From Polytrichum commune (taxonomy: Eukaryota > Streptophyta > Polytrichopsida > Polytrichales > Polytrichaceae): a stretch of 64,000 nt of DNA. The stretch spans positions 21,762,001 through 21,826,000 of the forward strand of contig OX485809.1 in assembly GCA_950295325.1 (NCBI GenBank). The letters are read 5' to 3'. Shown piece by piece: positions 1 to 64,000 of this stretch (within the stretch, counting starts at the first letter, position 1; every line of letters begins with the position of its first letter). Below the pieces are notes generated by a model that saw only the letters and a list, made by a program, of their open reading frames with translations, made no database searches and was not told the DNA's origin. The position numbers were made by a program, and so were the translations under genes.

Positions 1-159
1 GGAATGAAAAGTGGCCTCCCTCCAGGATGCAGATGCAAACCCAGGCAAAACTACCACTCATCCTGCTTTCTGCATTCTGGTTGGACTTGGAAATGATAGG
101 ATTTTACCATTAATGCTCAGAAATCACCCCAAAAAATTTCATGAAATATTGTTCTTCAA

Positions 160-622
160 CTGGTTATTTCTCAAACTCAACCGGCTCGTCCATGAGGTGT
201 AATTTCCGGAAGTCTTCATCTTCAACGGGTTATTTCTCAAACTCAACCGGTTCATCTGTAACAGGTGATTTCTCTGAACCCCAAGCCTCAACCATGTAAT
301 TTCTTTGAACCCCAAGCCTCAAACAGGTAATTTCTATGAACCCCAAGCCTCAACCAGTGATTTCTCTGAACCCCAAGAAACCCCAAGCATGTAATTTCTC
401 AACCCCAAGCCTCAACCGGTAATTTCTCTGAACTCCAATCCTCAAGCAGGTGATTTCTATGAACCTCAAGCAGGTAATTTCTCTGAACCCCAACCTCAAC
501 CGGTGATTTCTATGAACCTCAAGCAGGTAATTTCTCTGAACCCCAACCTCAACCGGTGATTTCTCTAAACCCTAAGCCTCAACCGGTGATTTCTATGAAC
601 CTCAAGCATGTAATTTCTCTAA
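160..622. repeat. Minisatellite array (TGATTTCTCTGAACCCCAAG-type units)
   Basis: A roughly 63-base segment with ATTTCTCAAACTCAACCGG is present twice (about 157 and 220). It is followed by about a dozen degenerate 25-40 base units alternating AGGTGATTTCTCTGAACCCC and AAGCCTCAACC. Units differ by substitutions and small length changes, so the array is old. No open frame persists through it. A single related unit occurs at about 7,968-8,000. Confidence 0.85.
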
Positions 623-2920
623 AGTTCTTTGTCCTTTAGCTGATAGCAGGCTCCCTACATAAGTCGACATTATGCAGGGAGGGCGGCAATTCCTGCATGA
701 TTTTTCATCCGGATTTGCAATTTGAAGGGACCACTAGGCGTCGTTCCTGCATCCGCATCTGCATCACGGATGTAAAAGTGCAAATGCAGATGCGAATGCA
801 GGGTGAGTGACCTTGCCCTAACATAAGAGTCTTTAACCTCTTAAAGGCCGAGGAAACCCGGTCACTCGATGTCTAACAATACTAGCAAACACGTGTACGT
901 TATAATCTATGGAATGTGAACACATAGACGACTGAGAATTTGCATGAACACTACGAACTTTACAAACTTTCCACATGTATGGTCGAAGCAAAGTTTCTAT
1001 GAAACTGGGTTCACTTTTTTTTACCAAGTCAACATCTTATCAAAGGGAATATCCTCTTCTAATGCTATATATGACCGTACAAAAGGTATTTTTGTAAAGT
1101 TAGGATTGTTTACGCAAAATTGTTGTTGTCCGCATGTCTCATGTCAAAAGTTATGATGTAAACATGTACGCTTGTGTGGTTAGGCATAGGTGGTTGCATG
1201 GATAAACAAATCATTCTAAACACCTCCTAAATCAAGGGCTAGCATATGTCTTCTTCTTTGAGTTGTCCCCCCCCCCCCCCCCGAAACCACCAAATCTATC
1301 TAAGGTGAATTGCAATCAACAAATTCATAACACACAAACAATTGTATGTCATTGATTGTCTTCATAATCAACATTAAATGTGCATCAAAATACTCCAAAT
1401 GGAACTTGAGGGACTGACTATTAGGATGAATTTGTATACACCTATGTAGGACATATTTATATTGCATACCCCTTTACCTCAGTAAGATTGGTGGGGACAA
1501 AGCGTTCATTATGTCATTTGAGGTTGATCTAGCATGTTCTCAAGATCCTCCCATCTCACCTAGTGAGACATTGAGGGTGTATTAAAGCTTATTGGACAAC
1601 ATCTTCCTTCTCACACACCAAAATAATACCTAAATTTCTAAGTGTAGAGTACTTGTTTGTAGTCCCCCCCGTATCTACTTCACCATCCCCTCATATTCTT
1701 CACTCTATTCCTTTGCCTCAAACCACTTTAAGAATGTCGTGTAATTGAATTTTGTTAGATGGCACTGACTAGTGGTTGGCTCTAGCACAATGGACTAGAA
1801 GCGGGGAAACATAGGGGTTGCTCTTAGGTTCTCGTACAATTGGTTAAAGACATCCATTTCACTTGAATATCCCCACTTTGGTTGGGTGGACTATGATGGC
1901 AAGAAAGCAATGGGAATCAAGTTTGAGGTTGGTCACCCATCTTGACAATATTTGGACATTGGGCAACTTAACTTCATCCTATGGGATATGGGTTGAAACC
2001 ACTCTCAAAACACCATATTTCCAACTTCATCAAAATTCTAAACCACTCCAAATTAAGCATTAGTACGTGCAACGACGTGTGTCTCACATCAGTGAGACCT
2101 TTCATCTTGTGTACACACAACACTAATTTGAAGGTTGTGTGGCAACACGATATGATCAGAACGATCTAGTTGAAACGCTTAGTTTGGACCAAATCAAGAA
2201 CTTAGTGGACCTTCCCCTTCCACGTCACAAACGCCACCAAGAGCACGGAAACCTCAACCTCAACCTCAACCCCAATAACCTAATATCAAATGACAAACCT
2301 CTCCCCACAAAAACCATTTCCCCCTCAATTGATGGCATGAATCAAGCACGCACGTCAACGTTGCGGCTCCAACCCTTACTATGCGTGTGCCCTAATTAGA
2401 ATAGCCTCGTATACCTTGTTGCCCAAACCTCACAAAACGGTGGTTTTGCTCTCACAATTTGACGCCCATTGGCACCATTTTCGCTACCTTTATACAAGTT
2501 AGCTTCATTCGTGGCGGCCAAGATATATATACGAGGAGGCTAGGCTAGGAACTAGGAAGGGAAGGAAGGAAGGACGGGGGGAGATAGACAAAAGAAACCT
2601 AGAAGCATCTTTGAGGTGTGTTTGGATTTGTGGCGCCGGAATCCAAGGTTGTTTGCCGTCGGATGGGCATTGGGTGTAAGTTAAGGTCAAAGCCTGATTG
2701 ATTGATTGATTGATGGAAGGAAATCCGACTTCCAAAGCCTTTTGTGTCATAGGTGTCATAGGTTACGGGGAAATTGGTACGGAGAGAGAGAGGAGTCAGC
2801 ATGGCATGATGGCAGGCAATAACATGCCCCCTACTTTAACTTACTTATTTTAATGAACGGGGCGAATCAACCCCTAGCTAGCTAGCTAGTTATTCACACA
2901 TGAAGCCGTTGGGTTTTGAG
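623..2920. other. No convincing gene; low-complexity runs
   Basis: Apart from the hairpin at 746-802, only short unsupported open frames occur. A C16 run lies at 1,267-1,282. CTCAAC-rich simple sequence sits near 2,250-2,270, with GGAAGGAAGG and GATT/GCTA microsatellite-like runs near 2,550, 2,700 and 2,877. I recognise no protein family in any frame. Confidence 0.6.
746..802. repeat. Short inverted repeat / hairpin
   Basis: A 19-base arm (746-764, CCTGCATCCGCATCTGCAT) is followed after 19 bases by its reverse complement (784-802) with one mismatch. The pair could fold as a stem-loop in RNA. A related GATGCAGATGC string lies at about 25-35. Function is unknown; it may be the remnant of a foldback element. 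Confidence 0.7.
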
Positions 2921-3035
2921 AGAAATAACCGGTTGAAGTTCCACACTTCAGGAGAAGTATCGAGGAATCCATGGAATATACCTCCAATTAATAAAGGAAA
3001 ACCGTAGGATCACAACTTTATGCAGCGTAACAGGT
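2921..3035 (+). repeat. Dispersed repeat, copy 1 (AAATAACCGGTTGAA family)
   Basis: This matches 30,805-30,933 in the same orientation: AAATAACCGGTTGAA, then a purine-rich stretch, then GAATATACCTC and finally a (C)AGTTGGA/AGGTTGGA block. It is diverged and has no visible ends, so the parent element is unknown. Confidence 0.6.
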
Positions 3036-3456
3036 TGGACTTGGCACAACAGTAGGATTTAATTAGACCGGTTATATATATATATGCTCCTATTTACCTA
3101 TTTACATCAACATGATGTGGCTACTAACTTATATATGTAGACTAGACGAAGGCCGCCCCGCCCACACAAAATACTTAACTTAGATTTAAAAGAAAGGAAA
3201 GGGAGTGTGAGAGCATTGGCATCTCGGGAAATGCATCATATCGCCACACCAGCACAGCCACATGGTTTTGGACATGTGGCGCTCCGTACTTGAACCCATG
3301 ACTGCCACGTGTCGGTTCTGTCCAATATATTGCATTTCAGTCCAAGTTGTGAATGACGATGATGATAGACTCATCAAACAATCCTATGAATGAAATTTGG
3401 CCGATGATGAAGTTCATTGTCCAACTAGACATATGAAGCAAGGTGGATGGGCCTTA

Positions 3457-3829
3457 AGGTTTGTGGGTTGTTATTTGGTTTGGTTTTCACGTTCTTCAAC
3501 TTCTACCGATTTCATTTCCACAACCACACTCGTGTTGCATTAGCAAATCTAGGATGGAACATGTGCAAAAACTGGATTGAAAATTGAACCGTCCATGGTT
3601 TAGTTATGGTTATTGGAAGTGTATGTTTGTTGGTTTCTTACTGGATATGCAAGTCCTCCTAATTGTGTTTATTGTTGAGTGTAGAGTTGTTATTAAGATT
3701 TGAAGACATATTCCAATCTCTTTTAACATGTGTCTTTATGATGTTTTCTCTTTGATCCTCACCGAACCACATGCAATCAAATCTAGGGGTCCTGATTAAG
3801 AAAACAAGCCACTTAGAACCTGTCTACCT
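3457..3829 (+). mobile_element. MITE family A, copy A1 (TA-flanked, AGGT...ACCT)
   Basis: The copy starts TA/AGGTTTGTGGG and ends ACCT/TA. Its interior aligns with 60,121-60,499: shared blocks include TTCTTCAACTTCTACC, TGTTGCATTAGCAAATCTA and a TCACCGAACCACA block near the 3' end. The right terminus is less well preserved than in the other copies. The TA flanks and short inverted ends suggest a Tc1/mariner (Stowaway-like) non-autonomous element; that assignment is inference. No coding capacity. Confidence 0.6.
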
Positions 3830-4132
3830 TAAGTGGTTTCTTTTTCCGACTATCCTCGCTTCTCTTAGGATATGAAACATGCGATTAGCACGAGATGGTT
3901 AGCAAATCCCAAATCAAGGTTGTAGCTGCTTTCCTCGTAGTTTTCACATCTCATGTGAACATCTTATTCATTATCAAAGTGAAGATTCTCATGCTTATTA
4001 AGTGGTCGTGTGGTCTTTCCACTTATGTTGACTAATGAGTCTGTAATGGTTATCATGATTTGAGCACACGGTCCAATCTCTTTTAAACACATGTGTTTTT
4101 GGTATCCATTTTTGTTTTTCCAATAATTTAGG

Positions 4133-4302
4133 TGTGCTCACTATTGAATTTAAAACAATTAATATGTTTTGTGTACATGGTCCAATCTCATTGTATTACA
4201 TGGTTTTTGGTGTCCATTTTTTACTACGTTCGTTGCTATTCACCAATAAGATATAGGTGTCCAATTTGATGAGTGACCACATGGCCCCCACATACCGTAA
4301 TT
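4133..4302 (+). repeat. Dispersed repeat B, copy 1
   Basis: Three related stretches (4,133-4,302; 5,998-6,144; 12,414-12,588) share TTCACTATTG-like starts, GTCCAATCTCATTGTA, TTTTGGTGTCC and GTGACCACAT blocks in the same order. They resemble the inner part of MITE family A and may be a diverged subfamily. Termini are not defined. Confidence 0.55.
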
Positions 4303-5997
4303 GAACTTAAGGCTTGATTAACTCAATTATAAATTGGTGAGATTTGCATACTCATTAATATGATAATTTTAGCAAGTTTGTAGTGTGTGTCATGCCTTGG
4401 TACCTCCACTGTATCTCTCTTAGCTTGGTCTTTTAGCTTAGCCTGAGCACCTAACAACTATGCACTCGGTAGGAGGTAAGTACGTGGGTGAGATGTGGTC
4501 AGTAGGTAGGCAAGTTAATACCTTCGTAGGTATCACAAGTGTCATGACTAGTGGGCGGACAAATAGGTCCAGCGTAATCCAATGGTCAACTTATTCCTCT
4601 TTAGACATTAAATGGGGCCAGAGTTATAGAAGGATTGTCCGTCTGGAAGGTGAAATCTTCTTGAATTTCGTGCGTTGGAGTTCCCAATGTAGAGTAGGAG
4701 ACCCAATAAGAATGGAGGACAAAAACATAAACATGATTTGAGCATGTGAAGGGTTTTAACCAAAACTATGTAGTCCTGATACATGAAGGAAATTCATTTA
4801 ACTTTATACTTAAAACCATGCTCACATGAAGTTCACCAAGTTTTTTTGAGAACACCAATTACATGGATGTGATCTTTATATTGATATCAACAACAAGGTT
4901 GCTTATAGCAAGTGGACAATGTGTGTTACTATGTAAAACTACATTAAGCCTTGACGTGACTTAAGTTTTTACTATGAAAAAGATGACCACTATTGTAGAA
5001 CCCGAAGATTGATATTATTAGACAAAACGACCCCTAAATCAAGGTTAGAAACCCCAAATTAGGCTAATGAACTTCACATGATATAAACTAAAGGTCATAG
5101 ATCCTGAATTAAACTAATGAGCTTAATAGATATGAATCAATAGCCAACATATAGGAAACTCAAAATTTTATTACGACCCCTTTGGTAGGTTGCTTCAACG
5201 AGGAGGGCATGGTGCACCAAGGGGGGGGGGGGGCTGAGGGGAGGCCCACACGAGGTATAAATGGAAAGTTGATCGAGTCATCATTCTTTGAAATCATTCA
5301 CCAACATGGAAAGTAAGTGGTGGTGGACACATTCTCACATAGCCTTGCGGCCAAGGCTATTCTCCCAGATAAGAAGAAAGTTAAGTGAAGTCACACTTGT
5401 AAAGATCTTCGGGATGCCTGATGGGAGATGCCTTGGGCAGCCTCCCAGGCTCCTATTTTTCAGTGTTAGATAAGTTATTAAGTTGTGGAAGGGTGCACGC
5501 ATGGGTCACTTGCAGTCACGTAGCTATATAATAACCCGACCCATGACTTCAACTTTTCCCTTTGTGGGATCCCTGATTCATCAGGAGGTCACGATTAAAT
5601 GTTAATGGGGCCCTCACCAGCTAGCTCCGCATCATGACGGTGCTGGGCCCCTCTTATATCCGCAGTCACAAACTCTTGTCAGCAATTGTAGCCTTACCCG
5701 AAAACAAATCCGTACAAGTTTACAACATGTGCACACTCGAAAACCTCAAAAATTGAAGTTATGTGGCCTTATTGTGGGCAATCGATCGGCCTGACTCCAG
5801 ATCGAGGCATTTATTTTCTTTTTCTGGCAGTTGGATCGGCTCGAGAATTGCCTTGTGTGGTTAATGATTGCATATAGTCACGAACGTCAATGCCATTAAA
5901 AATCGGCGGAGAGATGCAAAAGTTATGAGAGTTGCTCCACAGTGAAGATTCTTTTCCTCTTTAAGTAATCAGATTCATAGGCCGTCCCCATTGCGAC
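4303..5997. other. No recognised gene
   Basis: Open frames such as 4,460-4,741 start at ATG but show no recognisable domain, codon signal or neighbour support. A G13 run lies at 5,221-5,233. I cannot support a gene here. Confidence 0.5.
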
Positions 5998-6144
5998 GAT
6001 GTTCACTATTGCACGTAAAATGGGGTCTATACTTTGAATACACAGTCCAATCTCATTGTAACGCGTGTTTTTTTGTTTGGGGTGTCCGTATACCCCTCAA
6101 TACAGGTCTCCAATTGAGAAGAGTGACCACATACCTTAATTGCA
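5998..6144 (+). repeat. Dispersed repeat B, copy 2
   Basis: It carries the same ordered blocks as 4,133-4,302 and 12,414-12,588 (TTCACTATTG, GTCCAATCTCATTGTA, GGTGTCCGTA, GTGACCACAT). No coding capacity. Confidence 0.55.
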
Positions 6145-8110
6145 AAACCATCAGTGAACGCTTGAACAAGGAGTACGTTAAGTAACTTATGACGCACTTA
6201 GAAGAGTCTTGGCTCCTCAAGCATGCAGATATTTGTGCTGGGGCGATGGATCAGCGACTTAGGTATAAGTTCTCAAAATATCATTTTTGGGCGCTGCAAA
6301 TTATTCAGGGGAAATTGGTGGACTACTAGGATGACCATGTGCGGCTTGGGATACTATGTTCATGTGGCCAAGTTAAGTATATACTGCTGATTTCTGATTC
6401 CCAGGTCCTTGGATAAATATCAATGCCAGAGCTTATAAACACAACTTGAAGGCCATAGGCTGACTTGTTATTAGTGGAGAAGTCCAAGATCCCTGTCCTC
6501 ATTAGCATAATATTTATTGCTTCGAGATTGATGACTTACATCTCACAAGGTTAACGGCTTGAGGTCTGTCGACTGATTTGATTTTGGGCACACTGGAGTT
6601 TGGCAGCATCAGAGTATCATTCTCATGTGCATTTACTCAAGTGATAATTTGTTTCCATATTCTTCAGTGGAAATTGCAAATTATGAGGTGGCAAGCTGTC
6701 TAAAAATATGCAAAGTTGCAACAGTCGACATAACATAACTTATGCATAATGCGTGATAAAGTGCGTGTGTCGGCTTTTTGATTATGAATGGCATGGCATG
6801 GCATGTGTGGGAATTAGCATGGACAAGAATCCAAGCTAATTAGTTACGACATGTGCAGGCTGTAGCCTCGTGTATAGCTTATATGTTAATGGTGGATGAA
6901 GGTGACCACTAGAGGTCGCATAAACCTACGAGCACCTTGAATGCAGCTCCTCATTGGATCAGTCTTTTTAATAAGTGTGTCAGAGAAGTACATGGTCCCG
7001 TTGCTCTAACCTCGGACTGATACAACCCAAATGAAGCACTTCATTAATTTGTGAATATGATGCAAGTACAGCTGAGAGATAAGTTAATTATATTGTTCAT
7101 AGGTTAGGTATGCACTCTCTTCAATCGAATTAGGTTCATATGCTTGCCACCATATTCTGAGCTTGATAATAAGTGGAACGATCTCCTGCATCACGGGATT
7201 TGAGGACAAAGATAAATTTGGAGTGTTGGTAAAGGCAAGCGTGAGTGTCTTGGTCTGCAAGAGAAAAATGTGGTCATGTCCAGCTGCTGATCAGACTGTC
7301 CCTCTGCAAATTCTGTACACTTGCATGTTTTTCAGTGTCTCAGGGTACTATGTAATACGGGCTGGTCCTTTTCTTTGCCTTGCAGAGCAGTTTACCTTCA
7401 TAACGCATAAGTCAGGCTCGTCACTTCACCGCTTAACTTTTGTGTACTGTGATGCAAAGGTATAAACCTGGCCTCGTAGACATGAATGTGGGTAATTACC
7501 TCAGTGACATTCAGATCATCTCTTCCATCAAATAGACAATGTAGATCATGTGGCAAATTTTTCCATATGCTTTAATGTAGCAACTTGATGGAAACAATGC
7601 AACCATGGCAGCTGCCTCGACATGTGCGTGTACAAGTCATTTGAAATTTGCGCACATCGTTCTGAGCCCTGGAACCCCGAGTCTACTTCTGCCCAAAGAT
7701 AATGAACACCAACACTGTGCTTAATCATCACACTTAATAAGAACCAGGTGGCATCCGCAGCACTGGTTACTGAAATGGCATGTTTAATGGACTTCGGACC
7801 AGTGTCTGGGAGAAATTTTGGACAAAATCGGTCGAGATCCAAGCATTTCCAAGTACAACTGGTTACATGTTCATATCTTGCGGTTTTCCTTTATTAATTT
7901 AGGCTATGTTCTACAGATTCCTCTAAAATGATTGGCGATTTGCCTAAAATTTTGAACTCGAACAGATCATTTCTCAAACTCAACCGGCTCATCTGTAACT
8001 AGCGGGTGGAGGAACCCCTTCGTAGCTCCGGACCACTAATTAATTTCTCGCCACAGTGCCTAATTTGCCATAGATAACTAGTTATGTAGAGGGAAGCCAG
8101 GGGAATGTAT
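6145..8110. other. No recognised gene
   Basis: Only short unsupported frames are present on both strands. At 7,968-8,000 there is an isolated copy of the minisatellite unit seen near 225-255 (CATTTCTCAAACTCAACCGG). Nothing else was recognised. Confidence 0.5.
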
Positions 8111-8139
8111 AGAAGCTCATGTATCACGATATTTCTTGT

Positions 8140-9060
8140 GCGTTTGACTGGTCGGGGTGAGGCACATCCTGATTGTCGAAGATCGCATGCTCAACCTGAT
8201 CCTCGCGAAACTTATTACTTCGTCGTGCTCTACTATGCACGTAAACTTCTCTGTCCCATCATGAGAAATGTATACAGATACAGGGAAGGAGATGGATAGG
8301 ACAGCTACCGATCAAAAGAGAAGCTCCTCGTGATTCCTCATGGATTTCTCAACAACAAGCTCGGGTCAAGGTTGTTGGTTCATGAATGTGATACTAAACC
8401 TCATTAGCCTAATTCGACCAAAACTACGTGGAGGAGGATTCCCGAACCACTCTAGAATCACAAACTACATATATGGGGCAACGAAAGAATTTGCCCATCT
8501 AGCCTATGGCCGGGGACTCATGAGTTGTTCAGTATCTGGGGAGAGAAATGGCGATGTTTCTGGTGCGTTTTTTGGGTGGCACAATGTTTGACCTGTCAGG
8601 GTAAGTCACATCCCGATTGCTGTTGGTCAGAGATCACATGCTCTCGACCTCCTAGTCATTGTGAAACTGATCACTCCATGCTGCTTTACAATCATGCACA
8701 TAATTTTCTCTGTGCAATCAAGAGATGGATAGGATAGCTGCCGATTAAGTTCCTAGTGATTCCTCATCAAAATTCTCAACAGCAGGCCAGGGTTAAGGTT
8801 GTTTGTTCATGAATGTGATACTAAAGCGCATTAACCTAATTTGACCAGAACTATGTGGAGGAGGATCCCCGAACCGCTCTAAAATTACACACTATTTGGG
8901 GGAAGGAAGGAATCTGGCCATCTAGCCTATGGCCGGGGGGGGGGACCTCATGGATTCATAAGTGTCTGGTGGGAGAAATGGCGATGTTTCTGGTGCGTTT
9001 CTTGGGGGGCACAATGTTTGACTGGTCGGGGTAAGGCACATCCTGATTGTTGGTGTGCTC
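8140..9060. repeat. About 440-bp tandem repeat containing the 3' end of the adjoining gene
   Basis: Two full units and the start of a third are marked by CTGGTCGGGGTGAGGCACAT (about 8,147), a related string at about 8,590 and another at about 9,021, giving periods near 443 and 431. Further matching blocks include GTGGAGGAGGATTCCCGAAC, CCATCTAGCCTATGGCCGGG and GAAATGGCGATGTTTCTGGT. The outermost unit overlaps the C-terminal codons of the minus-strand gene at 8,956-9,309. Translating the other units on the minus strand recovers diverged versions of that same C-terminus. A G10 run sits at 8,935-8,944. Confidence 0.85.
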
Positions 9061-9309
9061 TAAATCCTGGTGGTCATAACAAAGATGTGTGAAGCGTTCT
9101 TGGTAAGGAGGAGGCTGAGGGGGCACATAAGGGGGTAGGCAGTAGTCTGGGTGACGCCATATCTGCGTGTCTATGTTGCCGGCTGGCTTGGGGTACTTGT
9201 AATTGAGTTTGTTGCGGTTCAATCCTGTGGGCTCCGGAATAGGGGGCCGCTCAACACAATCCTTGAACTGCCTGCCGAAGAATCGAGAGTTTCTCTTGGG
9301 TGCCGACAT
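8956..9309 (-). CDS. Small conserved-looking protein, 117 aa, function not recognised
   Basis: I do not recognise this protein with confidence. It begins at an ATG in good context (CAACA before ATGTCGG, read on the minus strand) and is far more GC-rich than its surroundings. Residues 1-75 look like genuine protein: a basic start (SAPKRNSRFFGRQFKDC), then a Pro/Tyr-rich stretch with PPIPEPTGLNRNKLNY, a WRHPDYC block near 52-58 and PPYVPPQPPPYQERF. There is no signal peptide or membrane segment. The last 45 or so residues lie inside the downstream tandem repeat and may be an acquired or terminal-exon sequence ending PKKRTRNIAISPTRHL. It could be a small organelle-associated subunit, or one exon of a longer gene; neither is shown by the sequence. 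The 5' side (9,310-9,660) has no other gene. Confidence 0.55.
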   Translation of the reverse strand: MSAPKRNSRFFGRQFKDCVERPPIPEPTGLNRNKLNYKYPKPAGNIDTQIWRHPDYCLPPYVPPQPPPYQERFTHLCYDHQDLEHTNNQDVPYPDQSNIVPPKKRTRNIAISPTRHL

Positions 9310-9663
9310 TGTTGCCCCGCGACCACAAACTTCACAATCTAGCTAACTAGATTACCCTCTTTCTCCCAAACCTTGAATGCAGAAACTAGAAATTCCGTGC
9401 TTCAGCTGTAAATGATCTGGAAGAGAATCATGGGGTAATGCTTGCTAGAAACTTCAAAGTTTTCTACAGTCGAAGTGATGAGTGAAAGATTAACAGAGGT
9501 TTCTTTCAAAGGAGTGAGATGATGCTTAAAGCCTGATCTGCTGCTTCTGAATCGGGAAGGAAGGGATGCGACGGTTGAGGATCATGCAAACTTTGCCATT
9601 TGTCTTGTCCCTTCACTGAGATTTCAAGTTTTGGTCTGTCGTCTGTCATCTCTCATCCATCTA

Positions 9664-9977
9664 AGGTATGCGGGTATTATTCGGTTACTTTTCTTAATTG
9701 GACACCTGTATTTCATTGGTGTGTGGTTAGGTGAGGATCAAAGAACAAACATTATAAAGACAGCACATGTTTAAAAGAGATTGGAATATGTCTTCAAATT
9801 TTATTACCTACTTCACACTTAATAGTGAACACAATTGGGAGGACACAATTGGGGGGACCTGTGTAAAACCTTATTCAGGTAAGGAAATCGCTAATGCAAC
9901 ACAATTTTGTAGACATTAATCTGATAAATATGAAAATGGAGAACAAGAAAAAAAAACTGAATAACACCCTCATACCT
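9664..9977 (-). mobile_element. MITE family A, copy A2
   Basis: Flanked by TA on both sides. The left end is AGGTATGCGGGTATTATTCGG, and the right end is its near reverse complement ending ATAACACCCTCATACCT. Interior blocks (GAGGATCAAAGAACAAAC, TTCACACTTAATAGTGA) are the reverse of those in A1 and A4 and match A3 at 53,898-54,396. Non-coding, 314 bp. Confidence 0.8.
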
Positions 9978-10948
9978 TATGGGAATTTGCCTACACAAAA
10001 GTCCTTCATTTCCTTCAGAGCTCTCAATGGCCAGAGTGCATGTTCATGCATGACCTAATTAAGTAGTGAATATAAACCCAAGTGCACTTTTTGACACATC
10101 AATTGAGTGAAATCAAGCAAATCCTTACATTAGGAGCAAAGATCTAGACTGTCGTCCACATTTCATATTTGCGTTGATCTCTTTCAGCTTAATTTCCTGG
10201 CATCTGATAATTATCGGTGGCCACACGTACTAAGAATTACAACTTCAATCCTGGAGGATCATAAGTTATGTTACTCAAACTTTGAATCTCAAACTGTAGT
10301 TGGGTTTGTCTCAGGTGAAGCACCAACTATTGTTAATGCCTCCCAGCCTTGTTACAACTCATTAATGGACTATTCAAAAGAATGGATTTAAAGCCTCAAC
10401 AACTTATAAGAAGAAAATGGCTACAACATATGAGGATGATGGAAATTTATAAGAAAGTCAGCACATGTTTTTCTTCTTCCAAACTCCACCATTATCAAAT
10501 CTTACCAGGGCCACCCTCAAGCTTCGGACAACCTTCAATCCTATCCTCAAATCTTGGTTAGACTCGGAAGTAACATACATAGCAGGAGAGCTGAACACTT
10601 CAATTATGATCAGAATCAGAAGTTTCTTATAGCATTTCAATGAATAAATACATAAATACTGAAGCTCTTGAAATGAGATGATGTCCTAGGCCTTGTATAT
10701 AAACAGTATACCGGGCAACTCGTAGATTCTCAGGTTTACATTACTACTTGAATGTTCAGGGTGGCATTATCAATGAATTCTGGATTGTGTGTTGCAGAAA
10801 TTTTGTAAATAAAATAAGGGACTGCACATTTTTTTTTCTTGGTAGGTGCATGGCTTGTGATGTTGATGTGACCACAAGATTTATACGAGAATTAATTCTT
10901 CCTGCATAGGGAGAAGAGCACATTCTATTTCACTTTTGAAATGTATGC
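9978..10948. other. No recognised gene
   Basis: AT-rich sequence with only short frames on both strands. No domain, repeat or RNA gene was recognised. Confidence 0.5.
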
Positions 10949-11175
10949 CACTACACTGTTTATGGTATTTAGTGTCACTTACTATTCTGGATTATGCAAT
11001 GCAATAACTCCATACTATAGAGTCCAGTTTTTACTGTCAAATTTTGTATAGATTTTTCATATATTATAGAATATAAATGACTTTGTCTGGTAGATTATTA
11101 CATTCTCAATGAATAGTTATAGCGTTATGTAACTCTGAATAGTAAGTGACACTAAATACCATAAACAGTGTAGTG
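10949..11175. mobile_element. CACTA-ended foldback MITE, 227 bp
   Basis: The ends are a perfect 39-bp inverted repeat starting CACTACACTGTTTATGGTAT on the left and ending in its reverse complement at 11,175. The 5'-CACTA...TAGTG-3' termini are those of CACTA (En/Spm) transposons. I see no convincing 3-bp target duplication, so superfamily assignment is tentative. A transcript could fold into a long hairpin. There is no coding capacity. Confidence 0.8.
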
Positions 11176-12413
11176 CTCTTTACTGTCAATTCTGAATGAT
11201 ACTTTACCATATGATCTATTAAATAGCTAGAAATAAAGAAAGATATTGTATTTTCAGCTCCTAATAGCTCCATCCATCACCTACATTTCACTGAATCTGA
11301 AAAACAGATTCAGCATAAAAAATTCATCTATTCCTGTTTGAACTTAAAGCCCTTTATCGTCTGTTGCCATCTAATGTTTGTTGTGAGAATGTGAGCTTGA
11401 TGATTTGTAACTTAGTGTTTATTGTGTACTGTGACTTGTAGTACCATTTGTAGTTACACAGTGCTGCTATTCACTTCTACTCACTACCTATTGTCATTAC
11501 CACCAAATCCCTGCATCCTATAAGTTTCATTCTATCTATTGGTGCTATGTTGGGTGAAACTGTCATTATTGGTAGAAACTCTATAGCACCCTGTAACTCC
11601 AGAGGGTAAGTCACAGTGTTGACATATACAGCGTAAGGTTATTACCTATTGAGCTACTTGGAGGGTACTGTAGTAAGTAGGTCCATTATCATACTGCATG
11701 GAGTGGGCATTACTGATCATCACAGTTCTGGTTTGCAATAACATGCATTTAGGTGAAGCCCACTGGCTCCCATTATTGTTTGGTGAACAAAAAATAAATT
11801 CTAAACAAAATAAAATCCTCGTGCATCCTCTCTCGGATACTATGGCCCACCAGTCGAACACAAAGTTTGGGATTTAAATTTAGATGCTTCTCTCAGGCTT
11901 TGTTCAGGCATGTACCTTGATTGTGATAGTTGAAGAGCTTTGAAGGAGAGCTTGGAATCTTGGGTAAGTAGTCTAAATGGAGACATTTTAATGTTTGTGA
12001 GATTTAATTATACAACAGATTGCTGAGCCACCCCAGAAATTTCTGTATAGGTACTTATTTCATTTCTTTCACTTAGAAAATGGAGGATAGAATACAGACC
12101 TCAAGTTCATGTATTTGGATGTTTGGCCTTTGCTCATATACAAGCCTCAATCAATGTTGCAAAAGAGAGGCTGCTCTATAGTCAACCTTCAGCTGCAATC
12201 ACATGGTTCCTAAGCCTGGTATGTGGCCCTAGTGTGGGCATTTCCACCTCCACAGACAATTTCAGCTGTTGGATTCAATCGAAAATTATTCCTTCTAGTT
12301 AGAAATTGTGAATCACAAAGATTATCATTTTAAGTTTCAGATGCAAAAGTTATAAGAAGTCAAAGTGAAGATGTTTTTTTCTCTTTAATTGATGACATAA
12401 CCCTGTGAATGGT
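11176..12413. other. No recognised gene
   Basis: AT-rich DNA with short frames only. Nothing was identified beyond the MITE on the left and repeat B on the right. Confidence 0.5.
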
Positions 12414-12588
12414 GATATTCACTATTGAACCTAGGACCGTGTTTGGATTTAGTCCAATCTCAATGTAACATGCATTGTTTTGGTGTCCGTTCACACCTAC
12501 AAGCCTACTTCCCATAGTCCACTCGAATACTACAAGTTAGGTGTTTTAATTAAGAAGATCGGTGACCATATAGTAAGGTCCACATACC
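12414..12588 (+). repeat. Dispersed repeat B, copy 3
   Basis: It shares TATTCACTATTGAACC, GTCCAATCTCAATGTAACAT, TTTTGGTGTCCGTTCA and GTGACCATA blocks with 4,133-4,302 and 5,998-6,144. It is longer in the middle than the other copies. Non-coding. Confidence 0.5.
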
Positions 12589-13382
12589 AACCAGAATTAA
12601 GTATGATTCATGTGCAGCCGGAATCATAAAGGAGGCAGCATCAAGTGGACGATGAGCATTCAACGCCGGCTTTGCACGAGAGATCTACGGAGACTCACAC
12701 TGACATAACACTACCCAACCTAGACTAAACTACTTAACTTACTACCTGCAGCCTGCAAGCTCGCTCCTCCACAAATGATGTCCCACGCACTTCGATCGTG
12801 GCAATACTGAACTTATCCCACGATGCTGCAACTTTGTGTAACTGACGGTGAATTTCTGCACCTAATCATCTTCTGATCGGCCCTGCAACAGGCCCCATTC
12901 GTGTTCATGTGAAGTCGTGGCAGTTATAGTTCACCTAGATCATCGTGTAGACTTAGCTTGCTCGAAACGAAGTAATCAGTCACTAAATCCTCGAAGGTAG
13001 CTAGACCTGCAGCGTTGCTGTGAATTATAGGTTCCAACAACCTGCTGCAGTGCACATTGCAGGAATGCTAGCCGGCGAGGGGATTGAGGCTGAGACAATG
13101 TAGTTGTGGACCAGGACCAGTGATGTTGATGAAAATATCGATGGTGATGGTGATCTGCTCAAAGGTGAAATATAACGGAGCTGAGGAGATCGATCGATGA
13201 TGCTGTATCGCAGCCGAATCGATATGCTAGTGTAAAACATCAGCATGTGTGGGGATGCTGCTCTGATGCAACCTGGCGATGGCGAGAAGATCAGGCATGT
13301 TCGGGGGATTGCGTCACTTCTTCTCCCTGTTCTCTGTGAACAGGAACAAGCGGGGGACCATCTCCACCACCAATGTGTGCGG

Positions 13383-13766
13383 CTACGAGAAGCTGATGAG
13401 TGAGTCAAATACACCTAGCTCTTCGGCTAGGACATCTGGGAGGCGCCAATCGTCCAAATCTTCAAGAAATATCCGAGGAAAGCAGGCTCCAGAAATTAGG
13501 ATGAGCGTGAAGGGAGCCTGCACAATGTCGGCTGCACCATGGCCTGCAAGCATCGGGCCGAGGGACATCGCCACCAGACCGCCACCGATGAAGAGATCAA
13601 AGTCCCGCACGTCCACTGTGACGTTGAGGAAGGTGCGAGACTCAATTTCGCGATTCAAGGAGGCGACCCAAAATTCCGAACTACAGCTCAGCGATCTCTT
13701 CGGTGGTAACCCGATCCTGATGCAGGTGACTGCCACACCGGTGACCCGGACGTCGAAGAAGAGCAC
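13383..13766 (-). CDS. Possible coding exon of an unrecognised protein (strand uncertain)
   Basis: A GC-rich island at about 13.25-14.0 kb is open on both strands. The minus-strand frame (128 codons, ending in a stop at 13,383) has a balanced composition with hydrophobic blocks such as FLNVTVDVRDFDLF and FTLILISGACFPRIFLEDL. It lacks its own ATG, so an upstream exon is required, perhaps around 13,866-14,020. On the plus strand, 13,279-13,863 is open for 194 codons from an ATG in good context, but it is Ser/Arg/Thr/Pro-rich as expected of a shadow frame. Third codon positions coincide between the two strands, so GC3 cannot decide. I favour the minus strand weakly, and no family was recognised. 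Confidence 0.3.
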   Translation of the reverse strand: MLFFDVRVTGVAVTCIRIGLPPKRSLSCSSEFWVASLNREIESRTFLNVTVDVRDFDLFIGGGLVAMSLGPMLAGHGAADIVQAPFTLILISGACFPRIFLEDLDDWRLPDVLAEELGVFDSLISFS

Positions 13767-14169
13767 CGATAAGAGTACCTCTCCGTCGCCTGGAGTTTGT
13801 CGCCGTCCTCACCTCCCGCTTCCCGCCGTGGCCTCCTCCTCCGGCTCCTTTCGGCAACGATAGCATCACCTCAATTCGATTCGGGAGCTTTTCATGCGAT
13901 CGAGTGCACTCCCTCGGAACGGTGCTGCTTTTTCGTCGATGTCGTCGATGGCATTTCGAATTCTGGCGCCGAGTTTTCCATAAGGCGATACTGAGGAAAC
14001 ACCATGGCCATTCAATAGAGTGAGTGGCAACCAATCCCACTCTAACATAAATATATGTAGTGTGCAGTCCTCTACCATGAATGTTTCTTCTCAGACTCTT
14101 AACCCCGCCAGCTCTGTTACAATATTTGATTGTTCCAGTAGTAGGAGAAATAAGTGCAACACGCACATT

Positions 14170-16414
14170 GTACAGTACTGTCTTGAGAGAAGAGTCCGGC
14201 GATACATGTTCTCCTCTCGATAACTAGATGGACCATCAGTCCAATGTCTATTGAGTAAAACTACTTTCCTTATCAACCCGACATTCTCTGTGTGAAATTA
14301 TTATGGGCGAAATTCAACACTAATGATTAGATTGGTTGAATTGCTTTCGATGATGATATGCTTACATTCAAGGGCGGTAAACCATATTGAAACTTGAAAA
14401 CGAAGCAACCCAGTTCAACTATTGATTCTCTCTGACTGCAGCTACTTTGCTGAACCAGTGCAAATCAAAGAAATTATTTCTTTCGTTCTTACGCTGAAAG
14501 TCTGACAAAAAATCACTTAAAGCCATCTGCAAATGTGAAATTGGATTTCCAACCATGTCACTCGAATAGGCGGAATCATTATAGCCATTGTTTATTGTAG
14601 TGGTATTTTGTGATGCATTGTACACCTTCAAAGGAACTACAATGTTGAACCAAGAGACAAGATCGAAGGTAACCCCAGCTGTGGAATATAGGGACTTCTC
14701 CTCTGTAAATACCTCAAAAGCCTTTTTGAATCTAATTTGCCATATCAGGATCTGGGCTACCGAATAGAAGGGAGTCTACTAATTACGGAGGCAATCCCTA
14801 TAAACAACCGGTTTTAGGGAAACCCTTGTGACCCAAAGGATATGGTTTATATTCTGCCCACACAACAAAGGAAAAAGTCTCTTTGAGGTTTTCACGACTG
14901 AAGAGGTGTAATATGAAATTGCCTTGTGTTTTGGTGACAGTAACGTTGGTCACGCCATGTCACTTTGTGACATGAGGTGACTTGATGCATGACGCATAAC
15001 TAATTGTTGGTGCATTTCTGGACAATACATGGAGAGATACAAGCATCGCCCTATCCCCGATGATCCCTAACTTCTATTGGCAAGCTAAGTGAAGTTCCAA
15101 TTCCTCTTCAAGTATGAAAGCTTGTCTGGTCCTTGCAGCTTGACACAACTGCCAGCTCTGTGCCGCAGCAAATATTGGTCATCGGAAGCCTTCTACCCAC
15201 ACAAGGGTGTCTGCTCGTTGACTGGCATATGCATGGACAGAGTTGTAAATTCCTATGCATGGAATTAGGGAAGTCGAGCTTGCTCATAAGAACTGGGTGA
15301 AAGATGCAAAAAGCCCTGTCACAAGCTTGTAGTGGTGGCCAACCTACTGAGCCGCGGTAGCATCGAGGTACTAGGTGTTGGATGCCTACTATAGCTAATT
15401 GCAAAGCAACAAGCGTCCATTACTGAATGTAGTGGTTAGGCCATGACAAGTCATCCATAAATGGGTGATATTGTGCTTCCTTATAATTAATCATGAAATG
15501 ATAGTGGACACATGATCAAGTTTATTTGGCATAACCATTACGTCATCATCCAAGTGCCAAATCTATTACTTGGCAAGCAATAGCATTTTCTGAGTGTTTA
15601 ATGCAGCATCACAGATTAGGGAGTCTGGTTAAAGAAATTGGTATGTTGGATAGCACCAACGGAGTGTACAATTGGTATTGCAACAAGTATGTTTGGAAGA
15701 AGGATCATGTGTGGGTTGCATCTAAACAACCCCTGTTCATTTAGTAGTGAGTTGTCATATCCTTCCCAATATAACAAGGATGTGAAAATGGGTGTGACAT
15801 GACGTCCGACCATCATGTCACATCACATCAGATGCGACATAATGTCAAAGATCAACATTTGATACACATGTGACAGCGTGGAATGGAATGGCATGCATGG
15901 TGGACTTGTGTTATTGTGACTCTGTTTTGAATTAAGGAGAGGATTTTGAGAGACATTGGGCTTTACTCAAGAGTCATGCAATAGTGATCACTTGTGAAAC
16001 AAGTATGACACAAGAATATTCTCATGTATATATGCTCTGTAGTGTGAGGGTGGCTTCATCAAGGTTCTCTGTACGTAGAAGGCCGAGACTTGTTCATGGG
16101 ACAAACTAGGGTACCATACCATCAACGTGAGATGAAGAAAACCGATCCCCAATAATTCTGAGTCCATGTTGAATTAACCCCAAAATGAGAATACCGGATC
16201 AACGAGTATATATAGCGGGCAAGCTTTTGGAATAACCCAATCAGTGCAAATTTCTTTAAATCCAACTTTTTAAGAGCCAATATTGATAATTCTGCATGTG
16301 GCAATCACAGATAATGTGGAAGTCAATGACCTTCCCCTCTCAGACTGAGTTCCTGTAAAGATTTCTTGTTCTGCATGTGTGCATCTGACATGCATGTATT
16401 GATTACACTTGATA
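14170..16414. other. No recognised gene
   Basis: Only short frames on both strands, for example 15,108-15,404 minus, which lacks domain or context support. No repeat family was identified. The 9-bp target site of the Mutator-like element lies at its right edge. Confidence 0.5.
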
Positions 16415-16423
16415 CAAATCAAC
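16415..16423. repeat. Target-site duplication, left (CAAATCAAC)
   Basis: This 9-bp sequence is repeated exactly at 26,793-26,801 immediately outside the other terminal inverted repeat. A 9-bp duplication is the hallmark of Mutator-superfamily insertion. Confidence 0.95.
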
Positions 16424-16917
16424 CCCTAACATTACGGAGCCCAAAGGTGTTTACTCCAGCTCTCACATCGAGGCGCGGCAGAGTGCGTCAGAAGAGTAGT
16501 AAAAATTGCAGCACTGCTGACCGTGCGCCTCATGCCTGAGGGCTTCCGGTCCCGCCCCGGCCCGGGCTGCCAGCGCCACCCTGTATCCCCACAGCGCCAC
16601 GCTGTCTGCCATGTCGCCTCGCTCCACGCTGTCTGCCACGTCGGGGATTCCAGATGTGCATGCCCGCCCGCCCCCCGAGGTTACGAGGATCTGCGCATCA
16701 GATGCGCATGCCCTGCATCATGCCATCCCAGCATGAGCACCATGGCCTTCACCCGCCATCCATCCATCGTGGGAACCTTAGCGCCCTCGGGGAGTGCGCT
16801 CTCCATACCTTCCTTTCAAACCTCCATTCACCCAGCCGTCACGATTGTGCGAAACCTTCTGATTCAGCAGACGCTCCAGAATTCTGGTGCTTTGGAGTGT
16901 GTTGTATGAAGCGATGA
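16424..16917 (+). repeat. MULE left terminal inverted repeat
   Basis: It begins CCCTAACATTACGGAGCCCA. The first ~393 bp match the reverse complement of the right end with four visible mismatches. Similarity then weakens but continues to about 16,914 (GTGTTGTATGAAG is shared). It is strikingly GC-rich (runs such as CCCGCCCCGGCCCGGGC) against AT-rich flanks. In MuDR-type elements the TIRs contain transposase-binding sites and promoters; that role is inferred here. Frames open through it on both ends are shadows of the repeat. Confidence 0.93.
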
Positions 16918-17381
16918 CATTGCAGCAATTCGGCGGAGATGCTATATGGGGAAGATCACCTCCTGGAGCGCTTCTTTTCATACATTCATTGGTGTTGTGC
17001 TTATTGTAACCTATGCATTTCGCTAGTAGTTTGAATGTATGCCGCAATGGGGTTTGTCGCAACTATTCATGCGAAGGCCGCACTGGTGTGGTGAAGGTTT
17101 TAGGCTAAAATGATGGTGGTCGGCGCTCAGTCCTCATATGGTGGTCCCAATCACCCTCACTGATCGCGCTTTCGATATTTTTGATGGGATCTGCATTTTT
17201 CCATCGCTCCTAACCGACTGTAACCTACTCATGTACCATTTGCTCCGTTTGAAGGCCTGAGTCCATTGTTTCCTTTCCAGTGATGGCACTCGAACAATGA
17301 TGTTCTCATGCTATGCGGGCAAGATCATCTCATAACGCCCATTCGTGCTTTCAGTGTGCTGCTTTGTTCAGTTTTTCAACG

Positions 17382-17531
17382 ATGGCGTTGACGTTGCACA
17401 TTCTTGACAATGGAAAGCATGCCGCGGAACAAACACATGGCCTGATGCAAGGCGTGCAACCCTCATATGAATCTACATACGAGGAGGTTCACAAGCAGGA
17501 GTTAGAACGACTCAGCAGTTCCGTGCAGTGA
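17382..17531 (+). CDS. Possible 5' exon of the MULE transposase
   Basis: A 49-codon frame from an ATG (17,382; in-frame ATG also at 17,313) lies between the left TIR and the body of the transposase. It encodes a hydrophilic peptide containing HILDNGKHAAEQ and YESTYEEVHKQELERL. It ends at a stop before the next open segment begins at 17,571. If real, it would join the transposase by splicing to an acceptor near 17,570 or 17,632. No clear donor decides this. Confidence 0.3.
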   Translation: MALTLHILDNGKHAAEQTHGLMQGVQPSYESTYEEVHKQELERLSSSVQ

Positions 17532-17785
17532 CCTGAAGCAGGAACTTTCATGCATACTGATCTAATGTAGACAAACCACATCCGGCTGAAAGGGACGGGG
17601 TCCGATCCGAGAACTCCTGCTTCAGTTTCGGTTGCTTACATACCCTGGGTGCGAGTCGAAGATTTTGTGAAAGGCGAGGAGGCTCGCACTGATGGTTCCT
17701 GCAAATTTGTGTGCCAAGGCACAACATCCAACAAATAGGGGGAACTGATGTTCCCCTGGTGGAATAGCTACTATGCCGTCAGCAG

Positions 17786-17915
17786 GTATCTTTGTAACAT
17801 GTCATTTGACCAGAATTGTGCATGTTGCAATGTTACAACATTCAAACAACTTTGTTTCTTGTTACACATTACTCTTACAAGTACAAATTTTGTTGACCCC
17901 ATCCCCGATGTGCAG
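17786..17915 (+). other. Transposase intron 1
   Basis: The intron has donor CAG/GTATCT and acceptor GATGTGCAG, 130 nt. Splicing rebuilds an Arg codon and joins NSYYAVSR to YHCQYG in the zinc-finger head. It contains three GTTACA/TGTAAC hexamers (17,793; 17,832; 17,861). Confidence 0.7.
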
Positions 17916-18654
17916 GTATCATTGCCAGTATGGACCAAACGACAATGCATCGCACATACCAGTTGTTACAAAGGATATGTACCACAAGAAACGGAAGCTT
18001 GATTCGAAAGGCAAATACGTTCCAAATGGAAAGGGTCACACAGGTCCACGCACATCTGCGAGGATGCGAGGATCAGGCCAACGAAGGGGGTGCCAATGTT
18101 GTTTTGTCGTGAAGCGATTGTACTTGGAGCATTCAGTGGCAGAAATAACATACCACCAGATGAAGCATGTGAATCTGAAAGGATTCTTCTGCCATGGTGC
18201 CACAAAAACTGGCCATAAGAGCAGATTCTCCAGCCACATATCGCAAGAAGTTCGGGAGTTCATCATGAGCCATTTGCGTTTGGGTTTGTTTATCCTACAA
18301 ATAATGGCAAAACACAGGAAACGCTTCTTGGAGGTATGTGAGAGAGGGGAGGAGCTCATCCGAGACCTATTCATATATGACCAAGACATTCGCAACGTCG
18401 CTGGTCGCCTTGCAATAGAGACCTACAAACGTGACAACAATGACGCAAAATCTGTACGCATGTGGGTGCAAGAACATCCATTCATCGTCTTCTACTACAA
18501 AGAGTCGGACGTACATGTGCGTGGAGCTATTACACGTGATAACATTCCATTCACAATAGGAATCCAGACATCTTGGCAACAAGATATGATGCTCAAGCAC
18601 GGGCATAAAAAGGCCGTGTCCATTGATGCCACGTTCGCAACCAATGAGAATAAG

Positions 18655-18802
18655 ATTTGTTTATACCGTATTTCCTAATTCAGCATGTTACAAAGCATGT
18701 GCACTAGGTGCTTTGCCGGAATGAATGTTACAAGACTGTTGTTTGTAATTTGCATGCTTTCCCCCATAGTCTAATGTTATTTTTTTGAATATATTGCTGC
18801 AG
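18655..18802 (+). other. Transposase intron 2, donor apparently mutated
   Basis: Family alignment requires DATFATNENK to be followed directly by FPLYTLMVF. The acceptor is TATTGCTGCAG at 18,802 in phase 0, so the intron must begin at 18,655. The sequence there is AAG/ATTTGT, where a normal donor would be AAG/GTTTGT. A single G-to-A change explains it. It contains two GTTACA hexamers (18,687; 18,727). Confidence 0.6.
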
Positions 18803-20142
18803 TTTCCATTGTACACCTTGATGGTCTTTGATGACTGGCTAAACGGAGTGCCCGTGGCGTACATTATCACCTCTAGTTCCAAGCAACCTGATCTTGAACC
18901 ATGGATGAGGGTGCTGGCCAAGAAAATGGCGTCTGTGCAAGAAGATTGGATGCCTAATGCATTCATTACAGACTGCGCGTAAGCAGAGATTGGAGGGCTG
19001 CAATGTGTATGGCCTGGAGTGAAAGTCTTTTTGTGCCTCTGGCATGTTCGTCGTGCCTGGTTGAAACAAGCAGTGGCCAAAATTAAGGACCATGCGGTAC
19101 GTGCGGGTGTGCTAAAGGGGTTGGGCCATATCATGTACGACACTAAGTGCCCTCAGGGAGATGAAATGGGGCCTTGGGCTATTCGCCAATTGAATGCTCT
19201 TAGGGATAGCTTCCCCATTGTGAGCAATTTTTGGGCTTACTTCGACAAACAATGGGCAGACAATATCCATATGTGGGTTGTGGGGCATCGTAACCTACCA
19301 TATGCTGGGCAGGATACAAATGCAGCAATTGAAAGTTACCACTCTAACCTTAAAGCCACCTTGCGTGCCTCAAAAGGCAGAGCCCACAGTCGTCGTTTAG
19401 ACTGGGTCATATACGAGTTGACAGAGGAGATTCTCTCTCATTATTGGTACCAAGCAATGAGGAAACAACATGGGTTTGTACCCAACTTGAAACAAGAGCA
19501 ATTCATTATCAATGCAGTGCTGAAGGCGAGAGAAATTCCCGACTCCTGTGTTACTCTCCCCATTGCGAATGACGGTCCAGCGTTGGTGACATCCAAGACC
19601 AATGCTGGTAAATTGTACACTGTATACAACCCAGACTGCGAGTGGGGCTGCTGCGATTGCTTGTGGGCAATGAAGGGGAACATATGTAAACACCAGATTA
19701 AAGTCCTCATGATGTTGCATCCTAGCATTGCAGAAGGAACAATTACACGTTACTGTGGATCCCTTGCAGGCATAAGGGAGGGAGGCCGTGGCAACATGCT
19801 GGATCATGTTGAGCATTTCCCACATGATACCGGACCACCCTGGTCTACCCCTACGCTCATGCGAGCACGAGGAAGCCAATGTCTCACACCATGTGGGGAG
19901 GACATGGAGAAACATGTTCGTAACCTTGCAGCAGAGTTCATGGAAGTTGCTACAGGGGACAGATTCTTGTTGAAGCACCTCCTCGCAGATTTCCACGTCG
20001 TGCGAGGCAAACAACAGACATTGTTGGCTCAAATAAAACATGGGGTGGTGGAGCCATCCCAGGAGGATGTTCATTTCCAGGCCAACGACGACGGCAGTAA
20101 CATGTCCCTCAAGCGTAGGAAGGACTTCTTGGAACGCTGTCG

Positions 20143-20398
20143 GTAGGTTATATTCTTGGTCAAACCTGTATTGGACACCGCGTATGTTACAAGCATGTCT
20201 GCATGTTACAACAATTCACACATGCGGTCCGAGCATGCGACGTTTGTCATTTAAAGGCTGCACCTTCATTTCCCTTGGACACTTCCACCCAAGCAACATT
20301 CATTCAGCAGTTTTCTTGGCGTGTTGCTTCGTTTCCCTCACCATGCCGCGTTTTCATGTGAACCGAGTTCAGGCGGCCGTCTGGAAGTGGCTTTGCAG
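20143..20398 (+). other. Transposase intron 3
   Basis: The donor is TGTCG/GTAGGT and the acceptor TGGCTTTGCAG, 256 nt. Splicing restores an Arg codon and leads into CPDAIGPVGDISSDEE. Two GTTACA hexamers occur at 20,186 and 20,205. Confidence 0.65.
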
Positions 20399-20795
20399 AT
20401 GCCCAGATGCCATAGGACCGGTTGGAGACATATCCAGCGATGAGGAATTCTTCACTCCTCCAACAAGTCCTTCCAATGGCGTCGGAGACCAAAACGTGGG
20501 GGGCATTTGTGCATCCCCTTCCAGCCTCATCACTCCACCAGGGGACGCACAACGGCTGCTGTCGCCACCGCAAACGCGTCGACTCCACCGCCGACATGCT
20601 GAGGTTGTGCGGCAGCTCACTACTCCACCTCCAGTTGTGAAACCCCGCCCACATGCTCTGCTGAAGGCATACCAACGCCCGGTTATGGTGTACAGGCCAA
20701 ACTGGGCACCGTAGTGTCACATTATAGGGTACACTCAGCGTGTTGCACACTTTTTTCTTTTGAATGAAAAATGGAGTTGACTGGGGGTGCTTTTG

Positions 20796-21114
20796 CATAT
20801 GTGAACATGCCATGTTTCATTTTATTGTTTGGTTTGTGGACAACAGTTCATGTAACAGTGCGTGTAACATGTTCATGTAATAGTGCGTGTAACAGTGCGT
20901 ATAACATTTTTTCAACATTCATGCATTCGGGTTTAGGCAACAATGGAGAGTGTCTTTTGGACTGACATATGTGAACATGCCATGTTTCATTTTATTGTTT
21001 GGTTTGTGGACAACAGTTCATGTAACATGTTCATGTAACAGTACGTGTAACATGTTCATGTAACAGTGCGTATAACATTTTTTCAACATTCATGCATTCG
21101 GGTTTAGGCAACAA
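20796..21114. repeat. Direct tandem repeat (170-bp period) between the convergent MULE genes
   Basis: Two near-identical copies (20,796-20,944 and 20,966-21,114) start CATATGTGAACATGCCATG and end TTCGGGTTTAGGCAACAAT. Each carries a cluster of TGTAAC hexamers in phrases such as TTCATGTAACAGTGCG. The repeats lie in the ~580-bp space between the 3' ends of the two genes. Confidence 0.9.
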
Positions 21115-21298
21115 TACATGACAGCACAATATGGCCATGTTACATCATGTTTCAAATGTTACACGTTTTACACATCAACTGTGGGTGCACATGGCTTGTA
21201 GTCACGAGAACACCCCTAACCAAAAATATATGTTGTTTTTCTTGAATATAGATAGGGGCAACCTGTGTAATTTAAGTTGCTGTAACATATATGTAACC

Positions 21299-24200
21299 CT
21301 AAAGCAAAGAGTCATCTGCAGTGCCCGTCGTAGTTGTGTTGAGAGGGTGTGGTACTTGGTGCTGTGTGGCACCCATGACGGCCTCGTGGGCGATTTGGGA
21401 AACTTGAACAAATGGGTCGATGTCCACTTGTATGGGTAACGCTCCAAATTCGGGTGTGCTAACAACGTCCAACTCTTCACCCAAGTTTCGAGCAGTGGCG
21501 GGTGCAGTGCTGCGCTCGGTTGTCGCGGAATCTTGCCAGTCAAAATCAAGTTGACTGGGCAAGTCTTGCAACGTCTTCTCCTGAGTCATGGGTATGTGGA
21601 AGACAGGTGTAACATGCACGTCTGCAGGTATGGATGGACAATTGTCTACGGGGTGTGGGTCCGGCGGGGGCTGCATGTCTTCCGAAGCATCTGCCACCTT
21701 GTGACTTTCAGCACCACCTGTATGTGTTGGCGGGTGCACTTCCAAATGCTTGCAACGCTCTCTCACAATATTTTTGGCAATATTGTGAAGCTCATACATG
21801 TACTCTGTACGCTCCAGCGAGGGCACCATGACATCTGCAAGGGGACATGTTACACAGACGGGCATGTTACAAAGAAGTCATTGGGAATGGATGTTGAAAT
21901 TGGAAGCTCAGGTTGCAAAAAGAGGTGAGGAAAACTACCTGGGTTGGCAAGGACATAGCCAATGTCCAAGTCCTCCCGATGTTGAAGCCAACTGTCGTAA
22001 CATGCAAGGGGGGGGGCAAAGAGGTTGCGGGCTGATCACGAATCACCCAGGCATTGAGCCAGGAGGGCTTGTCGTGAAAGGCCATGTCCTGGACTGCCCT
22101 GAACTGGGTGGATTGGCACCATACATGCAATTCTGCCCACCAACCAGGGGTTGGATTCTCCAAATCCATCCAAGCTGCATCCACCTCTGCAAGCCACCGC
22201 TGTTTCGATTCCACTGGCCTTGCCCCCGCGAACACAAGGAAGCCTTCTTCCTTCAAGTACGTGGTCGCCAAATGCCACGCACGCCAACCATCTCCTTCGT
22301 CTTCTTCTGCCAGCTTTAGCCATCTTGTAACATTGCCGACGGATCCGCCACTAAAAGGGTGCGATATGAGGGGGGGGGGATAGGGTGTGATACTTAAGGA
22401 AACAACGAAGAAGAAGGACAGACCATGGGACATGGTAAACCCTTTCAACATGAGATTGTTGCAAGAGCTGAGAATGCACATGTAAACCCTCTACAACTGA
22501 ATGATACAAAGGGTATGCGGGTTTAAAGCTGGTGCAAAGGGGATTAGCCACAAATGATGGATAGAAAGGGTGCCAACCCCATGTTGCTTCAAGCAAACGT
22601 GGGTAATGCTCGTCATCCCACCGAGTCATGGCCGTTGCGATGGCTGCACTAACCTTTGCTTGACGGTCATCGTCCCACTGCTTGCGCTGCTTCATCAGGT
22701 TACGCATGACAAATATGTGTTCGATGTAGCTCAATAGAGCAGCAATCTCATTCGCAATTCCGGATTCGTCCCCTACCTTGGTCATTGTGGCCACGACAGT
22801 CTCTGTGATTGCTGGTCCTACGTCTGGTCTAGCCTGCACCCGCATCCACTCCACATGTTACAACGTCTAAACCTTACATGAACACATGTTACTAAGCTTG
22901 CACAGAAGGCGGACTAGGGGGGCATGCTGACTGCAATCCACAATGACCAGACTGTCGCATGTTACAACAGTGATTGCAAAACCTGAACGAGTAAATAAAA
23001 GCTCAGGTGAATTGTGAAATGCACATAGGTTGTACCTGATGCGAAGGTGAGTAGAATCTGCCATAGGCAGCAAACAACCGGTCCATGAATGATGGGTCCT
23101 TCTTCCAATTGTCAACCTCTTCCTGGAAAGCAGGGAACTCGCCGGACTCCACATCAAATTTTAACAAACCACACACCAACAAGTGGAACAGACCGGGGGG
23201 TTGTATTGGAGGCCTTAGACTCGGTTTGGGGATGTCCATCCTCACAGACGCACGTGCTGCACTTGCCGCCTTGATGTAAAAGGCTTGCCGCTCCTTTCGT
23301 AACGTTGCAGCAATATCATGCTCACCTGTTGAGTTCTCCTTCTCCGGGACAGGCGTCTGCGATGGCATAGGGATTGCATGTGGCACATGCGGAACGGGAG
23401 TAGGAGGAGCCAGAATCGCAACCCTCTCTGGCGATGGGTTGCGAGTCTGGATGGGCGTTACGAGAATGGGATGGGGAGGCGGGCCAGACGAAGGACGCGA
23501 CGGTCGTGGTGGGTTTCGTGGCGGGTGCGCTCTCTGCCGTTCACCACCAGCACTTCGGCGGGGAGGGGTTGGGTTGGGTTTCCTTTGCGAAGGTCTGAAC
23601 TGCCGGGGAGAGTGGAAAACGCCATGTCCATCTTCCATCTCTGAATGAGGACGCTTCTTCGGACGGCCTTCTTCCATCTCCGCATGACGACGCTTCCTGT
23701 TGTGAGGATGGGACGCTTCATAGTCATCGTTGCCGTCATCTTCGAGGTCCACAAAATTCGGTGCCGCGGTTGGTGCAGTACGTGGCTTGGGTGTGCGTTC
23801 GGGTCTCGGTTGCCATTGCGCGCTACCTCCTGCTGTGGATGGGCAAGCTGCCAATCTCTCAAGTGAGGGCTCCATGAACATTCGCACTTGCACTCTTGCT
23901 CCAGCGGGCGGGAAAGTGGGCTCCCTCAGCTCCGGGTTCAGCTCCAACCAAATAGAATTGTCCTGCAAATTGTCCCATACGGAGCCGTCTCCTCGTTGCA
24001 ACGCCAGTTTCAAGTCCTTACCTTGTTTGGTTGTCTTCAAATTTGGGTAGACTGGAAGCTCCCATTTTGCGCTAGTGGAATCCACAGGTCCACACGGGCA
24101 ACCCACCACCCGGTGATCTGTCAAGCGCAATTTGCTTGGAAAATATGATTTGCAATACAGGCACAACCAGTCATCCCGCGCCTTCTGGACATCGCGAGAT

Positions 24201-24502
24201 CGATTACGAGTACATTCCAATTTCAACTCGATGTACACCCGCCTCCTCACACGCTGCTCCACCCATCCAGCAAAATCCCTGTTCACGTAGTATACAACCT
24301 CGTCTCCTTCGTTGCATGGCCTGTGTGCACCAGAATCCATATTCTGCAAGCGACAATGCAAGTCAATACCAAGGAATAATGCCGTTTCAGGCGGGAGCAT
24401 GAAGGAGGGGGGGTGGAAATTTGAAGGTCGGGGTGCATGCAGAAATGCGCGTGGTAGATGGTCCTTGTATCCCTCCATAGGAGGTAACGCACCAATGGCC
24501 AT
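21299..24502 (-). CDS. MULE accessory protein, about 910 aa, C2HC finger and NLS; unrecognised
   Basis: I do not recognise the family. Model: exon 1 24,502-23,036 (489 codons from an ATG in GTGGCC/ATGG context), exon 2 22,833-22,508, exon 3 22,350-21,939 and exon 4 21,834-21,299. The introns are GT-AG and fit in phase, except that one base is out of register within exon 3 near a G9 run (22,008-22,016). Exon 1 has a C2HC-type finger (C114, C117, H130, C135), a basic bipartite NLS-like stretch at 269-285 with an imperfect duplicate (RRHAEMEEG, KRPHSEMEDG), then a long Pro/Arg-rich disordered region to about 380. Exon 3 is Trp-rich (GWWAELHVWCQ) and may form a separate fold. Position and orientation parallel mudrB and VANDAL accessory genes, but no similarity to them is claimed. 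A role in DNA binding or counter-silencing is inference. Confidence 0.65.
21835..21938 (-). other. Accessory gene intron 3
   Basis: On the minus strand the donor is CCCAG/GTAGTT and the acceptor CCCTTGCAG, 104 nt. The exon 4 frame requires one carried base, which fits the register GYVLANP-D-VMVPSLER rather than the register used before the G9 run. GTTACA hexamers lie at 21,849 and 21,865. Confidence 0.55.
22351..22507 (-). other. Accessory gene intron 2
   Basis: On the minus strand this is a 157-nt intron with a GTATCA donor after CCTTT, a long pyrimidine tract and a CCCTTTTAG acceptor. It moves the frame from the exon 2 to the exon 3 register, joining KPAYP to GGSVGNVTRW. It contains the C10 run (22,370-22,379). 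If unspliced, the exon 2 frame would stop at 22,351. It is the one placed intron in which I find no GTTACA hexamer. Confidence 0.5.
22834..23035 (-). other. Accessory gene intron 1
   Basis: On the minus strand the donor is CATCAG/GTACAA and the acceptor CGGGTGCAG, 202 nt, phase 0, joining SPSHQ to ARPDVGPA. GTTACA hexamers lie at about 22,857 and 22,957. Confidence 0.6.
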
Positions 24503-24649
24503 GGCCACCAAGTCCAACAGGATCCTAAACCCAAACGTGTAGCACCGTAACAACTGTGTCCCATAAACTGAAATTCCTGGACAAACCCCGGCCGACCCTG
24601 AAACATAGACAACGCCTAAGAATACACCTGAATGCCAGAGACGCTATCA

Positions 24650-25780
24650 CACTGTAAAAACCCTAAACCCAAAAATGTAAACAACCACCAAGATTGGCCG
24701 TGCCCTGGAATGTTCTAAACCGCGACCTCCTAAACCCCAAACCCTTAATCTATAGCGAAAAGTTGCTGTCCTAGACCAACCATGCGACGAAAACATATAC
24801 AACCCCTAAATCTGAATGCCCTAAACGCGGGCAGTGCCAAACAAGACTTTCAAATGCACTCGCACACAGGTGAATGCCCAAAAAATGGCCGCTGACAAAC
24901 AAGAAGATTCACCAAGAAAAGCAGCAGGAAACGGGCGTCGCTGGGAAGGTCGCAAAGCGCGGCCACATGAAGACCGCAGATACCCAAGACCGCAAACCAC
25001 AACAGATACAACGCCTAACCATGAGCGTGAATGCCCGAAAGGCGGCCAATCACAAACAAGAAGTCACAACCCAAAAGCAGTAAGGACAGCCGTGACCACG
25101 AAAGTTGGAAATGCCGTCCACGAAAACCACCCTCCACCCTAAATATTGTATACAGAATACTACACTGCTCTCACAAAGGAAGCGACCAAAACAGGGACAA
25201 GCCAGAAGCATAGACGTGTCTGGTACAAACGATGCCACACACAGACCAGCAAGAACTGTGACATGCAATGTTGCAACCGACGTCCAGAAAACCACCCTCC
25301 ACCCTACACAATCTATACCGCAAAAACTGCAGTGCCCACACACCGCAACGCACCTAAACAGAGGAAACGCCTAAGCATACATGTGAATGGCACAAACAAG
25401 AAACGGAAGTAAGAAGTAAGCAATGTTCCGAATCGCATCCCTGAAGCCAGCCTAAACCCTAAAGACTACATACACGAAGCAACCCACCAAAACATATACA
25501 TTACGGAGCTTAAATCTGTTTCCAGAAACGCTGCCACACACAAACAACAAAGGGAAGAAAAAAATGCACCAACAACGCCCATGGCCAGCATTATTACAAA
25601 GCACGCCCCGAAAACCTCCCTGAACCGTTGATATACTATTCAGAAATGTGCACTGCCTACATGAAGGAAGGGACCATAACACAAAGAATGCCCAAGCATG
25701 CATCTAAATCGCATAAGCGGTGCTCAAACACAAACCAGACAGAAGAAACAAATGCAGCAAAAAAACCCTAAAGGATGACA
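24650..25780. repeat. Degenerate subterminal repeats of the MULE, non-coding
   Basis: Loose repetition of ACAAACAAGAAG-type strings and of CGAAAACCACCCTCCACCCT (25,118; 25,286; weaker at 25,608), each followed by TATACNNAA-like sequence. C- and A-rich on the plus strand. Frames here are shadows. This lies upstream of the accessory gene, so it may be its promoter/leader region. Confidence 0.5.
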
Positions 25781-26311
25781 GGTTACAACACTGACCGCTT
25801 CTTGGATGGAGTACGCCCCTTGTAACAAACGTCTGTGCCGGATCTCCTCATGCGCCGCTCAACGATCTCTCAGAAAATGGCAGATCCAGTTTCTCCTCAT
25901 CACAATCAACACATAAACCTGAACCATGACGAATACCTCAGCCCATATTATTGGTCAATCACAATTTAAGGAGTGCAATTAAGTCATATGTAACATGATT
26001 GCCATGATCGAAAACCTCATCATCCAATTACATTCATTGCATTACAAACTTGATTACGAGATCTTGCACGTCACTCTTCACCACATCATTGTCCTAACCT
26101 TGTTGCTACATCATCACTTCAAAGAAGCCACTCCAGTGCGCCACAAACCCGGACTATTTCACAAATGAGTAGGTTACAATAAATTAGAAGTGATAATTGA
26201 TTGGGGGTTTGAAAAGAAATATGAGAAGTGATGTAACTCACCTTCATTGTACCAACCGTCCTGGAAAAGGACCACTCCAAAGCAGCGATCTCGGCCGTAA
26301 ACCATTCACTC
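25781..26311. other. MULE right subterminal region, no gene
   Basis: Non-coding sequence between the degenerate repeats and the right TIR. It contains GTTACA/TGTAAC hexamers at about 25,784, 25,828, 25,989 and 26,172. It likely includes upstream regulatory DNA of the minus-strand accessory gene. Confidence 0.5.
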
Positions 26312-26792
26312 TGTCACTTCATACAACACACTCCATAGCACCAGCAATCAGGAGTGTCCAGGTTACAAAGAATCGTCATGGGTGCTTGAATGAGGGTTTT
26401 AAGGAAGGTATGGAGAGCGCACTCCCCGAGGGCGCTAAGGTTGCCACGATGGATGGATGGCGGGTGAAGGCCATGGTGCTCATGCTGGGATGGCATGATG
26501 CAGGGCATGCGCATCTGATGCGCAAATCCTCGTAACCTCGGGGGGCGGGCGGGCATGCACATCTGGAATCCCCGACGTGGCAGACAGCGTGGAGCGAGGC
26601 GACATGGCAGACAGCGTGGCGCTGTGGGGATACAGGGTGGCGCTGGCAGCCCGGGCCGGGGCGGGACCGGAAGCCCTCAGGCATGAGGCGCACGGTCAGC
26701 AGTGCTGCAATTTTTACTACTCTTCTGACGCACTCTACCGCGCCTCGATGCGAGAGCTGGAGTAAACACCTTTGGGCTCCGTAATGTTAGGG
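26312..26792 (-). repeat. MULE right terminal inverted repeat
   Basis: Reverse complement of the left TIR, with its outer end at CCGTAATGTTAGGG. Four visible differences across the outer ~390 bp, then a diverged inner part to about 26,312. GC-rich, followed directly by the 9-bp duplication. Confidence 0.93.
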
Positions 26793-26801
26793 CAAATCAA
26801 C
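26793..26801. repeat. Target-site duplication, right (CAAATCAAC)
   Basis: Exact repeat of 16,415-16,423. Confidence 0.95.
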
Positions 26802-28224
26802 TAGCAGAAGTTGTTTATGAAGCCACATGCATGTGATCACTGGAGAACCTTTTTGTTAAGGAATGATGGCGAGGGGTGTCATGAAATCAATAGATAAGTT
26901 TGCAGTTCAAACCACTGGGTAAATAAAAAGTGTGTTCTTGCCTTGAATGGAAAGCTTGGCGAGTTAATGAGCAACTTCAAGGAATTGGACCATTCTGTCG
27001 TAAAGAATTCTGTGAACATGCTTTTTCGATCTTCAGGGCAAATCACCATGTTTCAATTAGGTACTCTGGAGTCTGGACTGTGTCTGTTGCACTGAGGTTT
27101 GATTCTTGAAGTTTCACATTAAGGAAGATTTGTCCGTACAGATTTGATTCTCTGAAACAAGCAGCCATAGCGCCCATTTCTCCTCTGAGAAGTTATCTCA
27201 AAAGAATTTTGTTTCTTTTTTGGTCTTCCCATGGGAATCTCATGGAATTCACAATTAGCAGATTTAACAATTGAAATCATGTGTTGATTTGTTTGAGTGC
27301 ACCTTTGCTCTTTGACGGAAAAGGTTATTTCTCTATATTAGATTCCTCTTACATTGGAGTGTTGGTTTGATGTGGAAATGTGACCCCTTCCCCTTGAAGG
27401 GATTACTGTAAATCCTGTTATATATCTGGAGCTTGAGGTGAGCCTGTTAATCGATACCATGAGTGCACCTAGTTAATGGACACCTTTTAGATTTCAACCT
27501 ATGTAGAGGTTTGATAAAAATAAAATGAAAAATTACATTAGCACATTAGCAAATCTTAATGAAGGAACATCGAGGGTTGAGGTTGTTATTTTGGAGTGAA
27601 GGTGCTTACCTTTTGAACTTTCAATGCGAAAGTCATAGATGACCTATAGGCCTTTATTTCAAATATGTACATTTCAAACCAAAATCAGCTTTTCAAATAC
27701 TCTTTGCAGGCATGTGACCAGAGTTCGGGAAGTTTTTGAAGCCTTAGTGGCTAATTGCTGGTAGTTGCTACGAAGGGTCGGATTTTTTCCAATTTACATC
27801 AGCAAGAGCCGGTCTTTTGTAAAATCAATCGGCCAATTGCCTATATTTTCATATTTTCATTGGCCAATATCCGATTAAATGGAATTCATATCGGCACTAA
27901 TTGTTTAAAAAATGTATGAAAAGTTATTAGAAATCATTTCTTAGTACAAAATCTTGAATAAGTGAAAAGAAAGGCATGTTCAAAACTTTAAATTTGAAGA
28001 GTTAATATCCTTGGCAGGAATTGAACCTAGCAATGCCTTCACCGCTTGAAGGCCAAGGGTCCCCCAATTCTTCATAGGAGCAATTGGATTTGGTCATGGA
28101 AAGGTTGCATAATTCAAAAAGTTTAAGGTTTAGGGTACTTCCTCAAGTGCATCATCAGATGCCCCAGACAAATAGCGCTCTGGATGCTTCCGGCTGAAAT
28201 CCAATAACTCACAAGAAGAATCGG
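26802..28224. other. No recognised gene
   Basis: AT-rich DNA without a supported open frame, repeat or RNA gene. Confidence 0.5.
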
Positions 28225-28521
28225 CTACATTTCCGGGACATTTTCTGGTCCATCGACTAATTGCCGGAGGATTGAAATTATAGTCGGATTGCCATCCGAT
28301 GGTTGGAAATTTGGACCGGCCATGAGGGGAAATCCATCAGCTGATGATGAACTAGCCGTTGGTTTTCCCCGAACATAGCATGTGACTCCATATTTCACAT
28401 AAAAGTCCCCCTCCTCCCCCGGGTGTTCCCTCATCAAACTTGAAAGTAGGTATAAATGGGTGGGCTCGAGACCTTCATTGATGTGCTCATATGCTACAGT
28501 GAGGTACGAGGCCGTCCACAA
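28225..28521 (-). pseudogene. Protein-like fragment, possibly transposon-derived
   Basis: A 98-codon frame with protein-like composition (LYLLSSLMREHPGEEGDFY, KYGVTCYVRGKP) is isolated in AT-rich DNA. It has no flanking exons that I can identify. It resembles short remnants of transposon polyproteins but cannot be assigned. It could be chance. Confidence 0.25.
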
Positions 28522-30804
28522 CCTACTTCACACCACCTCTTACTAATGGTTTAGCATGGCATGTGCATGTCACACCCGGGGAGTCCACTTAGCCTAGTAA
28601 TGTTTGGTACACACGTGTGTTGACTGGGTATTCTATGGGAGGTTATTATGTGAAGATTTGGAAAATGAAAGTAACCCTAATTTTGTAAATAAATTGGTCT
28701 TTCAAGCATTTATTTGAGCCATACTAGTACTTACAAATTTTTAGCCGTGGTTTTTTTTATAGGACCACGTATTAACTATAAAAATCTAAAACAAAATCCT
28801 TACATTGTCCAACAATAACATGTGACACAAAACCAAGAAGATAAACCCTAGGTATTGAATCGCATCATTTGTAAATACAACCATGACAATGCAATATCTC
28901 ACACATTGAATCAAATGCCATACATGCATGATGTAGCTTTGCATTCTTAATGTGTCCATAAACACAAAGAAGAACATCACACAATATGCCTAGAACGTTC
29001 ACAATGATCATAACCGTTGTATCCAGAATGTTAGTATGGCGCCCAAATCATGTGCCATCGCATAGCAATCTAAAGTAACAATTGTGCAACCCACTCTCCA
29101 CTCGCAATTGTGCTATAAGCCACTCAATGCAATGAAATCTACACCAACAATTTCTCAAGCAGGTTAGGCCACATCGCACTTGACTCACACAACCTCCATC
29201 ATTGTCAAACCCCTACTTGCACGATTAGAAACAAACTAATTGCATGCTCTAGATCAACGGGTGCCTTTGTTCACATGAACCACAAGCAAAAGAATTGTTT
29301 GTTGGGAAATACCACAACATATAAATAAAGGAGTAATGACAAATATGAGATGCCTCACCTTGTGTTTGACATGCCATTGCGATCACTTAAAAGCAAAGAG
29401 AATATTCACTTCAATCTCTTATAAATCTTTGAAGCACAAAATGATCAAGCTAGAGACTCACACCCATAAAATTTGAAAGAAGGCCACTTATGCACTCACA
29501 TTCTTTTGCAATTGCATGCAATTTTGAAGTTTCAAACTTTGTACAACAAAACCACAAAGTCCTCTTGGAGACTCACCAAAAATATCTGAAAGATGGCTAC
29601 TCTCACATTGCCAAGAGTTGTAGAGAAAAACTTATACCTAGAACTCCTTTCACTAGAAAGACATACTAGAAGAGTCAATCTTCACCGGGAAGAAAAGCAT
29701 AGTGCACACAACCACATGCTAGACCCAAATTCGTCACCTCACAACAAAATTGTCATCCCAATTATCCATGGTCCAATTATAGTTCCACATAAATTGTAGC
29801 ATTTTTTCAACCATCTCCAATTCTGTTATAAGAAATAACTAAAGTATTTTATGGACACACTAAGTTAGAAAAATGTAAATATAATGCCATGGAGTTTGCT
29901 AGATTCTGCTCAATGATCTCCCTAAAAGTGTGCTTTATTTTCTGGAGTTATGTTTTTCTATAAAGTTTTACTAAGAGCATCAACTTTACTTACCTTAAAA
30001 AAGTAGGTAGTGTACATATTAAAGAACTTTTTTAATATACTTGATAAAAAAAAAAGGTAAAAGATTTATAACACCCCATAACTCCAAATCGACCTAGGAT
30101 TTAAGTATGTATGGATTTATGCATGAATCTTGGACAATTCCCTACCACTATGACGTACACTAGATCGCAAAACCACACAAATATTGCCATGGTTGGTGAA
30201 CATGGAATACAAACATTCAAAGTTGTGGTTGTTGTGTTGTTGCTTTTGCTCTTGTCGTTTGATGTTTTTGTCCCCACAAGTGCACATCCCCTTTTCTTTT
30301 AAAAAAGGGATTTTTTCCAAATAAATCTAATTGTCAATATAGTAACAGATACCATCCTCTTTCTTCTCTTTAGTGGGGACTTTACTTACACCACATGAGG
30401 TAGTTCATCATAGTAGAGCACCACATTATTTTACAAATTAGTGATACTAGTGTGGTGAGCAAGACATTACACCCCCTTTTCAACAACCTTAAACCTAATC
30501 ACATCCTTCCATTTGGACTTGAAACTTTTAGAGACCTTGTTCACTTGAGAGTGTTGCAAAAGGGTGCGCAAGGAGCCTCAAGACCTTTATACCTTAAAAG
30601 CAAGGCATATTTTTATGCACATTGCTCCGCATGAACAATGATGGTGGAGGCCGACACAGTGATGCATGCTAAAGCCCCACGTTTTTGGTGGTGACTACTT
30701 GCTTTTGTAAAACACTTTATTATTTCACACAATTCTTCAATGGAAGTAGTCCACCCCAATGCTCGGGGAGAACCGGCGGTTAGTTGCAGATGAACCGGTG
30801 GAGT
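28522..30804. other. No recognised gene
   Basis: Strongly AT-rich. Short frames on both strands show no domain or codon signal. Confidence 0.5.
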
Positions 30805-30933
30805 TTGGGAAATAACCGGTTGAAATTGGAGACTTCCGGAGAATTACCGAGCATTTTAGAGGAATCTATAGAAGAATATACCTCGAATGAATGTAGGCAA
30901 ATCCGGAAGATATCAACATGTAACCAGTTGGAT
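30805..30933 (+). repeat. Dispersed repeat, copy 2 (AAATAACCGGTTGAA family)
   Basis: Matches 2,921-3,035 in the same order and orientation (AAATAACCGGTTGAA, GAATATACCTC, CAGTTGGA). It lies directly left of the MITE at 30,964. Confidence 0.6.
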
Positions 30934-30963
30934 TTTAGAATCACTAGGATCTTGACCGACTAA

Positions 30964-31275
30964 GGTAGCGGGGCACATTCCCGCTCGAATTTTAGATTGG
31001 CATGTTCATTGGGGAGTTATTAAGGGGGAATCAATCTTGGAAGATGTGCAAAGTACATTGGAAATTGGACCAATTGGAATAATTAATTTTGGATTAATAT
31101 TGAATTAGTTATGAATTTTGGAAGGAGAACTCATAGGGGTACCCAAAACCACTCACCCCAAAAATGTACACCATGATTACATAGAAATTTGAGGTTGGAA
31201 GCTATAATGTACCTCTTGTTTGGATAGGTCTAGTGAGCGGTTTAAGGACCCGAGCGGGAATGTACCCTGCTACCT
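30964..31275. mobile_element. MITE, about 312 bp, GGTAGCGGGGCACATTCCCG ends
   Basis: The left end GGTAGCGGGGCACATTCCCG has a near-perfect inverted copy at 31,248-31,275. The flanks are TAA on the left and TAT on the right. A 3-bp TWA-like target would fit PIF/Harbinger but is not exact. Non-coding interior. Confidence 0.7.
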
Positions 31276-31674
31276 ATATATGCCCAAAAATTTCCCGGGC
31301 ACTGGTCCACCCTAATTTGATTTGGATATCCAAGAGTGTAGTCACCATAATCAATGTAATAAGGTAGCATGATCCGTTTGTAGTGGAAAACCCAAATAAT
31401 CGTAGAGTAAATTCAAGTTAAAATTTCTAGCCATTAAAGGCATCAATACATTTTCTATGGTCTACATGACGGTTTGTATGAGCCCAAAATAAGTATTCAA
31501 ATCAACAAATTTAAGTCTATGAGACAACACTTACATTGGTGGTTGGCTTAGAGCCCTTCGTGAGTTCTATTGCATATTGAACTTTTTGGTTGTTTATACT
31601 TTGTAACCTTAGGTAAGATAATACATACATACATGTAGTGAGTTCCGTTCTTATTCAAGTCCAAGATGAACATA

Positions 31675-32054
31675 CTACACTAAATATGAAATTTAGTGTC
31701 ATATGACATTTTATGTCACGATGGTAACTTTTCAGATGACACTTCTAATGAATAATTGAACAAATATTGTCATGGATGATGGATGCATTCATCCATTGGC
31801 CGAAACCCTACCTTCTCTTGTGAACAACTTGTGATGAAATATTGTCATGGGTGATCGGAATTTGGATGTAAAATCACTTGGTAAGTGACAATAATTGCCA
31901 AAACTGTAAATCTATAATCCATCAAAAGTTTACAAGGAATGACAAATAATGTTGGTTTAACATTTAGTGTTGGTGACACTACACTGCGGTGTACAATTAG
32001 TATTGAGCGAGACAATTAGACTTGGTGACACTAAATATCATATTCAGTGCAGTT
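31675..32054. mobile_element. MITE-like inverted repeat (CTACACTAAATATGA ends)
   Basis: The left terminus CTACACTAAATATGAAATTT is mirrored at 32,026-32,054. Each end is itself partly palindromic (ACACTAAAT...ATTTAGTGT). It resembles 54,402-54,702 and, more distantly, 10,949-11,175. Non-coding. Confidence 0.6.
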
Positions 32055-35000
32055 GCTCCTACTTTAAGGTTTTGGCTAGTCATTCTTTCAAGCCTATGCA
32101 ACCTAAAAACTTACTCAAATAAATGCACAATAAAGTTTGTGTGTGTGTGTATGTGTGTGTTGAGGTGGAGGGGGGTGTTTGTCACTCAATATAGTTGGAT
32201 CAAACCAAGTGGATGTACAAAATGGGTTGTATTGGGCCATGCCTTAACCCGGCCCATGAATCCCTAAGCACCATTCTCCTCAAAATCGGCCTCAAATCAC
32301 GGCTTGAGTTAGATTTTTTAGGACTCACTCTGTAGGTGTTTTTGAACATCCAACCATTAGATATGATATCGGCCTTTGTATGAGCTACCCGAAACAATAT
32401 CAACCATCGACATGGCAATATGAATGAGAGTCTAGTACATATGTGAAGGTATAATGGGCGGGCTGCTAATTGAGGAAAACTTTCACCCTGTTGACATCAT
32501 CAAATGAATGACAGGATGAGACCCAATTGGGATGAGCATCGAATTCCCAACTAGATTATGGACCTTTGAGTAACTTTAGAAATTTCAAATATCAATCCCA
32601 ATAGTGGATATTTGAAACATGAAATAAAATGAATCTTGCAAATTTTCATAGCTTTCCAAGTACACTTTAGTGTTGTTTTCCTGTATGACAAATTTCATAG
32701 TGTATTTTGCGGTTCAGTACAAATTCAATAGAAGTTGGGGCGTTGATGAATATTGAAATTCATTAATGCTGAAAAAAAATTCTACGTTAATCCAAAAAGC
32801 TAAAGGTCTCATTCGAAACAAAAAAACCATAAAAATTGGACATTTTGGGTATGTGAGGGATTTAGGGGTTAAGGTAGGTGTCCAACAAGGAATATGTATG
32901 TTTATCAAAGTAACCAAATATGCATCTTTGTTTCTTTGCTTTCAAGTTAAAGTTTAATAGCAAGAGGTGGCATAAATGTATACAATCAAGTACTAGGAAA
33001 CTATGATACAGACCTTGGTATCAAATATCCATTGGCTATGGTAATTGAGTCCAACAAATTGTTCCTCAGATGACTACATTGTGTTTGATGATTCTTTAGT
33101 ACTATCTCAACCAATTAATAAAGTAATGAAGTGATAAGTAGGTTTTCATACCTCAAATGTTGTTTGCTAGGAAGTACTAGAAAGTCTCAACTACTACGCT
33201 AGGATTTGTGTATACACCAATCAATTAGTCAAAGTATCATATTACCTTTCACTAGTGTAATATTTCAAGAGTAAAAGTCATTCAAACATGAGCAATGCAT
33301 TATTGTTGGTGTTCAAAATGTGAAGAGCTAGTCTCACCTACACCTACACTAGTGCCAAGCCAAACATACAAGTATGTACTTGAAAGGTGTGTGTTAGGTG
33401 TCTTTAGCTAAGCTCAGTTGCAATTCGTGTCACACATTTTTCTCATCTATGAAGTTCATTGAGAGGTTGCAAGCATTTAAACACAATACCAAATTGTTGA
33501 TTATACAAACTTGTTCCTTTGCCATATCATGTAACTTTCTTGAATACCAAAAACCTCTTGTATGTCAAACACCACGTGCATCCACACTTGGTACATATCT
33601 ACTCATATGCGAACCCAAACAATTCTTACATGGTGGATAGATATGAATAGTATCAAAAACAAGATTTTCTCAAATATTTATACCCTAATATATATATATA
33701 TATGAAATCATCTCCATTAATACCCAAATAATATCAAAATAGACGATACCAATCCAGCACTAACTTAGTGGTGGAAAACCACTTTCATGAAGAGTGACCA
33801 CATAAGGCCCACGAAACTTACTTGAACTTGTGGAATCTCCTAGGGGTGCCACATAATCCTCACTTTTTTCGGCTTCTTTTTGAGAAATGCGATGCTCGTT
33901 GGGAGCGTGAATGCAGATTCTTTGTGCCACAAAAGTGCAAACCCCTTTTTGTCTTGCAACATGGATTCCACTCTTCACCCTAAACAATTCGAAACCTTCT
34001 AACTTTCAAATACGGAGTTCAAATAGCACGTGGTAGAGTGCATTGGAATCTCTTGTCAATTGCTAACGAGAATCAAACTCAACTTTAGAGTTAACAATAA
34101 TATCTAACCTCAATGCTTAAAATGATGGTTTCATTACCATCTATCTTAGTATTTTAGACCTATATTGTCATTTTAGAGTATGTGTTTTATGATTTACTAC
34201 AGTCTCCTAAAAGTAGACGATTGCAAGTACTTCTGTTTAGACATCAAAGCCAATTGGTTCAAACCACATTTACATTTAACCTAACTATTGCTAAAATCCC
34301 TTATGCAAGCCTAACTCAAACCCATGTCCCGACATGTAGATTTTGAGTATATGTTGATGACGCAAGTAGGTTTTTATATGTTTGTTTGTTAAGAGTTTTC
34401 ATTTGTTGTAAGCTATATTTTTGATGAGTTGTTGTTTTCTAACATGTAAAATTTTATCTAGAAGGAATTTAAACCTTTCTTATCTAACAAGCCTCCTTGT
34501 GGTTTTTTGCTGGTCAAACTTTAATTTCACCTTAGAAGATGTTTTTCATTATTTATGAGCTCAACTAACGCAAGGGAAATCTTGAAGTGTTGTTTGTATC
34601 ACCCTAGAGGGATACAAAGCTTTCGAAACTTAAGATTTGAGTGCGCTTGCAAGCTCCATAGATCTAAGATTTCAATCTCACTACATAGATTGTTTTTTCC
34701 ATCATACATTCATGTTTCTATACTATAGCAAAATTGGACCTAACCATGGTATGTCTATATGTATGCTACTTAGTTTATGGATACTTAATTATGTTTTTTA
34801 GTTTTATAAGTTTTGGATTTGTTTCATAAATTTTATGATTTAACCTTTACATGAATAAAAGATTTGTTGAACCCGTCACATGACATACAACTGAAAGGAA
34901 TTTGTCACAAGCATGTCAATAGCCTTTAGAAGAAGAAAAATTCATTCGTCAAGCGCATAAAAAATAAATGGGTTTGATGCAAAACTAAAAAATGCTGCAA

Positions 35001-37353
35001 AACCAAAGACCGTTCCAATCAACCAAAATTTCATCAACTTCTAGAAATGTTGTATTGCCATGGTGGGAACCCATGGGTTATGACTATTGGTCCATGTGTA
35101 AAGGATGCCCTTAAAAACACCATATCATGGGAAAAAGTCCCAAAAGGGTGAAAAATAGGTTCAGGTCATTGTCCACCACACCGGAAACACCCTTTTGACC
35201 TTGAAATGACGCTTCACTAAACTTTCATGGTAGATTTTGAGGACAATATGGAGACAATGTGGGTGGCTTGAGGTATAACATACCGAAAGTCCCCACCGAC
35301 CCATGCATAACTCGAAACATCTTTCCCCTAGTTTGAACCTAATTTTAAAACTTGACTAGAACAATGTCCTTGATGCCACTTTCATACCATTATTTTTTAT
35401 AAAAGCATTAAAGGCTTCAAAATGTTACGACATAAGGGTCAAATTCCATGGGAGGGGTGACAAGCTTCTCTTTATGTACTGTACATACAAAGACTCCCCT
35501 CTGTGGTGGAGCTCCCATCCATGACCTCTTGGTGTGTTTTCATGAGCATAACATTACTAAGCAACTACATGATGATCTTTCCCAAAGAAACATGTTGTGC
35601 TTAAAACTTTGATAATTACATTTGCTTGTTGATAAAGTCCAAAGTACACATTTTGAGTTGTTCCCTCATAAATGGGGAATTCTAGAAGTAAAGGAGAATG
35701 ATGCTCATGTTAAGATTAATCCCACAAAATGTAGCCAAGTAGTTTGTGATGTTATGAAAGGGGGCTAACATACGTTATGTGTAATGCACACTTTCTAGTC
35801 ATTTCTATCCATTCACATGATAAGGTATGTAGTCATTCCATTTAATCTTTGAGCTCCCTTTCAATCAAGACTCTTTATATTATGGATAAGTTTGACCACG
35901 CTAGTGTCATTGTTAGAAAACTTCATATTTTGGGAACCTTGTATTTGGCTTTTGGTAGTTGCCCTAAATCTACCATATGGTAATGAATAATGTATATGGT
36001 CATTTCATTCACCAATCAATTTCATTTCTATTTTGGATTGTATTTTAGTTTTCAAAATAGTGTTACATAAAGGAACAAATAAAAAATGTGAACACATATA
36101 TGTAGAGGAAATAATATCATGTATGAGATTTGGGCAATTGACTTGATTGATATGTTGCAACAAATGATTGAAGCACAAGATGTATATGGCACACAAAACC
36201 ATGTCCACTAATCATGGTTTATTCAACTCAAGCAGGTCCATAGTGCAATTTAAGAATGACATGTGGTTTATATAGGAAGGATTAAATTCATTTGACATAA
36301 AGTTTATAAAAGACTTCCACATCATTTAGGGAACGTGTAAAGTGTATAATTTCATTACAAGTAAGGTAGATAGACTCTAAATGTGGACCATTGAATTCTT
36401 TCATGAATAATACATGGGTTCAAGATAAGGACCTTAGGGTTTATGTCAAATAGGCTTAGTTTTGCACACATGCTTCACAATATTTGGATTGAAATTGCAA
36501 CATCGTATGCCCAAAAATGATGGAAATTCCCAATGTTCCTTACTTGTCATCTTCCTCATCTTGCACTCTGAGACTTCTGTTTGCCAACACCTAGGGTTTC
36601 AATTTGTCAAGACTAGTGTTTTTTAGTTTTTTGTTTAGGGTTTTAGATTGCCATGGAGTAGGTATTGTGTTTATGAACACACATTCAATCTTGTTGTGTT
36701 TCCACCCTAAGTCTTCTTTTGTGATGCATAATGGTAATGTAACATTAAACCTTAAATTCGCAAATTTGGAAGTAATTTTTGAATTGTGTTTAATTTTCTT
36801 GTTGCATTTTTCATTCATATTACTTGGAATGATTTGCTTCATGATGTTGTAGTTGTATGTTGTGTCTTTTTGAAGTGTGCACTTGTATTGTTTTGCAATG
36901 CTATGTATGAATCATGCCATTTTGTTGCCATGTTTTTTTACATCACCTTTCCAGTGTGTATACTTTTAAATTTTTATTTTTTAATTATGAGGAATGTAGA
37001 CTACTAAAAAATGGCAATATAAGTAATGATAGGGTGGAATAAAATAATCTATTTGAAAAATTAAGTAATTATAGGGAATTTTAACAGCATGCTATGGAGG
37101 TAAATAGCCCTCACACAAATAGGCTTCAGCCACACGTGGTGCACAAAAATCCTATAGAGTGACCTACCCAAGTTATTCAAAGACACTCATAACATGGAAT
37201 ACTAAACTATACACAATTGTGCATTATGTCTACGACCAACTATAAGGCAATTCATTTTCACAATCCTCTTCATACCCTCTTTTGCCTTGTCATCTATGTA
37301 TGCACACCTAACAACCGTTGGGATCTTTGAGGAGTGACCTGCGTTGAGGTAAC
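32055..37353. other. AT-rich intergenic DNA, no recognised gene
   Basis: Contains a TG microsatellite (about 32,138-32,160) and a TA run (about 33,691-33,705). Frames such as 33,398-33,640 and 36,604-36,852 are low-complexity AT-rich shadows. No TIR, LTR or protein family was recognised. Confidence 0.45.
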
Positions 37354-37361
37354 CTCCATAA
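37354..37361. repeat. Target-site duplication CTCCATAA (left, copy 1)
   Basis: Exact 8-bp repeat of 38,711-38,718 on the far side of the element. Confidence 0.9.
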
Positions 37362-38710
37362 CACGGGGAGGTGACTATCGGAATTTTAGAAACCATGTGA
37401 GATAAAAGTTAGGGTCAATTTAATTCGTTGAGGGTAAAATTTATACATTCATTAGATCTACCATAACTTTGGAAATATGTCCCCTACATGTTTATATGTA
37501 AAATAAGGCGGTGAATAATTCCTCCATTTTAGTAATCAGTAGAAAAAAAATAGGATTATAGATATTGGATCCCCCCAAATGTGTGTAGTAGAATCAATAG
37601 AATAATTATGGGTTAGACTACTTGGATGAAGAATTGTGTAATTTTGTCCAAATTTGAATGAAACGCATTAGTTTGGAGGGAAACATTGTGGATTTTTTTT
37701 GGGGAAGGAATGTTGTGACTTCTCAACGGCCCTTGGGTTTGCTTAGGGTTTGGACAAGCATAGTGGTGTGAAGGCGGTGAAGCGTTTGGGTAGGAGGTCT
37801 TGCATTGGTGAAGCGTGGCACAAAGGCGGTAGGTAAGACACATTTTTTTGGAGCTTTCTTCTTTGCTCCATAGCATTCACAACATTCACATAGGGTGTTT
37901 CACAAGCGCCAAAGATTCGGCTTGCTCCGCTCTCGTGAGGTATGTCCGCCTCATGCCAACAATTAGTTTTAGTCCTTTGTCATCATTGGTGTTAAACCTC
38001 TCCAAAATTTTTGTCTTATCATGACATTGTAGAGGATATTGATATGTACCTTGACATGTATTGGAGGGTGCATAGTTATATCCTAACCCTTCACATTGTA
38101 AATATTTGGTACCAGGTTGAATGTGTTTGTGAACACAATTAAAGTATTTTTTTTCAATTTGTGTATTTAGTTTTTTCAATTGAATGCAATCTTTTATTTC
38201 GGAGTAGATAATTATGCAAAATTTTCATGTCTTATGACAATTGATTATATTTCTTGTTTTGTTCTATCCGTGTTTACAACTTGTCTATGTTAGCTTGTAC
38301 ATTTTGTCATCTCCATGTTCATTGGTAATTTTTTGACTAAACTCCAAGTGTTATTGATTGTGTTTTGAATGGTACTTTGAATGCTTTAGCATTGGTATAA
38401 CTAATTGAAACCGATTAAATGACAAGATGGATGGTATGGAATGTTTGTTGCTCACATAGTCGATTTTGCAATGCTATAGTATTTTGTTCATTATTTGGTA
38501 CCTGTATAATTTATAAAAAAAATATGATGCTAAAAATTGGTCTCTCCAAAAAATTACAAATAAACATAGGGTGCTTAAAAATATGTCAAAACAACTTTAT
38601 ATCTACAAATAGGGAGGGAAAAAATACCGAGAGATGCATAAATACCCCCCCATTAAATACCCCATTATCGCACGTGGTTACAAAATGTAAGAGGGTGGGA
38701 TCCCCCCGTG
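37362..38710 (+). mobile_element. CACGGGG-ended DNA transposon copy 1, 1,349 bp
   Basis: It starts CACGGGGAGGTGACTATCGG and ends GGGATCCCCCCGTG, so the termini are a short inverted repeat (CACGGGG). The 8-bp duplication CTCCATAA flanks it exactly. It aligns along nearly its full length with the reverse complement of 45,804-47,056. It is longer by about 96 bp, mostly near 37,780-37,960. It has no transposase frame, so it is non-autonomous. An 8-bp target duplication suits the hAT superfamily, but the ends are not typical hAT ends, so the class is tentative. Confidence 0.88.
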
Positions 38711-38718
38711 CTCCATAA
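38711..38718. repeat. Target-site duplication CTCCATAA (right, copy 1)
   Basis: Exact repeat of 37,354-37,361. Confidence 0.9.
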
Positions 38719-38784
38719 CCTTCGTACAGTTAGGGTTTTGCTATCACTGAAAAATAACCAAAGGAAAACAACCAAGGTACTAAG

Positions 38785-39450
38785 AGTCAAGGAAGATTAA
38801 GCTAGTGCCTATAAGGATTAATTTCACATTGGATTTAGGTTTCTAATAACATTCTATGGTTTTTACTCATTCATTCCTTTTTAGTTAGGCTTAATTCACA
38901 CTCTTATGGTTCATTGGTGCCTTTTTGTTGTGTGTGATTTAATCCTATGTATGTGGATTCCTATCACTCTTATTTTGTTCACTATGTCAATTGTGAAGGT
39001 CAAGAGCTTAGCAGTAGTCAATGACTCATATTCAAGACAATGTCCAGGGTGACGTCTTTTGAGTAACTACATAGCTTTTAAATGCCATGAATTATGTTTG
39101 TGATGATCTCAAAGTTATGTTCTCTTAATCAACCTATAATTATAGTGAAACTTTTGCTATCCTTCCAATCTAACCCAACAAAAATAACCTAGGTATAAGG
39201 TCTTAGGGAAGATTAAGCTACTGTCTATAAGGATTAATGTCATGTTGGATTAAGGTTTCTAATAACAATCTATGTCTTTTACTCCTTCATAACTTCTTCA
39301 TTAGGTTTAATTCACACTCTTAGGGTTCATTGGTGCTTTCTTAGTTGTGTGTGATTCTATCCTATGTATATGGACTCCTATCACTTGAATTCCATTCACT
39401 ATGTCAGTCATGAAGTTCAAGAGCTTGGGCAATAGTCTTTGTATCGGCAA
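38785..39450 (+). repeat. Diverged tandem duplication, about 400-bp period
   Basis: Segments 38,785-39,040 and 39,195-39,450 share GATTAAGCTA, TATAAGGATTAAT, GGTTTCTAATAACA, TTAATTCACACTCTTA and GGTTCATTGGTGC in order. No frame is conserved. It may be part of an old retrotransposon related to the adjacent LTR, since the region is rich in the same CTATAG-type words. Confidence 0.7.
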
Positions 39451-40408
39451 TGGTCTTTTGTATTGGCCATAATCTTCCAAAGGATCCTCATTTGGGGTTA
39501 GTAATCCTTCCTTAGAATGACATTTTGATCCAATCCAAGCACACAATTATATTGCTACTTCATTTTGTTTATCTTTTATTACTTTCAATTAAAATTTTCA
39601 CTTATATCATATTCTTCATTGTCACACAACACACAAAGACTTGATCAATTTATGCAACTCTAAAGCAAACATATAGGTTTATAGGGTATTGCTACTTGGT
39701 CATAGGCTCATTAGCTTCAATGTTTAACCAAGCCTAATTCCAATCATCATACAATCTTTTCTATAATCATGTCAAAGTATGTTCATTGTTGACTAGACTA
39801 CTTGCCGACTAAACATCATCATGATTGTGACCCTCCTCTTTGCTCATCACTTGCTATCTTATCACATGCAATCTATCACCTCTATCATATTCTTATCGCT
39901 TTGATTAATTCCTACTAAAATTTTCCTCATTCACTTCTGTCACTCCGTCTTCTTCCTTTCTTGGATTTGTTCTCCTAATCTCTAGCTATATTCTATATCA
40001 TTCCCTTCTTGTTTAACCTCTTATACGGTACCGACTTTCTAATCTTTTGTGCTTCTTGATTTTCACTGCATATTGTTTTTCTAAATCTTCAACCCTCATT
40101 TTCATGTTTTCTATGCTATGCGTGCCTCTCAAACTATCTTAGGATATTGGCTTGACGCAACTCTGTCACTTTTACAGATTGCCTTTCCAATGTCACTAAC
40201 CCTCATTTGGTTGTCATTTCATTGTCAATGACTCAAACTATAGCCTATTAATCCATTTAGGCAATAGTCAATATATCTCTCTAACAATTTCTCTTCCATT
40301 CTTAATTCATGTTGCGACTCTTCAATCCCCAATTCTACCGACAACCTGTCACAAGAAAGATGTTAGCCATTTTTTTGGATAACTAGGATTTGTTTCTGAA
40401 AATTAGTA
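39451..40408. other. No recognised gene
   Basis: T/C-rich DNA with CTATAGCC-like words. Probably decayed retroelement sequence, but no protein frame is readable. Confidence 0.4.
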
Positions 40409-42839
40409 TGTTTTAAGATCAGAAGTAAGGTTAGAACTCTACAATAGTGGAAAAGGGATGTTTAGTAAGGACGAAGTGGAAATGACTATTTTCAGTTGAC
40501 CTGACCATAGACTAGAACTGAAGAGTCAGTTGGCTAAGACTATAGTCTTGGGACTGAAAAGATATAACTTAGGAATCTGGCTATGAACAGCTACAATGGG
40601 TGGGGAGACGGTTACTTTTTGTGGCTGGAAAAGTTGGCCATACCATAGTCGAGAGGGAGGAGATCATCATTATCTCTACCGCTCGTGAAGAGGGTAGCTC
40701 TTCTTCTTCCCTGGGTGAACAATAAGACTATAGTCTGTCAGATTCTCTGGGTGTGAAGCCCTTTTCGATGTGTACATGATTTTCCATAATATAATATTGT
40801 GAAACTATTTCACATGTTGTAAGTACAAGGATCATATTTCTGTTCTGGTGTTTGTGGTGAATAAACGAAGTCAAAGATCAATTTTCGTTGGTCCAGAAAG
40901 AGTCCAGAGAGAATTTGCAACCCATTACTCTCATGAAGAGAGCGAGTTCTTTAACGTATGATCTTTACTCCTGGAGAGAGATGAGTTTTAGAGATTGGGT
41001 GTGAAACCCTTAGTTAACTTGTGAGCTCTATGGGAAAAACACATCTTGTTACGGATCGGTGAAATTTCGATCCTTTAATTACGTCTTGACTGATATAAGC
41101 ATGTACCATAATTGAAATTACGTGGAGCAGTTGAAGTGCCTCGAACACCATATCCTAATTCCTAGTCGCAACTTGTTCGTGGAATGTGAAATTCCAACAT
41201 GAGTAATTACATGTTTCGTTTTTATGAATTTAATGAGAGGGGCTCAGATCAAATCAGGGAATTAGTGTGAAACTCCCGAGTGAAAGGTGATCGAACATAG
41301 TGAGTAAGTATTCAGACATTCCACCGGAAGGAAATTAAGTTGTGAACTTTCTCGGAGTGCTTGGTGTTTAGAGAGGGATATCTTCAGTGTTAAGTACGAT
41401 TATCCCTAGAGTAATGAGTTCAAATACACAGCTTACAATGTTGTGGAGCATGGTGAGGAATTAGATGGAATTGATTGGTGTGGTGGACTGCTCGCCTGTT
41501 TTGTTCATAAAAGTGCCAGCAAATTGTTTTCTCTGGGAATGCAGAAATGTACATGGGAGGGTGATTCTCCAATATGAAATCGGGTGCAGTCTGAGAAGAG
41601 TTTCCTCCCCGAAAAGAGCCTCGCGGTGTCAAAATGATAAGTGAGTTGGGGGAAACCATGATAATCGACATCTACGGAGTTCATTGATAGAATTGAGGAG
41701 GCAATGTAGCAACTTAGTCTCACAAATCATGGGTTTAATTATAGAGAGAATGAAGGGATTGTAGGAAGGAGAAGAGATATCGTCGTCAACCGGAGGAGAA
41801 GGAAGGGCCGCGCGCGATTGGAGTCTGCTGCAAGCGGGCTGGACGCGATTTAGTCCATATCAATTGGGAAAGGTGCCCAAAGCTAATATAAAAGGGGAAG
41901 CACCTAGGTATTGTCGAGGTCACCTTCAACCCTCAGCCTTAGACGGTGTAACCCGCTGTTGAACCGGTTTACATGGAAATTAATCCCACCAAAATTAGAC
42001 TTCTTTAGGTTTCCATTTCTATGAAGGTGGTTGTTTGCCTACTAACATTGGCTTCTTAGATGTGTGACATGTTCTTATAATGCTTTCTTGAATTCTTAAG
42101 GAGTAGTTGCCCTAAGTTTTCAAGCTTATGTTCCCCTAAATCCTAATGTCAAGGTTAAGTGTCTCAGAGACACTTTATTCTTGTAAACAATATCTTTCAT
42201 GGTTTGAATGCTTAGCCCCATTCCTATCTTCTCAAATATTCTAAGAATGCTTATTTAAGAGAGTATGTAGCTTTGATAAATCTCAAGCATACTTCCTCAC
42301 TAATGCAAGTTCATTCACTTAGATAGTATTCAAGTATAAGAATTTCCTTATTCATTCATCATGAATTCTTCCATCAAAGAGTTTGTTCCATTTCCTATAC
42401 AAATTCTCATTCTTCTACATCTTAAGCCATGATTTAGAAGTCTCTTTAATCGACGAGGTATGGTTATTGAGATGAAATCTTATGTGGTGCTTGATGTGGC
42501 CCACTCGTCAGCCACCTCCTTTGTCCTTCTCTTCATATGATGACGAATCCGCTATCTCCCGCTTTGTAAATCACCTCGTACTTTGAACCATGATTTCAAC
42601 TCCAAGGCTTAGCATACTCTCGGTATGATCGTTAGATCTCCTTTTTATGATTTTGCTTGTAAAATTAGTTTGATTTTGGAAGATAATCCTCTTTGGATTT
42701 TAAATCTTATAGCAATCTTTCCAAATACTAGTTCCCAAAGTCCTTTCTTTTGTTGACCGCTAATTTTTAGCTAAGTCCTTATTTCTATTTTCTCAATTAT
42801 TTCCGAGTCCGAGAGTTGTTTTATGGCCTTAAGCCTTTG

Positions 42840-43125
42840 AGTCCTCCAATTTATAAGCCTTTCAACTTGCAAGTTCTCCGACTTGTAAGTCCTTGATATT
42901 CTAATATGATCTTCAAGTCCTCCGGTCTCGCGGTCCTCCGGTCTCGCGGTCCTCCAGTCTCGCGGTCCTCCAATCTTCAAGTCCTCCGGTCTAAAGTCCT
43001 TCAATTTCCAAGTTCCTAAGGATCTTCCGATTCCTTTGATGTTTTGAGAAACTCGAGGATCTTTCGATCCTTTAGGTCTTGAGAGCCTCCGGTCTTCAAT
43101 TCCTCCGATTTATAAAGCCTTCGAG
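42840..43125. repeat. TCCTCCGGTCTCGCGG tandem units inside the LTR-like region
   Basis: Three consecutive 16-bp units CCTCCGGTCTCGCGGT begin at 42,919. They sit within a longer stretch of degenerate AAGTCCTCCRRTCT-type repeats spanning about 42,840-43,125. Non-coding. Confidence 0.8.
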
Positions 43126-43626
43126 TTGCTTGACGCTCACGTGAGATGGTTCATAATAAGAATGAGGTGTCTTAGGGCCCCTTTGTGCCCCCTTTATATA
43201 GGTTCCAAAATCTATTGATTTGTTGAACGGGCGGTTAGGTCCTAGTCCCCTAAAGCCACATGTACGAACTGGCTATTTTAAGCCTGAAATGTAAACACAG
43301 TCTAATTTTAACCAACCGGATCTATTTACAGTAGCACACATGTGCTAGATTTATATGTACTCATGAGATGGATTTGTTGTCATTTATTTGATTTCCTAGA
43401 TGTGCCATGTGGATACGGTTTCCTTCCATATGCTCCGTTCATTCAAAATGCCAATATTCATTGCCGGCGGTTGGAATAGTTATGTCCATCCAAGGGATTC
43501 TCATCCCTTGGGTATGTCTTTCATCTTCATCCCTCTGTGTGTTCATCCTCTCCTACCCCTTTAACTATTTAACTAATTAATTCTACTTAATTAATCTACC
43601 ATGTGGTCCCCTAACCTACTAGTGTT

Positions 43627-43929
43627 TTGGTTCCCACTAAAAGGTTCACTAACGGTGGGGAGGGCCCGCAACCCTCATCCTACCATCCGCTCCCGGTATC
43701 AATCTTAAGCTCGGGTGGGTCCCATAAAAGGGTGGCTTGGCCCTTCAGTCCCTCAGCTCCCTCGCTCTTGCCGGTAGGATCCCCTTGGTCTCTCTGTCCT
43801 CGGCTCGCGGCTCTGTGGTCTCTCCGCCACGCGTCGTGCCCTCATCTTCCGACCGGCTCCCCGTCCGCTTCACGGCCTTCGCTAAACAACTTTCTCTCTC
43901 TCTCCTCCCACATGTTGCCGTCATGTTGA
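43627..43929 (+). other. GC-rich block with open frame, probably leader/regulatory rather than gene
   Basis: A 100-codon Ser/Pro/Leu frame overlaps a C/T-rich block downstream of a TATA-like motif (about 43,726). Composition matches a pyrimidine-rich transcript leader better than a folded protein. There is no domain and no partner exon. Confidence 0.3.
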
Positions 43930-44800
43930 TCTTGTCGTCATTTTGTCACCGAAATTAGCCTTTGCAAATGTTTGAGCAAGAGGTCTCTACAGGTACGTCT
44001 TCAAGAACAAGATGCTTACTGGTTACTTGTGACTGTTACTAAGACTATGGCCCTCTCTGTGAGACTCGTTACTTGGAACTTGAAACTGGTGACTGTCTCT
44101 TGAGACTATGGCTGGTTACTTAGACTATGGCCGAGTCTTGCTATACTATGGTCCTAGTGATTAGACTCTTCGCTCAGTTCCAGTTTGCTTAGCTTGTTCA
44201 CTAGGTTCGCGTTACTTGTAACTAGACTTTTGCAAGTTATAATAATTAATTTTAATGCATTAAGTCTAATATGATTGTATTAAGTCCAAAGGCCTAAAAA
44301 GTGATTGACTGTCACAATATTAATTTAACCCAATTAATCTAAGAACTTGAAGGAGTTGAGGGTGATATGTGATAGATGTATACTAACGTGTGGTATAGCC
44401 TATGGTCCTTGGACATTTAATTGAAGAGACTATGGTCCAAATCAAGGTGTCTTGGCCTTGGAATTATGAGACTATGGTGTACTCAAATGACTATTGTTGA
44501 GCTGTGACTCTCTGCATTGCTAAATCACCATAAGAGTGATGTTATTGATGAGAGTGGGTTGTAAGGGAGTGACTGAGCAATTGCACAGACTGCTGTGAGT
44601 GACCTTCACCCTTAATTAAACATGTCCTAAAATCCATTTTAAAAGTCATTTTCCTTGGGGTTGTTGTCCTAAATTCATCTTAATTCCTTTGTGATCTATC
44701 AATTAACTTAATGGTGATCCCTAGATATAACACCTGACACTCATTTGGTCTTCCATGTGTGGTTTTCTTAATTGGAACCCAATCTAAAAAACTATCTACA

Positions 44801-45795
44801 AAAGACTATGACATGTTCCAACTTCCTTTCTCGCAAATTTTCAATTATAACTTCTTTACTTAATCTAACTATTCCTCTTGTATTTAATTCATTCCACTCA
44901 CTGAATTCATAAAAAAAACTTATTGACAACTTGCCCATTCATTCTAACCACAATCATTTGCACATAGAGTTCCTCAACGGTGTTTACTTGTCAAATATTT
45001 TTAATTACAACCATGTATATTCATGTTTGTTCCCCTATCACAGATGGTAATGACACAATCCAAATCTCTTGTCTATCTATCTAACTTTAGCTCTTTTGTC
45101 TATAGCCTCACTCTACGTGCCTATGACCTTAGCAAATGTTGTTGTCTTCAAGCAATAGTCTTCTTATCCCTTCGGGGCTTCAAGTAGTTTGTCACCTCCA
45201 AAACTGCATTTCCAAGACTATAGCCTCACTAAATTATCCTAGAATGTCCCCCATCTACTATTTCATCAACTTTATCCTCTATGAAGTATATTCCTACTTA
45301 CTACAATTTTATGGCCAAAAAATTCGTATTAAAACAACCATCATGCAATTTTTCACAACCTTCATCTTCCGGTAGACCTCGCGACTTGTTTCAAGAATTA
45401 TGCGCACAAGTTAACTCAATTATAACATATCAACAAGATAGGCTATATCCTTTCTTATATATCTTAGTCTGGTTCAATCACATAAACTACACTAAAAAAA
45501 AACTTACTCCAACGAGGTAAAGTCTTCTCCTTTGAAAGTAATATCTTTGGCAACCTATAGCATGCACAAAAAAACCTTATGCCTCGTCATCTTTGCATGT
45601 AAACTCATTGGTCATTGGGCAAAGTATTTTAGATCCACTAGGCTATACTATGATAATTATGTTTTCCCTATAGTAATGCCTCACACTTACTTAGCTTTCT
45701 CCCAACTTAAGTCTTTGGCTATAGCCTTTCACTTGCATTAATAGAAACTATGCCTATTCATAGCTCTCGGTCTTTTTCCCTTCACTTTTTCCTTC
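44801..45795. other. No recognised gene
   Basis: AT-rich with CTATAGCC words and short frames. No protein family was recognised. Confidence 0.4.
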
Positions 45796-45803
45796 ATGCT
45801 ATT
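45796..45803. repeat. Target-site duplication ATGCTATT (left, copy 2)
   Basis: Exact 8-bp repeat of 47,057-47,064. Confidence 0.9.
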
Positions 45804-47056
45804 CACGGGGGGGGGGGGGGGGGTCACACCCCCTTACATTTTGTAACCACGTGCGATAATGGGGCATTTAATGGGGGGGTATTTATGCACCTCTCCGTAT
45901 TTTTTCCCTCCCTATTTGTAGATATAAAGTTATTTTGACATATTTTTAAGCACCCTATGTTTATTTGTAAATTTTTAGAGAGACCAATTTTTGGCATCAT
46001 ATTTTTTTTATAAATCGTACAAGTACCAAATAATGAACGGAATACTATAGCATTGCAAAATCAACTATGTGAGCAACAAACGTTCTACACCATCCATCTT
46101 ATCATTTAATCGGTTTCAATTAATTATACCAATGCTAAAGCATTCAAAATGCCATTCAAAGCACAACCAATAACACTTGGAGTTTAGTTAAAAGATTACC
46201 AATGAACATGAAGATAACAAAATGTACAAGCTAACATAGACAAGTTGTAAACACGGATAGAACAAAACAAGAATTATAATCAATTGTCATAAGACATGAA
46301 ATTTTGCATAATTATCTACTCCAAAACAAAAGATTGCATTCAATTGAAAAAACCAAATACAAAAATTGAAAACATTTACTTTAATTGTGTTCACAAACAC
46401 ATTCAACCTTGTACCAAATATTTACAATGTGAAGGGTTAGGATATAACTATGCACCCTCCGATACATGTCAAGGTACATATCGATATCCTCTACAATGTC
46501 ATGATAAGACAAAATGTTTTGGAGAGGTTTAACACCAATGATGACAAATAACTAAAACTAATTATTGGCATGAGGCGGGCAACCTTCGAAGTCTCCAACC
46601 ACTCCATCACGTATCCTCCAAGGCAAAGCGCAATCCACCGCCTTCACGCCACTATGCTTGTCCAAACCCTAAGCCAACCCAAGGGCCGTTGAGAAGTCAC
46701 AATGTTCCTTCCCCCCAAAAAATCCACAACATTTTCCCTCCATACTAACACTTTTCATTCAAATTTGGACAGAATTTACACAATTCTTCATCCAAGTAGT
46801 CAAACCCATAATTATTTTATTGATTCTACTACACACATTTGGGGGGATCCAATATCTATAATCCTATTTTTTTTTCTACTGATTACTAAAATGGAGGAAT
46901 TATTCACCGCCCTATTTTATATATAATCATGTATGGGACATATTTCCAAAGCTATGGTAGATCTAACGAAGTTATAAATTTTACCCTCAACGAATTAAAT
47001 TGACCCTATTTTTTATCTCACGTGGTTTCTAAAACTCCGATAGTCACCCCCCCGTG
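45804..47056 (-). mobile_element. CACGGGG-ended DNA transposon copy 2, 1,253 bp
   Basis: Inverted relative to copy 1. In plus-strand reading it starts CAC followed by a G17 run (45,807-45,823) and ends ACTCCGATAGTCACCCCCCC + GTG. The flanking 8-bp duplication ATGCTATT differs from that of copy 1, so the two are independent insertions rather than arms of one element. It is non-coding and shorter than copy 1 by about 96 bp. Confidence 0.88.
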
Positions 47057-47064
47057 ATGCTATT
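47057..47064. repeat. Target-site duplication ATGCTATT (right, copy 2)
   Basis: Exact repeat of 45,796-45,803. Confidence 0.9.
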
Positions 47065-50000
47065 TGCCTTCTATCCGCTATAGGGACGAATTCCTCTTGA
47101 CCAATCATTGGTCATGCCATTATCCGATCTTTATAGAATTATTGCCATTTCTTAAACTTTATTATCTCTTGACATTCCAATAGACAACTCTCTCAATCTA
47201 ACTTCATCACTTTTGCCTCCCTCAATCTTAAATTCACTTTGTCTCTTTGTCATTGCCAATATCTCTTCAATTAGACTCCATTCTAGCTCTCACATCCTTT
47301 GATTATAGCCTTGAAAGTTCACTCTCAAGACTTAATGTTCGAAGCCTTCTCTTTGGCACATGCCATGACTTCACGCATTCCAAATAACAAAGTTCAACAA
47401 TCAACAATCCACTCATTTAGAAAATTATGGAAAAGACGCATCCATTTACTCTCATGGTAGGGTTTAATAAAAAAATTAAGAGTCCGATTGACTCAGCTCA
47501 ACCAAACTATAGCTATCCTCAAGACTTTAATTTGGATTAACCCTATCAACTATGCCAACAATCGTTGAGATTCGGGTTTCAAAAAGCCAATTGCTTTACT
47601 ATGTTGAGACTATGACTAATTCTAAAAATGAAAAATAGCCTATCATCTCTACTGCCAACCTTCATCTTGTAGAATTGAGAGGGGAAGAAGGTTGTTATAG
47701 TCAATAACCAACTTGAAGTGGCAATAGCTTCCAAATTCTAAGGAGACAATCTAATTACCATGTGTTGGATGAAGACACAAAACTTGAAAATTGTATGCCT
47801 AAATCATGGTATAGTATAAAATGGAGCTTACACTTAGAGATATTCTCTACATATGGAGGGAGCAATATCAATGTTGGAGGCTATAGTTAGAATTTTGGAT
47901 ACACAAGAAATCAAGGCAACAATCAGGGAAGATTTAAAAGATGATTCATATATCATTTGGGTGTCTCAAATTGGTTTTATTGGGACAATCCTAGTGTTAT
48001 TTCATGTTATTTTGGGTTTTAGAATTTCAATTCACTTGAGTTAATATAATGATTTCAAAATTACTTGATCACACTACATGCATTTTGTGGCAATCACTCA
48101 TCCTACACTTATTACGCGGGCTATAGTCTAACAGTGAGTTTATTTTATTTTGACCAAATGCAATGCACAAGCATAGGTACAAGCATCGGCAATGATTTTG
48201 CATAAGTCCCATTTGAGTCTTATTACCAAAGCCAATGACACTTTGGTATTGGCAATAATTTGAATTTCAATATTCATTTTAATGCAAATTGAAATTGTAG
48301 TGCAGTTATCCTCACAAGATTTTCGGTCTTCTTTTATTAAATACGATTTTGAGCATATTTTCTAGCAATTGTCTTTTATTTAGTTTTAGTTCGACCAAAT
48401 TTATTACTTAGCTTAAATTCTTTTAGGTCATTCTCATCCTTTAGATTATGGCCTAGTAGTTTCATTGGAGGTGGGTTCAACTCTAGATTTCAGTAACTTA
48501 GTAACTATTAGAAACTATTAGTTAACTATTAGTAACTTGCATGGTTAAGGAACTCTTTATCCTCTAAAAACCTTCTTATGTGTCTCTTGGAAAAATATGT
48601 CTTGAATGAAACGTCTCTTCAACGTCCCCAAGACTATTGACCTTCCGAATTTCTTTGTTAAAAAAACTCCATCTGCAAAAGACGATGGGTAGCTTGCAAC
48701 ATACTACAATGATATAAAGTAATTAAGACTCCCTTATTTATTAGAACATCAAGACCATGACCTTCTTGATGACCGTATTCGCCTTGATTATTATGTCCTT
48801 CGTTTATCATTGAAACCAACGAAGAATTATACTTTCCAATTGATTGGTATCCAAAAATCATTTCCCTTTGAATACTCAAGGCAATCTTTATGCTTAATAT
48901 TAGTTTCTTATTTTTATCATAGTCATTCAATTTTGAGTCATTCCTTCTAATTCAAAATAATCCACCATTGATTGTCTTCAAATCATTGATCTCTCACATA
49001 CATCAATTAATATCTTAACTGAGATCTTTCTTCAATCATAATTTAATCCATCAAGTATTCTCATCAGGGTATTGATGTTTTAGCACATGTTATAGAATGC
49101 ACTCTCTTACTAATTAGATGATTTTTACTTCATCAAATTTTTAAACGGGTAAGCAAATGGTAGAATTGTTCATAGTAACCTACTACCATATTCATATAAG
49201 CATTTTATTCACTTCCCGTAAGAGAAAAATAGACTGGTCTCATTTCTTTGCAATTCAAATTGGTAAGCAACAGATCTGACACATACATTGACGTACAAAT
49301 TTACACTATTTATTATACATATTAAAGCCTGAATATTGATGATCGATCGTTTTGGTTCATTGTCAATTGATTGCGGATAAAATTACATAATTGATACAAC
49401 AACAATGACCAAAGTGATTATCTCCTAGGAAGGATTGTCACCATTAGTTTTGTAGGGTACATGATATCTCTTTATATATGCAAAAATAATCAATCCAAAA
49501 TCCCATAAATTCTTACAATTCTATTGTATGCTGACCAAGGAATCACTCCTTTGGCACTCAAGAATTACACACAGACCACCGTCTTCTTCTCTTCGTTCCT
49601 TATTTCATCCCCTCCCTCTCCTCTACCACAAAATACCACATCTCTTCTTATATGTCTAAAAACACATGTCCTTAATATGTTCATGTCTCTTACAATTAGG
49701 CTATAGTCTTTCCATCTATGATTTTTTGATATCTCAAGTCCATAACTATTCATACTTATTGATTTGAGTAAATCTATTTCACATAAAGGCATATACACAT
49801 TTGAATTCTATTTGGATTTAAAAACAAAAATACATAACTTAGCCCCACATAGTCGATTTTGGTTCACGATTATGTCCATAGAAAAAAAAAATTATAAGAA
49901 ATTTGGAACTTAGCAATATGCAATACTTTGAAATGCACATATCAAACACTAGCCAAACTTACTTCCCAACCTCATGAATAGGCTTGTTATCATCGGCGAG

Positions 50001-51871
50001 GGAGGTAATGTGAGATACATTTCCACAATCATGAGAGGAGTAAAATTGCGCAAATAAGACATAATGGCATCGAATTCCACAAGGTGGTGACCGTTGCATC
50101 TACAAGCATGAATAGAAGCACCTAAAGATCCATGCATTGTGTCACTCACCACATCTTCGTGATCACCATCAAAAAAATTGGTTGCTAGTTTTCAAATCCA
50201 CTTCATGTGGATGTCACCTTCATCTATTTGGCTTCATCAGTCTCTCCATTCTCGATCTATCCAATTGGTTCTTGGTGGAAAACCTCAAACCATGTTTTCA
50301 TCCCCATCTTTGGTTGTAGGGTGCAAGCATGGTAAAGTGGAACAAAAAATATGCTCCTATACCTTAAAACCACAGTTTTTTGGGTCAAATGCCAAAAGTA
50401 GAAGAAAAATGTTGTTTAAATTGAATATTATCATGGTGACCTCTATTGTTGTGTTAAGTACTCAAATGTAAAACACCAAGATGAGATCTTCATTAAAAGT
50501 CATGACTAAATCTGGTTTTGGATGTAAATTTCATGACCTTAATTATTTTGAGCTTGATTTTCTTTTCCATATTCCTTGAATTCATTATACACTTGAGGTC
50601 ATCATCAAATATTTTTGTAGAAGATCATCATTTCAGTATAATTTAATCATATTTTAAACACATTTTAGACAATTACTTGTTCAATATCGCCACTTGCACC
50701 ATCTTCTAAAGTATGCAGACTTCATTTGAAATTGCTTTTGCCAACATAAATTCCTTGGCTTTGTAGATCAATATGTTATTGAAATGTTTATGATGAATTT
50801 TTTTCACAAAATTCAATGTTAGTATATCATTTAGAATCACTTTCACCTAAACTTGTGCAAGGATCAAGAATTGTCCACTTTACCGTGCTTGCACCCCATG
50901 GTGACGCATATTTGACTTTATGCATTTGTGGTCGTCCTTGTCAACTCAAATATATCTTCCCAATATTCACTTTGGAAAGCGTGCAAAGACTAACCAAAGG
51001 ACTTGCCACCCTCCAAAGCACTCTACTAATTATGTACTTGTCATAAAGTTTGTTGTATATCATTTCAAACACTAGCCAATATTCATTTTGTAATCTAGGG
51101 ACCTTTACGCATGACATGATGTACGTTGGTAGTAGAATAGTAAAAATATAGAAGGAAAAACTCAAGTGTTAATATCCCTAATGGTTCTCATAAATACCAC
51201 TCATATCTTTACCCTAATTCTTTTCTTCCATTCTACCATGGCTTCCATCAAAGCTCATGGCTCTTGGGGCCCCTTCACCTTGCCTTTCCAACTAGGTTGT
51301 AGTTTATGAAGATTTCCTCAAGGATTTGGATTAAGATTTAATTTTCAGGTTGGAACTATGTACGTCGAATAAGAATTGTATGATGAAAACATACTTGCAT
51401 CTAAAATTTTACTAATGCAAAAAATGAAGTGGTAATGGTTCTATGGTAGACCTTGGGCCTACGTTGCTTTAAAATTAGAGGTCTATCCAATTGCCACATG
51501 CAAGAGTCCACCGTTATCATGACAAATATGTGTGGTACATCTACTATGTATATTCCAAGTATCGACATTCACATAGTAGTGTTGTCAGATCCCAATGACG
51601 GTGTGTGCCCTGCAATAGACTTGTCTACCACCTCCCCATTCCGCTTTACAAGTACACATACAACATCCTCTTAGTTTGGTGTTAATATCATAAAATACCC
51701 ATTCAATCCCCAATACATTAAAATGGAGATTTTCTTGCTCTTCTTCATAGCCAACCTTTGCATCCTTTGTCATTGACAATGGATTCCAGTATAGTAGATG
51801 CATTTAAAATAAAAAAGTCTAGAAAACAATCAAAATTAGATCTTGCCTATATAAAATTTGACCACATTTAG
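47065..51871. other. No convincing gene; AT-rich, probably decayed repeats
   Basis: Short frames only. A small inverted pair (GGTGCAAGCATGGTAAAGTGG near 50,320 and its inverse near 50,870-50,900) suggests a degenerate foldback. A start-like peptide (MASIKAHGSWGPFTLPFQ) near 51,238 is followed by a stop and is not extended by any recognisable exon. Confidence 0.4.
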
Positions 51872-53330
51872 GTGTGTGAAGTAAACTACCTACCATCATC
51901 TTTTGATGGTGATGTCATCTTTGTTTGGAGATCCTTGCCATATGGGATTCCAACTTCCTATGGAAGTGAGATGTACGAAATGGACAAAAAATTACAGAGG
52001 TCTTTCTCGGTGCACTACCAAGGTAAAAACATATCCAAATTAATTTTGGGAATTCCGTCTTTCTACAAGTTTGGTCATCTTCAATGCCCCAATGATGTTT
52101 GTGACTATCTTTATTGTAATGTTGGTGTTCAAAATTGCAGCAAGTGGATTGGAACCACTACTATACCAATTGTTTGTAGGGAGTGTGGCCCCAAATAAAT
52201 CTAAGATGGAATGAAAGGTATGTCATTCTATGCCAATTTATATAGTAATGTGCAATGCTCACATAATTTACATTATTCCACAATTTTGGGATGTCTAGGG
52301 CTTGCATTCCTTTGGGGGCGCATGACCATCATGTGTCCAATGGCACATGTTGTGAGTCATTGAACATCAAGTACTAATATGTTGCTAATGAGGTGATGAA
52401 AGCATCCATTGCAAGAAAATATGCTTTTGTGATAGCAATAAGTTAAACGTTTTTTTTTTTGCAAACTTTCTTCTAGAATCTCCATCACAAGGTGAAGGCC
52501 CTCACCCTCAAGGAGCATCACTAGAAGTTATTATGAACAAATTCACAGCATTGGCATCACTTGATTGTCGTAACTTTGTATCTGGGTCAAAGCATTCATG
52601 TGAAGTGGGATGGCAACCATGGATAATTTAATGACATCATAGATCACTTTGGTTCAAGATTTCCCATGGGGGCCAGTTCCCTAGGCAATCAAAGACAAAG
52701 TGTTTGTCTTCAAGATGTCGGTGGACCTCACAAGTAGTGAAGTGGAGCCGGTGAAGCGTATGCAGTTTGGAGGGGGTATGGAAGAATCTGTGGATATTGT
52801 TTGATCATGTGAAGGGGTTGAAAGAATGGACAATGCTGGTATCCCATGTGTAGGATAGTAATTATTATAAGTTTGTGCTTAGAATAGCTTGTTGTGACAT
52901 GCAATTTGAGGATGGAGCGGTCCAAACTTTGTTTTAAGAGAACTTGAATGTGTTATGGCAGAGAATGGTGTGTCAAGTGTAAATTTTAAGAGGTTCATGG
53001 TGGACAACGCATAAGCTACTTGGAAATATGTGAGAAAGATTTATGGGGATGGTGACCCAACTCTGCCATGGTCGGCCATGAGCGCACTTATCTTTTACTG
53101 GTCCACCCGCTTGGGTAAGCTGAAGCAAAAAAATAACAAGTCATCTTTGTAGTCTCAACACATGCAAATATGCAAGGATTACAAGGACGCCGAGACAATG
53201 GATGATGTGGATACAAAATACCATGTCAATTGTTCATGGTGGTTGTCCTTTGGTGTTGCCATAGATGAGGATTTGCTCAAACTTCAAAATGGTTGGAGTT
53301 TTGGCATTTCTATTATAGACAAATAGGGTG
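51872..53330 (+). pseudogene. Decayed transposase-like gene (zinc-finger head plus DDE-like region)
   Basis: The N-terminal part 51,872-52,198 is open for 108 codons and contains a cysteine-bearing head (FGHLQCPNDVCDYLYCN, then CSKWIG and VCRECG). Farther on, translation interrupted by many stops reads VNFKRFMVDNA-ATWKYVRK, IYGDGDPTLPW, KLKQKNNK and a WWLSFGVA block. The Asp-containing FMVDNA segment and spacing are reminiscent of MULE/FAR1-related transposase-derived proteins. At least six in-frame stops and frame changes occur. No TIRs were found around it. Assignment rests on recognition of scattered blocks and is moderate at best. Confidence 0.45.
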
Positions 53331-53897
53331 GTCATATGTTGTTGGTGAGGACTTATTCCATACTAGGTCTCACTCGATCATATTCATTCATGGCTTATTG
53401 TTGTCTTTGAGAGCATGTAATGTTCATCAATGGCTTAAATGAAATTATGTACACATGACATATGACCCCCCATGGTTGTAAAATAAGAAAATATAAAAAA
53501 TTCATACAAAATATTTTGGAAATTAAAACTACCAACACATGAGCCTTTGGCAATCATCATGTGTCACTGGAAAAAAACATGCAAACCTACCAGTTTGTTT
53601 GATTTATAGAGTTTCGAGTTACGTAAAACATTTTTTTCTAGAAACCACCAACAACCATGCAACTTGTACTAACCAATTCCAACCATAATTACAACTATAG
53701 TTACATTTTCTCCAACTTTGATTGTAATCTAAGTTGTTGTCCATTGTGAACCCAAACAACTTCTACCATGCTATAACCAAACTTTGTGAGGAAGCAAGTG
53801 ACGAAGTGACCATAACTTAGTTGACTTAAATTTATGTTATTTGCATGGCAGTACCACGACCACACCTTGTATGGAAGCATACAACGAAACACCACTA

Positions 53898-54396
53898 AGG
53901 TACGCGATGTTGTTTGTTTGTTTTTTAATCAGGCTCCTATATTTGATGGATGTGCACTTGGTGAGGAGCAAAGAGCAAACACCTTAAAGGCATACGTTTA
54001 AAAAAAATCTTCTACACAAAATAACACATAGTGGTGGTGGTAGTGGCTTTCGCCACACCATTCCTCCTCATTCAGGAAGGGGTGATGTGTCATATGCACG
54101 GTGGCAAAGGGTTGGGACAACACGGGCCCATATTGGTTGGATTTCATATTTTAGTTTTGTTAACTACCGCACACTTAATAGTGAGTATAATTGAGAAGAC
54201 TAATGTATTCAATTAAGAAATCAACAAATATGCACTTCTGATAACCATAACTAAATCAAAAGGAGGTCCGATTTTCAATTCATTTAATGCTCATGCTTTA
54301 TCATAGATTGGCTATGCAAACATAAGTTCTTAGTGTAACTCTAGTCGGTAGAAGTTGGAGTACATAAAAAACAAACCAAATAACACCCACCTACCT
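53898..54396 (-). mobile_element. MITE family A, copy A3 (longest, 499 bp)
   Basis: Flanked by TA on both sides. The left end is AGGTACGCGATGTTG and the right end CCAAATAACACCCACCTACCT. Shared interior blocks are GTGAGGAGCAAAGAGCAAAC, GCACACTTAATAGTGA and GGTAGAAGTTGGAG. A roughly 100-bp extra stretch near 54,020-54,130 is absent from A2. It abuts the next MITE at 54,402. Confidence 0.75.
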
Positions 54397-54401
54397 TATA
54401 A

Positions 54402-54702
54402 CTACACTAAATAGGATATTTAGTGTTTGATACACTAAATACGAACGTATACACTAAATACCAATAACCCTATGAAAGTCAATAACATTGAAATGTAAAC
54501 TCAAACACTGAACATCAACTATGATAATATGTGGAAGTTACATGTTTGAATTTAGTGTTAATAAAAATATGAAAAACAAATAACAATGATAAATGAAGAA
54601 TTCCAACATATCTTCTAGCATATCTTTGAACACTAATTGTCAAAGAATTCAAAAATTAGTGTTGAGCAGGGTAGGGTGGTAACAACACTATTTAGTGTAG
54701 TG
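54402..54702. mobile_element. MITE-like inverted repeat (CTACACTAAATAGG ends)
   Basis: The left end CTACACTAAATAGGATATTT is mirrored by CACTATTTAGTGTAGTG at the right. It is related to 31,675-32,054. Non-coding. Confidence 0.55.
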
Positions 54703-54879
54703 CCCAAACGACACCTTTGATGTGGAAGTAGGCACCAAACTGACCGGAACATTTAACTTATTATATGCATACGGCCCTTCAATCAATTAAGTGGTATGAA
54801 AGCTGACGTGGCAGACAGGTCAGCACATCCCCCCCCCCCACCCCGTGTGAACAAGGAACCTACTAGAAGATGTGCGCAT

Positions 54880-55330
54880 GTTGACTATCCACGTGGGCTA
54901 TTCCCCTGTCGTTGACGCGGACCACAGAATCCACCCAGTCCCTAGATCCCGTCTCCCAAGATCTACGAATTCGCATAGATTCGCCGCTTCCACCTCGCTA
55001 GTATCGTGGCCGCTCCTGCGGACAAACAAAACAAAACAAACCTTTGGGAAATTGGGTCCGAATTCGGCCCCTGAGAGTTGCCTTCGCGAACTCCAGCTGG
55101 GACTTGTCGCCCTTTCCTGAATGCTTTCCTTTTCTCGCCAACGCCTACAGTGAAGAGAGAGAGAGAGAGAGATAAACTTGTCGCTTTTTCAGAACCGCTT
55201 TTGGTGAAGCACAGAAGCTCATGCATGATTACTGTACTCATCATCATTTAACCCGTGAGGTGTGGTTGTCGTTTGCTTTGAAGATGACGGAAGGGTTGTT
55301 CGTCTAGTTGTGATGCTTCCTCCTCACATA
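54880..55330 (+). promoter_or_regulatory. GC-rich putative promoter / 5' leader of the 56.7-kb gene
   Basis: A sharp rise in GC and CpG after AT-rich flanks, with a (GA)9 run at about 55,155-55,172 and pyrimidine-rich patches, typical of plant promoter/5'UTR regions. Frames across it lack domains. Linking it to the CDS at 56,718 would require an intron or a long leader that includes the tandem array between. This is inference. Confidence 0.4.
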
Positions 55331-55577
55331 TATCACAAGACATAATAGACAGACGAGCAGGAGCTTTGATGGATGGTCAGTTTTGCAAGTGATGGCGAGT
55401 GGTAGCTGCTGGAATATTTAAGGTTTATGGTTGGGTTAAGTTGGAGGTTTTTTAAGGATTTCAAGTTTGCTGTGCCGTGTGCGTGCGGGAGTTGTTGTGG
55501 TGGCGTGTGGCGGAGAGAATCTGGGTGCTTGGGGGGTTGGGTTGAGGAGAGAGCGTGTTGGGGTGAGTGGCGGGTAA

Positions 55578-56612
55578 AAGCTATACCCTGGAATTCAATC
55601 GGAGGTTTGGACAGGCTGGTTTCGGCGGTTCCGGAAGGCATGCAATTGGTGTTGGTGTATTTGGTTGCGATGCGTTGGGAGGCAACCTCGTGAGGATTTT
55701 TTTTTCAATTTTGGAGCAATTTTGTGAGAGTGGTTTGGTTAATCAAGCAGCTTAAATTTTGATGAGTGGGAAGTTGCTCCAAGCATTGAAGAGCAAGTGA
55801 CTTAATTGAATTGCTTTCTTCTGATATACCCAGGCTTTACCCTGTATTTCAATTCCAGATTTGGACAGGCTGTTTCCGCAATTCCGGAAGGGCATGCAAT
55901 TGGTGTTGGTGGTTGGCTGGGAGTGCGGGAGGCACCTTTGTGGGGACAAAAATTGCAGTTTTGGGGCAACTTTGTGAAACTGGTTTTCCTAAAACACGCT
56001 GCTTGAATTTTGATGAGTCTGAGGGGTGTCCATGCACTTGTTGCAAGCATTGAAGAGAAAGTGACTCAATTGAGTTACCGCTTTCAGGTATTCCCAGGGT
56101 TTACCGTGCAATTCAATTCGAGGTTTGGACAGGCCTGGTTTCGGCAATTCCGGAAAGCATCCAATTGGTGTTGGTGTTGTTGGTTGCCGTGTGCGGGAGA
56201 CATCCTTTGTGAGGACAAAGTTGCAATTTTGGGGCAACTTTGTGAGAGTGGTTTCGTTAAACACGCAGCTTGAATTTTGATGAGTGTGAGGGTGTCCACG
56301 CACTTGTTGCAAGCATTGAAGGGCAAGCGACTCAATCGAATTACTTATTTCGGATATTCTCAGGGTTTTCCCTGGAATTCAATTGGAGTTTTTGACAGGC
56401 CTGGTTTCTGCAATTCCGGAAGGGCATGCAATTGGTGTTGTGTTGTTAGTTGCGGTGTGCCGGAGACTACTTTGTGAGGACAAGTTTCGAGCAATTTTGT
56501 AAACCATACAGCTTGAATTTGGATTGAGCGTGAGAGTGTCCATGCACTTGTTGCAAGCATTGAACTAGCAAGTGACTCTATCGAATTACTTCTTTCCGAT
56601 ATTCCCAGGTAG
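55578..56612 (+). repeat. Four-copy tandem array, about 260-bp unit, upstream of the 56.7-kb gene
   Basis: Unit starts lie at about 55,581, 55,838, 56,100 and 56,368 (periods 257-268). Each begins TACCCTGGAATTCAAT-like and contains GTTTGGACAGGCTGGTTTC, GGAAGGGCATGCAATTGGTG, GGGGCAACTTTGTGAGAGTG, TTGAATTTTGATGAGT and GTTGCAAGCATTGAAG. Each unit finishes with a pyrimidine-rich TTTC...ATTCCCAGG that resembles a splice acceptor. Short frames in the units end in the same HAA-stop peptide, but substitutions are not concentrated at third positions as far as I can see. Confidence 0.9.
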
Positions 56613-56661
56613 CTGGGGTGGTCATCAGTTCGAAGAATTATTCATTCTCCTTAGACCAACA

Positions 56662-56682
56662 ATGACACCAGCTCATTGTTAG
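56662..56682 (+). promoter_or_regulatory. Short upstream ORF
   Basis: ATG to TAG encoding six residues (MTPAHC), ending 35 bases before the main ATG. It may lower translation of the main frame if the leader includes it. This is inference. Confidence 0.35.
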
Positions 56683-56717
56683 TGACGCACCACCGTTGCA
56701 ACACCAACAACAACAAC

Positions 56718-57338
56718 ATGTTTGATGTAGATTCAGAGACCATGGCGAAGAGATCATCGAAACCGGGGTCAAAACTGTTCGACACAGATTTACGCAAGGA
56801 GAGAACACCGTTTCTAGATTCCGATCTCCACAGCTGGACACCGGGGGGAGGATTACCCACGCTCTCCGAGAAACTTCTCTTGTCTTCACAACCTTCGGGC
56901 CATGGAAGTGCACCGAGGATGACACGGGTGGATTCTTACAGGGCACCACCTCTGAGATTAACCCTGGAGACAATTGAAGAAGACAAGCCAGATATCTTTC
57001 AGAGGTCCAAATCGGTACCTGTGCAGAAAAGATTCTCCTTCGACGCCATGGGTGGCCCTGGACAATATCAGCAACAGCTTCACCGCCTCTCCCTTGATGG
57101 CACCGGTCAAGGGTTGTGCAGGTTGCCGAGCTACCGCCCCGGTCAGTGTGCTTATGGTATCAGCGCGTCCGGTCCCATGACGTTTCAGGCCAATGATCAT
57201 ATTCTTAACCCCCCACGCCGTCGGTCGAGATTCTCCAAGATGCGGGATGCGCTTCGGTGCAATCGAATTCGGGATGCGTTTGGTCAATTTGTCTCCAAAT
57301 TGAGACTCCATCATCAAACCTCACGGAGATCGGCCTAA
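56718..57338 (+). CDS. Basic, Ser-rich 206-aa protein with 14-3-3-like motif; unrecognised
   Basis: I do not recognise the family. The single-exon frame starts at ATG 56,718; an ATG at 56,742 in better context (GACCATGGCG) gives a form shorter by 8 residues. The frame is GC-rich, unlike its flanks, and coherent throughout. Features are an acidic/polar N-terminus, LRLTLETIEEDKPDIF at 79-94, then RSKSVP at 96-101, which fits the mode-1 14-3-3 pattern R-S-x-S-x-P, and basophilic kinase-type sites KRFSF (104-108) and LHRLSLD (121-127). The C-terminus is strongly basic and amphipathic (PPRRRSRFSKMRDALR at 165-180, then FGQFVSKLRLHHQTSRRSA). No signal peptide, membrane segment or zinc ligands. A phospho-regulated adaptor or nuclear/membrane-associated protein is plausible, but only as inference. 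It is flanked by tandem repeats on both sides, the 3' ones containing copies of its own last codons. Confidence 0.7.
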   Translation: MFDVDSETMAKRSSKPGSKLFDTDLRKERTPFLDSDLHSWTPGGGLPTLSEKLLLSSQPSGHGSAPRMTRVDSYRAPPLRLTLETIEEDKPDIFQRSKSVPVQKRFSFDAMGGPGQYQQQLHRLSLDGTGQGLCRLPSYRPGQCAYGISASGPMTFQANDHILNPPRRRSRFSKMRDALRCNRIRDAFGQFVSKLRLHHQTSRRSA

Positions 57339-57840
57339 GCCAGAGTCTTTAGTGGCCTTTAGTAGCCGATTGGTAGGTGACTTGCATGCCGGTTTTTTGT
57401 ACACAAATTGCAATGAGATTGGCCAAACCCAAACTTTGGAGTGGCCCTTCAGCCGATGGGATAGGTGATTTGCATGCCGTTTTTGTACACAATTTGCTTT
57501 GAGATGCTGCTTCTCAAGTTCAGCGGGTTGGAATGCATTCAGGTTGGCTTCAGTCTTTGTTGCAATGATTCTGCGCGAGGGAGGCTATGGTCAAATTCTC
57601 TCCAGAATGAAACTCTATTATCATACCTCGCGGAGATCGGCCTAACTCAAACTTTGGAGTGCCCTTCAGCCGATCGAGAGGTGACTTGCATTCCAATGTA
57701 CACAACTTGCAATCTGATTCTTCTCAAATTCGGCGGATTGGAAGGAATCCAGGGTGTGATTCAGTCCTTGCTTCAATGATTCTGGGTTGAGCGGAGGTTA
57801 TGGCCAATTCTCTCCAAATTTAGGTCAAGATCATCCTGAC
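57278..57840 (+). repeat. Tandem repeats of the gene's C-terminal codons and 3' flank
   Basis: The gene end TTTGGTCAATTTGTCTCCAA (57,278) recurs in diverged form at about 57,585 and 57,797. Each recurrence is followed by a CACGGAGATCGGCC-like stretch, fading in the last. The following 3' flank (GACTTGCATGCC, GTACACAA, TTGCAATGAGATT) occurs three times, at about 57,332, 57,421 and 57,632. Spacing is irregular (about 90-310). The copies do not preserve a reading frame. Confidence 0.8.
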
Positions 57841-60120
57841 GCGGAGCTTTGAGTATTCTCAAGGCCATGGGAGGTTTGCATGCAAGTATTTACAATCGAC
57901 ATCTTATGCTTCTCCTTAGTGAAAGAATTGCCTAATGAGAAGGGATTAGGTCCGAAATGAGAAGGGATTAGGCTGGCTGCAAATACACCTCTGAAATTCA
58001 GGTCACCGGTCGCAAAAATCAGAGCTGCAAGGTATGTAATGTAGTGCTTGCATAAATATGTGTGCCTTATCTTCTCTACTTCGGTTACTTGATTCTTTCA
58101 CTATGGATGGGATTCTGTTAAGAAGGTTTTAGGGATGTCATCTTGCTTTTTAGGGCTTGGGAGTGTCTGACAATTAGAAGAGTCTTGAGTTTTGGTAATT
58201 AATTTTTGCAGGAGTATGGGAAGCGATGATGTCCCGAAATGAAGACGAGTCTCAAGGGAGCTGCCAGATCTGCACTTATGTAAGTTACATAAATTAATTA
58301 GCACGGTATGGAAATACATACCCTGTCTCAAAGCTAGACAAAAAAGGATTGCTGGTGCAAGATAGAGAAATCATCAATCTCGAATCAAGAGCTCATACTT
58401 ATCATTTCTGCATCCTTTTGGAATGGAATTGACCTTTGCACGATCTTGATGTGCTCGGCGATCATATGAAAATTGTAGGTGAACGCAGAGAATTGTAGCT
58501 CAGAGGCTACCTACTGCAGTTGTACAATTATGCAAGTCAAATTGTGGTATTCTGAAGGATGGCCCGGTGATTGTGATGTAGACAATATGAAAAGCATTCA
58601 ATGACCTTTGTGTTGGTAACTCGATTGTCGCCTCTACACTTGATCACACTCTTGTGTACTGACAGCCTCTTTGCTTCTTACTGTTCCTGAAATAGTGTCC
58701 CCGAAAATGCATTCTTGGTTCTGCAAGATTCAATTTATGTGTCACATTCTCATGCTCTAGGAAGAGTAACTCTTAGTTAGATGGACGTAAATGAATGTAT
58801 AAATAGTTGTGATAGCCATCCTTGTCTATTTGCTACATCACATGTATGGACGATGGAATTGAAATTGGACTACAGAACAAAACACAACACTGCGTAATAG
58901 GGAAGAAGCAGCTACCATAAATTTTATGAACCCAAATCATCTCCATCTCCATCTCCATCTCCATCTCCTCCTTCATGTCAAGGCAAGTGTTTTATTTGGG
59001 TAGCCTCATTAAGTGAAGCCTCAATTTCAACAGATAGATGCAAGACTTTCATTTCTGCAACAGGGGCACTATTTCTTAGACACACACAAGGTATGATTAC
59101 TACCATATCAGAGTGCGATTCCCTTACAGGGAGATTGGTATACAGAGAAAACCTGAGGCAATGAATTTGCAAAGAATGTCACAAATTCCTGAAGGTACAA
59201 TCTGATTGCCAGCACATGAATTGCTATGCCTGTGGTGGACGTGTGGGTTGGAAGTTAGGGTACTGTTGTCATGGGCAACTCATTGAAGGCCTGCATACCT
59301 GGATTGTGTGGTTGGAAGGACAAATAGCACATGTCATGCAAACACTGGAAGGTGTACAAATCTAATCAGTTGTCACACAAAACTTGAACCACTTGGTCAC
59401 ATGCCATAGTTATAATTGGTTCTAAACTGCTTAAACAAAGTGGGTTCGTTGTTTGATTGAAGTTTCATAGATTCAGATGTTACAGGGTTCTCTAGGTGAA
59501 CTAGGTTCATGAATTTATAAGGGGACATGTAATTGGGTGTTTTGAGGGATAATTGTGACCAGAATATCATCCTGGGCCTCATGGAAGAAATTGCATGATG
59601 CCATAAGGTCTGAATATATATATATGTACATACACACACATATATACATATGTGTGTGTATATGTATGTATTCGTGAGGAATTAATTGTCACTTGGATGA
59701 TCCAGCACAAAGAACATGAGCCAGTATGTCATTATCACAGAAGGCTTTGTGACCCACTTTTCCATCACCCTCAAAAGTGTGAGAATCAAGAAGCAGTGCA
59801 AATCATGTCATCTTTGAACTCTAATTCTTGGGTGGAAGGTGTTGGGGCTTGGATTTCCAACACGGCAATCTTCAGTTTGCACAAAAATTGACAACTTTTC
59901 TACGAGGAGGTAATTTGCAACTCTTTGGACCACACTTCCAACATGGAGGTGTGGGTCCTAGTAATGAACCTGCAGTCTTGCAAGGGACCGAGCCCAAGAG
60001 ATTCGAAAGGAGGGAAATAAATAAGCTACAATTGATGTCACAGTTGCTTGTAAAGCTTGTCTAGCTTTTTGGCTTAAAGAATGTGAAGGAGATGGATGCA
60101 TTTTGACATGCGGTCATCTA
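57841..60120. other. No recognised gene
   Basis: A (CATCTC)n microsatellite lies at about 58,937-58,968. A palindromic TA/TGTG/CACA tract lies at about 59,617-59,668. Short frames only. Parts near 58,000-58,300 could be untranslated sequence of the gene to the left, but nothing proves it. Confidence 0.45.
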
Positions 60121-60499
60121 AGGTACCTATGTGGGTGTTATTTAGTTCAGTTTTTCATGTTCTTCAACTTCTACCTAATTAAATCCGCACAACAAAACTT
60201 GTGTTGCATTAGCAAATCTATGATGAAGCATCGGCAAAAATCGGGTTCAGAATCGGACCTCCCCTAATTTAGTTTTGGTTATCAACAATGCATGTTTGAT
60301 GATTCCTTCACTGAACAAACAAGTTCTCCCAATTGTGCTCACTATTGAGTGTGGGGTAATTAATAAAATTGAAGATGGAGTCCGATCTTTTTTAAACATA
60401 TGTCTTTATGGTGTTTGTACTTTGATCTTCACCGAACCACACACCAATCAAACATACATGTCCAATTAAAAACAATAACCGAATAACAACCACACACCT
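60121..60499 (+). mobile_element. MITE family A, copy A4
   Basis: Flanked by TA. The left end is AGGTACCTATGTGGGTGTTA and the right end AATAACAACCACACACCT, giving a ~25-bp imperfect inverted repeat. The interior matches A1 (TTCTTCAACTTCTACC, TGTTGCATTAGCAAATCTA, TCACCGAACCACAC) and the inverse of A2 and A3. Non-coding. Confidence 0.8.
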
Positions 60500-60501
60500 T
60501 A

Positions 60502-61069
60502 TGAGCAAATATGCCTCTCATTTCATTGAACTGCATTGTTCAAGTGAGATTGAAGTATAAGATAGAGGGTGCTAATACCAACACCCCACACAAAACCAAC
60601 ACCTATAAACGCCTCCCAATTGCCAACACTTTACTAGAGTAAAGGCTCCTATTCCCGATCAGGACCCCATCTACAATCTATAGGGTACTGCAATTTTGAT
60701 CAAGCTGGGATTGAATTTTCGATCAAGCTAAGACTGAAATCAATAGTGCCATGACACATGTCCTAGTTTTGAGTGCTAAAGTGAGGAGGAATGAGTGGTT
60801 AAAATGAGCGGTTATGGCATACTCTAGACGTTGGTAATATGTTCGGGTCAACTTTTGGCTTTAAAAGTTCACAGTAATTTCAATTTAAGGAACAAAATTA
60901 CCAAAAAATTGCAATCCTCCTTGTTTCTATTTTCTTACACGGGACTCTTTAGCATTGTCTTAACTCCTCCAAATTTGGTGCAAAATCTCTTAAGTGATCA
61001 ATTATGGGTGCCTCTACTCTACCTTAAATTGTTCCCCATGGTGTAGGAGTGCTTGGGCCTACAAAGTGA
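60502..61069. other. No recognised gene
   Basis: AT-rich intergenic stretch between a MITE and an LTR. One 71-codon frame has no support. Confidence 0.45.
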
Positions 61070-63299
61070 TGGTGGATCAGAATTAGAGTAAGAACTCTGA
61101 AACAGTGAAAACATAGGCAATTAGTGATTATTTAGTGGAAATGGAGTGAAAGTGTATTTTCTCAAGTCACTAACCATAGTCAAGAGTGAAAGGGTCGTAT
61201 GGGAGAGACTATAGTCATGTGATTAATTAGGAGAACTTATGAATCTGGCTATGGGCAAACACACCGCTTAAGGAGAGGGGATTTTGGCTCAACAAAGATC
61301 ATAGGCAAGAGAGGAGGGGGTCATTGGCAACTACTTATGAAGAGAGTAGTTTCTTCCTCCAGGGGAAGCGAGTCTATAGTATGATATTTTTACTGGGCGT
61401 GAAGCCCTGTGTGATGTAAAAGTGTTTTTCCATAATATAATATTATGAATCCTATTCCATGTAATATGATGGCACTATCCATAGTCTTGGGTTTGATATT
61501 TTCAATGAATGAAGTGAATCCAAGATAAAATTGGTCATGTTTGAGGAAGAGTCAAGAGAGACTCAAGCATATTAGATTGGAGAAAAGAACCCTCTTGAGA
61601 AGAGAGAGTTTGTTTCAAGGATAGGTCTATGTGAAAGATTATTCTCTGTAGTTTAACATCATGGGGTGTGAAACCCTATTGGGCTAAAAGTGTTGCATGT
61701 AATTTCCATGTGATTATGGCCATTGATTGAGAGAAGTTACAACTTCATCGGTTTAATAAGTCCAATGAGTGAATGTATTGAGTGATTTCCAAGCCATAGC
61801 TTTGAGAATGTGATTAGGATGAAAAGCTTATTGTCAGGTTTATAGTTTTGTTGGATTGAATCTTTGTGATGTAGCATTTCCTTCTCCTAGCGGGCTACAT
61901 AATTAAACAACCATGGCTATTGTCTGTGCGAATACGAGGACATACGTTCCCGTCTAGGTGAATGCTTAGAGTATAATATAATTATGTGCATGGGATGCAT
62001 GCATAGATCATAGTCTTGATTTACAGGGAGTATGAATGGTCTCACTGTGATGATACAGATTGAAATTGTTTAAGCCATAGCTCAGGATCTCAAGTGAGAC
62101 ACGGAAACTTGGGTAGGACAATTCACATGCGCAGTTGATAGAGTGTGAAATCTTTAACATTGTGAAGAACCTTATGCTTGAGATTGCATATGTAGGAGAA
62201 ACTAAGTGGAGTTCTAGGATGAGAGACTTCGACTGACGTGCAAAATCAGGGAACTTTTGGAATCCAAAAATTGAACTCCCAAGAGGGAAATGAATCACAA
62301 CCCTAGAGGATTTTGTGTTGCCACCTGAGGCATAAGAGGTGTAGAAGTTGTATGAAGAGCATTGTCAAAAGCGAGACAATGATCTCAAGGAGGCGAGGAA
62401 TCAAGTGTTGGGAGGCAAACCGAACCGCGAGGTAAGCGGACGGGCGCTATCCCATATCGCTTGTAGGGGAGCCCAAGAGTCAAAATATAAAGGAAGGCAG
62501 ACAACTAGATCTTTGAGAACTTGACACTTACTTGTGACTCTTACTAAGATTATGGCCTAGTGTATGAGACTCAATACTTGGAACTGGTTATTAGTTATTG
62601 TTATTGGTGATTGGTTATTGAGACTATGGCTAACTTTCACTAGACTATGGACTTGGGGATTTAGACTTGATAGCTTAGCTACAGCAAGTAACTAGACTTT
62701 TGCAAATTACAACAACTAATTTTAAAAGAATTAAGCTCAATATTGGCTAATTAATTTAGAAGTGATGAAAAGAGATTGAATATAGAATTACCCGCTTTGA
62801 TTAGTTAATCCGAAAGCCTGAGGGGTATAATGGAGATAAATTATGAATGAATGCTAACTTGTGACATGGCCTATAGTCATGGGATACTTAAGGAAGAGAC
62901 TATGAACTAAAATAAGGTGCCTCGGCCTTGGGTGTATGAGACTATTGCTCACTCAAAAGACTATAGTTCACCCAAAAGACTATAGTTGAGCCGTGACTCC
63001 CTGTATTGTAAAATCATAATAAGAGGGATGATACTGTCAAGAGTGGGTGGTAAGGGAGTGACTGAGCAATTGCATGTATTGCATTGAGCGACCTTGAATA
63101 CCTAACCCCCAATCTAATAAGACTTAAAACTCACCTAAGAAGATGTTTACTCTGGGATTGTCATACTAATTTCATTCCAGAACCTGTGTAATCTATCAAT
63201 CAACCTAATAGTGATACCTAGATGTAAAGTTTGACACTCATTTAGTCTTCCCTGTGTGGTTTTCTTAATTGGAACCCAACCTCATAAAAACTATCTACA
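61070..63299 (+). mobile_element. 5' long terminal repeat of a retrotransposon, about 2.2 kb
   Basis: It starts TGGTGGATCAG and ends ACTATCTACA, three bases before a primer-binding site, so it is a 5' LTR read on the plus strand. A TATA-like AATATAAAGG lies at about 62,485. The 3' part is dense in GACTATAG/ACTATGG words. It aligns with 40,409-44,800 except for a 2.1-kb segment missing here. The partner 3' LTR must lie beyond the window. Confidence 0.8.
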
Positions 63300-63302
63300 T
63301 TT

Positions 63303-63319
63303 TGGCGCCGTTGTCGGGA
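63303..63319 (+). other. Primer-binding site, tRNA-Asp type
   Basis: TGGCGCCGTTGTCGGGA closely matches the TGGCGCCGTTGCCGGGGA primer-binding site complementary to the 3' end of plant tRNA-Asp, used by several Ty3-type plant retrotransposons. It sits three bases after the LTR end, the expected position. Confidence 0.85.
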
Positions 63320-63483
63320 AAGACTACGATCGTCAGAATCTAGAAGATGAGGTGTTGATAGAAACCCCAAGTTGACCTGTAAATTAAACTAAGACATATC
63401 TTGGAAATGAGAATGTCAAGTTGAAAGATTGTGAAATAAGCCTTTGACTCTTTCTACAATTTGCCTACAACTGGACTGAACAA

Positions 63484-64000
63484 ATGACAAGAATTAATCT
63501 TAGTAATTATTCAAAGGTCAAACCTTATGTGGCCATGGGAACCTGGTGCTGAGGGATCCTGGTAGTGTGAAGTTGTACTTTTTACCCTAACTGTGGAATT
63601 AAGTGATAGGGCACAACCAACCACCAATTTATTAAATTCAAAATTATACAATCAATACATTTTTCAAAAACCCGAGGAAACTAGCTTCCATAAATGGTGT
63701 CAGTTTCCTAGGGAAAGATTTTTAACACAAACAATATTTGCTAGATCCCCACTAGAGGATAGAATTAAAACACTACCTCTAGAAATCCAACAAATTATAG
63801 TTACCAAAGTGTGCCAAAATAGAACTATAGTTACCTCGGTTGAGGACGTTCGAGACTTTAGTAATTTTATTGAGAAGGACTATATTCTAAGTCAATATCT
63901 AGAACATACATTGTTAGCTCCGCAAGGAAAACAAATCATTGAGGATGCTAATAATGGGTTAAAAAGAAGTGAGAATGTGGCCATGGGAATTTACTCCACC
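63484..64000 (+). pseudogene. Start of retrotransposon coding region (gag-like), truncated by window end
   Basis: An ATG at 63,484 opens a short frame (TRINLSNYSKVKPYVAMGTW) that stops at about 63,550. In another frame, an open stretch runs from about 63,567 to the window end (roughly 144 codons). It contains FHKWCQFPRERFLTQTIF, RSPLEDRIKTLPLEIQQ and VEDVRDFSNFIEKDY. Position after the LTR and primer-binding site indicates the gag end of the element. The break between the two frames suggests decay. I could not match the protein to a specific lineage. Confidence 0.5.

What the first reader, a model, noticed from the sequence alone, without database searches (positions are those of the whole stretch)
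16424..26792. Dense clustering of GTTACA/TGTAAC inside one transposon
Reading both strands by eye, I count about 32 copies of this hexamer (often as ATGTTACA) in the 10.4-kb MULE, against 4 to 5 expected by chance. The preceding 16 kb has about 9, close to chance. All but one (17,965) lie outside predicted coding sequence. In VANDAL MULEs of Arabidopsis, VANC-type proteins bind a short motif concentrated in the element's own non-coding DNA and remove silencing. A clustered motif together with an unknown accessory gene here suggests a similar self-recognition system with a different motif. The clustering is seen; the function is inferred.
Basis: partly seen in the sequence, partly recalled or inferred. 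Interest (0 to 1): 0.85.

Follow-up and report, generated by a model that had tools for sequence, protein, structure and literature searches.

The report
Transposon families with private DNA tags
A family of plant jumping genes carries dozens of copies of one short DNA word, and related families in the same genome carry other words beside differently built zinc-finger genes, which looks like a way for each transposon to recognise, and probably un-silence, only its own kind.

Summary
The clustering is real: 33 GTTACA in the 10.4-kb MULE against 6.1 expected; it is the top hexamer and ATGTTACA the top 8-mer. Twenty-six copies remain without the duplicated array. All 12 siblings fetched share the word (logo cATGTTACR), 6-fold denser in non-coding than coding DNA, also in introns and a spacer with median identity 52-70%. 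CATGTTACA is about 48-fold above its genome average.

The main new result: twelve more distant MULE loci lack this word (0-2 copies) and carry others, CAGTGTCAC, CAGTGTTAC, GTTCTGCA, CAGGACR and, at one locus, GTMMTTCA, matching transposase clades. In five motif groups the accessory gene could be read; it encodes a C2H2-like zinc finger, near-constant within a group and different between groups.

Binding and anti-silencing are inferred. The window copy looks inactive (in-frame stop, frame change).

The parts
16415..16423 (.). target-site duplication, left (CAAATCAAC)
   Evidence: identical 9-mer at 26793-26801
16424..16824 (+). left terminal inverted repeat, no GTTACA
   Evidence: 401 nt, 98% complementary; 0 GTTACA, 1 GTTAC; relatives elsewhere in the genome
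17577..17735 (+). transposase gene, first conserved coding stretch
   Evidence: 11 of 12 siblings, 63-85% aa identity
17736..17892 (+). intron-containing gap of the transposase gene with 3 GTTACA
   Evidence: each of the 11 siblings extracted carries 1-3 GTTACA
17893..18666 (+). transposase gene, second conserved coding stretch
   Evidence: 12 of 12 siblings
18667..18796 (+). transposase intron with 2 GTTACA
   Evidence: median identity 0.54; 12 of 12 siblings carry GTTAC, 9 of 12 GTTACA
18797..20137 (+). main transposase exon; in this copy interrupted by an in-frame TAA at 18980
   Evidence: 12 siblings at 79-96% aa identity; MULE domain PF10551 in sibling L001, 33.4 bits
20138..20329 (+). 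spacer upstream of gene B with 2 GTTACA; TATA-like words here and in siblings
   Evidence: 12 of 12 siblings carry at least one GTTACA; TATA-like words seen by eye
20343..20714 (+). gene B, small conserved ORF of unknown function
   Evidence: 12 of 12 siblings, 48-95% aa identity over the enclosing ORF; no Pfam match
20796..21115 (+). 170-bp tandem duplication with TGTAACA repeated (7 GTTACA)
20851..21297 (.). densest motif cluster, between the two convergent genes
21302..21844 (-). accessory gene, last conserved coding stretch
   Evidence: 11 of 12 siblings, 39-92% aa identity
22011..22845 (-). accessory gene, middle coding stretch; one frame in 8 of the 11 siblings that match, frame change near a G run at about 22370 here
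   Evidence: remote match to distant-lineage accessories
22846..23026 (-). accessory-gene intron; CATGTTAC at 22854 and 22885 are 31 bp apart
   Evidence: each of the 10 siblings whose intron could be extracted carries 3-6 GTTAC
23027..24523 (-). accessory gene, first conserved exon
   Evidence: 85 matches in the genome, capped list; 11 of 12 siblings
24092..24169 (-). C-x2-C-x12-H-x4-C zinc finger of the accessory protein
26392..26792 (-). right terminal inverted repeat, no GTTACA
26793..26801 (.). target-site duplication, right

Best explanation
The element belongs to a MULE family with a self-recognition system. A transposon-encoded zinc-finger protein (the convergent accessory gene, 24523-21302) recognises the short word cATGTTACR, which the family keeps at high density in its introns, spacers and the region upstream of gene B. 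Because few other places hold many copies close together, the protein gathers on its own kind and turns it on, most likely by removing silent chromatin as VANC does, perhaps by direct transcriptional activation. Related MULE lineages have moved to other words together with their own zinc finger. Shown: the word, its upkeep in the family, the lineage-specific alternatives, and the finger's presence and divergence. Inferred: that the finger reads the word, and that binding counteracts silencing.
For: Word top-ranked in the element and at 20-29 GTTACA per 10 kb in 12 of 12 siblings. Binding-site-like logo; of 15 single changes in the GTTAC core of CATGTTACA, 13 are at 0.054 per kb or less against 0.85 for the word. 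Non-coding 4.5/kb vs coding 0.73/kb; highest of all permutations of the word. 12.2/kb in transposase introns plus gene-B spacer, with median identity 0.70, 0.54 and 0.52. Genome: CATGTTACA 7,224 in 408 Mb vs 0.85/kb in the 13 elements. 48 of the 100 listed CATGTTAC pairs (103 in all) lie within 12 kb of family loci covering 0.49% of the genome, 0 near distant transposases. Distant lineages have other words, clade by clade. L030, fetched afterwards as a test, had its own word and its own finger. FPSKLRLTDH is kept in 11 of 12 window-family fingers read; fingers of four other motif groups differ at the presumed contact positions. The finger profile matches DNA-binding C2H2 fingers of known structure. 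TIR arms lack GTTACA.
Against: No binding, expression, methylation or small-RNA data. The transposase diverges along the same tree, so co-variation does not single out the finger. One finger usually contacts about 3 bp (recalled), so other parts or dimers would be needed for 8-9 bp. Pfam gives no match for the window's own finger at E up to 1, and a single-sequence fold was uninformative (pLDDT 33.7). In 7 of 8 distant loci counted the word is denser in the main transposase exon than elsewhere, unlike VANC targets. Two core changes, CATGTAACA (0.115/kb) and CATGTTTCA (0.146/kb), are not rare. For CAGTGTTAC (L015, L022, L031) no accessory was found, counts are 4-6, and CAGTGTCAC-type words occur there too, 3-5. 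L030's word was defined with two open positions after inspection and rests on one locus. 52 of 100 listed CATGTTAC pairs and 37 of 72 GTTCTGCA pairs are near none of the loci used. Decayed copy L019 has only 2 CATGTTAC.
Confidence: 0.6

Rival explanations
1. The word is a transposase-binding site used in transposition, and the accessory gene has another role.
For: The words follow the transposase tree, and in distant lineages they also lie in the transposase exon. MURA, a MULE transposase, causes hypomethylation of TIRs (PMC10398659 discussion).
Against: The two 401-bp TIR arms hold no GTTACA, although MULE transposases are expected to bind there (recalled). The densest sites are internal: introns and the spacer between the genes.
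Confidence: 0.13
2. The word is an enhancer or promoter element through which the accessory protein simply activates transcription of the element's genes, without removing silent marks.
For: Copies lie upstream of TATA-like words before gene B in the window and siblings, and inside introns.
Against: Copies extend over much of the element, more than a promoter needs. The closest precedent, VANC21, hypomethylates some copies without detectable transcriptional activation (PMC5735166).
Confidence: 0.15
3. The word is the site of a host factor that the element family exploits or attracts, for expression, chromatin state or targeting.
For: Transposons often borrow host sites (recalled). Several copies also hold telomere-like CCCTAAA words.
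Against: Several related lineages have different words, which would require a different host factor each time, while a diversifying zinc-finger gene sits in the elements themselves.
Confidence: 0.08
4. The enrichment is a by-product of local duplication, microsatellite growth or shared descent.
For: There is a 170-bp duplication here and short-period arrays in siblings such as L003. Close siblings share sites by descent.
Against: 26 copies remain without the array. Introns of median identity 0.54 still keep the word. Spacers between repeats differ while the word stays (whose list was selected by the word).
Confidence: 0.03

Closest known systems
VANDAL MULEs and VANC anti-silencing proteins of Arabidopsis (PMC5735166 parts 1-3 of 6 and PMC10398659 abstract and discussion read)
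   Same: MULE with an accessory gene; a short word enriched in the family's own non-coding DNA (introns, intergenic); tandem arrays; related families with different words; accessory protein more divergent than the transposase.
   Different: VANC carries DUF1985 and DUF287; neither was found here. VANDALs have degenerate TIRs; here they are 401 bp. A C2H2-like finger is present here, and 'zinc' does not occur in the main text of either VANC paper. In distant lineages the word is also in exons. No functional data here.
KIU/Kaonashi-type VANDALs with an Ulp1 domain (passages in PMC13317346; the primary paper PMC9016345 is not held)
   Same: L017 (GTTCTGCA) and L030 (GTMMTTCA) encode a C48/Ulp1-like ORF on the accessory strand, over the Pfam cut-off; L024 below it.
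   Different: The window's own family shows no C48 match. The review dates the Ulp1 capture to the monocot-eudicot separation; the host here is an unidentified plant.
[quoted passage not shown]
   Same: A MULE with an additional ORF that has a zinc finger or binds DNA.
   Different: The passages mention no repeated self-word in the element and no set of lineages with different words; Spectre TIRs are 74 bp.
Spm/En TnpA of maize (passage in PMC10398659; subterminal sites recalled)
   Same: A transposon-encoded protein tied to demethylation, with repeated short sites.
   Different: Sites in Spm are subterminal in a CACTA element; here they are mostly internal in a MULE and absent from the TIRs.
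MURA on MuDR TIRs (passage in PMC10398659)
   Same: MULE-encoded protein causing hypomethylation of its own kind.
   Different: Acts on TIRs through the transposase; here the word is absent from the TIRs.

Membership tests
Mutator-like element (MULE) | long TIRs | tested here: met
   401-bp arms, 98% complementary
Mutator-like element (MULE) | 9-bp target-site duplication | tested here: met
   CAAATCAAC on both sides
Mutator-like element (MULE) | MULE transposase domain | tested here: met
   PF10551 in sibling L001, 33.4 bits over cut-off 27.6; the window copy gives only sub-threshold RNaseH-like and SWIM matches
VANDAL/VANC system | family-specific short word concentrated in the element's non-coding DNA | tested here: met
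   window family: 4.5 vs 0.73 per kb; not so in 7 of 8 distant loci
VANDAL/VANC system | related families use different words | tested here: met
VANDAL/VANC system | accessory protein with DUF1985/DUF287 | tested here: not met
   no Pfam match to either for window and relatives at E up to 1; no PF09331 match in the genome, but the tool warns that its control rang nowhere
VANDAL/VANC system | degenerate or absent TIRs | tested here: not met
   401-bp TIRs
VANDAL/VANC system | accessory protein binds the word and causes loss of methylation | not testable with these tools
   needs protein and plants
C2H2-type zinc-finger DNA-binding protein | C-x2-C-x12/13-H-x4/5-C with hydrophobic core residues | tested here: met
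   pattern in 12 window-family copies (window, L001-L011) and 6 distant reads (L018, L021, L026, L027, L028, L030); not found or not covered in L012, L014-L016, L022, L024, L031; broken in decayed L019 and L020
C2H2-type zinc-finger DNA-binding protein | profile similarity to known fingers | tested here: met
   profile A1 of 9 regions: 45 PDB sequences at E up to 1, nearly all zinc-finger proteins; best PRDM9 7.7e-11 summed over repeats (single repeats about 1), next ZBTB17 fingers 2lvr 4e-4. Pfam alone sub-threshold, none for the window member
Spm TnpA-type subterminal binding-site array | sites clustered near the element ends | tested here: not met
   0 GTTACA in TIRs; densest at 20851-21297, the middle

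The most novel reading that the evidence does not exclude
A radiation of MULEs in one plant runs a finger-and-word code: each lineage encodes its own single C2H2-like finger and fills its body with the matching word, and changes of word go with changes at the finger's contact positions (for example GTTCTGCA with DKNTISHH, GTMMTTCA with DKNMTSYH). This would be an anti-silencing system unrelated to VANC by protein family, either convergent with it or far older, and a natural record of how a DNA-binding specificity moves along with its many target sites.
Probability: 0.42. Interest if true: 0.88.

Novelty: new variant of a known kind. Interest (0 to 1): 0.82.

Why it matters
Sequence-specific anti-silencing by a transposon's own protein is well documented for VANDALs of Arabidopsis; Spm TnpA and MURA are looser cases (PMC10398659). 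If this system works the same way, such self-recognition exists with another kind of reader protein, and several lineages side by side in one genome show how reader and target change together. That makes the open question of how a protein and its many target sites co-evolve directly testable, with five motif-finger pairs ready for binding assays. Short readers that find a whole transposon family by motif density could also serve local epigenome editing.

Tried and rejected
Duplication or composition as the cause: rejected. An algal TGTAA poly(A) signal (recalled) was considered and dropped, because the word occurs on both strands and is not raised in the flanks. L019's apparent extra word (AGTGTTAA) was dropped: the locus is a decayed window-family copy and most of those words lie in two local clusters. 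L020 is likewise decayed (6 CATGTTAC). L025 (TPase 71%) has 12 CATGTTAC and is in the tree but not in the 13-element counts. L023's top words (GGGCCCCA and others) were set aside as another repeat; its CAGGACR count was used. The AGTGTCAC pair search is swamped by one dispersed short repeat (767 hits, 11 in the control), so it was not used as a specificity test. A support value of 0.14 that one search prints for the window family is an artefact of re-rooting; on the unrooted tree it is 0.989. The single-sequence structure prediction was useless, and no fold search was made. Host: three LEAFY-domain loci point to a streptophyte, probably a land plant; I could not name the group, and one paper search for a moss genome gave nothing usable. 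Novelty searches of the held library: plus passages of PMC6446971, PMC12859917 and PMC13317346. They showed VANDAL/VANC, Spm, MuDR, MULEs with zinc-finger ORFs (Spectre) and, in a listing, fungal DNA transposons with TET/JBP enzymes (PMC12730594). PMC12859917 mentions unpublished work on co-evolution of VANC structure and target DNA. The eudicot paper PMC9016345 is not held, so I cannot say how far it goes.
Full report
OBSERVATION. The element is a MULE with 401-bp TIRs and a 9-bp TSD. GTTACA occurs 33 times against 6.1 expected from a second-order Markov model and 5.2 from flank density; it ranks first among 1,961 hexamer kinds, and ATGTTACA first among 7,809 8-mer kinds. Six flank chunks of equal length, some overlapping, scanned the same way without simple repeats, reach p 2e-7 (hexamers) and 2e-10 (8-mers) at best, against 2.5e-14 and 2e-20 for the element. 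Without the duplicated array and one TIR, 26 copies remain.

ANATOMY. Protein conservation across siblings gives a transposase gene (+, 17577-20137 in pieces), a small gene B (+, 20343-20714) and a convergent accessory gene (-, 24523-21302 in pieces). This copy has an in-frame TAA at 18980, so its frame is 387 aa where full-length relatives mostly have 400-500, and the accessory frame changes near a G run at about 22370; it is probably not active itself. Thirty of 33 copies are non-coding: transposase introns, the gene-B upstream spacer, the spacer between the convergent genes, the accessory gene's gaps and the subterminal parts, but no GTTACA in the TIR arms.

SIBLINGS. I fetched 12 of the 49 places that one search lists at 79% or more transposase identity (the window included in the 49, one split locus counted once); the 12 are at 79-96%. 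All 12 are enriched: 20-29 GTTACA per 10 kb. L012, the lowest, is a 10-kb slice of a copy whose TIR matches lie about 36 kb apart. The logo over 550 GTTAC sites is C51 A69 T57 GTTAC A61/G23 A46 (percent); 13 of 15 one-base changes in the core of CATGTTACA are at 0.054 per kb or less, the exceptions being CATGTAACA 0.115 and CATGTTTCA 0.146. Over 13 elements: 285 non-coding and 49 coding GTTACA, 4.5 vs 0.73 per kb; the next permutation of the word reaches 1.84 per kb. CATGTTAC is also found inside coding DNA at 0.46 per kb, against 1 in 53.65 kb of flanks. Two introns and the gene-B spacer hold 74 GTTACA in 6,079 bp (12.2 per kb), while median pairwise identity is 0.70, 0.54 and 0.52; in the second intron 3 of 12 siblings have GTTAC but no GTTACA. 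Accessory introns of 10 siblings carry 3-6 GTTAC each among diverged spacers.

GENOME. CATGTTACA occurs 7,224 times in 408 Mb, 0.018 per kb, against 0.85 per kb in the elements; the word read backwards occurs 5,605 times, so most genomic copies are background. Pairs of CATGTTAC within 30 bp: 103, control 20. Of the 100 listed, 48 are within 12 kb of a window-family transposase or accessory match (0.49% of the genome), 0 near distant transposases, 52 near neither. GTTCTGCA pairs: 72, control 1; 0 near the window family, 35 near distant transposases, 37 near neither (corrected for one typing slip); some of the 37 repeat the structure of L017-type copies.

OTHER LINEAGES. Twelve loci at 39-47% transposase identity were examined: L013-L018, L021-L024, L030 and L031. 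CATGTTAC counts there are 0-2. Instead: AGTGTCAC 15, 9, 18 (L013, L014, L021); AGTGTTAC 6, 4, 4 (L015, L022, L031); GTTCTGCA 26, 27 (L017, L024); CAGGACR 12, 23, 21 (L016, L018, L023); 53.65 kb of flanks hold 4, 1, 2 and 0. The first two groups overlap: L015, L022, L031 also hold AGTGTCAC 5, 4, 3, and L014, L021 AGTGTTAC 4, 4. CAGGACR reaches 5 in one window-family locus. L030 and L031 were fetched as a test after the pattern was seen. L030 has GTMMTTCA 29 times (flanks 6; other loci 0-4), a word with two open positions that I defined after inspection, its best fixed 8-mer being GTCCTTCA, 9 vs 0.7; L031 repeats the CAGTGTTAC type weakly. A tree of the main transposase exon (27 rows) supports the window family with L019 at 0.989, CAGTGTCAC 0.977, CAGTGTTAC 1.0, GTTCTGCA 0.985, GTTCTGCA plus L030 1.0, CAGGACR 1.0. 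Against a strict VANC parallel: in 7 of 8 distant loci counted the word is denser in the main transposase exon than elsewhere, L030 being the exception; outside the longer ORFs AGTGTCAC and GTTCTGCA are still frequent (4-14 per locus), CCAGGACG only 3 each in L018 and L023.

ACCESSORY PROTEIN. Accessory genes of distant lineages match the window family's middle exons or finger only remotely (hmmsearch without filters, E 1e-4 to 0.06; of 16 hhalign comparisons three exceed 50% probability: 88, 72 and 58%), but lie on the strand opposite to the transposase, as in the window, and share an N-terminal finger. Window family: FPSKLRLTDH in 11 of 12 copies; CAGTGTCAC: FSNKMMLNRH in 2 of 2; CAGGACR: MVDKSELAWH in 2 of 2; GTTCTGCA: GKDKNTISHH (1); GTMMTTCA: HKDKNMTSYH (1). 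The lysine and the metal ligands stay, the presumed contact positions change (C2H2 helix numbering recalled). Identity of the finger region between lineages is 20-23%, against 39-47% for transposases. The finger profile finds zinc-finger proteins in the PDB, best PRDM9. L017 and L030 also carry a C48/Ulp1-like ORF over the Pfam cut-off.

READING. This works like VANDAL/VANC: own-family word, own protein, new words in sister lineages. I do not file it as VANC: DUF1985 was not found (with a weak control) and TIRs are long. The best account is a zinc-finger self-recognition and anti-silencing system.

LITERATURE. PMC5735166 parts 1-3 of 6, PMC10398659 abstract and discussion, passages of PMC6446971, PMC12859917 and PMC13317346. 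MULEs with an extra zinc-finger ORF are known (PMC6446971). Searches listed no report of a set of MULE lineages with zinc-finger accessories and lineage-specific words; the library holds open papers only, and I read few of the papers listed.

Noticed in passing
G000, e.g. C6:31140883, C2:22814200, C6:16196865: At least 123 matches to the C5 DNA methylase family, several inside ORFs of the same length (1,386 aa): looks like a multi-copy mobile element that encodes a cytosine-methyltransferase-like domain.
   Followed up: no
G000, genome-wide (the 100 places listed are all on C1): A dispersed short repeat like AGTGTCACATGCRTAATAGTGTCAC makes up most of the listed AGTGTCAC pairs (767 in all); it carries the word of the L013/L021 MULE lineage but is not obviously a MULE, perhaps a hitch-hiker on that system.
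   Followed up: no
G000:C1:3617565-3618479: Five CATGTTACA copies within 0.9 kb, not near a listed family locus: maybe a non-autonomous or unrelated element that shares the word.
   Followed up: no
window 24660-24800; L002, L005, L006, L009: Telomere-like CCCTAAA/CTAAACCC words are a second over-represented motif in several family members (13 CCCTAAAC in L002).
   Followed up: no
L017:6152-6832, L024:6173-6853, L030:3942-4694, minus strand: C48/Ulp1-like peptidase ORF downstream of the accessory gene in two related MULE lineages (over the Pfam cut-off in L017 and L030, below it in L024).
   Followed up: partly
window 20240-20290 and the same place in siblings: TATA-like words a short way downstream of motif copies suggest that gene B has its own promoter.
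   Followed up: partly
window 18980 and about 22370: In-frame stop in the transposase and frame change in the accessory gene: this copy looks inactive, while copies with open frames there exist in the genome.
   Followed up: partly
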